A stretch of 44,830 nt of DNA from an uncultured Thermoguttaceae bacterium (lineage in GTDB: Bacteria > Planctomycetota > Planctomycetia > Pirellulales > Thermoguttaceae). Position numbers and translations under genes: made by a program. A model generated the notes under the pieces. It worked only from the letters and a program-made list of their open reading frames with translations, made no database searches and was not told the DNA's origin. How positions within the stretch are numbered: position 1 is the stretch's first letter; the number at the start of each line of letters is the position of its first letter. Shown piece after piece: positions 1 through 44,830 of this stretch. Where the stretch lies: contig CALFBP010000038.1 in the NCBI GenBank assembly GCA_937951625.1, forward strand, positions 1 through 44,830, read 5' to 3'.

Positions 1-6
1 TTAAGA

Positions 7-90
<84 letters not shown>

Positions 91-116
91 TGGTTGGGAT
101 CGCCTCGCAGCTATTC

Positions 117-144
117 ACTTTACCTCAGCCACGTCCGGCGTCAA
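117..144 (-). promoter_or_regulatory. Probable sigma70-type promoter of tRNA-Leu
   Basis: On the minus strand, TTGACG (139-144) is followed after 16 nt by TAAAGT (117-122). This matches 5/6 and 4/6 positions of the -35 and -10 consensus. Transcription would start near 110, about 20 nt before the mature tRNA. The -35 box overlaps the 3' end of the upstream phosphatase gene, so the tRNA probably has its own promoter. Inferred from sequence only. Confidence 0.5.
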
Positions 145-1703
145 GGCTTGGTGCGTTTGAGGACCAGAATTGCAATCCCTTGGTGGGGCTCGGGGGGCTG
201 CTCGGCGATTTCGGCTCGCGCGGCGGTGGCGATTCCTTTGGCGGTGAGGTTCCTTCGCGCGGCGAGCCATTGGGCCAGCCAAGCCTCGCGCTGTGCATCG
301 CTGCCACCTTTTATTGCTCCGCGCAGGCCGTCGCCGTAACAGAAGAGGGTGTCGCCGGGCTGGAGTCGGAATTGCGTTTGCCGGTAGACCGTCTCGGGAC
401 TATGTCCGAGGGCTGGGGCTTGGGCGGCGAGCGACTCCCAACCGTCGGACCGCGCCAGGATCAAACCAATGCGTCCGGCAGAAGCCAATCGAATTCGATC
501 GGACACGGCGTCGATGTATCCGCAGGCCAAGGCCGCCGACTGATCGCCTGCCGACCCGGTCCACAGCGTCAGGTTCACTTGGGTCAAGAGCCGACTGGCG
601 TTTCGGTGATACTGGCCGTGGGAACGGAGGGAAGCCCTCAAGCCGGCAGCAATGATCGCGGCTTCCAGTGGTGTGCCCGCCACATCGCCCAGGGCGAACG
701 TAACGGAATTTCGTGGGATGGAGAACCAATCGAAAAAACTGCCGCCGACGCCACCAGATTGGTAAACCCAACCCGCGAAATCCCAGCCGCGAATCATGGG
801 CGGAACGGAGGGCTGTTGATGGCGTTGGATGCGTTCTGCGGCATCGAGTTGGCGTTTGATTTGGGCGGCCTTAGCGCCCTCATGAACAAGGATTTCCCTT
901 TCCAAGTCGCTGGCCAGGCGGCCGGCCACCATCTCCAGGACGTTGGTTTCCCGATCGTTGAAATCCCGGCGGGAATTGCAGAACACCCAAAGCGTTCCCA
1001 AGATGTTGGTAGGCGTAGCGACGGGGACGCAGGCAGCGGAAGGAAAGTCCTCGGGCGGGTTCCATTGCTGGAAGAGGGTGGTGTCCTCGAGCACCACGGC
1101 ATGGCCAAGCATGGCTTCCAAATCGGCCAAAGCGCCACGCAGGGGGCGAGGGGGCAGGGTCAGTCGGTCACGGGGCAGTCCCCAGGAGCAGCGCAGTTTG
1201 AGGGTCGTGGTCGCCTCGTCGAGCAGATAGAGCGCGGCTGCGTGGCAACCCACCGCTTCGGCCCCGCCGCGAAGCACGGCGCGGAGTCGCCGGGCAAGGT
1301 GTATCCGCTCGTCGGAACGGATGACGACCGGGATGGCGGCCGCAAGTTCCGCCTCGCGCTCGCTCAGGGCCTGCTGTGTCGTGAGCAGTTCTGCCAGGAG
1401 GCCGTCGATGGCGGCGACGAGACGGCAAAGGGGGCCGGGCGGTGCTGCCGAAGCCGATCGAACCGGGCTGAGTTGAACGTGTCCGAGAGTTTCTCCGACG
1501 CCCGGGTTGGCCGGGGCGGACCACGCGTACTCAGCCGGGTCGATCGGCTTCGAACCAGGGCAATACTTCAGCGACCAGCCAGTGGCTTCTTCAAAGGCCC
1601 GCAGCAGGCTCGGCAGGCTGGCCACATTTTCAATATCGGGCTTCAACGGCTCGAAGTATCGCTGGTCGTATAGTCTAAGGCGATTTGCGCTTAAGTTCGT
1701 CAC
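141..1703 (-). CDS. GAF-domain SpoIIE/RsbU-type PP2C serine phosphatase
   Basis: A 520-residue soluble protein starting at GTG (no better start nearby; GGGTGA lies upstream). Residues about 135-270 read as a GAF sensor domain. A helical linker follows (about 275-295), then a SpoIIE/PP2C-like phosphatase domain (about 300-515) with ALGDVAG (D340) and CYGDGL (D458) metal-site motifs. Proteins of this family dephosphorylate anti-anti-sigma factors in partner-switching pathways; no such partner is encoded nearby. Odd: the usual VGGD motif reads VGGSFFD, with Ser322 where a metal-binding Asp is expected, so activity may be altered. The nearest gene on the same strand downstream is tRNA-Leu, which has its own promoter. 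The family call is firm; the signal it senses is unknown. Confidence 0.88.
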   Translation of the reverse strand: MTNLSANRLRLYDQRYFEPLKPDIENVASLPSLLRAFEEATGWSLKYCPGSKPIDPAEYAWSAPANPGVGETLGHVQLSPVRSASAAPPGPLCRLVAAIDGLLAELLTTQQALSEREAELAAAIPVVIRSDERIHLARRLRAVLRGGAEAVGCHAAALYLLDEATTTLKLRCSWGLPRDRLTLPPRPLRGALADLEAMLGHAVVLEDTTLFQQWNPPEDFPSAACVPVATPTNILGTLWVFCNSRRDFNDRETNVLEMVAGRLASDLEREILVHEGAKAAQIKRQLDAAERIQRHQQPSVPPMIRGWDFAGWVYQSGGVGGSFFDWFSIPRNSVTFALGDVAGTPLEAAIIAAGLRASLRSHGQYHRNASRLLTQVNLTLWTGSAGDQSAALACGYIDAVSDRIRLASAGRIGLILARSDGWESLAAQAPALGHSPETVYRQTQFRLQPGDTLFCYGDGLRGAIKGGSDAQREAWLAQWLAARRNLTAKGIATAARAEIAEQPPEPHQGIAILVLKRTKP

Positions 1704-2257
1704 GGATTTATCACCCAGGGAGTCTTTTCAGTTCACACCTAGATTGCCGACCGCCTGCTTTGGCCCGACCAACCGATACCATCCGTGCAATCGGAAGCTT
1801 GTTTGCAAGCTGGAAAGATGTTTTTTTAGGATAGCTTTCGTTCGCTTCTTACCCGTGCCAAACGTCCTGAATGAATTGTGGGCCCAGCACCAGCCCATTC
1901 ATCTGAACTATATATCCTGCTCTCACTGGTTTGCAGATTTTCACATCGGCCCGCACTCGACCTAAACGTGAAAGTTTCGCTATACTCCTGAAATTGCAGC
2001 ATAGCACGAACTGCACCCTAAAGTTAGGTAGCGATGATACTTCGCAAAAAGGGGGGGCGAAAACGGGGTTGTGCCGAGTCGGAACAAAATGTCGGTCCGA
2101 GAGCGGCGATGTTTCCCGCATTCCCGTGTTCGCGCCGTCACCCAACCGGCTCGCTTCGCCGGGCGAGCAAGGGCCTCCCTTGGCAGGCTCAGGCCGGGGC
2201 GATAAGGTTACGCTCTGGAGGTTGAAGGTTCCCGAAACCGCGCAGGAGATTTCGTTC
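1704..2257. other. Intergenic region between divergent genes
   Basis: About 550 bp separating the minus-strand phosphatase from the plus-strand TIM-barrel gene. It should hold both promoters. Apart from the TATACT box listed separately I see no RNA gene, repeat or convincing small ORF. Open frames here have no recognisable domain and no ribosome binding site. Confidence 0.6.
1957..1986 (+). promoter_or_regulatory. Possible promoter of the TIM-barrel gene
   Basis: TCGACC (1957-1962), an 18-nt spacer and TATACT (1981-1986) resemble a sigma70 promoter (4/6 and 5/6). It would give a 5' leader of about 265 nt before the ATG at 2258, which is long, so the assignment is tentative. Confidence 0.3.
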
Positions 2258-3121
2258 ATGACACCGCACCGCGTGCTCCGAACGGCGATGATTTGGTTGG
2301 CGTTGGCGAGCGTCGTCAGGGCGGCCGACCCGGCGGCCTATCCCTTCTTCCCCTTCTGTATCGACTGGCACGACGCCAAGAAGCGGACGTTTGAAGAACA
2401 GGCCGCGATGCTCAAGGAACTGGGCTATGCGGGCGTCGGTCATATTTGGCTCGACAAGGTCGCGGAGCGAATCAAATCGCTCGACGACGTCGGTTTGAAA
2501 CTCTTTCAGATCACGATGACCGTCGACGTCGCACCAGGCAAAGAGCCCTATGATCCGCGGTTCAAAGAGGTCTTGGCGTTGATCAACGGACGGCGGGTAC
2601 AATTCGCCTTGCTCGTCAACGGCATGAAGCCTTCGGATTCCTCGGTCGATCCGCACGCGGTCCGCATCCTTCGCGAAATGTCGGATTTGGCCAAAGATAC
2701 CGACGTGCAATTGCTGCTTTATCCGCACTTGGGGTCGTGGGTCGAGCGGATCGAGGACGCGGTCCGCGTGGCGGACAAGGTAAATCGCCCGAACGTAGGC
2801 GTGATGTTCAACCTGTGTCATTGGCTGCGGGTGGACAAGAGTCGGGACTACAAACCGCTGTTGAAGCTGGCCATGCCGCGGCTTTGGGCCGTGTCGATCA
2901 ACGGGGCCGACGAGTTCGACGACCAGCCGGGGTGGCAAAAATACATCCAGCCGCTCGATCGGGGCTCATTCGATGTCGGCAAGTTCCTGCGAACGCTCAA
3001 GGAACTAGGCTACCGCGGCCCGATCGGCCTGCAATGCTATGGAATCGGCGGTGACGCGCGGGATCACCTCGCCCGATCCATGACCGCTTGGCGGGAGCTG
3101 AGCAAGAATCTGGCGGACTAG
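2258..3121 (+). CDS. Exported xylose-isomerase-like TIM-barrel protein
   Basis: 287 residues from the ATG at 2258, chosen because CAGGAGAT lies 8 nt upstream and because the protein then begins with a typical signal peptide (about residues 1-22, ending VVRA-AD). The mature part reads as a sugar phosphate isomerase/epimerase-type barrel: alternating strands and helices with PFCIDWHD, MLKELGYAGVGH, LLYPHLG and MFNLCHW motifs. This family includes xylose isomerase, endonuclease IV and inosose-related enzymes; in planctomycetes many exported paralogs lack an assigned substrate. Exact reaction unknown. The gene appears monocistronic; the next gene starts about 100 bp downstream. Confidence 0.82.
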   Translation: MTPHRVLRTAMIWLALASVVRAADPAAYPFFPFCIDWHDAKKRTFEEQAAMLKELGYAGVGHIWLDKVAERIKSLDDVGLKLFQITMTVDVAPGKEPYDPRFKEVLALINGRRVQFALLVNGMKPSDSSVDPHAVRILREMSDLAKDTDVQLLLYPHLGSWVERIEDAVRVADKVNRPNVGVMFNLCHWLRVDKSRDYKPLLKLAMPRLWAVSINGADEFDDQPGWQKYIQPLDRGSFDVGKFLRTLKELGYRGPIGLQCYGIGGDARDHLARSMTAWRELSKNLAD

Positions 3122-3225
3122 CTCCACTGGCGTTGGCCGCGCGGCGATAGGCGTTCGCTTCCGCCAAGGTTCGAGCGGTTTCCCGCAATTAGCCGCCACG
3201 ACGACAACCCGATTGAATTGAGGCC

Positions 3226-3993
3226 ATGCGCGTCATTTCTCTTCAGTCCGGCAGCAACGGAAACTGCGTGTATGTGGAGTCGGGCGAGGTGGCCCTGCTG
3301 ATCGATGCCGGCATCAGCGGGAGTGAAGCGCGGCGACGATTGGCCCAGCACGGGATCGACATCAGGAGGGTGGCGGCGCTGTTGATTTCGCACGACCATG
3401 CGGACCATTCCCGTTCGGCTGGGATCTACCAGCGCAAGTTCGGTTTGCCGATCTATGCCACGGCGGCCACCTTTCGCGCCGCTTCCTCCCGTTGTCGCCT
3501 CGGCGAGGTGGAGGACGTAAGTTATTTTCACGCGGGCACGACGTTACGCTTTGGCAAAGTCCGCGTGGAGACGATCCCCACTCCGCACGACGGCGCGGAC
3601 GGCGTCGCCTTTGTGATCGACGACGGGCGGCGGCGGTTCGGAGTGCTGACGGACCTCGGGCACGTCTTCGAGGAGTTGGACGCGATCATCCGTTCGCTCG
3701 ACGCCGTGCTGCTGGAAAGCAACTACGATCCGGAAATGCTCGAGCGGGGCCGCTATCCCGACTGGCTGAAGCAGCGCATTCGGGGCCCGCATGGGCACCT
3801 GGCAAACGTCGAGGCCGCCGAGCTGCTTTTGGAGTCGGCGACGCGCCGTCTTCGATGGGCGTGCCTTGGGCACCTTTCCCAAGAAAACAACCATCCTGAG
3901 CTTGCCTTGGCTACCCATCGCAAGATTTTGGGGCTCCAGTTCCCGCTGCGCCTGGCGACCCGTTATGAAGCAAGCGACGTGATGGAAGTCTGA
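3226..3993 (+). CDS. MBL-fold metallo-hydrolase, YycJ/WalJ-like
   Basis: 255 residues, close to the usual length of the YycJ/WalJ group. The N-terminus MRVISLQSGSNGNC and the zinc motif SHDHADH (about residues 59-65) are diagnostic of the metallo-beta-lactamase fold. Further conserved parts are TPHDGADGV, DLGH and LESNYDPEML, then a HLSQENN-type motif near the C-terminus, all typical of this cytoplasmic nuclease-like group. WalJ-type proteins are linked to DNA processing and cell-wall stress control in Firmicutes; the role in planctomycetes is inferred only from family. No walRK genes are nearby. ATG start with TGAGG upstream. Confidence 0.9.
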   Translation: MRVISLQSGSNGNCVYVESGEVALLIDAGISGSEARRRLAQHGIDIRRVAALLISHDHADHSRSAGIYQRKFGLPIYATAATFRAASSRCRLGEVEDVSYFHAGTTLRFGKVRVETIPTPHDGADGVAFVIDDGRRRFGVLTDLGHVFEELDAIIRSLDAVLLESNYDPEMLERGRYPDWLKQRIRGPHGHLANVEAAELLLESATRRLRWACLGHLSQENNHPELALATHRKILGLQFPLRLATRYEASDVMEV

Positions 3994-4318
3994 CCGCGGA
4001 CTGCGACCTCGGTTCGCTTGCCACGCAAGCTATTCCCAAGCTTTTCCGACGCCGCTGGGAGGCGAACGGCGTGGCCTGGCCTACTGCCAGCGGCAAAGGA
4101 TTTCCCTCCGTTCTGCGAGCCGCGCGGACTGGCGGGCACAGCTCGCCGCGGGGGGGCGGTGCAACTTGCATCCGGGAGATGGCCGATTATGATAGGGATG
4201 AGAGCAACCAAGGGGAAATCGTAGAAACACGTTGGTACGACACGACTAGGCGCACGTCAGACGCTTCGGCCGGCGGCTCACCAATTTCGGGCGTGGGTCG
4301 CCAAGCCCGCATGTCGCC
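3994..4318. other. Intergenic region, no gene seen
   Basis: About 325 bp between two plus-strand genes. Open frames on both strands here lack domains and Shine-Dalgarno sequences. No strong hairpin with a T-run and no clear promoter was found. Confidence 0.55.
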
Positions 4319-5014
4319 ATGTCCTGGCTTGGTTGGCTGTTGCTGTTGGCTGGTTTGTACGTGCTCGTGATCGTGGTGCGCGGGCTCGTGCAGTTTACTT
4401 TTTGGTTGATCGAGGAGTGGATCGTCGAGCCGCGGGCTCTTCGGGAACTCAAGGAAAAACCGGCCGACCAACCTTGTTTGAAGCATCGTATGCCGCCGCC
4501 AACCCCCGCCGAGACCACGGAGCAAAAGCCTGCCGCCAGGGAGACGAAGAAGACCCCGCGACCCGTGCGGCCGAATTGGTGGCGGCCTTGGCGCAGCACT
4601 AATTGGCCTGCGGCGTTCAGAAAGTTGAGCCTGCGGCGAGGATACGACTATTGGGTCGCGTGCGCCTTGGCTGAAGACGATCGTCGGCTGCGGGCAGAAT
4701 ATCTGTCCAAAGCTCTCCAGGCGAATCCGGAATATCCGCCAGCCTGGGGAATGAAGGGGCACGCCCTGTTCGAATTGGGCCAGTACGACGAGGCCATCGC
4801 CTGTTTCGACAAGTCGTTGGCGTTGCACCCCAGCGCGTTGGCCTGGTATCGGCGAGGTCTGTGCTTCGAGAAAAAAGGCGAACTGTCCGAGGCGCTTCGA
4901 TGTTTCGGCAAGGCCCTGGCCGAATGTGGCGCGAGCGATCGTCCGCTCATGGAAGAAATTACCCGCATGAAAAAACACGTTGAGGAGCGGCTGGGTTGCG
5001 TCCAAGCGCGGTAG
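4319..5014 (+). CDS. Membrane-anchored TPR protein
   Basis: 231 residues. One N-terminal membrane helix (about residues 1-25, SWLGWLLLLAGLYVLVIVV) is followed by a Pro/Lys-rich linker (about 45-95). The C-terminal half carries two or more tetratricopeptide repeats (about 115-205): ADDRRLRAEYLSKALQANPE, then GHALFELGQYDEAIACFDKS and GLCFEKKGELSEALRCFGKA. TPRs mediate protein-protein contacts, here probably at the inner face of the membrane. The 3' end overlaps the ABC ATPase gene by 19 nt, so the two are translationally coupled and the protein may assist that transporter. No obvious ribosome binding site precedes the ATG. Confidence 0.75.
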   Translation: MSWLGWLLLLAGLYVLVIVVRGLVQFTFWLIEEWIVEPRALRELKEKPADQPCLKHRMPPPTPAETTEQKPAARETKKTPRPVRPNWWRPWRSTNWPAAFRKLSLRRGYDYWVACALAEDDRRLRAEYLSKALQANPEYPPAWGMKGHALFELGQYDEAIACFDKSLALHPSALAWYRRGLCFEKKGELSEALRCFGKALAECGASDRPLMEEITRMKKHVEERLGCVQAR

Positions 5015-5949
5015 CCATCCGTTGCGCTGGCCTTCGGAAGGTCTATCCGGGCCGGCCTCCGGTGGAGGCGGTGCGGGGGCTAGATTTGGAGGTGCGGGAG
5101 GGCGAGTGTTTCGGCCTGCTCGGTCCGAATGGCGCCGGCAAGACGACCACGGTCGAGATTCTGGAAGGCCTGCTGGAGGCGACCAGCGGCGACGTGGAGA
5201 TCTTGGGGATGCGGTGGGCCCAAAGCGGCCGGGCCATACGCGAGCAGATCGGCATCTCGCTCCAGGAGACGAAGTTCTCCGACAAGCTTACCGTCCGGGA
5301 AACCTTGACGCTGTTTCGGAGTTTCTACAGGACGGGCCTGCGCCCCGAGGAAGCGATGGCACGCGTGTCGCTGGAAGACAAGGCCGACACGTGGGTCAAG
5401 AACCTTTCCGGCGGGCAGAAGCAGCGACTGGCCGTGGCCGTGGCGATGATTGGCGATCCGGCCCTGCTATTCCTTGACGAGCCCACCACCGGCTTGGACC
5501 CTCACTCCCGGCGGCAGTTGGCCGAAATCATCCGCGAGTGCCGCCAACACGGCCGGACGACACTGCTGACCACGCATTACATGGAAGAGGCGGAGCGGCT
5601 ATGCGACCGGGTGGCGATCGTGGACCATGGTCAAGTCATCGCCTTGGGGACGCCCCGGGAGCTGATTGCCCGACTCGGCGGCGAACACGTGGTTGAATTC
5701 TCGGTGGAGTCGGCCGACGTGATGCGCGAAATCGCCGAAACGGGGCAGCGTCTACCCTCCGTTACCGGCTGCCGCGTGGAAGACGGACTGATCCATCTGT
5801 CCGTGATCGAGCCGCACGTCGTCCTTCCCGCCCTGCTGGATTGGTTCCGCCAGCGCCAATGGCGACTGGCCAGCCTTGTCACACGTCACGCCAGCCTCGA
5901 CGACGTCTTCGTCAAGTTGACTGGCCGACCGATGGGAACGAACCCATGA
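4996..5949 (+). CDS. ABC-2 type transporter ATP-binding protein
   Basis: 317 residues from a TTG at 4996, preceded at 8 nt by GAGGAG inside the upstream gene. The N-terminus AIRCAGLRKVYPG is where an ABC domain should begin. Walker A GPNGAGKTT (43-51), signature NLSGGQKQR (136-144), Walker B LLFLDEPTTGLD (157-168) and the switch histidine in TTHYMEE are all intact. A C-terminal extension of about 100 residues is typical of the DrrA/CcmA-like ATPases that drive ABC-2 exporters of drugs, lipids or polysaccharides. It overlaps the permease gene by 4 nt (ATGA). Substrate unknown. Confidence 0.95.
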   Translation: MRPSAVAIRCAGLRKVYPGRPPVEAVRGLDLEVREGECFGLLGPNGAGKTTTVEILEGLLEATSGDVEILGMRWAQSGRAIREQIGISLQETKFSDKLTVRETLTLFRSFYRTGLRPEEAMARVSLEDKADTWVKNLSGGQKQRLAVAVAMIGDPALLFLDEPTTGLDPHSRRQLAEIIRECRQHGRTTLLTTHYMEEAERLCDRVAIVDHGQVIALGTPRELIARLGGEHVVEFSVESADVMREIAETGQRLPSVTGCRVEDGLIHLSVIEPHVVLPALLDWFRQRQWRLASLVTRHASLDDVFVKLTGRPMGTNP

Positions 5950-7004
5950 GCCGGCGCGGGCTTGGCGATCATCCGCTGGTGAACCTCACGTTGGCCCGCA
6001 TGCGGGAATTCCTGCGCGAGCCGGAGGCGGTGTTCTGGGTCTACGTGTTCCCCTTGATCTTGGTGGTCGCGTTGGGCGTGGCGTTTCGTAACCGGCCGGT
6101 CGAAGCGGTGCGTGTGGTGATTTGCGAGGGCGCGGCAGCCGAATCGGTGGCCGCGGCACTGAACCGCAGTCCCCGCTTCCAGGCGACGGTCTGCGACGAA
6201 AGCGAAGGTCGCCGTCGCCTCCGCACGGGGCGCGCGGACCTGATGATAAGAGCCCCGATGGTTCCCACGCCGCGCTACGAGTACGCCTTCGATCCGACGC
6301 GTGCCGAAAGCCTCCTTGCCCGAAACACCGTGGACGATTTTCTTCAGCGCGAGGCGGGACGCCGCGACGCCGTGGAGGTGGCCGACCTGCCTGTGGACGA
6401 GCCGGGCACGCGGTACATCGACTTCTTGGTGCCGGGGCTGTTGGGCATGGGCCTGATGGGTGGCGGGCTCTGGGGCGTCGGCTTCGCCATCGTCGACATG
6501 CGGATCCGAAAACTGCTGAAGCGCTATTTGGCCACTCCTATGAAACGAATCCATTTCCTCGCCGCGATCATCCTCAGCCGGCTGCTTTTCACGGCCACGG
6601 AGGTCTTGCTGCTGTTGGTGTTCGCCCGCTTGTTTTTTGGCGTCGCCAGCTTGGGGAGTTATCTCGCAGTCGCGATGTTGATCCTGCTGGGCGCGTTGGA
6701 GTTCGCGGGCATCGGCCTGTTGGTCGCCAGCCGGGCCCAAACGATCGAAACGGTTTCCGGTCTGATGAACCTCGTGATGCTGCCGATGTGGATCGGCTCG
6801 GGAATCTTCTTTTCCACCGAGCGATTTCCTGAATCGGTTCAGCCGGTGCTCGCCCTGATGCCCCTCAATCCGCTGATCCACGCCCTGCGGACCGTGATGT
6901 TGGAAGGTACGAGCCTGTGGTCGCTTGGCACGGACGTGGCCTTGATCGTCGCCTGGGGCGGTGCGTGCTTTTTCCTCGGTTTATTATGGTTCCGATGGAA
7001 TTAA
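5946..7004 (+). CDS. ABC-2 type transporter permease
   Basis: 352 residues; the ATG at 5946 overlaps the ATPase stop in an ATGA junction, which fixes the start. One N-terminal membrane helix (WVYVFPLILVVALGVAF) precedes an extracytoplasmic domain of about 120 residues. Five or so further helices follow, from DFLVPGLLGMGLMGGG to the C-terminus, including the ABC-2 motif region LMNLVMLPMWIGSGIFFS and PLNPLIHALR. This architecture matches the ABC-2 membrane family (YhgE/DrrB/NatB-like). Together with the upstream ATPase and TPR protein it forms a three-gene export unit. Confidence 0.93.
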   Translation: MSRRGLGDHPLVNLTLARMREFLREPEAVFWVYVFPLILVVALGVAFRNRPVEAVRVVICEGAAAESVAAALNRSPRFQATVCDESEGRRRLRTGRADLMIRAPMVPTPRYEYAFDPTRAESLLARNTVDDFLQREAGRRDAVEVADLPVDEPGTRYIDFLVPGLLGMGLMGGGLWGVGFAIVDMRIRKLLKRYLATPMKRIHFLAAIILSRLLFTATEVLLLLVFARLFFGVASLGSYLAVAMLILLGALEFAGIGLLVASRAQTIETVSGLMNLVMLPMWIGSGIFFSTERFPESVQPVLALMPLNPLIHALRTVMLEGTSLWSLGTDVALIVAWGGACFFLGLLWFRWN

Positions 7005-7167
7005 GGGTGCGAGGGCGTCGAAAAAAACGAGGTCTCCGTCGGACAGCCTTCGTCTATCGAGCGGTTAAACAGAGAAGGGCCTGGCTCTGCCCGTTTTCCC
7101 AACGGAGTTACGAATCCGACCACGGCGGAGGGTAGCCTTTCAGCGTTCGTTTTGGGAGCAGCCGCAG

Positions 7168-7189
7168 GCCACGCCGGGAAAAGCGTGGC
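7168..7189. terminator. Hairpin between convergent genes, possible terminator
   Basis: GCCACGC (7168-7174) and GCGTGGC (7183-7189) form a perfect 7-bp stem with an 8-nt loop. It lies between the permease end (7004) and the end of the minus-strand coiled-coil gene (7284). A short T-run follows about 14 nt later on the plus strand. The position fits a terminator, but the missing immediate U-tract lowers confidence. Confidence 0.35.
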
Positions 7190-7283
7190 GTCGGGAGCCT
7201 TCGCTTTTACAGCCCCAAGCGTGAAGAGGAGTCTCCGTAAGCCGAGACCCTTAAGGCCCACGAGCAGCGATGGTTCGAGGAGC

Positions 7284-8696
7284 TTAGTAGGTGCTCCGGG
7301 ACCCTCGCTGCGGCTGGCGAGGCTGGAACAGCGGCGAGACCGTGCCAGAAGAAACCGGCACGCCCTCGGGCGGAGGTTGGACGCGGAAATCAGTGGCCCT
7401 GGCGCCCTTGCCGAACGAGGTCACGCGGTCCACGTCGCGGTAGCCCATGCGTTGGAACAACTCGTCGATTTTGATTTGTCGGACCAGGTTTCGCGTGGCG
7501 GCATTGATCATGTCGGTGTAGCCACGTCGCATCTCCCGGCTCGATTTTTCGTCCGGCGGCGTCCCCTGGACCAGGTAGGTCGTTTCCCTGGTCACTTGCC
7601 CGATAACCTTACCCGACTCATCCTGATAAGCGTCGACCACCGCGCCATTGGTGGTAATGATGCCGCGGACGCGGTCCAAGTCGCTGCGTCCATCATTGTC
7701 GATGTCGATGAATCCCGCCAGCGCGATGCGGACGCGCCGGCCGGGGGCCCAGATCGGCGTGAACACCAAGTCGCCCGGCACGACCGGGTTGCCCGGCTTG
7801 TCTTCGGTGATCCTCGCCTCGGCCATGTGCGGCCCAAGGATTTCGATGATTTCGATGCTGGCTTTCTTCTCCGACTGGGAGACGTCGTTGGACGACGAGG
7901 TGAACACGCCGAAGGTCATCAGTCGCCGCAGGCCGTCAGCCTCGCCCAGATTCACGTACACCCGCCCGGTACGCTGGTTGACCCATAAGATCTTGCCGTG
8001 TGCGATTTCAAAGGTCGTGTGCTGAAGGGCTTCGGCCTCGTCGCGATAGCGGACAGCAACGTCGCGTGCCGTTTTGATTTCCTTATCCCTGGCGGCCACG
8101 GCCTCTTGGAGGGACTTGATCTGCTGATTGCTCTTGTCCTCGATTTCTTTGCGCTCGGTGAGCAGCCTGTCCTTCTGGGCGTTCAATTCGCTTTCTGTTT
8201 TCTTGTAGTTGGCCGCCATCTGGCTCAAGTCCGCGCCAGCCTTCTTCACTTCTTCCTCATATTGCTGGATCCGCGCCGCGGCCTCCTTTTCCTTATCAGC
8301 CAATTGCTTCTGGAGATTGGCCTTGTCGTTCTCGGCGACGGCCAGGGCCTGATTCTTCTTCTGGATCGTATCGTTGAGGTGTTGGACCAGCTTGCGATAG
8401 TTGCGATCGGCCTCGGGCAGGCTGGCCGCCAACTGCATGTCCTTGGGCACCTCCTGGCCGACGACCTGCATCGTGTCGGAGGCCCCGAAGCCCAAAATCC
8501 TTTTGAGTTCGACGATGTCCCTTTGCGCGGCATCCAGCTCCTTGGCCACCTTGGCCTTCTCTTGATCGGCGGCGAGCGCCTTGCCCTTTTCCTGATCGTA
8601 CTGGCGATAGAAAACGAACGTCGTCACACCGAGGATCAGCGCGAGCATGACAAATACGATCAAGGCGATTTGGAGTCCTTGATTTTCTCTCGCCAT
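7284..8696 (-). CDS. Membrane-anchored coiled-coil protein of unknown function
   Basis: 470 residues from the ATG at 8696, preferred over an upstream start because AAGGAG sits 10 nt before it. One membrane helix (about residues 8-30, LQIALIVFVMLALILGVTTF) is followed by a long Lys/Glu/Ala-rich coiled coil (about 32-235). A C-terminal globular domain (about 245-445) begins KILWVNQRTGRVYVNLGEAD. The helix followed by coiled coil suggests an extracytoplasmic scaffold or cell-envelope spacer. The C-terminal part has strand-rich segments (GNPVVPGDLVFTPIWAPG, IALAGFIDIDNDG) but I do not recognise it as a named domain. Probably lineage-specific; no function proposed. It is transcribed divergently from the GH51 gene. 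Confidence 0.8.
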   Translation of the reverse strand: MARENQGLQIALIVFVMLALILGVTTFVFYRQYDQEKGKALAADQEKAKVAKELDAAQRDIVELKRILGFGASDTMQVVGQEVPKDMQLAASLPEADRNYRKLVQHLNDTIQKKNQALAVAENDKANLQKQLADKEKEAAARIQQYEEEVKKAGADLSQMAANYKKTESELNAQKDRLLTERKEIEDKSNQQIKSLQEAVAARDKEIKTARDVAVRYRDEAEALQHTTFEIAHGKILWVNQRTGRVYVNLGEADGLRRLMTFGVFTSSSNDVSQSEKKASIEIIEILGPHMAEARITEDKPGNPVVPGDLVFTPIWAPGRRVRIALAGFIDIDNDGRSDLDRVRGIITTNGAVVDAYQDESGKVIGQVTRETTYLVQGTPPDEKSSREMRRGYTDMINAATRNLVRQIKIDELFQRMGYRDVDRVTSFGKGARATDFRVQPPPEGVPVSSGTVSPLFQPRQPQRGSRSTY

Positions 8697-9181
8697 GGTA
8701 GGGTAGCTCCTTGAAAGGCCCGCGAAGGCAAACTTGGTCGATTCGGAGAAGATTGCGGCCAAGAAACTAAGTCGATTCTAAACACGCCCTCAAGGGGCTG
8801 TCAACGAAAAACCTCCCCATCCGCACCCGGTTGCCCTTTGCGCAAGGGGTTGAGACTTAGCAGGTTCCGCGGAACCGGAAAAACCCATTCCCCCAGCGAC
8901 GAGAAGTTTTTTCAGCCACGGCGCACCCCCCAAAAGAACCTTTTTTCCCACGCAAACAGAGGGCGGAAACCTCTGTGACTACGTAGGCCGGTGGGATGGA
9001 CGCGCAGGGGCGCGGCAGAGTATGTTCATTGGGTAACCGTTGCCAGGCGGCGGGGTGGGGCGTTTTCGTGGCGCCATGAAGCCGGGAGAATACGCCCGCC
9101 TCCTCCGCCCGCCCGCTTCCCTTTTGGGAAAACCACTTGGGGAAAAACGTCGAGAGTTTACGCTTTAGGGAGATTGTCGTC
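8697..9181. other. Divergent intergenic region with small inverted repeats
   Basis: About 485 bp between divergent genes, expected to hold both promoters. It contains a perfect 14-bp palindrome GGTTCCGCGGAACC (8863-8876) and a hairpin ACAGAGG/CCTCTGT with a 7-nt loop (8956-8976). Both could be operators or RNA structures for the arabinofuranosidase gene, but inverted repeats of this size also occur by chance. No recognised riboswitch or small gene. Confidence 0.4.
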
Positions 9182-11110
9182 ATGAGATTTCGCTGCCGAG
9201 AAGCCGTTGTGTTGGGGGTTTCTGCCTTGATCCTGGTGTGCGGGATGATGCTTCCGCTACGGGCCGGAGAACCATCTCAGCCGACGAGTCCTGCGGGCGA
9301 GCGGCCTCGACTCACGATCGACGCCGCTCAGCGGGGCGAGCCGATTTCGCCCTATATCTACGGCCAGTTCATCGAGCACTTGGGTCGATGCATTTACGGG
9401 GGCATCTGGGCCGAAATGCTGGAAGATCGCAAGTTCTTCTACCCGGTCGGCGACAAGGAGTCGCCTTGGAAACCGCTCGGCGGCGCTTCGGTCGTGATGG
9501 ACCGCGAGAAACCATTCGTGGGCGCCCACACGCCTCGGGTGGTCGTGGCCGCCGGCCAACAAGGCGGGTTGGTCCAGGCCGGGTTGGGATTGCTCAAGGG
9601 CCGTCGTTACGTGGGCCGGATTTGGCTGGCGGCCGCGCCGGACAAGAGCAGCGGGGCAAAGGTCAGTCTGGTTTGGGGACCCAATCCTCAGGATCGGCAA
9701 ACTGTCGCCATCGCATCCCTCGGGCCGGAGTTCGCCAAGACCGAACTGGAGTTCACCTCCGAAGCGGATACGGACGACGGCCGATTGGAGGTCGTCGGCG
9801 AAGGCGAGTTCCGCGTGGGCACCGTCTCGCTCATGCCTGCCGACAACGTCCACGGCATGAGGGCCGACACCTTGGCGCTGTTGAAGCAACTGGATTCGCC
9901 CATTTATCGCTGGCCGGGTGGTAACTTCGTAAGCGGCTACAATTGGAAAGACGGCATCGGCGACCGCGACCGCCGGCCACCGCGGAAGAACCCGGCCTGG
10001 AAAGGCGTCGAACACAACGATTTCGGCTTGGACGAATTCATGGTCTTTTGCCGCGAGTTGGATACCGAGCCGTACATGGTGGTCAATAGTGGCCTCGGCG
10101 ACGTCAAGCTGGCCGTCGAGATGCTCCAGTATGCCAACGGCAAGGCCGACACGCCCATGGGCAAACTCCGCGCTCAAAACGGCCACCCCGAGCCTTATCG
10201 CGTCTGCTGGTGGGGAATCGGCAACGAAATGTACGGCGACTGGCAGCTCGGCCACATGCCGTTGGAGAAGTATATTGCCAAGCACAAAGAATTCGCGGCG
10301 GCGATGCGGGCGGAAGACCCGAACATCGAATTGGTGGGCGTGGGCCATGTCGGCCCTTGGACCGAGGGCATGTTGACCCACGCCGCCGACGCAATGGACG
10401 CCATCAGCGAGCACTTTTACGTGGGCGAGAAGCCGGACCTCGTGGCCCACATGCGTCAAATGACCGACAACGTGCGGCGGATCGCCGACGCCCACCGCAA
10501 ATATCGCAAGCAAATCCCCGCCGTCACCACGAAACCCCTTCCCATCGCCTTGGACGAGTGGAACTACTGGTACGGCCCCGAACTTTACGGCGAGATCGGC
10601 GTCCGCTATTTCCTCAAGGACGCTCTTGGCGTGGCCGCCGCCTTGCACGAGTACGCCCGGCAAAGCGACATGTACGTCATGGCGAACTACGCCCAGACGG
10701 TGAACGTGATCGGGGCGATCAAGACCTCGAAGACAGCGGCCGAGTTCGAGACCACGGGCCTGGTGCTGAAGCTCTATCGACACCATTTCGGCCAAGTGCC
10801 GCTCGAGACTCAAATCACCGACCCGCTCGACGCCAAGGCCGCGCTCAGCAAGGACGGCAAAACGTTGGCCGTGGGAATTGTCAATCCGACCGACCGCGCC
10901 TTGGAGATTCCACTAGAGGTCAAAGGGTTGAAGTTGAACGGCTCGGGCCGCCGGTTCGAGATCGCCGGCAGCGACCCGATGGCCTACAACGAGCCCGGCA
11001 GACCGCCCCAGGTATCCATCGTGGAGCAGCCAGTCGCGGGCGTCTCGGGCAGGCTGCCCGTGGCCGCCTACAGCGTCACGCTCTACTCTTTGGCAGTCGC
11101 CAAAGAATAG
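9182..11110 (+). CDS. Exported alpha-L-arabinofuranosidase, GH51 family
   Basis: 642 residues from the ATG at 9182 (AGGGAG about 10 nt upstream). A signal peptide covers roughly residues 1-29 (LGVSALILVCGMMLPLRAG). The GH51 core shows ISPYIYGQFIEHLG, RWPGGNFVSGYNWKDGIG and the two catalytic glutamates: acid/base E349 in GIGNEMYG and nucleophile E459 in ALDEWNYW. A C-terminal beta-sandwich closes the protein. GH51 enzymes release terminal arabinofuranose from arabinan and arabinoxylan with retention. Export indicates action in the periplasm or outside the cell. It stands alone, unlike the second GH51 downstream (20899-23280), which sits in a carbohydrate block and has extra domains. Confidence 0.95.
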   Translation: MRFRCREAVVLGVSALILVCGMMLPLRAGEPSQPTSPAGERPRLTIDAAQRGEPISPYIYGQFIEHLGRCIYGGIWAEMLEDRKFFYPVGDKESPWKPLGGASVVMDREKPFVGAHTPRVVVAAGQQGGLVQAGLGLLKGRRYVGRIWLAAAPDKSSGAKVSLVWGPNPQDRQTVAIASLGPEFAKTELEFTSEADTDDGRLEVVGEGEFRVGTVSLMPADNVHGMRADTLALLKQLDSPIYRWPGGNFVSGYNWKDGIGDRDRRPPRKNPAWKGVEHNDFGLDEFMVFCRELDTEPYMVVNSGLGDVKLAVEMLQYANGKADTPMGKLRAQNGHPEPYRVCWWGIGNEMYGDWQLGHMPLEKYIAKHKEFAAAMRAEDPNIELVGVGHVGPWTEGMLTHAADAMDAISEHFYVGEKPDLVAHMRQMTDNVRRIADAHRKYRKQIPAVTTKPLPIALDEWNYWYGPELYGEIGVRYFLKDALGVAAALHEYARQSDMYVMANYAQTVNVIGAIKTSKTAAEFETTGLVLKLYRHHFGQVPLETQITDPLDAKAALSKDGKTLAVGIVNPTDRALEIPLEVKGLKLNGSGRRFEIAGSDPMAYNEPGRPPQVSIVEQPVAGVSGRLPVAAYSVTLYSLAVAKE

Positions 11111-11338
11111 AGAAAAAAGGCAGCCAGGCTGTCGCGTTCGGACGTCTCGCGCCCAAGTGCGCGGCGAGACCCGCTTTTGGTGTGCGCTGGCGCGAACTCG
11201 AATGGCAAGGCGGCGGTTGTGGTTGTCCGTCACTTGAGCGCGACTCCGACGTGACCCAACGACAACGAGCGGCTGCGGTCGGCCCGAAAGGCCGATCTGC
11301 AATGCGAGAGCGCGGAAGCGAAAGGCGTTCCCCGCGTC

Positions 11339-12358
11339 TCAATCCTTTTGTGGCGTTCCCACGCCACGGTAGACACGTTGGCGAAGCAAGTTTTTGTCCG
11401 AGGTCAAAGGCCCCGGCGTCTTGTCGTCCCGCAGGATCGAGTACATCATCTCGAATTTCGCATCCAAATCGTCGGCGTAATGGACGATGAGGGCCTCGGG
11501 AGTCATCGGCGGTTTGGGGGAACCCCATTCCGGCAAGCGCTGGTGGGCGATGATGATGTGCTCCAATCGGAGCAAGGTCTCGGCGTCGAGACCGGCCTTG
11601 GCCGCCGCTTCACGAACCATGTCCTGACCTAACAACAAGTGGCCCAACATCGCTCCGGCAGCCGTGTACACCGTGTCGGTCGGTTGCGGTTCCAGCTCTT
11701 CGAGCTTGCCGATGTCGTGCAGGACCGCCCCCGCCACGACCAATCCTTGATCGAGCGGGGGCTTCATGTCGGCATACTTTTCAGCGTACTTCTCCGCCAG
11801 CCAGACGCAATTTTGCGTCACGCTGAGCACGTGCTCCAACAACCCGGCCGCAAAGGCGTGGTGATGGCGCCGGGCCGCTGGATAGGCGAGCAGCTTGCCC
11901 CGGTGCATGGTCAGCAACCATTCCACGGTCTGACGCAGCGGACCTGCGGCAATCTTCGCCCGAACAATCCTGCAAAGCTCCTCGAACATCTGCTCTGGCG
12001 GAAATCGGGACTGCGCGACGCACATCCACGGGTCGAAGCCGTCGGCGGCATCCGCTTCGGTGGCCTCACGGATACTCTGGATTTCCAGTTGTGGCCCGTA
12101 AGTCGTCTGCCGGTATACCGCCCGAACCTTGTAGAACGTCCCCACCGTCCACCGCTCGCGGCACTCAGCCGCCCACGGCGAATTGTCCCAGATCGGGAAA
12201 CTGACTTCGCGCCGCGCATCGCGAAAGGTGACGCGAAGGTACGGCTTTCCCTGCCGAGTGAGCAGCTCTTCCTTGCCGCTTAGCAGGACGAACAAGTCGC
12301 CTTCCTGATCGGGCTCCATCTCGGAGAGCCGGACAATTGGCATGGCCGATGAGGGCAT
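11339..12358 (-). CDS. OB-fold/HD-domain 3'-5' exoribonuclease, YhaM-like
   Basis: 339 residues, cytoplasmic. The N-terminal part (about 8-100) resembles the OB-fold nucleic-acid-binding domain of YhaM (DLFVLLSGKEELLTRQGKPY, then YGPQLEIQSIR). An HD phosphohydrolase domain follows (about 150-305) with LLEHVLSV (H176), VLHDIGK (H214, D215), EHIIIAHQ (H267, H272) and HYADDLDAK (D296). OB followed by HD is the hallmark of YhaM/CBF1-type exonucleases that trim RNA. ATG start; neither it nor a second in-frame ATG five codons later has a strong ribosome binding site. It lies about 100 bp downstream of the ThuA-like gene start region on the opposite side of a short gap, and both genes read leftward. 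Confidence 0.88.
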   Translation of the reverse strand: MPSSAMPIVRLSEMEPDQEGDLFVLLSGKEELLTRQGKPYLRVTFRDARREVSFPIWDNSPWAAECRERWTVGTFYKVRAVYRQTTYGPQLEIQSIREATEADAADGFDPWMCVAQSRFPPEQMFEELCRIVRAKIAAGPLRQTVEWLLTMHRGKLLAYPAARRHHHAFAAGLLEHVLSVTQNCVWLAEKYAEKYADMKPPLDQGLVVAGAVLHDIGKLEELEPQPTDTVYTAAGAMLGHLLLGQDMVREAAAKAGLDAETLLRLEHIIIAHQRLPEWGSPKPPMTPEALIVHYADDLDAKFEMMYSILRDDKTPGPLTSDKNLLRQRVYRGVGTPQKD

Positions 12359-12456
12359 CGAGCGAAAACTTTGTGTTGCGTCGGATCAGTCGTCCCGAAC
12401 TTTTCGCGTCCGAGGGTCAACGCGGTGTCCCTCTTTGAGCCTGCGGCATCGGGGGG

Positions 12457-13341
12457 CTACGTCCTTTTCAAGACCCAGGCGTCGGGCGTGACTTTCTCGA
12501 TGTTCGGCGAGACGTCGGCTTCCACGTTGCCTAAGGCCCAATTGAACCCGCCCGTGATGATTTGCTGGCAAAGGGGATTCGTCCAAACGTCCTCCCGGTG
12601 GCCGAGCGAAGTGAAGAACACGCGGCCTTGGCCGTGCTTTCGGGCCCAAGTGGCCGGGTACGGCGGACGCTGGTAGCAATCGTCCACCATGCCTTGGGTC
12701 TCCTGGATTAGGATCACGTGCAAGTCCTTGGCGAAATTTTTTAGGGCGTACCATTCCTCGTTGATGGCGAAGTCCTTCATGCCCTCCATGCCGGGAAAAT
12801 GTGGCGAGGCGACCCGCATTGTGGCCTTCTGTTGCCGACCATGCACGATAAACTCGCCGCCCAACATGGCGATGTAGGGATCAAGCTCCTGCTGATTTTC
12901 CCAGGCCGGGCCCTTGGAATGGAACGTGTCGGAGGCCGAGTGGAAGCCCACGAAACCCTTGCCCGACGCGATCGCGTCCAGCAGCCTCTTTTTGCCTTCC
13001 AGGGTCATGGGCGGGGCCTTGTCGACCGAGGGCTTGGTCAGGTCGCCGCAGGTATAAAAGGCGAAGCAATCGAATTGGGCGAGGTCGCCGTCGAAAATCG
13101 AGCCGTCCTTGGTGCAGACCACCTCGACCCCGTGCTTCTCGCCCTCCTCCACGAGGAGCTTTTCCGAAAAGCTCAGCTCGTCGCCTTTTCGAGCCACGGG
13201 CGAGTGCTGGAATCCTACACTTCGCGTGAAATAGAGGATCCTCTGCTTTCTGTTCGATGCGGCCCGAGCCCAGCCCAGCGGAAAAGTTGACGCCCCCACC
13301 ACGGCCAGCCCCGTGGTCAACAACATGTCGCGACGGTTCAT
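12457..13341 (-). CDS. Tat-exported ThuA-like protein
   Basis: 294 residues from the ATG at 13341. This start places a twin-arginine signal at the very N-terminus (MNRRDMLLTTGLAVVGAS, cleavage near residue 25), so an in-frame start further upstream is unlikely. The mature protein matches the ThuA/trehalose-utilisation glutamine-amidotransferase-like fold: ILYFTRSVGFQHSP, YTCGDLTKP, GFVGFHSASDTF and GRVFFTSLGHREDVW. ThuA proteins are linked to disaccharide metabolism and are abundant in planctomycetes next to oxidoreductases. The exact reaction is not established. Export in folded form fits the presence of a tatC gene in this window. Confidence 0.88.
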   Translation of the reverse strand: MNRRDMLLTTGLAVVGASTFPLGWARAASNRKQRILYFTRSVGFQHSPVARKGDELSFSEKLLVEEGEKHGVEVVCTKDGSIFDGDLAQFDCFAFYTCGDLTKPSVDKAPPMTLEGKKRLLDAIASGKGFVGFHSASDTFHSKGPAWENQQELDPYIAMLGGEFIVHGRQQKATMRVASPHFPGMEGMKDFAINEEWYALKNFAKDLHVILIQETQGMVDDCYQRPPYPATWARKHGQGRVFFTSLGHREDVWTNPLCQQIITGGFNWALGNVEADVSPNIEKVTPDAWVLKRT

Positions 13342-13609
13342 CGTAAGGTCTCCGGAGTTCAAATCCAGCGCGAAGGCGACGGGATCGTGCTCGACCCTCG
13401 GCCAAGAATCACCCCCGGCCAAGATAGACGATCCCAACCCGCGTGCCAAGGGTGGAGACCACGAGGGCTGCCAATTCGACTTCCTTTTGGCTTAACGGGT
13501 TCGGTCTTCTAGGCCAGTCGCAGCGGAGCGCGAAGAAGCGGCGCAGCCTCTGCGCGATCCTCTCACCGCGCGGTCGATGTTCCACCCAGCGTTGGGCTGA
13601 CGAAATCGC

Positions 13610-13891
13610 TCAATGGCGTTTGATGACAGCCGGCCCTTTGCCGCAGGTCTTTTCGTAGTAGCCCCCGCCCGCCCGACGATATTGCGTAAAACCGTGCCTC
13701 TCGAGGTTTTTCGGACTCAAGAGGTCCTTATGACTCGAAGCCGCGGCGAACGAGGAAAAGACCCGATGACATGGAGCACCGCAATCCGGGCATTGTGTCA
13801 ACGGGGGATCGCCCAAGCGCTGAAGGACCTCGAAGCGAGGCTTGCATTTCGGGCCCGGCGAGCCGTCGTGTTCATATTCGTAGATTGGCAT
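13610..13891 (-). CDS. FmdB-family zinc-ribbon protein, variant
   Basis: 93 residues from the ATG at 13891, where the family start MPIYEYE appears. FmdB-type putative regulators carry two CxxC pairs. The second pair is present (TQCPDCG) with a further Cys (APCHRVF). At the first site the usual C-x2-C after MPIYEY is replaced by a longer segment with one His and one Cys (EHDGSPGPKCKPRFE). Zinc could still bind through His/Cys ligands. The C-terminal tail is Gly/Tyr/Lys-rich. Function of the family is poorly known (regulation of formamidase and amidase genes was proposed). Monocistronic. Confidence 0.8.
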   Translation of the reverse strand: MPIYEYEHDGSPGPKCKPRFEVLQRLGDPPLTQCPDCGAPCHRVFSSFAAASSHKDLLSPKNLERHGFTQYRRAGGGYYEKTCGKGPAVIKRH

Positions 13892-13989
13892 GGTACGCTC
13901 ACCCGTCCCACGGGGCAGATCTATCAAGACTCCCCGCCTCCATGACTCATCCCGTGGTTTCACCTCAATTCTCTTCTCTTGTTTGCAGC

Positions 13990-15201
13990 CTAACTTTGCA
14001 TGCCCGTTTTTGACAAGACCTGCCGGTAAACTTCAGCCACGCCCGCGGCCATCGCCCGGTCAGAAAACCGCTCCGCATGGCGGCGCAGGGCATTTTCGCG
14101 GATCGCCGCCCAATCGACTTCGCCGCGGAAAACTCGGCTCAGACAAGCTGCCAAGGCGGAAGCGTCGTTCGGCTCCGTGAGCAGCCCATCGACGCCGTCC
14201 CGAATGACCTCAGGAATCCCCTCCACGCGGGTACCAACCACCGGCACTCCAGCCGCCATGGCCTCCAGCAGAACCATCGGCAAACCTTCACCAAAACGGC
14301 TGGGGAGCACGAACACATCCATTTGGGCCAATTCCGCAGGAACGTCGCTGGTAAAACCGGTCCAATCGATCAAGTCGGCAAGCCCAAGGTCTTGGGCCAG
14401 GGCGAACATCTGGTCTTTGTAGTCGCGGGTCTCGAAATCGCCCACCGCCCGCAGACGCACCTGTTCGCCCTGACCCAAGAGAATCGCCATCGCCTGGAGC
14501 AGGACTTCCAAACCTTTGCGGGGCCGGAACAGCGCGACCGTGCCCAGCGTCCAGCGACTGTCGCCCGGCATCCGCGGCGGCCGAGGCCGTTGCTGCGGTA
14601 CGCCATTGGGCACAACGAACACGCGATCTGCCATGGACCGCCACCGACGAACCCGGTCGCCGAGACTTTGCGACACGGCGATCACGGCCGCGGCGCTCCG
14701 TAAACTGGCGTATTCCACCACGGCATTGAAACTGTTCTGCCAACGATGGGTCGAATCGCGCGACGCCGGGCTGTGGACGTGATAAACCCAAGGCACTCCC
14801 GCCAAGCGGGCCGCTAATGCCGTCAGCATGGCGGTCCGAGGCGTGTGAGCGTGCAGCAGAGCGAACGAGCCGGCCCGCGCCAGCCGGGCGATTGCCCCGG
14901 CCGGTCGGAGGTCCCAGCGAGATTTCATCGGCGTCGCATGGACCGCTACCGCTTGCGATCGCAGCATCCGCGGAAAACGGTCCGGTTTGACGCAAGCGAA
15001 CGCGGCCGAAAAACCGAATTCAACCAGTCGTGCTGCCAGCAAGTCCTGCACACGTTCCGCCCCGGAGTAGTGCTCGCCATTGATTACATGCAGCGCGCCT
15101 CGCGTTCGGCAGCTAGGGTGCGGTGGAATCGCTTGCTCGGGCACACCGCAGGAAAACTGAACCGGAAACGGAAATATCGTCTCGGAACAAGCTGGGTCCA
15201 T
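13990..15201 (-). CDS. GT4-family glycosyltransferase
   Basis: 403 residues, GT-B fold. The N-terminal Rossmann half begins with ALHVINGEHYSGAER (about 36-50), as in WbaZ/PimA-like enzymes; the preceding 35 residues are extra and the start may lie further in. The C-terminal half has VFVVPNGV (about 195-201), LFRPRKGLEVLLQA and the EX7E motif from E305 to E313 in GEGLPMVLLEAM, followed by AAGVPVVGTRVEGIPEVI. GT4 enzymes retain configuration and transfer sugars from nucleotide donors to polysaccharide or lipid acceptors. No other polysaccharide genes flank it, so the acceptor is unknown. No membrane helix, so it acts at the cytoplasmic face. Confidence 0.93.
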   Translation of the reverse strand: MDPACSETIFPFPVQFSCGVPEQAIPPHPSCRTRGALHVINGEHYSGAERVQDLLAARLVEFGFSAAFACVKPDRFPRMLRSQAVAVHATPMKSRWDLRPAGAIARLARAGSFALLHAHTPRTAMLTALAARLAGVPWVYHVHSPASRDSTHRWQNSFNAVVEYASLRSAAAVIAVSQSLGDRVRRWRSMADRVFVVPNGVPQQRPRPPRMPGDSRWTLGTVALFRPRKGLEVLLQAMAILLGQGEQVRLRAVGDFETRDYKDQMFALAQDLGLADLIDWTGFTSDVPAELAQMDVFVLPSRFGEGLPMVLLEAMAAGVPVVGTRVEGIPEVIRDGVDGLLTEPNDASALAACLSRVFRGEVDWAAIRENALRRHAERFSDRAMAAGVAEVYRQVLSKTGMQS

Positions 15202-15554
15202 CTCTATGCGACGACTCGACGAAAGGGTTCGATTATCCGGCCCTCGGGTTCACACGGCCGCGATATCGAAGTCTACCTTGCAGGCGATGGATACGCCGTA
15301 ACTCGTGAGAGCCTGGAATACATGGCTAGATACGCACGACGTGGATGGATAGAAAACCATCCCAGGGAAGAATACGCTTTAAGTGGAAAGGTTTACCACC
15401 CTAGGGACGGGTTTCCCTCTGGCTACGGCGTTGTGCAGCCGGTGTCTCTGGCAGCGAAGAAATCGCCGCCATTCTTGACCACCTGTATGACGAAAAAGTT
15501 TTACCCCGAAAAGGGAAAATTTGGGCAGAGATTACCCCTGTTGACAGCAAACTG
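15202..15554. other. Intergenic region upstream of the glycosyltransferase
   Basis: About 350 bp between the terminator of the lipoprotein operon and the glycosyltransferase start. It should hold the minus-strand promoter of the latter, but I see no convincing -10/-35 pair. A long plus-strand open frame crosses it but has no domain and antisense overlap with the real gene. Confidence 0.45.
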
Positions 15555-15611
15555 AAAAACGCACGTTTTCACCCTTAAGGGGGTGAGTGTTTCCTCAAAA
15601 TATGGAAACAC
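15555..15611 (-). terminator. Three stacked hairpins ending in a T-run
   Basis: Reading the minus strand after the lipoprotein gene: first GTGTTTCC/GGAAACAC (8 bp, 9-nt loop; 15587-15611), then TCACCC/GGGTGA (6 bp, 6-nt loop; 15569-15586), then AAAAC/GTTTT around a 4-nt loop (15556-15569), finishing in TTTTT. All three stems are perfect. The location, 27 nt past the stop of the last gene, fits an intrinsic terminator of the DUF1559/lipoprotein operon. Confidence 0.65.
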
Positions 15612-15638
15612 ACGACCTGATTACTCTTGGGAGCCTTG

Positions 15639-15971
15639 TTACTTCGCGCCGCCTCGGAGTTTGGCGAGGATTTCCTTCGCCTTAGCTGGCCGGGCGGCTG
15701 CTGTAGCCTTTTGAAGATCGGCAAAGCCCGCCTGCAAAATATCCGCCTTGGCCGGATCCTCCTTCCTCACCCGCTCGACCAGAGCAGGGAAGGAAGTCGC
15801 TTCGCTGGTCAGCGGCTGACCATCGGCATATCGCTGCAAGAGCGAAGTGGCCTCCGCAAGCGGGCTGCTCGCGGAGGGGGCCTTGATTTCGATTCGTTCC
15901 TGCTTGACCGATGGACCGCATCCGGGCGCGGTCACGGCCAAGGCGATCAACAACCATCCGAGGTGACGCAT
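15639..15971 (-). CDS. Small lipoprotein of unknown function
   Basis: 110 residues from the ATG at 15971, with AAGGAG 5 nt upstream. The N-terminus is a lipoprotein signal: charged MRH, hydrophobic WLLIALAV, lipobox TAPGC with C18 as the likely lipidated residue. The rest is a short, mostly helical Ala/Lys/Glu-rich domain. It starts 13 nt after the DUF1559 gene, so the two are one operon. In planctomycetes DUF1559 genes are often followed by such a small lipoprotein, which suggests a functional pair, but the role is not known. Confidence 0.82.
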   Translation of the reverse strand: MRHLGWLLIALAVTAPGCGPSVKQERIEIKAPSASSPLAEATSLLQRYADGQPLTSEATSFPALVERVRKEDPAKADILQAGFADLQKATAAARPAKAKEILAKLRGGAK

Positions 15972-15984
15972 AAAGACTCCTTGC

Positions 15985-17001
15985 TTAGAAGTTGCCGAGG
16001 ACCTGGCCGTCTGCGCGGTGTCCAAGCCGCTGGAACGTGACCAAATCGATGGTCTCCGAGATGAAACGGACCGAGGCGTCTCCTAACGTGGCGTTGACGC
16101 CGCCGGGGTGCAGGCTGCGCGGCGGGATGATGCCCAGGCTCCAGTCGTGGGCGCCGCCGGGGCAGCAATTGCCGCCGGCGCTGGGCCATCGCCAGTTGGG
16201 CGGGGCGGCAGTCGTCAGTGTCGACTGGGCCGCCGCGTACCATGCCCAAATGGTCCCATTGTTGGATCTGAAACCTTGCGGGCTGTTGCGGGCAGCATTG
16301 CCGATGACGTCCAATTCGGCCTGGGTCGGGAAATCTTTATTCACCACGGCGTTGATTGGTCCATCGCCCGCATAGAATACGTCGAACGGGAACACCCCGC
16401 TTGATCCCGTCTGACCCGAGCCCGAGAGTATTTCCGACGCCGCCAGCGTGTTGGAAAGTCCGTCCCGCACGTCGGCCATCCGCCGATCCGCGTGATAGGC
16501 GATGAACCCATTGAACGCGTTTCCCGCCCAGACCGTGTAGACCGAACTCCCTGTCGACCAGGCATAGTTGCAGCCCGGCCCATCCCATCCCCAGGGAATC
16601 GTGCCACGCGTGGGCGCCGCCAAAGCCGAAGGGCACCGGAAGACCGAAACCGGAGTGTTCATCAGGTTGCCGTAAATCCATCCCCAGTTCGTGATGTTGG
16701 CTTGCCCTTGATCGTACAACGGCTTCTGCTCGACATAGGGCAAAAGTGCATAATGCGCGCTAAGGGCTTCCCAGGCATTCGCGCCGACCTGCCGATAGTT
16801 CCTGGGGAACATCGTGTACACATCGTGATAATTGTGCATCGCCAACCCGAGTTGCTTCAGGTTGTTGGTGCAATGCGCCCGCCGAGCTGCCTCGCGGGCC
16901 GCCTGGACGGCGGGCAATAGAAGTGCAATCAGAATGCCAATGATGGCAATCACCACCAATAGCTCCACAAGGGTAAATCCTGGCCTTGAACGATGCCACA
17001 T
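15985..17001 (-). CDS. DUF1559 pseudopilin-like protein
   Basis: 338 residues. It begins with a type IV prepilin leader: [22 protein letters not shown], with the prepilin peptidase site between G8 and F9 and the conserved E13. A single helix is followed by [20 protein letters not shown], characteristic of the planctomycete DUF1559 family (also called SBP_bac_10). The C-terminus has the family H-x9-D motif as [16 protein letters not shown], with Ala where Gly is usual. These proteins are massively expanded in planctomycetes and are thought to be displayed on or assembled at the cell surface; function unproven. First gene of an operon with the small lipoprotein. Confidence 0.93.
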
Positions 17002-17405
17002 AATGCACCTCGCTGGGAAAAAAGGGAGGAAGCAAAAACTCTGGAACCAGGCGGGCGGGCCATCAAAACATCACTTTCGCCCACTGCCCGATCAAATTCA
17101 TCGTTGGTAGATGGAAACTCGCAGGGGAACGAACTTGAGTGTACACTAACGGCTTGAGCCGGTCAACGCGCAAGACCGTCGATCGGCGACCCGGGGACCC
17201 GGCGACCCGAGTTCGATACCGTGGGGACCCGCTGGAAAATGACTCGGCAACTCGGCTGCGTGGAGACCTGCCGCCAAAGGCGAAACGCTTTCTCTCGATG
17301 CATTTACAGGAGGACATTTCCCCCCCATGCCAGCCACTTTTCCACGCGTTCGTAACCTTGCAAGCTTTCGCGCATCATACTCTTGAGGACCCAAGGGGTT
17401 GACCC
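17002..17405. other. Divergent intergenic region with a short tandem repeat
   Basis: About 400 bp between the minus-strand pseudopilin operon and the plus-strand oxidase-like operon, so promoters of both should be here. A GC-rich 8-nt repeat occurs three times in tandem (GGCGACCC GGGGACCC GGCGACCC, 17185-17208). No RNA gene or small ORF is convincing. Confidence 0.45.
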
Positions 17406-17654
17406 ATGAAGTGTGAAGAACTGCTGGCCGCATTGAATCAGTACGTCGACGGCGAGATCGAGCCGGGCATTTGCCAGGCCTTTGAGCAGCATTTGGCGGG
17501 CTGCAATCCCTGCCAAGTCGTGGTAGACAACATCCGCCGCACGATCACCCTCTATAAGGAGGGTGAGTTATATGAAATGCCTAAAGAGTTTCATGAACAA
17601 CTGCACCGGCAGTTACGCGAGAAGTGGCGGGCGAAGTTTGGGGTGGTCAAATAA
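17406..17654 (+). CDS. Small zinc-finger (ZAS/zf-HC2) protein
   Basis: 82 residues, soluble. The Hx3Cx2C zinc site of anti-sigma factors is present (H29, C33, C36 in EQHLAGCNPCQ), with C3 as the likely fourth ligand. The C-terminal half is a charged helix (PKEFHEQLHRQLREKW). ZAS proteins normally bind an ECF sigma factor encoded next door. None is visible here; the protein instead heads a unit with membrane proteins and a cytochrome. It may act as a redox- or zinc-sensitive regulator of that unit, which is inference. 18 nt separate it from the next small gene. Confidence 0.8.
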   Translation: MKCEELLAALNQYVDGEIEPGICQAFEQHLAGCNPCQVVVDNIRRTITLYKEGELYEMPKEFHEQLHRQLREKWRAKFGVVK

Positions 17655-17672
17655 AACCAAGTCGAGGGGGTT

Positions 17673-17819
17673 ATGAACGAATTTTTGGTTCTCGTGGTGT
17701 TTTTGGCGGCATGGATTGTCCTGAATCGGTGGATTTTGCCTTGGATGGGGGTGCCTACCTGCATGGGTGGCGCCTGCGCAACAAAACCCCGATTCCCGGA
17801 GCAAGGAGAGAACAAGTGA
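17673..17819 (+). CDS. 48-residue membrane peptide with CxxxxC motif
   Basis: A very small gene with ATG at 17673 and a strong GAGGGGG 2 nt upstream. The peptide has one membrane helix (about residues 3-22, EFLVLVVFLAAWIVLNRW), then ILPWMGVPTCMGGAC with two cysteines four residues apart (C30, C35), and a short polar tail. Its stop codon overlaps the GTG start of the next gene (GTGA junction), which supports translation as part of the operon. The cysteine pair could bind a metal or form a disulfide. I do not recognise a family. Confidence 0.7.
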   Translation: MNEFLVLVVFLAAWIVLNRWILPWMGVPTCMGGACATKPRFPEQGENK

Positions 17820-18073
17820 GCGTCGAACAGGGTTTGCGTCTGATTGCTGGGACCATGGTACTGTTGAGCGTCGCGTTGGCGGCGCTGGTCAGTCCTTGGT
17901 GGCTCTTGCTTACGGGGTTTGTCGGAATAAACTTGCTACAGTCGGGCCTGAGCAATTGGTGTCCGATGGTGTGGCTACTGGAAAAGATCGGTTTGGCCCG
18001 ATGCGTGCCAGCGAACGCCCCAACCCAAGAGCGTGAATCACCATGCACTATCCCTGGTGGTACGTCCCCGTAA
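17816..18073 (+). CDS. DUF2892 (YgaP-like) membrane protein
   Basis: 85 residues from a GTG at 17816, overlapping the previous stop by 4 nt with AAGGAG 7 nt upstream. It shows the DUF2892 pattern: GLRLIAGTMVLLSVALA, WWLLLTGFVGINLLQSGLSNWCP, then LLEKIGL, i.e. two membrane helices. This domain is the membrane part of the rhodanese YgaP and often occurs near sulfur or respiratory genes. The 3' end overlaps the cytochrome gene by 31 nt, so all five genes 17406-20652 are likely co-transcribed. Role in the complex unknown. Confidence 0.8.
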   Translation: MSVEQGLRLIAGTMVLLSVALAALVSPWWLLLTGFVGINLLQSGLSNWCPMVWLLEKIGLARCVPANAPTQERESPCTIPGGTSP

Positions 18074-19440
18074 TCACCGCGCCGATGCTCATCGCCGCGG
18101 TATCCATTGTCCACGTATTGGTCTCGCATTACGCCGTAGGGGGAGGGCTGTTTCTGGCGGTCGAAACCGCTCATGCGTACCGTACCAAGGATCGCGAATA
18201 TCTGGCCTACCTGAAAGGCCACACGAAGTTCTTTGTGTGGTTGACCGTGGTGTTTGGCGCCATCACGGGCGTGGGCATCTGGTGGACGATCGGCCTGGCA
18301 TCGCCTCTGGCCACCGAGGTGCTGATTCGGACGTTCGTCTTCGGCTGGGCCACGGAATATGTGTTTTTCGTGCTGGAGATCACCGCGGCGTTCATCTTTC
18401 TGTATTATTGGGGTCGGCTGCCAGAGAAGACACACGTAGCCGTGGGTTGGATTTACGCTGTCGCGGCGTGGATCAGCCTGGTTTTGATTACGGGCATCAC
18501 GTCGTTCATGCTCCATCCCGGCGCTTGGCTCGACCCCGCCACGCGGAGCTTCTGGAGCGGGTTTTTCAATCCGCAGTTTTTGCCGCAGACCGTGGCGCGG
18601 ACGGGTGGGGCGCTTCTACTGAGTTCTCTTTACGTGTATCTCCATGCGTCGATTGCGCTCAAGGAACAACGTTTGCGGGATTTGATCGCCGCGCGATCGG
18701 CGCGGCCGGCGCTTTTGGGGGCGCTTCTGATCCTGGCAGGCGGCGCTGGCTGGTACAGTTTCATGCCGGAATCTGCAAAGGCCGCGCTGGCCGCCGCGGC
18801 TGTGCTTAACGTGCTTGCCGCCCTGATTTTCGTGTTGACCGGCGTGGTGTTCGTGCTCCTATACCTCGGACCGTATCGCAATCCGGGTTGGCTGTCGCCG
18901 GGTTTCGCGGGGGCATTGGTGCTGTTCGGGGTGGCGGCTTTCAGCACCGGCGAATTCATCCGGGAAGCGGTCCGCAAGCCGTATGTCATTTACAATGTGG
19001 TCTTCGGCAACCAGATTCTGCCCAATGAGGTTGCCGAGCTTCGTTCACGCGGTTACCTGGAAGGCGCCCGTCCCGAGGGTCGGTCTTGGACGAATGCTTA
19101 CATCGCCCGACATTTCCCGCAAGTCATGGATCCCGCGAATCCAACGAGGATCGACGAGAAAAAATTTCTGGATTTGCCGCGAAGCGAGCAGATCAAGATC
19201 GGCGAGGTGCTCTTCCAATATCATTGTAATGATTGCCACGCGGTGCATTGGGGCTATTCTGCGGTGGCGATGATGTTGTACGGTCGCACCGAGGACATGC
19301 ACTTGGACATGATCGAAAATCTGGACCGTGCCCCGTTTTTCATGCCGCCTTGGGCGGGAACCCGGGAAGAAGCCAAGGTGCTCGCCGCCTACCTTGCAAG
19401 CATCTCTCCGCCGCGGCCTGGTGGGATGGTGCCGCAATAG
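18043..19440 (+). CDS. Cytochrome bd-superfamily subunit I with C-terminal cytochrome c domain
   Basis: 465 residues. About eight membrane helices (residues 10-310) align with CydA by eye: H24 (VHVLVSHYAVGGGLFLAVET) matches the high-spin haem ligand; GAITG, FVLEIT (E112) and YYWGRL match CydA segments; VRKPY (310-314) matches the GRQPW region. The long quinol-binding Q-loop is absent. The His that ligates haem b558 in E. coli appears to be Gln182 (PQTVA). The C-terminus (about 380-455) is a class I cytochrome c: CNDCH (395-399) and distal Met434 in FFMPPW. This matches described bd-like oxygen reductase families that carry cytochrome c and lack the quinol site. Likely electron source: a c-type cytochrome rather than quinol (inference). 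Confidence 0.82.
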   Translation: MHYPWWYVPVITAPMLIAAVSIVHVLVSHYAVGGGLFLAVETAHAYRTKDREYLAYLKGHTKFFVWLTVVFGAITGVGIWWTIGLASPLATEVLIRTFVFGWATEYVFFVLEITAAFIFLYYWGRLPEKTHVAVGWIYAVAAWISLVLITGITSFMLHPGAWLDPATRSFWSGFFNPQFLPQTVARTGGALLLSSLYVYLHASIALKEQRLRDLIAARSARPALLGALLILAGGAGWYSFMPESAKAALAAAAVLNVLAALIFVLTGVVFVLLYLGPYRNPGWLSPGFAGALVLFGVAAFSTGEFIREAVRKPYVIYNVVFGNQILPNEVAELRSRGYLEGARPEGRSWTNAYIARHFPQVMDPANPTRIDEKKFLDLPRSEQIKIGEVLFQYHCNDCHAVHWGYSAVAMMLYGRTEDMHLDMIENLDRAPFFMPPWAGTREEAKVLAAYLASISPPRPGGMVPQ

Positions 19441-19494
19441 CCGCGCGAAGCAGACGTTAATTTTCGCCGAACGAGAGCCTCGGAAGAGCGATCC

Positions 19495-20652
19495 ATGCCG
19501 CCACTCGATGCCACCCAATTACCCGCCCTGCCCGCCCCCTTCTGGTTCATCCAGTTTTTCAAGGTGCTCGGCTTCTTGCTCCACATGGTGCCGATGAACC
19601 TATGGTATGTGGGCGTGCCGTTGGCGGTTACCCTCTACGTGTTCGGCGGCGAGCGTGCGCGGCGATGGAGCGAACGGCTCATGGTTCAAATGCCGATCAT
19701 CGTGGCGGCAGGCATCAATCTGGGAATTGTCCCGCTGCTGTTTCTTCAGCTCGCCTACGCCAAGGCCTTTTATCCAGCCACGATCTTGATGGCCTGGTTC
19801 TGGCTGGCCGTGATCGGGATGTTGATTCCCGCCTACTATGGGGTCTATATCTATGTGTCGGGCATGAGAGACGGTGCGGGCTCGATGACGGTATGGCGCC
19901 GAGCGGCGGGTTGGTGCTCGGCAGTGATGTTTCTGGTGATCGGGTTCATCTTCGCCAACGCCATGAGCCTGACCACGAATGCCGCAGCCTGGCCGGATCT
20001 GCTCGACCGCCACAGCGTGGCAGGGGCAGCCACGGGCACGGCCTTGAACGTGGCCGATCCCTCGCTTTGGCCACGATGGTTGCTCATGCTGGGCCTGGCC
20101 TTGTTGACCACCGCTGCCTGGACCGTGTTAGACGCGGTCTGGCTTGCCGGAAAGGAAGGGGGCGCGTACCAGAGGTGGGCGCAGAGTTGGGCCCTGCGCC
20201 TGGCCCTTGCTGGCGCGGTTTGGTCGACCGTGACCGGGGCGTGGTACTTGTTCGGGACCTGGCGACCTACGGTCTTCAAGGAGATGTTTGCTTTCCCCGC
20301 CGTGATCCTGACCGTGCTCACGGCCGTGTCGTGTTGGGGTCCAGGAGCACTGCTTTGGGCCACACGGCGAAAGGCCCTGAACTGGACCCTTGCAGGGAGC
20401 GTGGTCGGGCTTCAGGCCGGGGTTTTGGCCCTCAATGCCATCAGCCGCCAAATCGTGCAGAACATCGAGCTGCGCGACGTGTTTCAACCGAGCGTTGCGG
20501 CCCAACCAACCGCGCCGGATTGGGGGCCCATGGCCCTGTTCTTGATCGTGTTCCTGGCCGGCGTGGGCGTCCTGATTTGGCTTTTCGCGCAATTGGCGAA
20601 GGCCGGACCAGAACCGAGTCTCGATGGGCCGGCCGAGCCTCCGGCCGCGTAG
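19495..20652 (+). CDS. Nine-helix membrane partner of the bd-like cytochrome (subunit II-like)
   Basis: 385 residues, ATG at 19495 with GGAAGAG upstream, 54 nt after the cytochrome gene. About nine membrane helices are seen: residues about 18-48, 65-95, 98-128, 140-164, 182-210, 222-245, 258-283, 290-315 and 330-358. TM1 carries LLHMVPMNLW with H30, recalling the haem-ligand histidine of subunit I, and INLGIVPLLFLQLAYAK is a strongly conserved-looking segment. It has no CxxCH. Position and topology suggest the second subunit of the oxidase-like complex, possibly derived by duplication from a bd-type ancestor. It lacks clear identity to classical CydB, so the name is inferred from context. Confidence 0.7.
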   Translation: MPPLDATQLPALPAPFWFIQFFKVLGFLLHMVPMNLWYVGVPLAVTLYVFGGERARRWSERLMVQMPIIVAAGINLGIVPLLFLQLAYAKAFYPATILMAWFWLAVIGMLIPAYYGVYIYVSGMRDGAGSMTVWRRAAGWCSAVMFLVIGFIFANAMSLTTNAAAWPDLLDRHSVAGAATGTALNVADPSLWPRWLLMLGLALLTTAAWTVLDAVWLAGKEGGAYQRWAQSWALRLALAGAVWSTVTGAWYLFGTWRPTVFKEMFAFPAVILTVLTAVSCWGPGALLWATRRKALNWTLAGSVVGLQAGVLALNAISRQIVQNIELRDVFQPSVAAQPTAPDWGPMALFLIVFLAGVGVLIWLFAQLAKAGPEPSLDGPAEPPAA

Positions 20653-20898
20653 CACGTTGCCCTAAGTACGCTGCTCGGTTGCCTCTTGAAGCGTCGCTAA
20701 CAGACGCAGCGCGTAGAAAGTTTTCCGCGGCGACGGCGTGCCGACGCTGTTTCGCCTGCCGGTACAAAACAGTATTGTTCGCGGCCTGGCCTCTTGCCAA
20801 CGTCCGTTCCGCTACCGTAGATTGGTCGCGAGTTACCGAGGCAGGCAGGAGGGACACCCTCTTTCTTTGAGTTTGTCGTTTTTCAGGAGATCGAACCC

Positions 20899-23280
20899 GT
20901 GCGTTGCATTTCCGCGGTTATCGTTGTTGTTTTGACGACCAACTTCGCGTTGTGGGCCGAAGAGCCTGTGCGTCTGACGCTCGATCCAAGCGTGGTACTC
21001 AACCCTGTTGATGAGAAGGTTTACGGCCACTTTTTGGAGCATATCTATAACTCCTGCAACGGTGGACTTTGGGGAGAACTGGTTTGGAACCGCAGCTTCG
21101 AGCTGAACGCGACGGGGCTATGGAGCATTCGGGACGAACGGATCGTTCAATCGGGGTTCAATGTCGACACGCGCCTCGTTTTCGGCGATCCCACTTGGAC
21201 TGATTACGAGTTCACGCTCGAGGCTAAGAAGACGGGTGGCCAAGAGGGCTTTTTGATTCTCTTCCGCGTGGCGGGAGAAAAGGATTTTTATTGGGTCAAT
21301 TTGGGCGGGTGGGGAAACAAACGGCATCAAGTGGAACGGGGTCGGACCGGCGAGGGACGATGGCACGGTATCGGCCCCAGCATCGACGGCGGAATCGAGC
21401 AAGACCGTTGGTATCGGATCGCCGTGCGGTGCGAGGGACGCCGCATCCAAGTGTCGTTGGACGGGCGTACGTTGATTGACTTTACCGACGATGAGAAGGC
21501 CCATCTCTGCGGCGCGGTCGGCGTGGGTACCTGGGCTACCCAGGCCGAATTCCGCAATCTCCGTGTGGCAAGCCTGGAGGGAAAGACGCTGTTCGAAGGT
21601 CTGCCCGAAATCCTGCAACGACCCTCCACGGCCAAATACTGGAGGGTTTACGGCCGGGGCACAGCCTATCTTGACATCGACAACCCCTTCAACAGCCATT
21701 ATAGCCAGCGGCTCGTGTGTCAGGACGGCGAGACCGGTCTGGAACAATCGCCTTTCCAAATTCGCCGGAACGAGACGTACCGAGGGTCGCTTTGGGCGCG
21801 GGGCAGGGCCGAAAACGGCGTCGTCGTTCGTCTGCTCGATCACGGGAAAACGCTCGCCGAAGTCAAGCTTCCGACTCCGGTCGATGCCTGGCGAGAATAT
21901 CCCTTTGTTTTGGAACCCACGGAAGATGCGGACGATGCTGTGCTTCAGGTCGGGGTGATCGGCACGTCCGAGGTGTGGATCGACCAAGTGTCGTTGATGC
22001 CCGACTCGTGGGCCAAAAGCGGCGGTTTTCGTCCCGACCTGCTCGACGCCGTGGTTCGGCTGCGACCGCCGGTCATTCGTTGGCCGGGCGGGTGCTTCGC
22101 CAGCGCGTATCGCTGGAAGGATGCGATCGGCCCGCAGCATCAGCGTCGTTCCTACCCCATCGAAATCTGGGACGACCGCGATACGAATTCGTTGGGCACC
22201 GATGAGTTCTTAGCCTTGTGCCGCAAGGTTGGGGCGGAGCCGTTGTTGGTCGTGAACATCGGCACTCCCGCTTGGCGCCAACAAAGCAGCGAGGAGCAAT
22301 ACCTTCAGGACGTGCTGGACTGGATCGAATATTGCAACGGGCCGAAGGATTCCCCGTGGGGACAGCGCCGAGCCGCCAACGGCCATCCCGAGCCTTATGG
22401 CGTGAAATATTGGGAAATCGACAACGAGACCTGGCACATGGGCGCCGAGGCCTATGCCGAGGCCGTCCGCAAGATCGCCCCCAGAATGCGAAAGGTCGAT
22501 CCCACGATCCGGCTGGCCGCCTGCGGCAGTGCCGGCTACGGCACCGACGGCATCGGCTTGCCGTGGAACAGGGTCATCATTGAGCGCTGCGCCGAGTGGA
22601 TCGACTACTTAAGCATCCATCATTACGAGAGTCCCGATGAATTCGCCGCCGGTCCAACGCGCTACGAGGAATTCTTCCTTAAGACTGGCGAGTTGATCCG
22701 CCAGTCCAAGAATCCGCAGCTCAAAATTTATGTTTCGGAATGGAATGCCCAATCGACTGACTGGCGCACTGGGCTTTATGCCGGGGGATTGCTCAATGCC
22801 TTCGAACGGTGCGGCGATGTGGTGGGGATGGGCGGGCCAGCTCTCTTCTTGCGTCACGTCTCGGCGAAAGAATGGGACAACGCCTTCATCAATTTCGATC
22901 ACCGACGCTGGTTTCCAGCGCCGAACTATGTGGTCATGAAACTCTGGCGCGATTACTATGCCCCGCTTCGCATCGCCATTTCCGGCGAATCGCAGCCGCT
23001 GAATGTAGTGGCCACGCGATCGCACGGGGGCGAAACCGTGCATTTCAAGGCCGTCAATCCCAGCGACGCTGCCGTGGCGGTCGTGTTGGACGTGAAAGAA
23101 TTTGTCGTGGCCCGGGCCTCCATGCAGCGAGTCGCTCCCGATTCGCTTCTGGCACGCAATACCTTGGAAAGCCCAGATTGCGTGCGGCCCATCGAATCGA
23201 AGGTCCAAATCGACGGTCGATCGGTGCGTTTCAGCTTGCCGCGATGGTCAGTGGCGGTGGTCACGCTCCAACGCGAGTGA
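20899..23280 (+). CDS. Multidomain alpha-L-arabinofuranosidase, GH51 family
   Basis: 793 residues from GTG at 20899 (CAGGAGA 8 nt upstream) with a signal peptide (about 1-20, ending ALWAEE). The GH51 N-terminus VYGHFLEHIYNSCNGGLWGE is followed by an inserted LamG/CBM66-like beta-sandwich (about 75-235, YEFTLEAKKTGGQEGFLILF) and a second CBM4/9-like sandwich (about 240-370). The barrel then resumes with IRWPGGCFASAYRWKDAIGP, acid/base E510 in EIDNETW and nucleophile E614 in VSEWNAQ. It is about 150 residues longer than the other GH51 in the window. Probably exported and acting on arabinosylated hemicellulose. Confidence 0.94.
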   Translation: MRCISAVIVVVLTTNFALWAEEPVRLTLDPSVVLNPVDEKVYGHFLEHIYNSCNGGLWGELVWNRSFELNATGLWSIRDERIVQSGFNVDTRLVFGDPTWTDYEFTLEAKKTGGQEGFLILFRVAGEKDFYWVNLGGWGNKRHQVERGRTGEGRWHGIGPSIDGGIEQDRWYRIAVRCEGRRIQVSLDGRTLIDFTDDEKAHLCGAVGVGTWATQAEFRNLRVASLEGKTLFEGLPEILQRPSTAKYWRVYGRGTAYLDIDNPFNSHYSQRLVCQDGETGLEQSPFQIRRNETYRGSLWARGRAENGVVVRLLDHGKTLAEVKLPTPVDAWREYPFVLEPTEDADDAVLQVGVIGTSEVWIDQVSLMPDSWAKSGGFRPDLLDAVVRLRPPVIRWPGGCFASAYRWKDAIGPQHQRRSYPIEIWDDRDTNSLGTDEFLALCRKVGAEPLLVVNIGTPAWRQQSSEEQYLQDVLDWIEYCNGPKDSPWGQRRAANGHPEPYGVKYWEIDNETWHMGAEAYAEAVRKIAPRMRKVDPTIRLAACGSAGYGTDGIGLPWNRVIIERCAEWIDYLSIHHYESPDEFAAGPTRYEEFFLKTGELIRQSKNPQLKIYVSEWNAQSTDWRTGLYAGGLLNAFERCGDVVGMGGPALFLRHVSAKEWDNAFINFDHRRWFPAPNYVVMKLWRDYYAPLRIAISGESQPLNVVATRSHGGETVHFKAVNPSDAAVAVVLDVKEFVVARASMQRVAPDSLLARNTLESPDCVRPIESKVQIDGRSVRFSLPRWSVAVVTLQRE

Positions 23281-23417
23281 GAGTTTATTGTTATCCAAGA
23301 GGGTGGGTCTCGTGAGGAAATCCGCCGTTGTTTCGCGAGAATGGTTCAAACGAATGTCGGTCAGCGAGGCAAGCATTTGAGGTGCGTCGAAACGTTCTTT
23401 AAACGAACGAGGTTTGC

Positions 23418-25409
23418 ATGATGAAAACGACCATTTTCCACGCGGCCTATCTTTTTCCCCTCGCGATGTTTGGACTCGCTGCGTCGGGCGTATTGGCCGC
23501 GGACATCGAGCCGCAGACGAACTTGGTAAGCAACGCCTCGTTTGAAGAACAGGCGGCAAATGGCACGCTTCCGGCAGGCTGGAACGGCTTGCCCCAAGTT
23601 TTTTCCTTGGATCGCACCACGGCCAGAACCGGACAGGCGTCGCTCAAATACGAGAACGCGGACCCGAATCGCTATGTGCTGTGCTCGCAGCGATTGCCGG
23701 TCAAAGCCGGTTGGAAGGTCCGCTTTTCCGCATGGATCAAGACCCGCGGCATTCAGGGGGAGGATTCCGGGGCTACCATCTGCCTGGAGTGGCAGGACAA
23801 GAATGGGAAGTGGCTGGGCGGGGCTTATCCGTCGGGCGTGCGCGGTGATCAGGATTGGACCCGCGTGGAGTACATCAGCCGCCTGCCTGAGGAAGCGGCA
23901 TCCTGTCACGTGTCGTGCTACGTGCGGCGTGGGATGACGGGAACGGCTTGGTTCGACGACGTGGAGGTGGTGCGGGTGCTCGACCCACCCCTGCGAAGCG
24001 TGCTCCGCTCGCCGATCTATCGCGGCTGGGTGCTGCCCCAGGAAAACCATCCCAAGGCCGAAGTCCGCGTGCGCTGGAACCTGGTCGATTACGACTTGTC
24101 TCCCACCGACTTGCTCGTCACGGCGCGTCTCGTCGATGCATCCCATAATACCCTTCGGGACGCTAGCCAAGCTCTAACAGCCAGCCGTTCAGGCAGCCTT
24201 GACCTCAGGTTATCGCTGGAGGGATTAAAGCCGGGGATCTATGACCTTGCAGTGAGCATGAAAGCGCCCGACGGAAAAACGCTGCAAACCGAGCATCATC
24301 GGATCGAACGTCTTCGGGAGAAAACGAACCTTACATGCCGGATCGATGAACACCGTCGCCTCTTGGTCCGCGAAAAACCCTTTTTCCCGCTGGGCATGTA
24401 CTTCAGCAGCATCAACGAAGCCGATCTGGCGGAGTACGCCAGAAGCAAATTCAACTGTCTCATGCCTTATGACTCGCCCACCCGGCAGCAGATGGATTTG
24501 GCGCATAAGTACGGATTAAAGGTAATTTATTCGATCAAAGATTTTTATTACGGTTCGCGGTGGTGCCCGAAATCCATCCGCTCGGTCGCCGACGAGGAGC
24601 CGATGGTCCGTCAACGAGTCCGCGAATTCCGCGACCATCCCGCGCTTTTGGCCTGGTACTTGAACGATGAGCTGCCGCAAAGCTTCATGCCGCAGCTCGA
24701 AGCCCATCAGCGTTGGGTCGTGGAGGAAGATCCCAACCATCCGACCTGGGTGGTGCTCTATCAAGTCCGCGAGGTGGCCGATTACCTCAGGACCTTCGAT
24801 GTGATCGGGACCGATCCCTATCCGATCGGCCGCAGGGCGGCATCGATGGCGGCGGAGTGGACCGCGGAGACCTTTCGCCAAGTGGAGCAGGCCCGACCTT
24901 TGTGGCAAGTCCCCCAACTCCACAACTGGGCAAATTACGCCGAAAACGAGGCCGACAAACAACGGGGACGGACCCCGAGCTTCGACGAAGTCCGCAGCAT
25001 GGCCTGGCAGTGTATCTGCGAAGGGGCCACAGGACTGGTCTTCTACTCGTGGTACGACGTGAAAAGGAACCCGGACGTGTCCTTCGAGAAGCAATGGGAG
25101 GGCTTAAAACGGATTGCGGCCGAGATCGACCAGATGGCCCCGATCCTCCTTTCCGTCGATCCAGCCCCGCCGATCCGCGTTCGCGGTCAAGCCCCCACTT
25201 GGCTACACTGGCTGAGTCGCAAATCGGGGAGCAAGTCATACCTGGTGGTCGTCAATGATGGAGATGGCGAAGGGACCGTGGAGTTCCGCCTCCCGTCCAA
25301 GCCCAGCAACGTCCGGCTCCTTGGCGACGGCGGCCACGTACCCGTCCAAGGCGAATCGCTCTCGCTGCAACTGCCGCGACTGGCTGTACGGTTGTTGGAA
25401 ATCGAATGA
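23418..25409 (+). CDS. Exported glycoside-hydrolase-like protein with N-terminal carbohydrate-binding module
   Basis: 663 residues; start at the first of two adjacent ATG codons. Signal peptide about 1-28 (LAMFGLAASGVLAAD). Residues about 30-195 form a CBM4/9-like sandwich (NLVSNASFEEQ ... GTAWFDDVEVVRV), followed by a beta-rich linker domain (about 205-300). A TIM barrel follows (about 315-590) with FPLGMYFSSINEADL and AWYLNDELPQ; E418 in NDE is a good acid/base candidate, as in clan GH-A enzymes. The strand that should carry the nucleophile reads GLVFYSWYDVKRN, with no obvious Glu. A C-terminal sandwich ends the protein. Family number uncertain; substrate probably plant polysaccharide, given two arabinofuranosidases in the window. 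Confidence 0.75.
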   Translation: MMKTTIFHAAYLFPLAMFGLAASGVLAADIEPQTNLVSNASFEEQAANGTLPAGWNGLPQVFSLDRTTARTGQASLKYENADPNRYVLCSQRLPVKAGWKVRFSAWIKTRGIQGEDSGATICLEWQDKNGKWLGGAYPSGVRGDQDWTRVEYISRLPEEAASCHVSCYVRRGMTGTAWFDDVEVVRVLDPPLRSVLRSPIYRGWVLPQENHPKAEVRVRWNLVDYDLSPTDLLVTARLVDASHNTLRDASQALTASRSGSLDLRLSLEGLKPGIYDLAVSMKAPDGKTLQTEHHRIERLREKTNLTCRIDEHRRLLVREKPFFPLGMYFSSINEADLAEYARSKFNCLMPYDSPTRQQMDLAHKYGLKVIYSIKDFYYGSRWCPKSIRSVADEEPMVRQRVREFRDHPALLAWYLNDELPQSFMPQLEAHQRWVVEEDPNHPTWVVLYQVREVADYLRTFDVIGTDPYPIGRRAASMAAEWTAETFRQVEQARPLWQVPQLHNWANYAENEADKQRGRTPSFDEVRSMAWQCICEGATGLVFYSWYDVKRNPDVSFEKQWEGLKRIAAEIDQMAPILLSVDPAPPIRVRGQAPTWLHWLSRKSGSKSYLVVVNDGDGEGTVEFRLPSKPSNVRLLGDGGHVPVQGESLSLQLPRLAVRLLEIE

Positions 25410-25620
25410 CGTTGCGAAATCCACGAGATTGAGTCCGGCTCTCTCACGGTGGAAGCTGCCGCGCTCGGCTGATCTCCACGAGCGGCGCTGTTCGCCGACC
25501 GCCTCGCCCAGCCCCCCACTTTACATCGGCTGTCTCGCGGAATAAGTTGCGCTGTCGGGAAGTGCAGATCGCGGTTGAAATGCACCCGGTTTCGACTACT
25601 TGGTTCGAAGGAGTACTTGC

Positions 25621-26208
25621 ATGTTTCGCTCGCTGTGGCTCGCGATGGTCGCCGTTGGTTTGGTAGTCTGTTCGGCAACCTGCCCCCCGCTCGTCGCTCA
25701 AGAGGAGGCTCAACCGGAGCGGACTCCAGACGTTATTTTTGTCCCCACCCCGCACGAAGTGGTCGCCAAAATGTTGGAAATGGCGAAGGTGACCAAGGAT
25801 GACCTCGTCTACGATCTAGGCTGCGGGGACGGACGCATCGTGGTGGCCGCGGCGAAGAAATACGGCTGCAAGGCGGTGGGCTTCGACATCGATCCGAAGC
25901 GGGTGGCCGAGGCCAAGGAGAATGTCAAAAAGAACAAGGTGGGACATCTCGTCTCGATCGAACAAAAGGACATCTTCGAACTCGACCTGAGCAAGGCCAG
26001 CGTGATCACGCTCTACCTGCTCCCCAGCTTGAACGTGAAGCTGATTCCGCAACTCGAGAAGCTGAAGCCAGGCTCGCGGATCGTGTCCCACGACTTCGAC
26101 ATGCGGGGCGTGGAACCTGATCAAAAAGTCGAGGTAACCCCTAAGGACGGCCGTACCCACACGATCTATCTCTGGACTACGCCGTTGAAAAAAACCCAGA
26201 GTGAGTAA
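25621..26208 (+). CDS. Exported class I SAM methyltransferase, FAM173-like
   Basis: 195 residues from the ATG at 25621 (AAGGAG 7 nt upstream). The first 28 residues look like a signal peptide (LWLAMVAVGLVVCSATCPPLVAQ). The catalytic part has motif I VYDLGCGDGRIV (63-74), FDIDP (88-92) and a QKDIFELDLSKASVITLYLLPS segment split by family-typical residues. The layout VPTPHEVVAKMLE + DLGCGDG resembles the FAM173/ATPSCKMT lysine methyltransferases. An exported SAM enzyme is puzzling because SAM is cytoplasmic; the N-terminus may be a membrane anchor instead. Substrate unknown. Confidence 0.82.
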   Translation: MFRSLWLAMVAVGLVVCSATCPPLVAQEEAQPERTPDVIFVPTPHEVVAKMLEMAKVTKDDLVYDLGCGDGRIVVAAAKKYGCKAVGFDIDPKRVAEAKENVKKNKVGHLVSIEQKDIFELDLSKASVITLYLLPSLNVKLIPQLEKLKPGSRIVSHDFDMRGVEPDQKVEVTPKDGRTHTIYLWTTPLKKTQSE

Positions 26209-26482
26209 GTCATCTAGACATTCCCTGGCCTGTGACTCCGGGGGAAGGGCGGGCGCCGCGGCAGTACCACCGCGGGGAAGTCGGCAATTCAAGGTGCGGC
26301 CAGTTCGTCGCGGACTTCGGTGGAGGGCAGAAACGGTCTTCGTGTGTCTTCCGAGTGCGGTCCCCGGGGACCCTTTGACCGCTCCGCAGCGCCTGCCTGA
26401 TTGTACCCGTGCGGCCGACGAGTAGCCTCAGAAGGCCGCACGCCCAATATCGTCGCATCGCAACGCGCCTGGAGACCCGATC

Positions 26483-27625
26483 GTGAAACACACGATTTGC
26501 CCCGTTTTCGTGTCAGCCTTGGTCGCTGGCGTTTTGACCACACCTCGGGAAGGCTTGGCCATGAATCTTCCTAGTCTTGAAAAGGACCGTTTCGGCGTAA
26601 CGGCCGACGGCGTAGCGGTCGATCGTTATACCCTCCGCAACGCTGGCGGCATGATGATGCGGTTGATCACTTACGGGGCGGCTGTGACCGAACTTTGGGT
26701 TCCAGATCGGCACGGACAGATGGCCGACGTCGTGCTGGGCTTCGACGAACTGAAGCCGTATGAAGATCCGGCGAGCAATCCGTACTTTGGCGCTACCGTG
26801 GGCCGGGTCGCCTTTCGCATCACCCATGGTCGCTTCACGCTCGACGGTCGCGCGTATCAGCTTACGTTGAACACCCCGCCCCACCATCTCCACGGCGGCG
26901 TGCGTGGACTGAGCCGCTGTGTTTGGCAAGCGGAACCGGGTCCGGCGACTCAGGGCCCCTCGGTGCGGTTTAGCCTGTTGAGCCCCGACGGTGATCAGGG
27001 CTACCCGGGCGAATTGAAGGTCGCGGTGCTTTACACGCTTACGCACGAGAATGAACTGAGGATCGACTACACCGCGACCACCGACCGGCCCACGCCGGTG
27101 AATCTCGCGCACCACAGCTATTTCAATCTGGCTGGGGCTGGTTCAGGCGATGTCCTCGGCCACGTCTTGCAGATCGAGACCGGCTCGTACACGCCGCTGG
27201 ATGAAAAGAAGATTCCCACCGGCCAGATCGCATCGGTCGGGGGGACACCCTACGACTTCCGCCAGCCCACGCCCATTGGGGCGCGAATGAAGTCCCATGC
27301 TGAAGTGGCGGACGGCTACGATTTGAGCTACCCCTTGGATCGCGCCGATAGCACGCTGCGCCGAGCGGCCACGTTGAGCGAGCCAAACAGCGGACGCATC
27401 ATGGAAGTCTGGACCACGCAGCCGGCGATCGTGCTTTACACGGGAAACTACCTCGACGGGTCGATCCGCGGCAAAGGCGGTAAGGTTTACGGTAAGCATG
27501 CCGGCGTTTGCCTGGAAACCGCCCACTTGCCCGACTCGGTGAATCAGCCCAATTTCCCCTCGATTATCCTTCGCCCCGGTCAGACTTACCGTCACACTTG
27601 CATTTATCGTTTCTCGGCTCACTAG
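26483..27625 (+). CDS. galM: Exported aldose 1-epimerase (galactose mutarotase)
   Basis: 380 residues from GTG at 26483 with TGGAGA 7 nt upstream and a signal peptide (about 1-24). The catalytic set of the family is complete: HHLHGG (H137), AHHSYFNL (H211) and the general base E345 in VCLETAHLPDS. GRVAFRI corresponds to the usual GRVANRI with Phe for Asn. The enzyme interconverts alpha and beta anomers of aldoses. An exported form suits sugars released outside the cytoplasm by the upstream arabinofuranosidases, although those are separate transcription units. The C-terminus YRHTCIYRFS is typical. Confidence 0.93.
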   Translation: MKHTICPVFVSALVAGVLTTPREGLAMNLPSLEKDRFGVTADGVAVDRYTLRNAGGMMMRLITYGAAVTELWVPDRHGQMADVVLGFDELKPYEDPASNPYFGATVGRVAFRITHGRFTLDGRAYQLTLNTPPHHLHGGVRGLSRCVWQAEPGPATQGPSVRFSLLSPDGDQGYPGELKVAVLYTLTHENELRIDYTATTDRPTPVNLAHHSYFNLAGAGSGDVLGHVLQIETGSYTPLDEKKIPTGQIASVGGTPYDFRQPTPIGARMKSHAEVADGYDLSYPLDRADSTLRRAATLSEPNSGRIMEVWTTQPAIVLYTGNYLDGSIRGKGGKVYGKHAGVCLETAHLPDSVNQPNFPSIILRPGQTYRHTCIYRFSAH

Positions 27626-27723
27626 GCCGGGCCCTGGCGACGTCGGACGCCTGCGGTTTTCGCAGGACCAACCACCACGGAAACGCGCGCGGAGGGAGAA
27701 CACGCCCGACGGATTTACCGCCG

Positions 27724-27978
27724 CTACGCCTCGTCCGCCGGCTCGTCGAAGCGTTCCAGGGCGTGGATGGCCAAGGCGAGAATCAGGCACAAGAGATCAA
27801 CTGCCAACACCACGCCCAATCCCGCCCCGATCCAACGCACCACCACGCTGCCAGTTTCGTCGCCCATTGCGTTCAGAATCGCGCCAAAGCCCAGGATCGC
27901 CGCTAGTGCGATGAGCAGCACGATGGTCACCACCACCAAAACGAGCAGCGCTTGTTGCGAAACCAACTTCTTGGCCAT
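27724..27978 (-). CDS. Small two-helix membrane protein
   Basis: 84 residues from the ATG at 27978; GAGGCGAGAG precedes it. Two hydrophobic helices: about 9-35 (ALLVLVVVTIVLLIALAAILG) broken into strongly hydrophobic runs, and about 47-73 (RWIGAGLGVVLAVDLLCLILAL). The tail is acidic (ERFDEPADEA). It follows rplU by 86 nt on the same strand, in the place where rpmA (L27) usually sits. No family recognised. Confidence 0.65.
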   Translation of the reverse strand: MAKKLVSQQALLVLVVVTIVLLIALAAILGFGAILNAMGDETGSVVVRWIGAGLGVVLAVDLLCLILALAIHALERFDEPADEA

Positions 27979-28064
27979 TCTCTCGCCTCGCACCGTTCCC
28001 GGGGCGAACAACCATCTACCGTCAATGTTTCCGGCCAAATTTCCTCGGGGGCACGAGCCGCCGG

Positions 28065-28379
28065 TCAAGGACAAACGATCTTGGTGATGCGCACGCGGGT
28101 GAAAATCTGGCGGTGTCCGATTCTCTTGCGGTAGGTTTTTCGGCGGCGAAACTTCTGGATCACGAGCTTCGGACCTTGGACTGGGCCGAGAATCTCGCCC
28201 GACACCACCGCCCCGGCGAGCAGCGGCCGCCCCAATTTCAGGCCGTCGGCGTCGCGCACGGCAAGGACCCGCTCGAAGTTGATCGGGCTGCCACTTGGGA
28301 TATCGCGGTAGTCGAACTGGATTTCCTGACCTTCCTCGACTTTGAATTGGCGTCCGCCGTCCTCGATGATTGCGTACAT
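28065..28379 (-). CDS. rplU: 50S ribosomal protein L21
   Basis: 104 residues, the standard length. MYAIIEDGGRQFKVEEGQ, FERVLAVRDADG and the basic 23S-rRNA-binding stretch KFRRRKTYRKRIGHRQ are diagnostic. The gene follows RNase E/G on the same strand, a common bacterial arrangement, but rpmA is missing immediately downstream. A hairpin just upstream of the start (28407-28425) could be an autoregulatory leader. Confidence 0.98.
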   Translation of the reverse strand: MYAIIEDGGRQFKVEEGQEIQFDYRDIPSGSPINFERVLAVRDADGLKLGRPLLAGAVVSGEILGPVQGPKLVIQKFRRRKTYRKRIGHRQIFTRVRITKIVCP

Positions 28380-28406
28380 GACTCGTCCTATTGGCTAATG
28401 CTTCCA

Positions 28407-28425
28407 CCTGCCTAGCCACGGCAGG
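28407..28425 (-). promoter_or_regulatory. Leader hairpin upstream of rplU
   Basis: CCTGCC and GGCAGG form a perfect 6-bp stem with a 7-nt loop, 28 nt before the rplU start codon. Ribosomal protein leaders often fold into structures bound by the product. No T-run follows on the minus strand, so it is not an obvious attenuator. Confidence 0.35.
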
Positions 28426-28603
28426 CTTCAACTCGTTCCCAAGCGGTCCAAACCGCGAAACCGATTAGTCTAACTGAGCGATACATCAGCTTTCAAGTCC
28501 TCCCACGGAGTCCCGCTATCCTTACGCCACCAAACCCCTTCGGAGGACTATTTTTCCTGCAACCCGACCAGATCGAAAACCACCTTCAACCGCTACCCAG
28601 TTC

Positions 28604-30244
28604 CTATTGGGTTGGGAGCTTCACTTCGCGGCCCTCCGCGTCGTGGCACTGAATGGATAGGTGCTCGGGCGAGACGTTTTTGGCCCCCGTGATCTGGACC
28701 GTCATCTTGCCCTCCTCCTCCAATCTGGTTAGCTCGCGGCGTTTGCGGTTATTCAAGAATTCGGCCACATCTTCGGCGACCGTGACGGTGACGCTGGCCA
28801 CCTGCTGTCGGTGCGCGGCCAGCATCAGAGTACGCACGACCTCGATACCCATACTTTCTGGGGTTTTGACAACCCCTGTTCCATGGCAATAGGGGCATTC
28901 TCGATAGGTGCTCCGTTTGAGGCCGGGGCGCACCCTCTGGCGGGTCATTTCGATAAGACCGAAGGGGCTAGTACGGAGGATTTTGGTTCGGGCCCGATCC
29001 CGCTTCAAGGCATCGCGCAAGGCCCGTTCGACGGCCCGACGATGCTTTTCTTTGCGCATGTCGATGAAGTCGTTGACGATCACGCCTCCCAGGTCGCGGA
29101 GGCGGATTTGTCGGGCGATTTCTTTGGCGGCGATGAGGTTCATCTGGTAGGCGGTTTCCTCGGCGGAGTCGTCGGCGCGGAAATTGCCGCTGTTGACATC
29201 GATGGCCACGAGGGCCTCGGTCTGATCAATGACGATCGATCCGCCACTCTTGAGGGGAACCTCCCGTCGGTGGATCTTGGCAATTTCCTCCTCCAGGCGG
29301 TACTTGAAAAACAGCGGCTCCTTGCCTTCGTACAAGTGCAACCGATTCACGTAACGCGGCATGACAAGCTGGAGAAATTCCTTGGCCCGCTCGTAGGCCG
29401 AGGGCTCGTCGATGTAGATCGCGTCGACGTCGGCGGAAAAAATGTCCCGGATGGTGCGGATGATCATGTCGCTTTCGGCGTAGATTTCGACCGGGGCGGG
29501 GAGTTTGCGGATACGGCGGACGATGACTTTCCAGAGCCGCAGCAAGTAGGCCAGATCGCGGGAGAGTTCCTTCTTGGAGCGGTCGGCGCCGGCGGTGCGA
29601 ACGATGAAACCCAGGCCCTTGGGGGGGTTCAGCTCGAGCATGATGTCCCGCATACGGCGGCGGACTTCTTCGTCCTCGATTTTTCGGGACACGCCCACCC
29701 GGCCCAAGGCCGGCATCAGCACCAGATACCGCCCCGGTATGCTAATGTACGTGGAAAGCGTCGGCCCTTTGGTTCCGATGCCTTCCTTGATGACCTGAAC
29801 GAGCACTTCGTCGCCGCGGCGGAGGATTTCCTGGATGGGTGGCTTGACGCGGGGGCGACCGCCGCGGTAGTTGCGCCCGCGGCTTCGCGAGGGCCGCGGC
29901 TCGTCGCCGTTGTCGTCGAACAGGTCGTCGTCCTCGCCGCGCGACCTGTTGGATCGCTGCGAGGATCCCCCATCGATGGGCTTATCCGGATCGTAACCTC
30001 CTTGGCGGAAGTACTGCGGTTCGATATCGCTAATGTGCAAGAATCCATTCCGTCCCACGCCAAAATCGACGAAAGCGGCCTGGATGCTCGGTTCCAGATT
30101 GACCACGATCCCCTTATAGATGTTGCCTACATAGTTGTCCTGGCCCGCCCGCTCGATGTATAGTTCCTCGAGCACGCCGTCTTCGACAATCGCGATTCGG
30201 CATTCCTCTGGCTGGGATACGTTGATGAGCATTTCCTTTTTCAT
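28604..30244 (-). CDS. rng: Ribonuclease E/G family protein
   Basis: 546 residues, ATG with AAGGAAG upstream. The N-terminal S1 RNA-binding domain (about 37-160) is interrupted by an insert of about 50 residues (83-135) rich in Asp, Ser and Arg. The catalytic core follows with metal-binding aspartates D349 (VAIDVNSGNF) and D392 (IVNDFIDM), then the Zn-link C450-P-Y-C453 that holds the dimer. It lacks the long C-terminal scaffold of E. coli RNase E, so it is closer to RNase G. It processes rRNA and mRNA at 5'-monophosphate ends. It starts 16 nt after the DUF2344 gene, in the order DUF2344, RNase, rplU. Confidence 0.95.
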   Translation of the reverse strand: MKKEMLINVSQPEECRIAIVEDGVLEELYIERAGQDNYVGNIYKGIVVNLEPSIQAAFVDFGVGRNGFLHISDIEPQYFRQGGYDPDKPIDGGSSQRSNRSRGEDDDLFDDNGDEPRPSRSRGRNYRGGRPRVKPPIQEILRRGDEVLVQVIKEGIGTKGPTLSTYISIPGRYLVLMPALGRVGVSRKIEDEEVRRRMRDIMLELNPPKGLGFIVRTAGADRSKKELSRDLAYLLRLWKVIVRRIRKLPAPVEIYAESDMIIRTIRDIFSADVDAIYIDEPSAYERAKEFLQLVMPRYVNRLHLYEGKEPLFFKYRLEEEIAKIHRREVPLKSGGSIVIDQTEALVAIDVNSGNFRADDSAEETAYQMNLIAAKEIARQIRLRDLGGVIVNDFIDMRKEKHRRAVERALRDALKRDRARTKILRTSPFGLIEMTRQRVRPGLKRSTYRECPYCHGTGVVKTPESMGIEVVRTLMLAAHRQQVASVTVTVAEDVAEFLNNRKRRELTRLEEEGKMTVQITGAKNVSPEHLSIQCHDAEGREVKLPTQ

Positions 30245-30259
30245 GCGGTAGTGCTTCCT

Positions 30260-31042
30260 TCATGCCGGCAAAGTCGGCGAAGACGCATCGGCGGCAACAG
30301 GGGCTTGGCTTGAGGAGCTGGGCTCGGGGGGTTCCAACTGCACTTCGACTCGGGTAAGCCAGGTTCCCCGGCGTTCCACGTCGTCCAGGCCGAGAAACGC
30401 CAAGACATCGCGCGGCCCGGCCGATCGCTCGCGACTCGAACGCAGGCGGAACCGCAGAATCCCTCCCTCGATCCCAATGCTTTCCAGCGAGCGGCATACA
30501 AAAGCCGCTTGCTGGCCGACCGCTTCGGACTCCGCGCAAGCGATATCCTCCGCATCAGGGACGGATTGCAAGCCTGTTTCGCTCCGCGCGCGGTTCAAGA
30601 GGGAGATTCGCTGGGCCACGGCGGCGATGCGATCGTCGGGGAGGGGCAGTTGGTACGTCGAGCTTCGCACTTTGGCCTTCTTCGCGTTCGCGGGGAGGAT
30701 TTCCACCGCTGCGAACGTCAAGCCGGGGACCGAATGCTGGACCAACCGAGACCGCAAGGTCTCAGGGCTTTTCAGGCAGTCGCTCGAGGGCTGCCGCGTC
30801 CCCGAAACCTCCTCGGACGGCTCCACCAGTTCCACCTCCATCACCTCGTCGAGCCCTTCGATCCCCAACGCCAGGGCCGAGGGAAAGCTCATCCGCGGTT
30901 TGGGGTGGAAACCCTGGCTCATCGCCAGGCGGAGGCCCGCTCGCCGGAACAGCCGCTCCAGCAGCCGCACCAGGTCACGGTGGCCAAGCAGCCGCAAGTC
31001 TCCCTGTTTGCGAAAACGAATGCGTACTCGCGTTCGAACCAT
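30260..31042 (-). CDS. DUF2344 (TIGR03936) radical-SAM-linked protein
   Basis: 260 residues. The start MVRTRVRIRFRKQGDLRLLG and the segment MSQGFHPKPRMSFPSALALG identify DUF2344. This protein is usually encoded with, or fused to, a TIGR03960 radical SAM protein near RNase E/G and L21; here the radical SAM gene is absent from the immediate neighbourhood. The C-terminal part includes a Ser/Pro-rich tail. Function unknown; its neighbours suggest RNA or ribosome maturation. Only 16 nt separate it from the RNase gene, so they are an operon. Confidence 0.88.
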   Translation of the reverse strand: MVRTRVRIRFRKQGDLRLLGHRDLVRLLERLFRRAGLRLAMSQGFHPKPRMSFPSALALGIEGLDEVMEVELVEPSEEVSGTRQPSSDCLKSPETLRSRLVQHSVPGLTFAAVEILPANAKKAKVRSSTYQLPLPDDRIAAVAQRISLLNRARSETGLQSVPDAEDIACAESEAVGQQAAFVCRSLESIGIEGGILRFRLRSSRERSAGPRDVLAFLGLDDVERRGTWLTRVEVQLEPPEPSSSSQAPVAADASSPTLPA

Positions 31043-31053
31043 CGGTTCGACTC

Positions 31054-31082
31054 ACCCCGCCGCTGCCGAATCCCGGCGGGGT
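31054..31082 (-). promoter_or_regulatory. GC-rich hairpin upstream of DUF2344
   Basis: ACCCCGCC (31054-31061) and GGCGGGGT (31075-31082) pair perfectly over 8 bp with a 13-nt loop. It lies between the end of the EI gene and the DUF2344 start. On the minus strand a T-run precedes rather than follows it, so it is not a standard terminator; it may be a 5'-leader structure or a barrier protecting upstream mRNA. Confidence 0.35.
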
Positions 31083-31124
31083 CCCAAAAAATAGTTGATT
31101 TCAAGTTCGCGCGCCGCGCCTCCC

Positions 31125-32855
31125 TCAGGCCGTGAATTCGGACCTCTGTTTGTTCAGTTCGCGACGCAGGTAACTGGTGACATCGCGGGCATTTTCGAGG
31201 GTCAAGGCATGACGAGCAACCGACTCGCAGTCGCGCATCGTCACGCTGCGACAAAGCCTCTTGATCTCGGGAATCGCACTGGGCGGAACGCTCAGTTGCC
31301 GCAAGCCCAGTCCCAGCAAAAGCATCGTATAGAGGGGATTGCCGCTCATCTGCCCGCACAGATTCACTGGCAACGACCGGCGCTTCGCCGCCTGGACCGT
31401 CTTATCGATGAGCTTCAGCACCGCTGGATCCGAGGCGTTGTACAACCAGACCATGTCCTTGTTGCTGCGATCGACCGCCAGGGTATATTGGATCAAGTCG
31501 TTCGTGCCGATGCTGAGAAAATCGACCTCCTCGACAAAGTGTTCGATCATCATGACGACCGCTGGGACCTCGACCATGATCCCCACTGGCACATCGCGAC
31601 GGAAGGGGATTTGCCGCTCCTCGAGGTCTTCCATCACATCGGCCAGGATCATCTTGGCTTGACGCAACTCCAGCAACGTCGAGACGAGCGGAAACATCAC
31701 CCGCACGTTCCCCAACGCGCTGGCCCGAAGCACCGCCCGCAACTGCTTCCGAAACATGGGCACGTTGCGCAGCGAAAGTCGGATACTCCGCTGCCCCAGG
31801 GCCGGATTGCGTTCATCCTCGGGGCTGGGAAGGTTGGGGACCTTGTCGGCCCCGAGATCAAAGGTGCGGATCGTCACCGGCTTGCCGGCCATGGTCCGCA
31901 CCACCCGGGAGTAAGCCTGGAAATGGTCCTCTTCGTCCGGCTCGCGATCCGTGCCCAAGTAAAGGAACTCGGTGCGATACAGGCCGATGCCGTCGGCCCC
32001 CCGTTCCACGCAATGGTCGACTTCGTAAGGGAACTCGATATTGCCCATCAACTCGATCCGTACGCCGTCGGCGGTGACGGCGGGGAGGTCGCGAAGTTCT
32101 CCCAACCGGGCAGCCATGGAGCGGAGTTGCTCCGCTTCGTGACGGTAACGGGCGATGGTTTCCTCGTCGGGGTGCAGGATGACCCAGCCTTTGTCCCCGT
32201 CGATGATCACCAGATCGCCGCCGGAAACCTCCGTCATGAAGGGGCCGGTGCCCACCACCGCGGGAATCTCCAGCGCCGCGGCCACGATCGCCGTGTGGCT
32301 TCCCGGCCCGCCCACCTCCGTGACGAATCCCCGCACGAACTTGCGGTCCAGATTGGCGGTTTCGCTGGGGGTCAGGTTGTGAGCCAGCACGAGCACCGGC
32401 GAGGTCAGCTCCGCCAATTCTTCCCGCCGTCGGCCCAGGAGTTGGCGAAGGAGCCGCTTCTCGATGTCGGCCAAGTCCCCGACGTTACGGTTTTGGACCT
32501 TCTGGAACACCTCGGCGTAACGCCGCATGACGCGCGAGACCGCATACTCGGGCGAGTAATGCCGCTCGCGGATCAGTTCCTCCAACTCGTCCCGAAGTTG
32601 TGAGCCTTGCAAGATTTGCAGATGGGCTTCGAAGATCGCACCGTATTTGTCGCCCAACTCCCCGGTGACCGCGTCGCGGTTTCGTGCGATCTCAGCGCAG
32701 GCCGACTCAATGGCTTGTTCCAACCGCTCGAGTTCATATTCGACCGTGTCGCGAGCGACGAAGCGGCGCGGGATGCGGAATCCCTCCATGTCCAGCACGA
32801 GGGCTTCGCCGATGGCGACGCCGGGCGATACCGCAATCCCCTGGAGTTTCTTCAT
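31125..32855 (-). CDS. ptsI: Phosphoenolpyruvate-protein phosphotransferase (PTS enzyme I)
   Basis: 576 residues from the ATG at 32855 (MKKLQGIAVSPGVAIG), matching the usual 570-580; upstream in-frame starts lie inside the HPr gene. The HPr-binding helical domain comes first. The phosphorylatable H187 is in GGPGSHTAIVA, followed by the PEP-binding barrel with GLYRTEFL, REVMFPLV-like MFPLVSTLLEL, FFSIGTNDL-like DFLSIGTNDLIQY and NLCGQMSGNP (active-site Cys). It takes phosphate from PEP and passes it to HPr, encoded 4 nt upstream. No sugar permease (EIIB/EIIC) is nearby, so the system is probably regulatory. Confidence 0.96.
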   Translation of the reverse strand: MKKLQGIAVSPGVAIGEALVLDMEGFRIPRRFVARDTVEYELERLEQAIESACAEIARNRDAVTGELGDKYGAIFEAHLQILQGSQLRDELEELIRERHYSPEYAVSRVMRRYAEVFQKVQNRNVGDLADIEKRLLRQLLGRRREELAELTSPVLVLAHNLTPSETANLDRKFVRGFVTEVGGPGSHTAIVAAALEIPAVVGTGPFMTEVSGGDLVIIDGDKGWVILHPDEETIARYRHEAEQLRSMAARLGELRDLPAVTADGVRIELMGNIEFPYEVDHCVERGADGIGLYRTEFLYLGTDREPDEEDHFQAYSRVVRTMAGKPVTIRTFDLGADKVPNLPSPEDERNPALGQRSIRLSLRNVPMFRKQLRAVLRASALGNVRVMFPLVSTLLELRQAKMILADVMEDLEERQIPFRRDVPVGIMVEVPAVVMMIEHFVEEVDFLSIGTNDLIQYTLAVDRSNKDMVWLYNASDPAVLKLIDKTVQAAKRRSLPVNLCGQMSGNPLYTMLLLGLGLRQLSVPPSAIPEIKRLCRSVTMRDCESVARHALTLENARDVTSYLRRELNKQRSEFTA

Positions 32856-32859
32856 TGAT

Positions 32860-33144
32860 CTAACTATCTTCCTCGTGGAAGCCGGCGGCAAACAAACTCG
32901 CCAACGCATCCAAGGCCGCATCGGCCTCCGGACCGGCAGCCTCCAACGTCACTTCCGTACCCTGCGACGCCCCCAACGCGACGATTTGCAACATGTCGGT
33001 AGCTTTGGCCCGCTGCCGATCCACGACAAGCTCGATCTCCACCGAAAACTCCCGGACCAGTTGAAAAATCTGCAAGGCGGCCCGAAGGTGAAGGCCCGCG
33101 CGATTCGTGACGACGACCGTTCGAGTTGTCTTGGCCTGATCCAT
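32860..33144 (-). CDS. HPr-family phosphocarrier protein
   Basis: 94 residues from the ATG at 33144. Active-site histidine H19 is in RAGLHLRAA; the normal GLHARPA has Leu and Ala substitutions here. An ungapped alignment by eye to B. subtilis HPr puts Asp50 at the position of Ser46, the HPr-kinase site (TDMLQIVALG versus KSIMGVMSLG). The protein should accept phosphate from EI and hand it to the IIA protein encoded next to it. It lies between the IIA and EI genes with gaps of 50 and 4 nt. The Asp could mimic permanent Ser phosphorylation. Confidence 0.93.
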   Translation of the reverse strand: MDQAKTTRTVVVTNRAGLHLRAALQIFQLVREFSVEIELVVDRQRAKATDMLQIVALGASQGTEVTLEAAGPEADAALDALASLFAAGFHEEDS

Positions 33145-33194
33145 CGCTGACCGCCGGATGGTTCCACGGGGGCGTCCTCGTGCTGCGGGCGGCG

Positions 33195-33671
33195 TCAGCC
33201 CCCGAATTGATTCGCGTCGGCTTCCTCCAACAACTGCCGAATTTCCTCGGCCGTCTTGGCCTGCTTGAGGAACCGACAAAAACGGTCGTCCCGCAGTTGC
33301 CGCGCGATGTTCTCCAAGGCCCGAAGGTGATCGCCCGGCCGGTCCAGCGGAGACACCAGAAGAAACAAGACGTACACCTTTTCCCCGTCCAGGCTGTCGA
33401 AATCCACGCCCTCGCGGCTGACCGCCACGGTTCCCACCAGACGGTCCACGCTTGCATGTTTCGCGTGGGGAACCGCAACCCCGCGACCGATTCCCGTGCT
33501 TCCCAACTCCTCGCGATTCATGATCGCCTTGACGATGCTTTCCATGTCGCCGGGATCGATCGCGCCCGCGTCGAGCAGGGCTTGCACCATCTCTCGAACC
33601 ACCCCAGGCTTATCCCCAGCGGTCAAGTCCGCCCGAATTGCTTGAGGACTGATAAAGTCCATGAACTTCAT
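33195..33671 (-). CDS. ptsN: PTS IIA (PtsN/fructose-type) protein
   Basis: 158 residues from the ATG at 33671, with AAGGAGGA about 7 nt upstream. Single IIA domain of the mannitol/fructose/nitrogen family. The phosphorylatable H69 is in GRGVAVPHAKH, preceded by NREELGSTGIG. No fused B or C domain. Such stand-alone IIA proteins act in regulation (nitrogen, potassium) rather than sugar uptake, and HPr and EI are encoded immediately downstream. The ribosome hibernation factor lies upstream, an order shared with proteobacterial hpf-ptsN regions. Confidence 0.92.
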   Translation of the reverse strand: MKFMDFISPQAIRADLTAGDKPGVVREMVQALLDAGAIDPGDMESIVKAIMNREELGSTGIGRGVAVPHAKHASVDRLVGTVAVSREGVDFDSLDGEKVYVLFLLVSPLDRPGDHLRALENIARQLRDDRFCRFLKQAKTAEEIRQLLEEADANQFGG

Positions 33672-33927
33672 GCGCCCTTCCTCCTTAGACCTTGCCCGGC
33701 GCAGCGCCGCCGCGCCGGAATCGTGAAGCTCGAGCGCGAAACCCAAACAATTCCGAACCACCAAACGCCGCCGAGCCAGGCCGCATGTGCGGCGCCGTCC
33801 TTTGGCGTTTCCCAGCTCGGAACACGGTCATGAGCAAGGATTTCGAATATCAAGCTTCTTCTGAATGCCACCATGAGATGCCACGCACTGCCAGGGGAAG
33901 ACGTCGCACGCGCCGCGACCTGCCGTG

Positions 33928-34287
33928 CTACGATACCGCGGCATCGGGACCAGCGTCGCGCAAGGTCTCCGCCGAGCGGATCCCCTCGCTGCGGTGGTGA
34001 TCTTGAATCTTCTGCTTATACTTGCGAAGCTGTTGCTCGATCTTGTGGACCGCCCCATCCACGCCGGCCATCAGTTCCGGGGCACGGACCGTGGCCACAA
34101 AGTCGTGTTTGTGTTCGGCGCTGACACGGAGGTCTATTTCTGGCTCGTCCCGACGCTCTAGGTCGATAGTGACTTCGATCAGCATCAAGCGGTCGAACAA
34201 TCTGCCGAGTTTCTCCACTTTGGCAGTAATCTTGGACTGAGTCTCCTCGCTCACGCTACCGTGGCGAACCGAGATCTTGATCTGCAC
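33928..34287 (-). CDS. Ribosome hibernation promoting factor / RaiA family
   Basis: 119 residues. The GTG at 34287 is preferred: AAGGAG ends 8 nt upstream and the protein then begins MQIKISVRHGSV, the usual start. A GTG three codons earlier overlaps the Shine-Dalgarno itself. The S30AE/RaiA domain (about 1-95) shows SVRHGSVSEETQSKITAKVEK in pieces and KHDFVATVRAPELMAGVDGAVHKIEQQL. The short length matches the short HPF/YfiA class that stabilises idle ribosomes in stationary phase. About 30 extra residues form a charged tail. It precedes ptsN by about 260 bp. Confidence 0.9.
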   Translation of the reverse strand: MQIKISVRHGSVSEETQSKITAKVEKLGRLFDRLMLIEVTIDLERRDEPEIDLRVSAEHKHDFVATVRAPELMAGVDGAVHKIEQQLRKYKQKIQDHHRSEGIRSAETLRDAGPDAAVS

Positions 34288-34739
34288 CGGTTCCACTCCT
34301 TACCTACATGCCACCGGATGAACGCGACCTTGTGGCGGTCCAAACCGCTTATTTTAACCAGCCCGGGCCGGTCCTACAAAGCCAAACGTGCTCAACGCCC
34401 GACGTGGCCAACGTTTGCCATCCCCAAAACTGTACCTTCCGAGCCAATCATTGCCAGGTGGGACACCACAAGGAGGGGGATGATCACCTCGACGCAAGGC
34501 ACATTCGTTTTCTTCATCCCCCGATGGAACGGTTAGACGCAATACCTTTCGTTCCACAACGATGGCCCCGTCCCGACACGATAATCACCCCGCATTTCGG
34601 GGGAACAATTCCACAAGCAATTAGGCACCCTTCCGCTGCCCAAGCTTTCTGTTCCATCGCCGAATTTTTGCCGCTGAATATGCTTCCAAAAAGACCCCAA
34701 GTTTCCACGACCACGTCGTTCACGCATGATAACGGTATC
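34288..34739. other. Intergenic region between tatC and the hibernation factor
   Basis: About 450 bp on the upstream side of the hibernation factor gene, downstream of tatC. It should hold a tatC terminator and the promoter of the following gene. I see no intrinsic terminator, no tRNA and no convincing ORF; a plus-strand open frame lacks any recognisable domain. Confidence 0.45.
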
Positions 34740-35801
34740 TTAGTCCTCCACTGGAAGTAGACCTTTGCCTTTCGGCATTAGTTTGCAGAGTAAGATTCCG
34801 CCAAAATAGAGAAAACTCAATGGCAGGGCCAAAAGGGACATGCTCCAGGGGTCGGGGGGGGTCAAGATCGCCGCGATGATAAAAATAATGAGGATTGCAA
34901 CCCGCCAGTAGGATAGGTACATCTGCACCGTGAAAACGCCAATCCGCTGGAGGAAAAGCATCACCAGCGGCAATTGAAACGCAATGCCAAAGCCTAGCGG
35001 CAGCATAAGGACAAAGCTCAGCCATTCGGTAATCCGCGGCTCGGGAGAGATGCCGAGGTGGCGGTTGAAGGTGAACAGGAAGTCCAAAACCGGCTCGAAA
35101 ACGAAAAAGAACGCCACCAATACCCCCAGCAGGAACAAGCCCACGCTAAATGGAAGATAAACATTGACGTAATACTTTTCGTGAGGGTACAGGCCCGCCG
35201 CCACGAATATCCAAATCTGGTAAAACACCCACGGACTGGAAAGAACGGCGCCCACCAGCAGCGACGCCTTGAGGTAAATCATGAACGGCTCGTGGGCACT
35301 CAGCGACTTGGCGCTCACGCGCGGGTCCTCCTTCGCGGAACGCCAGACGAACACGTGCATGAAATCGCTAGCCCGCAGCGGCTTTGTTGGGTCGCGTTGC
35401 GGCGGCTCCAGCGCGCCAAACCGATCTGGATATAGGAATTTAAGTTGGTCGAGCACCGCGGCTGGATCGATATACACCCTTTCCGCCAAAAGGCCGTCCT
35501 TGTTCACCAACTCTTGGATCTGTGCAGCAACGTAAGGGGAAGGGCGCTCGCCGCTTTGCAGATTCGACAGCTCGCGCTCCACGCGCGTCAACGACTCCTT
35601 CTGGTAGTATTTGGTCAACGCCCGAGTCAAAGGGGTTTGAATAAACTCGACCACGTACCGCCCTACCGTCAAACCAATGATAAGGCCCACGAACAGTCCC
35701 GCTACCGCACGAAACAGACAGATCCTCAACTCCTCCAAGTGTTCCCCGAAGGTCATGGTGGAGTCTTTGAAGATATCCTCTTCGGTCGGTCTCGTCGGCA
35801 T
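34740..35801 (-). CDS. tatC: Sec-independent protein translocase TatC with large periplasmic insertion
   Basis: 353 residues from the ATG at 35801 (a GTG six codons earlier has no ribosome binding site). The N-terminal TatA/signal-peptide-contacting motif MTFGEHLEELR (16-26) and the later HEPFMIYLKASLLVG, YQIWIFVAAGLYPHEK motifs identify TatC. Usual length is about 250; the excess is an insertion of roughly 100 residues (about 60-165) in the first periplasmic loop, with mixed helical, Pro-rich sequence. Six membrane helices are otherwise present. TatC receives twin-arginine substrates such as the ThuA-like protein in this window. tatA/tatB are not nearby. Confidence 0.95.
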   Translation of the reverse strand: MPTRPTEEDIFKDSTMTFGEHLEELRICLFRAVAGLFVGLIIGLTVGRYVVEFIQTPLTRALTKYYQKESLTRVERELSNLQSGERPSPYVAAQIQELVNKDGLLAERVYIDPAAVLDQLKFLYPDRFGALEPPQRDPTKPLRASDFMHVFVWRSAKEDPRVSAKSLSAHEPFMIYLKASLLVGAVLSSPWVFYQIWIFVAAGLYPHEKYYVNVYLPFSVGLFLLGVLVAFFFVFEPVLDFLFTFNRHLGISPEPRITEWLSFVLMLPLGFGIAFQLPLVMLFLQRIGVFTVQMYLSYWRVAILIIFIIAAILTPPDPWSMSLLALPLSFLYFGGILLCKLMPKGKGLLPVED

Positions 35802-35862
35802 TACTCGCTTACACTCCACAAGGGGGCACGATGATCCCTAGCCAGGTCGCCTGAAAATACTT

Positions 35863-35868
35863 ATTATA
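35863..35868 (-). promoter_or_regulatory. -10 box (TATAAT) upstream of tatC
   Basis: A perfect TATAAT on the minus strand, 62 nt upstream of the tatC ATG, in an AT-rich segment. No good -35 hexamer is visible at 16-18 nt (TGATAA at 17 nt is weak). Confidence 0.35.
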
Positions 35869-35924
35869 ACTCAACCTAGGCCGTTTTATCAGAGTTTAGG
35901 CTTCTTGTCGCCTACAGCGATCTC

Positions 35925-35930
35925 TATAAT
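35925..35930 (+). promoter_or_regulatory. -10 box (TATAAT) of the small lipoprotein gene
   Basis: A perfect TATAAT on the plus strand, 35 nt upstream of the ATG at 35966, which would give a leader of about 30 nt. TTGTCG occurs 14 nt upstream, closer than ideal for a -35 box. Together with the minus-strand box it defines a divergent promoter region. Confidence 0.45.
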
Positions 35931-35965
35931 CCGCCGGCCAAAGTTCAAGGGGAAGGAATCGGCTC

Positions 35966-36220
35966 ATGCCTCGATATTTGAGATGGACCATGGCATTGAC
36001 TATGGCCGCGACTGCCCTGGGCTGTATCGCTCCACCCAGGTGGATCGGACCTGGCCCGGCGGCTTATCAGAGGCGTAAGGCCGAGCGTTTTGATCCCTTC
36101 CCAGACAACGACATTGGCCCTGCTATTGTGGGGGGCAGGCCTAGGGACTTCGATAAACCGTTGGCTGAGCCAAGTCGGGCACGATGGACCCGTCGGGATG
36201 CTGGAATCATCCGGCCCTAG
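35966..36220 (+). CDS. Small planctomycete-type lipoprotein
   Basis: 84 residues; GGGGAAGGAA upstream of the ATG. A lipoprotein signal peptide with lipobox ATALGC (C20) is followed by a Pro-rich segment and the pattern RFDPFPDNDIGP ... VGGRPRDFDKP. This short motif is familiar from many small exported planctomycete proteins, a memory-based resemblance. Function unknown. Monocistronic, with its own promoter. Confidence 0.8.
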   Translation: MPRYLRWTMALTMAATALGCIAPPRWIGPGPAAYQRRKAERFDPFPDNDIGPAIVGGRPRDFDKPLAEPSRARWTRRDAGIIRP

Positions 36221-36864
36221 ACAGGCCAGCTACCCAACGATCCCTGAATGGTTTTAGCTGTGGCTCCACTGACTTACGATTCGCTCCGTAAGGCCGTGTC
36301 TCCGTGCAATGGGTGACGGTATCGAGGCGTCATGATCTGACGACTTCAGGAACCGAATGCTTTAATCTCACTCATTGCGATCTGGGGAAGCCCCCGACGA
36401 GCAAGCGATCGGCGCCAACCGGTTGCAAACGTTTGGGTTTCCCGCGCACTGTCCGAAAAGGGCCATCGGCTAGGTAAGCGTTTTCTTTGCCCGAAGAGGG
36501 GATTGGGGTAAGAGCTTAAATAATGAACAGCCCTTGCTCACGCAGGGGGCTAAGCGCTGATCGTCGGGACAGTTTCGCCTCGCAGGTATTGCAGTGGGCA
36601 GGCCCATTTCAACTTCCAACCTAAACGCTCGATGGTAGACCAATTTCATAGTCACGCTCTGGACCCAAATGACCAACCCCAATGATGGTACTAAACTACT
36701 GGGGAGTACTTCATCCCTGTATCCGAGTGATTGAGTTGCTTGTGTCTGGCGAGGGCTTTAGCTACACTGAATGCGAATGTTTCACATGCAGCTTAACTTG
36801 ATTGGCCCAGATCGTCACCAGTTGCTAGTTTCACGGGGAACTTACCCGTTGGGGGGGAACCGCC
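36221..36864. other. Long intergenic region of unclear content
   Basis: About 640 bp with visibly lower GC than the flanking genes. It contains a hairpin AGCCC/GGGCT (36529-36551) and a possible promoter TTGCTT-N17-TAGCTA (36736-36764) for the large haem protein. A 70-codon minus-strand frame lacks domains and a ribosome binding site. No tRNA or known RNA family was recognised. Confidence 0.45.
36736..36764 (+). promoter_or_regulatory. Possible promoter of the multiheme protein gene
   Basis: TTGCTT (36736-36741), 17-nt spacer, TAGCTA (36759-36764): 4/6 and 4/6 matches to the sigma70 consensus, about 100 nt before the ATG. Tentative. Confidence 0.3.
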
Positions 36865-39800
36865 ATGAGGTACTTCAACTTACTGGCTTTGCTACTCATT
36901 GCCTTTCTGCCAGGAACAACCTTTGGGGAATCCTTTCGCGATCAAATTGAGGAAGACTGGCGCAAATACGATGAGTGTCGCTTGGCCCAGGTGCGGATGC
37001 CTGGCGTATTCCGTTTCGCTAGCGGCGACGTGCCATGGGAGGGATTGTCGGAAGAGAACCCAACGGGCAGCGAGTCCACACTTTTGATACCAAAGCTAGT
37101 CCCACCCAAGCTCGACGGACGGCTCGACGATCCATGCTGGGGCCAGGCTGCTCCCGTGCCGCCGGGCCCTGCGGATCAGCCCGTGCAACCTTCGATCCGA
37201 CTTTGCGCCGACGATCGGCGACTGTTCGTCGCCGCGCAATTTCCCACCCAAGCGGAAGCGTGTTTCTTTCCGGCCTCGACCGCCGTGGACGCCAGCGGGG
37301 CCGTGGATGGCGTGAAGAACGGCCGCTACGGATTTCATACCAACTGGGAGCCCAACCCCTGGTGGCAGGTCGACCTCGGCTCGCCTCAGCCCATCGGGAA
37401 GGTGGTGATCTATAACCGACTGGACTATCCCCCGGGCGTCCATAACGCCGATCGTTTGGTGATCCTCGCCTCGGACGACGGAAAGCGTTGGACGCCATGC
37501 TACGACAATCAAGGGAAGCCGTTTGGGGGTATCACCGACCAGAAGCCGCTGATCGTGGACTTTGCGGGCGAGGGAAAAGCCCCCCTGGTGGCTCGATTCC
37601 TGCGCATCCAGTTGCCCAACTCGGAGCCGATCTTTTTGCACTTCGACGAAGTGGAAGTCTACGCATCGGGCGATGCGGCGATGCAAAACAATCTGGCCTT
37701 GGGCCGACCGGCCGACCAAAGCAGTCGCAGCCCCTGGTCGCGCGGTGGCGACCTGGTGACGCTCGGCCAAGCGAAGATCGGCCTGGTCCGTGAGGCCGAG
37801 GCAACCTTGGTCACCTTCAACGGCAAGCCGCTTCCGCCTGAAAAGGCTGTTTTGGTCCGCGACAACGGCATGACCTCGGTGGAGATCGGCCTGGACATCG
37901 AGTCGGACCTGGGCGGATTTCCCGCGGAGGTCATTCCCTTTCACAGCCGTCCCACGCAGATCATTGCTGGCCGCGACTGGGAAATCCTCTGGCCGAGCTC
38001 CTTGACGCTCGGATTTGGGAAGAACCGATTCACCTTCGCGGTGCGGTCGAAAAGGCCGTTGGTTCCCGCGCTCGAGGTGGCTGTCGAGACCGTGGTGGTC
38101 ACTCCTCATGCGCTCGTGCGTCGCACGGTCCTGACCACGACGCTGGATGAGCCCGCGGATTTGCCGATCGAGTTCACCATCGAGCACGAAGGGGCGGCGG
38201 CGGTGATCGTCACGGCTGGACAAGGCAAGGACAAGCTCCGTTTTGGCCGCACATTTTTGGTCGCCCCGCTTTGGGAGACGATCGGGAGGATCGAGCACTT
38301 GATGGCCGAGTCGCGGCGGCTGGGCGTGGGCCCGACCCCCGCCGACGCGAAAACGCGGGACTGGGACGCGGCGTTGTCCGGACTCCGCGAGCGGGCCGAA
38401 TCCCTCAGTGTGAGAGAGCAGGCCGAAGGCACTCAGCCCGACGCCCGCATGACTCTCTACCACGAGGCCCGCTGGCTCGCCCGACGCCTGGCTTTCGCCA
38501 ACTTGCAGCGACAGTTCGACAAGCTGCTCTTCGTCAAACGATTCACCCAGGAAACCTACCCTGATGTCTGCCTGAACCACATGCCTTGGGTGTCTCGTCC
38601 AGGCGGCGACATTTGTATCCTCACCATCACGGGCCCGGAAACCGAAGGCAAGGTCACGACGCTGTTGAACGGCCGTTTGGGGCCAGGCCACGTCCACGGC
38701 ATCGACCTGTGGTGGGACGCCGACCGCATCGTCTTCGGCTATGCGAAGGCCAAGTCCCATGAGCCGCCGCCAGGCTGGCTGGATCGCCGCTCCAGCTTCG
38801 ACTTGCGTCGCTCAGAAGAGCCCATTCATTTGTTCGAGATGAACATCGACGGGAGTGGGTTGCGCCAGCTCACCTTTGGCGAATGGAGCGATTTGGATCC
38901 CACGTATTGCGCCAACGGCGACATCGTGTTCGTCTCTGAACGTTGTGGCTACTCGCTCCAGTGCAACGAATACGACAAGGACGAGACCTCGACGAACCTC
39001 TACGTGATGCGGCCGGATGGTTCGAACATCCGCCGCATGAGCGTGACCAAGGACGGCGACTATTTGCCTCACGCCTTAGCCGACGGAACGATCGGCTACA
39101 CCCGCTGGGAATATCAGGAGCGGGGCTGGGCCCACATCCAATCGCTGTGGACGATCCGGCCGGATGGCACCGGGGCCGATGCCTTGTTCAAGCAGCACTT
39201 CAACGATCCTTGGGCCGTGGAGGATTGCCGGTCGGTCCCAGGCTCGAACCGCTTGGTGGGCGTGGCCACGGGCCACCACACGCTACCCGCCGGCCCGGTG
39301 ATCCTGATCAATCCCCGCGACGGCATGAACAGCCCCAAGGGGATCCGCATCGTCACCCACGGCGTGCTCCCGCCTGAGGGCGGCATGAGCGGTTCGGCCG
39401 TGCCGGAAGGCGGCGTTCTGGGCACCACCGGTTACTACATGCACCCCTGGCCGCTCTCCGAGACGACGTTTTTGGTTTCCTACGGGGCGTTCGGGCACGG
39501 CTATGGTCTGACAACCCAGGAGATCGACCCCACCGGCTACGCCTTGTATCTGATCGACGTGTACGGGACGAAGGAATTGATCTACCGCGATCCGGCGATT
39601 TCCTCGTTCCATCCCATTCCGCTTCGCCCACGGCCGCGGCCGCCTATCTTGCCCGACACCACAAACCCGAGCATCCCCTTTGCCACCTGTTCGGTTCAGC
39701 AAGCGGCGAAGGGGGCGCCGGGCATCGATCCCAGCCGGGTGAAGTACATCCGCATTGCCGAAGGGATCGCCTGGCCGTATTGCAATACATACGGCGGCCA

Positions 39801-40806
39801 GCGTTATGAGCCGGACGTGAAGGCGGTGATGATCAATTGGAACCCGGTTCGGGTCTTAGGAGACGTGCCCGTCGAGGCCGACGGCAGCGCCCATTTCCGC
39901 GTGCCGGTCGATACGCCGGTGTACTTCCAGCTTTTGGACGCCAACCGCATGGAGTTGCGGCGGATGCGGTCCTTTATCAGCTTTCAGCCAGGGGAGGTCC
40001 GGGGTTGCGTGGGCTGTCACGAGACGCGGGAGGAGGCGGGCGCGGCCCCCAGCTTCTCGCTGGCCCTCGCCCGAGATCCCTCTATTCCGGTTCCACCCCC
40101 CTGGGGTGATCGGCCCATCAGCTTCTTGCGCGATGTTCAGCCGGTGTTCGACAAACATTGCGTCTCGTGCCACGGCGGGCTGAAACCGGCTGCGGACCTG
40201 GATTTCTCCGGCGGACTCACCGCGCGGTACAATCGGGCCTACGATACGATCTACGCCAACAAACTGGTCGCCTGGTCCAACGTCGGCGACGACGCCCGAA
40301 TCACCATGCCGCTGGAATTCGGTTCGCATCGCAGTAAGCTGGTCCACGTCTTGCAAAGCGGCGCGTGCAGCAAGCGAGTGCAACTCTCGCCCGAGGATTG
40401 GCAACGCTTGGTCACCTGGATCGACGCCAACGCGCCGTATCACGACGGCTTCATCAACAAGCGCTTGCCGCAGATGCCTTACGATCTGCCGGCCGATCAT
40501 GAATTACAACAGACAATCATGGAAGTCCACAGCCGTCGGTGTACCGAGTGCCACGACTTGGCAGCCGTCTCGCGTTTGGACTGGATCGACCTCTGGCGGC
40601 CCGAGCAAAGCCGCTTCCTTGCTGCTCCGCTAGCGAAGACGGCCTCGGGGTGGGGCAAATGTGCAAAGGCCGTCTATAAGGATGCATCCGATCCGGATTA
40701 CCGACTGCTCCGCGACGTGGTGGAATCCGCCGCGCGCAAGGCCCGCGAGCTGCCCCGCCGCGACGTGAAAGCGTTGGTGCAGGACAACCGCCTCGACATC
40801 CGATAA
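36865..40806 (+). CDS. Giant exported tri-haem protein with discoidin and HZS-alpha-like regions
   Basis: 1313 residues with a signal peptide (about 1-22). Order by eye: carbohydrate/cellulose-binding-like strand segment with PPKLDGRLDDPCW (about 75-110), F5/8 type C (discoidin) domain (about 125-275, NPWWQVDLGSPQPIGKVV), a linker, then a beta-propeller region (about 560-960) with FEMNIDGSGLRQLTFGEWSD and LYVMRPDGSNIRRMS repeats like TolB/PD40. The C-terminus carries three CxxCH haem motifs: CVGCH (1048-1052), CVSCH (1099-1103) and CTECH (1226-1230). Propeller plus haem domains recalls the hydrazine synthase alpha subunit family seen in planctomycetes, most of which do not make hydrazine. Probably periplasmic; substrate unknown. 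Confidence 0.8.
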   Translation: MRYFNLLALLLIAFLPGTTFGESFRDQIEEDWRKYDECRLAQVRMPGVFRFASGDVPWEGLSEENPTGSESTLLIPKLVPPKLDGRLDDPCWGQAAPVPPGPADQPVQPSIRLCADDRRLFVAAQFPTQAEACFFPASTAVDASGAVDGVKNGRYGFHTNWEPNPWWQVDLGSPQPIGKVVIYNRLDYPPGVHNADRLVILASDDGKRWTPCYDNQGKPFGGITDQKPLIVDFAGEGKAPLVARFLRIQLPNSEPIFLHFDEVEVYASGDAAMQNNLALGRPADQSSRSPWSRGGDLVTLGQAKIGLVREAEATLVTFNGKPLPPEKAVLVRDNGMTSVEIGLDIESDLGGFPAEVIPFHSRPTQIIAGRDWEILWPSSLTLGFGKNRFTFAVRSKRPLVPALEVAVETVVVTPHALVRRTVLTTTLDEPADLPIEFTIEHEGAAAVIVTAGQGKDKLRFGRTFLVAPLWETIGRIEHLMAESRRLGVGPTPADAKTRDWDAALSGLRERAESLSVREQAEGTQPDARMTLYHEARWLARRLAFANLQRQFDKLLFVKRFTQETYPDVCLNHMPWVSRPGGDICILTITGPETEGKVTTLLNGRLGPGHVHGIDLWWDADRIVFGYAKAKSHEPPPGWLDRRSSFDLRRSEEPIHLFEMNIDGSGLRQLTFGEWSDLDPTYCANGDIVFVSERCGYSLQCNEYDKDETSTNLYVMRPDGSNIRRMSVTKDGDYLPHALADGTIGYTRWEYQERGWAHIQSLWTIRPDGTGADALFKQHFNDPWAVEDCRSVPGSNRLVGVATGHHTLPAGPVILINPRDGMNSPKGIRIVTHGVLPPEGGMSGSAVPEGGVLGTTGYYMHPWPLSETTFLVSYGAFGHGYGLTTQEIDPTGYALYLIDVYGTKELIYRDPAISSFHPIPLRPRPRPPILPDTTNPSIPFATCSVQQAAKGAPGIDPSRVKYIRIAEGIAWPYCNTYGGQRYEPDVKAVMINWNPVRVLGDVPVEADGSAHFRVPVDTPVYFQLLDANRMELRRMRSFISFQPGEVRGCVGCHETREEAGAAPSFSLALARDPSIPVPPPWGDRPISFLRDVQPVFDKHCVSCHGGLKPAADLDFSGGLTARYNRAYDTIYANKLVAWSNVGDDARITMPLEFGSHRSKLVHVLQSGACSKRVQLSPEDWQRLVTWIDANAPYHDGFINKRLPQMPYDLPADHELQQTIMEVHSRRCTECHDLAAVSRLDWIDLWRPEQSRFLAAPLAKTASGWGKCAKAVYKDASDPDYRLLRDVVESAARKARELPRRDVKALVQDNRLDIR

Positions 40807-40877
40807 CATGGTTCTCCCACGCACCGCCGAGGAACGCCCCATCATGGAGGACCTTTGCAACACCTTGGAGGATAGCC

Positions 40878-41903
40878 ATGATCGAAGGTAAGCTGGGAGT
40901 GGCGATTCACGGCGTGGGCCAAGTGGCCTATGCCCACGCCGCCAGTTGGCTCAAGAACCCGCACGTGCGGATCGTTTCCGTCGGTAGCCGTCGTCGCGAA
41001 AGCGCGGAGAAGCTCGTCGCCAAATTCAACCTCAACTGTTCCATCCATGAGCGGTTCGAGGACGTGTTGGCCGATCCCCGCGTGGACATCGTCAACCTGA
41101 GCGGCCCCAACCAAGTCCATACGCCCCAGGGCATCGCCGCGGCCCAAGCCGGCAAGCACATCCTCATCGAAAAACCGATGTGCCTTTCCATGGAGGAAAA
41201 CGCTGCCTTGCGCGAGGCCGTGGCCAAAGCCGGCGTGCGCAGCGTGGTCAGCTTCGTACTCCGCTGGAACCCGCTCTTCGAGAACCTCAAAACCCTGCTG
41301 GCCGCGGGGGCTGTCGGCAGGCTGTTCTACATCGAGGTCGACTACTGGCACGGCCTGGCCCAATGGTGGAGCGGTTGGCAATGGGCCCATAAGACCGAGA
41401 ACGGCGGCAGCACGATGCTTTTGGGCGGATGCCACGCCGTGGACGCGATCCGCTGGTTCTCCGGCCGCGAGATCGTGGAAGTCGCCGCTTTCGGCAACAA
41501 CATCAAAAATAACTTCGAGTACGACGCCAACGTCGTGGCGATCCTCAAGTTCGACGATGGCTCGATCGGCAAGACCTCGGCCCTGTTCGACGCGGAATTG
41601 CCGTATGCCTTCAACATCGACCTGATCGGCACCGAGGGTTCGCTCCGCGACAACCGCGTGTGGTCCAAACGGCTTCTGCCCGGTCAAACAGGCTGGACCA
41701 CGATGCAGACCATCCTGCCCGACTCGGGGGCCGTCGAACACCACCCCTTCGACGCCCAGATCAATCACTTCGTCGATTGCATCCTCCAGGGCCGGGAGTC
41801 GCACTGCAACATTGCCGACGCCTATCGGACGCACGAAGTGTGCATCGCCATCGACCGCTCGCTCGCCGCGGGCGGAAAACCCGTCAAGCTGCCGCTCGAT
41901 TAG
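40878..41903 (+). CDS. Gfo/Idh/MocA family oxidoreductase
   Basis: 341 residues, ATG with GGAGG 6 nt upstream, 71 nt after the multiheme gene and possibly co-transcribed with it. N-terminal NAD(P)-binding Rossmann fold (GVAIHGVGQVAYAH), the family EKP motif (98-100, catalytic-site Lys99) and the C-terminal domain with GGCHAVDAIRW (H186 and D189 expected near the substrate). No signal peptide, so cytoplasmic. Members oxidise or reduce sugars and inositols. The substrate cannot be named from sequence. Confidence 0.93.
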   Translation: MIEGKLGVAIHGVGQVAYAHAASWLKNPHVRIVSVGSRRRESAEKLVAKFNLNCSIHERFEDVLADPRVDIVNLSGPNQVHTPQGIAAAQAGKHILIEKPMCLSMEENAALREAVAKAGVRSVVSFVLRWNPLFENLKTLLAAGAVGRLFYIEVDYWHGLAQWWSGWQWAHKTENGGSTMLLGGCHAVDAIRWFSGREIVEVAAFGNNIKNNFEYDANVVAILKFDDGSIGKTSALFDAELPYAFNIDLIGTEGSLRDNRVWSKRLLPGQTGWTTMQTILPDSGAVEHHPFDAQINHFVDCILQGRESHCNIADAYRTHEVCIAIDRSLAAGGKPVKLPLD

Positions 41904-41991
41904 CGATTCGCTCAGGTCTGCGCGGCATTTTCGATTCCGATGGGACGCCTAGCGAACGCGGGCCCGCGACCTTGCCGCGCAGCGAGCTGTG

Positions 41992-42450
41992 CTACTGGCC
42001 GCTGGAATGGATCCCGAGAAGCTGTAGCGTCTTGGGATCGCCAACGCCGTCGTAATACTTGGCCAGAATGCGTTCAAACACGGAACCTGACGGCGCCACG
42101 CAGGCGAACAGCGTGGCGCTGGACCTCAGCTTCAAAACATCCGGCCAGCCGAAGATTTCCTCTGCCGAGCGGTTCTCGACCGCAAGGACCGCTTCGGCGC
42201 ATTGCACCAAGCGGGGCCCCAAGATCGGGTGCTCCAGATACGCTTTCGCCTCGTCGAGGCTCTTGATCGCGTATCGTCTCGACGTCGCACTGAAGCCCAG
42301 CCCGTCGATTTGCGGAAAGATGTACCACATCCAGTGCGATCGCTTGCGTCCCGACTTGATCTCGGCCAAGGCCCGGGCGAAGTCGCGCTCTTGGGCCCAG
42401 GTAAAACGCTCCAGGTCGAAAGGGTCGTTCAGATCGCCGTCACTTGGCAT
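41992..42450 (-). CDS. DUF1810 family protein
   Basis: 152 residues, the usual length. FDLERFTWAQERDFARALAE, GRKRSHWMWYIFPQIDGLG and YAIKSLDEAKAYLEHP are diagnostic of DUF1810, a small soluble helical family found widely in bacteria and some fungi. Function unknown. ATG start; AAGGGA lies upstream. A short in-frame-independent ORF ends 2 nt before it. Confidence 0.93.
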   Translation of the reverse strand: MPSDGDLNDPFDLERFTWAQERDFARALAEIKSGRKRSHWMWYIFPQIDGLGFSATSRRYAIKSLDEAKAYLEHPILGPRLVQCAEAVLAVENRSAEEIFGWPDVLKLRSSATLFACVAPSGSVFERILAKYYDGVGDPKTLQLLGIHSSGQ

Positions 42451-42452
42451 CG

Positions 42453-42686
42453 CTAGTTCCCTTTTTGCCGCTGCACTCCAAACAAGCGGTTTATCGGCCG
42501 CAAGCCGGTGGCGACGATCTCGTCCTCGTCGGATCTTGCGGTCAATAGTCCGCCCTGCACTCTACCAGCTTCTTCCGAACGCCTCGGCAAGGCAAGGCTG
42601 ACTCGACCGCGTTGGGCAAAGCCGCTAACTTGGGCGGCCCGGGCGTAAGGCCCTTCGACGGATGCAATCCGTTGCAAAAGGTTCAT
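42453..42686 (-). CDS. Doubtful 77-residue ORF abutting DUF1810
   Basis: From the ATG at 42686 this frame encodes 77 residues (start MNLLQRIASVEGPYARA) and stops 2 nt before the DUF1810 start, the spacing of an operon. Third codon positions are moderately GC-rich, as in coding DNA. Against it: no ribosome binding site, no recognisable domain, high Arg content. It may be a decayed or spurious frame. Confidence 0.25.
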   Translation of the reverse strand: MNLLQRIASVEGPYARAAQVSGFAQRGRVSLALPRRSEEAGRVQGGLLTARSDEDEIVATGLRPINRLFGVQRQKGN

Positions 42687-42750
42687 TTCGCGGCGAATGC
42701 GACGTGGGGACGCGGACTGAATCGACAAATCCCCCTATTGGCAGGGATTC

Positions 42751-42782
42751 TTGTGGCGTAGCATCGGTTCGTTGTTTATAAT
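42751..42782 (+). promoter_or_regulatory. Promoter of the candidate ncRNA / leader
   Basis: A perfect TATAAT (42777-42782) with TTGTGG at 42751-42756; the spacer is 20 nt, longer than ideal, so the -35 is uncertain. The start site would be near 42789, immediately before the structured segment. Confidence 0.5.
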
Positions 42783-42788
42783 TGGGAG

Positions 42789-43038
42789 GGCTGACGAAGA
42801 AGAGCCAGAGGCGAAGCCTGGGAGGTTTCGTCGAACGATTGGGAAGTCATCTGTCGGTGGACTTGAAAATACGTCCTTAGGCTCCCCGCGGTACTGGTCC
42901 GGTTGAAGTTGAAGAGGGGCGATTGGCAAGAGACCGCTGGCCAATTCACCGATCTTGGTCGCGGTGGTGCCACTGTTGAAGGGTGGGAAGCAGCCTGACG
43001 GCTTTGTCACGCTGCGCTACGGGTGATCCGTAGTTTTT
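42789..43038 (+). ncRNA. Candidate structured RNA of about 250 nt (or long 5' leader)
   Basis: Between a TATAAT box and an intrinsic terminator lie many perfect stems: GACGAA/TTCGTC (42793-42832) enclosing AGGC-GAA-GCCT (42809-42819); AAGTC/GACTT (42844-42864); ATTGGC/GCCAAT (42922-42945); CACCG/CGGTG (42947-42966); CCAC/GTGG (42970-42986); GCAGC-C-TGAC/GTCA-C-GCTGC (42990-43015), 9 bp around a C-C mismatch; then the terminator. No match to tmRNA, RNase P, 6S or SRP signatures that I can see. It ends 44 nt before a GTG-initiated gene, so it could be a free RNA or a cis-acting riboswitch-like leader. Unrecognised family. Confidence 0.5.
43017..43038 (+). terminator. Intrinsic terminator
   Basis: CTACGG (43017-43022) and CCGTAG (43028-43033) form a perfect 6-bp stem with a 5-nt loop, followed directly by TTTTT (43034-43038). 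This is the clearest Rho-independent terminator in the window. It lies upstream of, not after, a protein gene, so it ends a separate RNA or attenuates the next gene. Confidence 0.75.
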
Positions 43039-43081
43039 GGGGAATCCAAAGGGGCGCAGGTTTTTGAGGGGAGGACGGATA

Positions 43082-43537
43082 GTGTCGAAAGATGATCTGA
43101 ACGATTTACCTCCGATTGGAAAAGGTCCGCTCGATGGCGATCTGTTGAACGACGACGCCGCGGCTGCTGCGGGAACGTCGCTGACGATTGGCGATCCCTT
43201 GGCCATCGATGAAGGCGAGCCGATTTCAGCCCCCACCGCCCTTCCCACCGACGAGCCCAAGGCAGAGCCCGAACCTGAAAAGGCCGAAAAACCCGAAAAA
43301 CCCAAATCGCCTGGCTTCGCTGCGCGACTCGCGCGGTCGAACCCCTATACCGTTATGCTCTTCGTATCACTGGTCGCCTTGCTGATCGGAATCCTGTGCC
43401 TCGCCTTGGAGTGGGGTTCCTATAACTTCGAGATCAAGCCGAGCGCCGGCCTTTTAGCACCGCCAAGCAGCGTCGAGACCGCAAATGCGGCCACCGCCAT
43501 GCTCGCGGCTGCGGCCGCACATTCGCAGGCTTGTTGA
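43082..43537 (+). CDS. Single-pass membrane protein with acidic Pro-rich domain
   Basis: 151 residues from the GTG at 43082, chosen because GAGGGGAGGA ends 6 nt upstream. The N-terminal half is acidic and Pro/Ala-rich (LNDLPPIGKGPLDGDLLNDD, then a Glu-Pro-Lys repeat about 60-77). One membrane helix follows (about 88-110, VMLFVSLVALLIGILCLAL) and a short Ala-rich tail outside. Architecture suggests a cytoplasmic disordered region tethered to the membrane. No family recognised. It sits just downstream of the candidate RNA and terminator and may be controlled by it. Confidence 0.7.
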   Translation: MSKDDLNDLPPIGKGPLDGDLLNDDAAAAAGTSLTIGDPLAIDEGEPISAPTALPTDEPKAEPEPEKAEKPEKPKSPGFAARLARSNPYTVMLFVSLVALLIGILCLALEWGSYNFEIKPSAGLLAPPSSVETANAATAMLAAAAAHSQAC

Positions 43538-43670
43538 ATCAGTTCCTCGCCCTCTCCAACCACCCAGCGCCGGTTGGGCCTTGGTGCGGATCGGCAAGGA
43601 TTTGGCACACAAGGCCCAAGTCGTTTTCCCGGCTGACAACATCGGGCGAGGCGCAGGCGGCCACCCCGGC

Positions 43671-44830
43671 TTATTCGCCCGCTGGCCGGACCACAGTGAC
43701 CGTATGGCGGTGATACACTCCCGGTTCCCTACCGCCCAGGGTGACCGAGAGTTGCGACTGGAGGAAGTCGAACTTGGCCACGATCTTGCTTAGGCTGGGC
43801 AGCAGGCCGAAGACCTCCTGGACCGGTTTCAATTTCTCTGGGTCGGTGTTGGGCCCCAAGATAACCGGCAACATCGGCCCTATCAGTCCCCCCTGATTCA
43901 ACAGGGCGGCGATCTGGCGGATTTCCTCGGCCGTGTTTCGATAGCGGATCGAATACACCGGACCGTCCACCTCGAGGTTGAATTGCCGGAACGAGGCAGC
44001 ATCGGCGATCGTGGGCGCCTTGCCCGACCGGGTCGCCAGGACGGCCTTCACGGCGCCGGCGTTCGATCCGATCATCATCCAGCCGTCGTGAAATCCGATG
44101 ACCGGCTTGATGCCCATAGCCAACAGGGCCGAGGCCGAAACTTGTTCAAAGCCCTCCAGATCGTCACACTTCGAGAGCTGGATTTGCTGTGCGGCCACGG
44201 CGGGGACCTGTTTAAGCGCGTCGATGGCCCGGTGCAGGAGCTCGCGAATCCGTTCCGGCTTCTGGCATCGCATGGCGAGGAAGGATTCCCCGCCGCCCAA
44301 TGGCGATGCCGAGGTCGCTGGAAGCGATACCGACACGCACTCGCCACTGAAGGCATGGAGAATATCCTCATCCAAGCGAACCCCAATCCTCGTCTGCATT
44401 TTTTCAAACTGTTCCAGGTCCCGTTGTGCCTCGGGGAACCGTTCCCGGAGCACGCTGATGACTTGCTCGAAAAGTGGTTGGAGGTTGACGCCCGTGGTCA
44501 GCGAATACGAGGTGGCGTTGGCCGGCACCCAGCTCTGCCAGTCGGCAAACGGCTGGCCGCTCCCGAAAATCTTGAAAAGGGTCTTGTTTTCGGCGCCGGG
44601 CGCGAGTTTGCCATAGGTCGCGCTGCGCATCAGATTGCCCTCGGTGTATTCGACCGTGACCTCGTAGTCGAGGATGGCCACTTCGTCGAAAAGCTTCTCC
44701 AACAAACCGGCAAAAAGTTCAACCTGTTGTTCGTTTTTTCCTAACGAACGCACTAAGTCGGCCAGCCTGCGTAGCTGGCTCATATGTTGCTGCATGTCAT
44801 AGAACGTCAGGCCGTCCTCTGCTTTGGGCA
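43671..44830 (-). CDS. DUF3352-like exported protein, 5' end missing
   Basis: The frame is open to the right window edge: upstream of the first internal ATG (44795) codons read PKAEDGLTFYD without a stop, so the gene starts beyond 44830. At least 386 residues are present. Sequence features such as VQEVFGLLPSLSKIVAKFDF, SSNAGAV-like MIGSNAGAVKAVLATRSG and repeated LVTGVNLQPLFEQ-type segments recall the large DUF3352 extracytoplasmic proteins of planctomycetes. Function unknown. It converges with the small membrane-protein gene at 43537. Confidence 0.7.
   Translation of the reverse strand, partial: PKAEDGLTFYDMQQHMSQLRRLADLVRSLGKNEQQVELFAGLLEKLFDEVAILDYEVTVEYTEGNLMRSATYGKLAPGAENKTLFKIFGSGQPFADWQSWVPANATSYSLTTGVNLQPLFEQVISVLRERFPEAQRDLEQFEKMQTRIGVRLDEDILHAFSGECVSVSLPATSASPLGGGESFLAMRCQKPERIRELLHRAIDALKQVPAVAAQQIQLSKCDDLEGFEQVSASALLAMGIKPVIGFHDGWMMIGSNAGAVKAVLATRSGKAPTIADAASFRQFNLEVDGPVYSIRYRNTAEEIRQIAALLNQGGLIGPMLPVILGPNTDPEKLKPVQEVFGLLPSLSKIVAKFDFLQSQLSVTLGGREPGVYHRHTVTVVRPAGE

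Follow-up and report, generated by a model that had tools for sequence, protein, structure and literature searches.

Five genes of a planctomycete contig are packed in one direction, and one of them encodes a CydA-like protein fused to cytochrome c. Do they form a single complex of the cytochrome bd superfamily that takes electrons from cytochrome c, and are the three small proteins encoded upstream its subunits? The contig, CALFBP010000038.1 (44,830 nucleotides, analysed whole and called the window here), comes from an uncultured Thermoguttaceae bacterium, a relative of the heat-loving Thermogutta.

Gene layout and fold of the CydA-like subunit

All five open reading frames were confirmed on the plus strand, in the order ZAS, p48, DUF2892, CydA-like subunit and partner (Table 1), and they overlap or nearly overlap as the first-pass annotation had reported; only the DUF2892 end changed, the frame running from GTG 17816 to a stop at 18073, so that it shares 4 nt with p48 and 31 nt with cydA. 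The calls for the three small genes also held up. In the ZAS protein, which matched Pfam zf-HC2, C3, H29, C33 and C36 were invariant in 8 of 8 aligned sequences, a pattern that we take to be that of the RsrA zinc ligands; the NCBIfam RsrA model TIGR03988 gave 1.2e-8 and 34.9 bits, under its 62.5-bit cut-off. No sigma factor gene was recognised by eye among the open reading frames upstream in the window, and a sigma gene lies just upstream of a ZAS relative at locus L246. Neither Pfam nor NCBIfam contained a family matching p48, and its profile recurred in genomes of the same family: 21 of 61 had a match with E no higher than 8e-14, and relaxing the limit to E<=0.01 brought this to 23 of 61. 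We therefore regard p48 as a real conserved gene. In the third small protein, DUF2892/YgaP-like_TM was the only family that Pfam found in the first 76 residues scanned, with no rhodanese domain. All five genes also occur at L029 (genome G167), taken here as cultured Thermogutta terrifontis R1, where gaps of about 85, 135 and 260 bp separate the small genes and cydA; at L076 the small genes are scattered across 2.2 kb. The tight packing of the window is thus not general.

Table 1. Features of the five-gene unit (positions in the window; residue fractions refer to the 87 aligned CydA-like sequences).
Feature	Positions	Strand	Details
ZAS / RsrA-like zinc-finger protein	17406..17654	+	82 aa; C3, H29, C33, C36; zf-HC2 5e-10
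48-aa peptide p48; one probable membrane helix followed by PTCMGGAC	17673..17819	+	conserved profile
DUF2892 / YgaP-like transmembrane protein	17816..18073	+	85 aa; motif NWCP; PF11127 1.6e-11
CydA-like subunit, 8 membrane helices + C-terminal cytochrome c	18043..19440	+	PF01654 2.7e-19; predicted model; fold match
H24 codon	18112..18114	+	H in 87/87; pairs with His of 5doq_A (residue 21) and of canonical L260
E105 + E112	18355..18378	+	E in 87/87 each; opposite both canonical CydA helix 3 Glu, one gap between
A185-R186	18595..18600	+	A185 opposite canonical haem b558 His; R186 in 87/87
E308-A-V-R311-K312-P313	18964..18981	+	equivalent of canonical E-V-G-R-Q-P
CNDCH haem c motif	19225..19239	+	C, C, H in 87/87
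Met434 codon, probable sixth haem c ligand	19342-19344	+	M in 87/87
Partner subunit, nine-helix, probably CydA-type paralog (CydA')	19495..20652	+	predicted model; HHalign

Profile searches gave the 18043 product a significant CydA-type match, PF01654 scoring above its cut-off in the window and at E<=0.001 in 75 of 87 homologs. Cytochrome_CBB3 fell under its cut-off in the window (3.7e-4) and reached E<=0.001 in 84 of the 87. The two membrane subunits were modelled as separate single chains. The AlphaFold model of the CydA-like chain (pLDDT 94.6) had the CydA fold, aligning with E. coli bd-II CydA (7ose_A) at Z 33.6 and rmsd 2.5 over 312 residues, with model residues 11-325 paired to residues 6-462, and every one of its 20 Foldseek matches at E<=0.001 was a bd chain. 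Both subunits also resembled, less closely, membrane subunits of alternative complex III and polysulfide reductase (Z 14-19). Sequence and predicted fold together place the 18043 product in the cytochrome bd superfamily, as subunit I.

Oxygen site, electron entry and partner subunit

The CydA-like subunit retains the oxygen-site residues of the superfamily. In an alignment of 87 of 113 subunit sequences, picked for length and spread and including the window's own (A7), H24, E105, E112, E308 and R311 were invariant, as was P313, and K312 was present in 86. We presume that the first five play the oxygen-site roles of the corresponding E. coli CydA residues. By contrast, the alignment shows that the Q-loop between helices 6 and 7 of canonical CydA is deleted and replaced by a stretch (236-256) that is 21 residues long in the window, has a median length of 21 and never exceeds 30. 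The haem b558 His position (185) is alanine in the window and His in 1 of 87 (L047), the Met position (255) is leucine (L255) in the window and Met in 11 of 87, and helix 9 of canonical CydA is absent. Judged by Q-loop and haem b558 His/Met ligands, the subunit's sequence falls outside the canonical quinol-oxidising cytochromes bd (qOR). The N-terminal haem His, RKPY, CNDCH and the missing Q-loop were all as first annotated. Eight helices in the model bring the C-terminus to the same side as the N-terminus, which from CydA topology is presumably the outer side.

From the conserved residues, the model and the lost quinol and b558 sites, we predict, with fair confidence, that the 18043 and 19495 products form a cytochrome c-fed oxygen reductase of the bd superfamily and, from gene distribution, that the three small genes are a separate, portable module. 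This supports the electron donor proposed in the first-pass annotation and departs from it on the small subunits. In such a two-subunit enzyme, cytochrome c rather than quinol would be the electron source: a periplasmic donor, either soluble or complex III-bound cytochrome c, would reduce the fused haem c, from which electrons would pass to a two-haem oxygen site (H24, E105/E112, E308/R311), with no haem b558 involved. O2 would be reduced to water with protons drawn from the cytoplasm, and charge would therefore be separated across the membrane. The sequence does not distinguish haem d from haem b.

Nine long helices could be counted in the model of the partner (pLDDT 94.9), the number given in the first-pass annotation. 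The Pfam CydB model PF02322 reached E<=0.01 in 1 of 70 partners, the window's own, where its score (0.005, 16.7 bits) was under the cut-off of 35.6. HHalign aligned the partner with the CydA-c family over 289 columns (prob 97.6, E 4e-12), with prob 10 to canonical CydA and 16 to canonical CydB in comparisons with alignments of 5 and 6 rows, and VIA-align ranked the CydA chain best in each of ten bd entries. We consider it a probable CydA paralog; because Foldseek intermixed A and B chains in its ranking and the canonical alignments are small, we withhold a firmer claim. In an alignment of 70 of 86 partner sequences, picked for length and spread (A8), H30 was present in 68, with gaps in the remaining two. 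The window partner keeps H30 and has Gln at the equivalents of E308 and R311, and ten more distant partners retain His, Glu and Arg together. As a probable CydA copy, decayed in the window's clade, it would make up the structural half of the complex. A lone CydA had been suggested for ten genomes of the family; this reading was rejected because the partner gene was found in all 14 genomes searched, adjacent in four and on another contig in ten. A natural CydA-partner fusion occurs at L168. Partner rows in alignment A6 show 12-18% identity to it, which we take as misplacement on its CydA half.

Distribution of the oxidase and of the small genes

Across the 61 genomes of the family, the CydA-like subunit and canonical CydA nearly excluded each other (both in 1, this subunit only in 41, canonical only in 7, neither in 12; p=7e-4, uncorrected for phylogeny). 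The presence of haem-copper oxidases was unrelated, with matches in 17 of 42 genomes with the CydA-like subunit and 8 of 19 without it (p=1); 25 of the 42 had no such match, and the source genome itself has one. The 42 oxidase genomes are 41 plus G423. For some of the 61, PF01654 was the sole criterion; it did not detect G423, and a few more oxidase genomes may therefore be missed.

The survey of genomic context found small genes beside some oxidase homologs and none beside most. At least one lay upstream in 10 of 101 oxidase loci with at least 2 kb of upstream sequence, and all three in 8. Two of the ten (L252, L253) had been found through p48, and thus the counts without them are 8 of 99 and 6. 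Eleven loci had some small-gene match, and the ten exclude L044, which carries a rhodanese-YgaP fusion. The full set of 123 loci includes two double entries, L121/L251 (identical protein, contigs of equal length) and L096/L113 (one gene in two pieces), neither of which falls within the 101. Locus sampling was biased toward the window's own order and family, and most genomes are drafts, in which adjacency may be hidden. On a tree built by a quick method from 96 of 116 rows (20 were dropped for size; the long branches L033, L035 and L047 are unsure), the trio label required 6 changes against a shuffled mean of 6.1, with 303 of 500 shuffles as low, and therefore neither clustering nor a single origin can be claimed.

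Trio members were also found away from the oxidase, on other contigs (G383, G407, G434, G470, G478, G524) and in genomes where no oxidase was matched, G506 for example having all three. p48, counted in 21 of 23 genomes with two weak matches left out, was independent of the oxidase, occurring in 15 of 42 oxidase genomes and 6 of the 19 others (p=1), and tracked haem-copper oxidases instead (14 of 25 genomes that have one, 7 of 36 that lack one; p=0.006). Around oxidase homologs from other phyla, which are 54-66% identical, the fetched stretches (some of them short upstream) contained none of the three small genes, except for a ZAS gene in opposite orientation at L119. Relatives of the trio also adjoin RND-pump, rhodanese or NrfH-like genes. 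ZAS relatives have as neighbours fusions of rhodanese and YgaP together with a metallo-beta-lactamase/rhodanese protein (L243, L244), TauE (L244), a sigma factor and TauE (L246), and an NrfH-like cytochrome gene (G470). These distributions led us to reject dedicated small subunits as the best reading. ZAS, p48 and DUF2892 are unlikely to be stoichiometric subunits, and the case warns that tight gene overlap is no proof of shared complex membership. We suggest that the trio is a portable module with a thiol/sulfur flavour that has come to lie next to the oxidase in some Thermoguttaceae, where the two may be transcribed together.

The small proteins could still be true accessory subunits or assembly factors within Thermoguttaceae, like CydX, CydS and CydH of canonical bd enzymes, and p48 is CydX-like in size. 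The overlaps in the window and the eight loci with all three genes upstream in the same direction would fit; these complete cases come from one bacterial family, as a lineage-specific role could produce. We nonetheless consider this very unlikely, given the indifference of p48 to the oxidase, the oxidase-free trio of G506 and the other-phyla homologs. Somewhat less improbable, though still doubtful, is reduction of a substrate other than O2, such as nitric oxide, with cytochrome c electrons. Only a two-haem core and a donor domain are visible, the conserved residues are compatible with NO, a ZAS relative adjoins the NrfH-like gene, and the T. terrifontis paper reconstructs nitrate and nitrite reduction (PMC5673643); against it stand the canonical oxygen-site residues, invariant across all 87 sequences, and the near-exclusion with canonical quinol bd, as expected if one enzyme replaces the other.

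A sulfide-response island, in which a sulfide-insensitive bd-type oxidase, a YgaP-type membrane protein and a zinc-thiol switch are co-expressed when sulfide blocks haem-copper oxidase, is unlikely, albeit the least so of these alternatives. The rhodanese, TauE and sigma neighbours of ZAS relatives are consistent with it, as is the link of p48 to haem-copper oxidases, and in E. coli sulfide derepresses the ygaVP operon, a ygaV mutant shows increased cydAB reads (PMC9774250) and bd is H2S-insensitive (PMC8657789). However, p48 does not track the oxidase, no regulator was identified, and among the oxidase loci the DUF2892 profile picked up a rhodanese-YgaP gene within 3 kb on the upstream side at L044 only. 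A more elaborate proposal, which we hold to be improbable, is a sulfide-tolerant bd-type cytochrome c oxidase of two CydA paralogs whose partner still binds a cofactor through H30 and which is coupled to a mobile module for thiol sensing (zinc-thiol ZAS, the membrane peptide with its Cys residues and YgaP-type protein). If this were true, hot-spring planctomycetes would have a respiratory branch that keeps running once the haem-copper oxidase is disabled by sulfide or low O2.

Comparison with known systems

Among the small proteins, the DUF2892 protein shares the membrane domain of E. coli YgaP but lacks its rhodanese domain, and ZAS resembles the RsrA anti-sigma factor in its Cys/His pattern but differs in scoring under the RsrA-model cut-off, with no sigma gene recognised upstream. 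For T. terrifontis R1, the published description reports an aa3 oxidase and no quinol oxidase of the bd, bo3 or ba3 type, and it names a two-haem cytochrome c while finding no gene for a typical one; its passages on respiration that were consulted do not mention a cytochrome c-fed bd-type branch (PMC5673643). As T. terrifontis is a culturable thermophile, the question of the electron donor is testable.

Within the cytochrome bd superfamily, Murali, Gennis and Hemp reportedly distinguished two families, OR-C and OR-N, in 2021, and are said to have described archaeal CydAA', a quinol oxidase of two CydA-type paralogs. OR-C comprises members of the superfamily without a quinol site that use another electron donor. 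By this definition, the predicted reductase lies with OR-C and OR-N outside the quinol-binding qOR and probably belongs to OR-C. It would share with CydAA' two CydA-type paralogs in place of CydA and CydB, if the partner is one, and differ from it in having a fused haem c and no quinol site. Both families are named in the literature (PMC10839748, PMC13189123), where cytochrome c is given as the likely donor of OR-N and that family is called uncharacterised (PMC10839748). No study of OR-C activity appeared among the titles of the literature matches listed, and the non-quinol bd families seem to be known mostly from sequence. With canonical CydAB (6rx4, 5doq, 7ose), the window subunit shares the fold of helices 1-8, the haem His, the two helix-3 Glu residues and E-x-x-R-x-P; it differs in having no Q-loop, b558 ligands or helix 9 and in its added cytochrome c, and the window partner differs in having no Pfam CydB match above cut-off.

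A bd-type large subunit with a fused cytochrome c

Open-reading-frame positions and profile matches confirmed the five-gene unit proposed by the first-pass annotation. Its DUF2892 gene overlaps the gene for the 48-residue peptide p48 by 4 nt and the cydA-like gene by 31 nt, and the partner gene begins 54 bp after the end of the cydA-like gene.

Genes of the unit, related features and neighbours of the small genes (ZAS, p48 and DUF2892, the trio)
Feature	Sequence	Position	Strand	Remark
Five-gene unit	window	17406-20652	+	
DUF2892 gene	window	17816 (GTG) to 18073	+	PF11127, 1.6e-11
CydA-like large subunit	window	18043-19440	+	
Partner	window	19495-20652	+	
Glycosyltransferase-like gene	window	13990-15201		
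Large subunit-partner fusion	L168	6001-8583		860-residue protein
ZAS relative, NrfH-like cytochrome gene, 492-residue gene	L238	4463-8578		in this order; NrfH-like gene beside trio member
Rhodanese-YgaP fusion gene	L044	4226-4834		roughly 3 kb upstream of a distant oxidase homolog
HlyD- and AcrB-type genes	L241, L250			beside trio or members; identified from similarity to L079 and L168 proteins scanned with Pfam
Rhodanese-YgaP fusion, metallo-beta-lactamase/rhodanese protein	L243, L244			beside trio member
TauE	L244			beside trio member
Sigma factor, TauE	L246			beside trio member
ArsR, thioredoxin-like gene	L255			beside trio or member

The large subunit matched PF01654 (2.7e-19), and its model (pLDDT 94.6, pTM 0.91), in which we counted eight membrane helices followed by a C-terminal cytochrome c domain, superimposed on E. 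coli bd-II CydA (Z 33.6, 312 residues aligned, residues 11-325 of the model against 6-462 of the chain), bearing out its assignment as a CydA-type protein. The Cytochrome_CBB3 match was under the cut-off for the window protein and reached E<=0.001 in 84 of 87 homologs. Sites were mapped onto L260, a canonical CydA of the same bacterial family, where H24 aligned with the haem His, E105 and E112 with the two helix-3 glutamates, and E308 and R311 with the E and R of E-V-G-R-Q-P. These residues, together with R186, E304, R307, P313, the Cys, Cys and His of CxxCH, and M434, were identical in all 87 aligned large subunits, the window's included. The Q-loop was deleted in the alignment with L260, so the earlier description of a kept N-terminal haem His, a lost Q-loop and a gained CNDCH stands. 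The haem b558 His position is A185, adjoining the invariant R186 (His in 1/87), and the Met position is L255 (Met in 11/87). Because helix 9 is missing, the C-terminus would lie on the outer side, where c-type haem is attached, given canonical CydA topology. Four more distant planctomycete homologs (L030, L031, L032 and L034) carry two CxxCH motifs and, from their sequences, probably bind a second haem c.

In the mechanism we propose, the fused haem c would be reduced by a periplasmic cytochrome c or by a donor bound to complex III and would pass electrons straight to the two-haem oxygen site, with no step through the lost haem b558, and water would be made using cytoplasmic protons. This scheme builds on the predicted structure, the residues and the losses; we infer which donor, product and haem types it involves, and its energetics.

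The partner subunit

The partner model has nine long helices (pLDDT 94.9). The Pfam CydB model matched 1 of 70 partners at E<=0.01, under its cut-off. In profile-profile comparison the partner matched the large-subunit family (prob 97.6, E 4e-12, 289 columns) much more strongly than canonical CydB (prob 16) or canonical CydA (prob 10), the last two represented by small alignments. VIA-align ranked the CydA chain best within each of ten bd entries (Z 24-26), and Foldseek intermixed A and B chains. Partner H30 aligns with large-subunit H24 and is kept in 68/70 (the other two are gapped); the E308-equivalent position is Gln in 45/70 and Glu in 10/70, and the R311-equivalent is Gln in 45/70 and Arg in 22/70. 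Our reading is that the partner is a copy of CydA which, in the clade of the window, has decayed. Glu and Arg are kept together in ten planctomycete partners that are more distant (L036-L039, L041-L043, L046, L049 and L050); with the His, these partners retain counterparts of all three CydA oxygen-site residues, so in that clade haem might be held there by both subunits.

The partner accompanies the large subunit: it lay within the fetched stretch at 86 of 105 loci having at least 1.5 kb downstream and was present in 14/14 genomes searched, ten of which have it on another contig. In one Thermoguttaceae clade, which includes many MAGs from animal guts (L102, L103, L105-L112), no partner adjoins the large subunit, and the partner sits on a separate contig in all ten genomes searched; several of these large subunits are lengthened to about 560-810 residues by extra sequence inserted ahead of the cytochrome c domain. 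The two subunits are fused in a Planctomycetaceae MAG (L168), where DUF2892, HlyD-type and AcrB-type genes follow.

Distribution of the oxidase and the small genes

The large subunit occurred in 27/294 genomes of the phylum and 72/246 of the order, including 41/50 from the window's own family (window's genome counted). Relatives at 54-66% identity occur in MAGs of Acidobacteriota, Bipolaricaulota, Armatimonadota, Chloroflexota, Bacteroidota, Zixibacteria and others, which suggests, misbinning aside, horizontal spread. Among 61 family genomes, 42 had the large subunit, 8 a canonical CydA and one both (p=7e-4, uncorrected for phylogeny). No haem-copper oxidase match was found in 25 of those 42, the presence of the two enzymes was unrelated across the 61 (p=1), and the window's own genome had one such match. 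At four loci from Thermogutta and Acidobacteriota MAGs (L085, L124, L125 and L190; Pfam on L124, clustering for the others), pyruvate:ferredoxin oxidoreductase-type and DHO_dh-type genes lie upstream of the oxidase. A gene for a typically oxygen-sensitive type of enzyme there lies beside one for an oxygen reductase.

The ZAS protein matched zf-HC2 (5e-10) and scored under the cut-off of the RsrA anti-sigma model. Family databases gave no match for p48, and its own profile found strong matches (E of 8e-14 or better) in 21 of the 61 family genomes, which argues that it is a real gene. The first-pass annotation proposed the trio as dedicated small subunits of a cytochrome c-fed complex. At least one small gene lay upstream on the same strand at 10 of the 101 large-subunit loci whose upstream DNA spans 2 kb or more, and all three at 8; this tally leaves out the rhodanese fusion at L044 and includes L252 and L253, found through p48. 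All ten loci belong to the window's family. ZAS matched in 23/246 order genomes at E<=1e-8; in the 21 with a strong match, it was beside the oxidase in 8 and on a different contig from the oxidase in 7, while the remaining 6 had no oxidase match. p48 was present in 15/42 genomes with the oxidase and 6/19 without (p=1), and in 14/25 with a haem-copper oxidase and 7/36 without (p=0.006). The small genes thus also occur elsewhere or without the oxidase, and a role as dedicated subunits is unlikely; as for the other half of the proposal, sequence and model make it likely that the complex is a bd-type reductase supplied with electrons by cytochrome c.

Four loci (L075, L076, L079 and L084) have the order ZAS-p48-(DUF2892)-CydA-partner-HlyD-AcrB. 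The window and L083 have trio and oxidase without the HlyD-AcrB pump, L078 and genome G383 have oxidase and pump with the trio elsewhere, and L241 and L250 have trio and pump without this oxidase. Since all pairings occur without the third block, trio, oxidase and pump are modular. Upstream of the ZAS relative at L238 (genome G470) lies a gene resembling, by eye, the window's glycosyltransferase-like gene.

Comparison with known systems

The features of the large subunit place it in the bd superfamily and, with neither Q-loop nor b558 ligands, outside the canonical quinol oxidases. Murali et al. reportedly named, in 2021, a non-quinol OR-C family of this superfamily. By its description, as distinct from OR-C profiles, this family is probably the best filing for the large subunit-partner complex. 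A related family, OR-N, is called putatively cytochrome c-oxidising and uncharacterised in a passage of PMC10839748. For Thermogutta terrifontis, portions of PMC5673643 report that an aa3 oxidase is present and that both a quinol oxidase of the bd type and a typical cytochrome c gene are absent, but name a two-haem cytochrome c. One contig of genome G167 (C1) carries all five genes of the unit, and in those portions of the T. terrifontis account this oxidase branch seems to have been overlooked.
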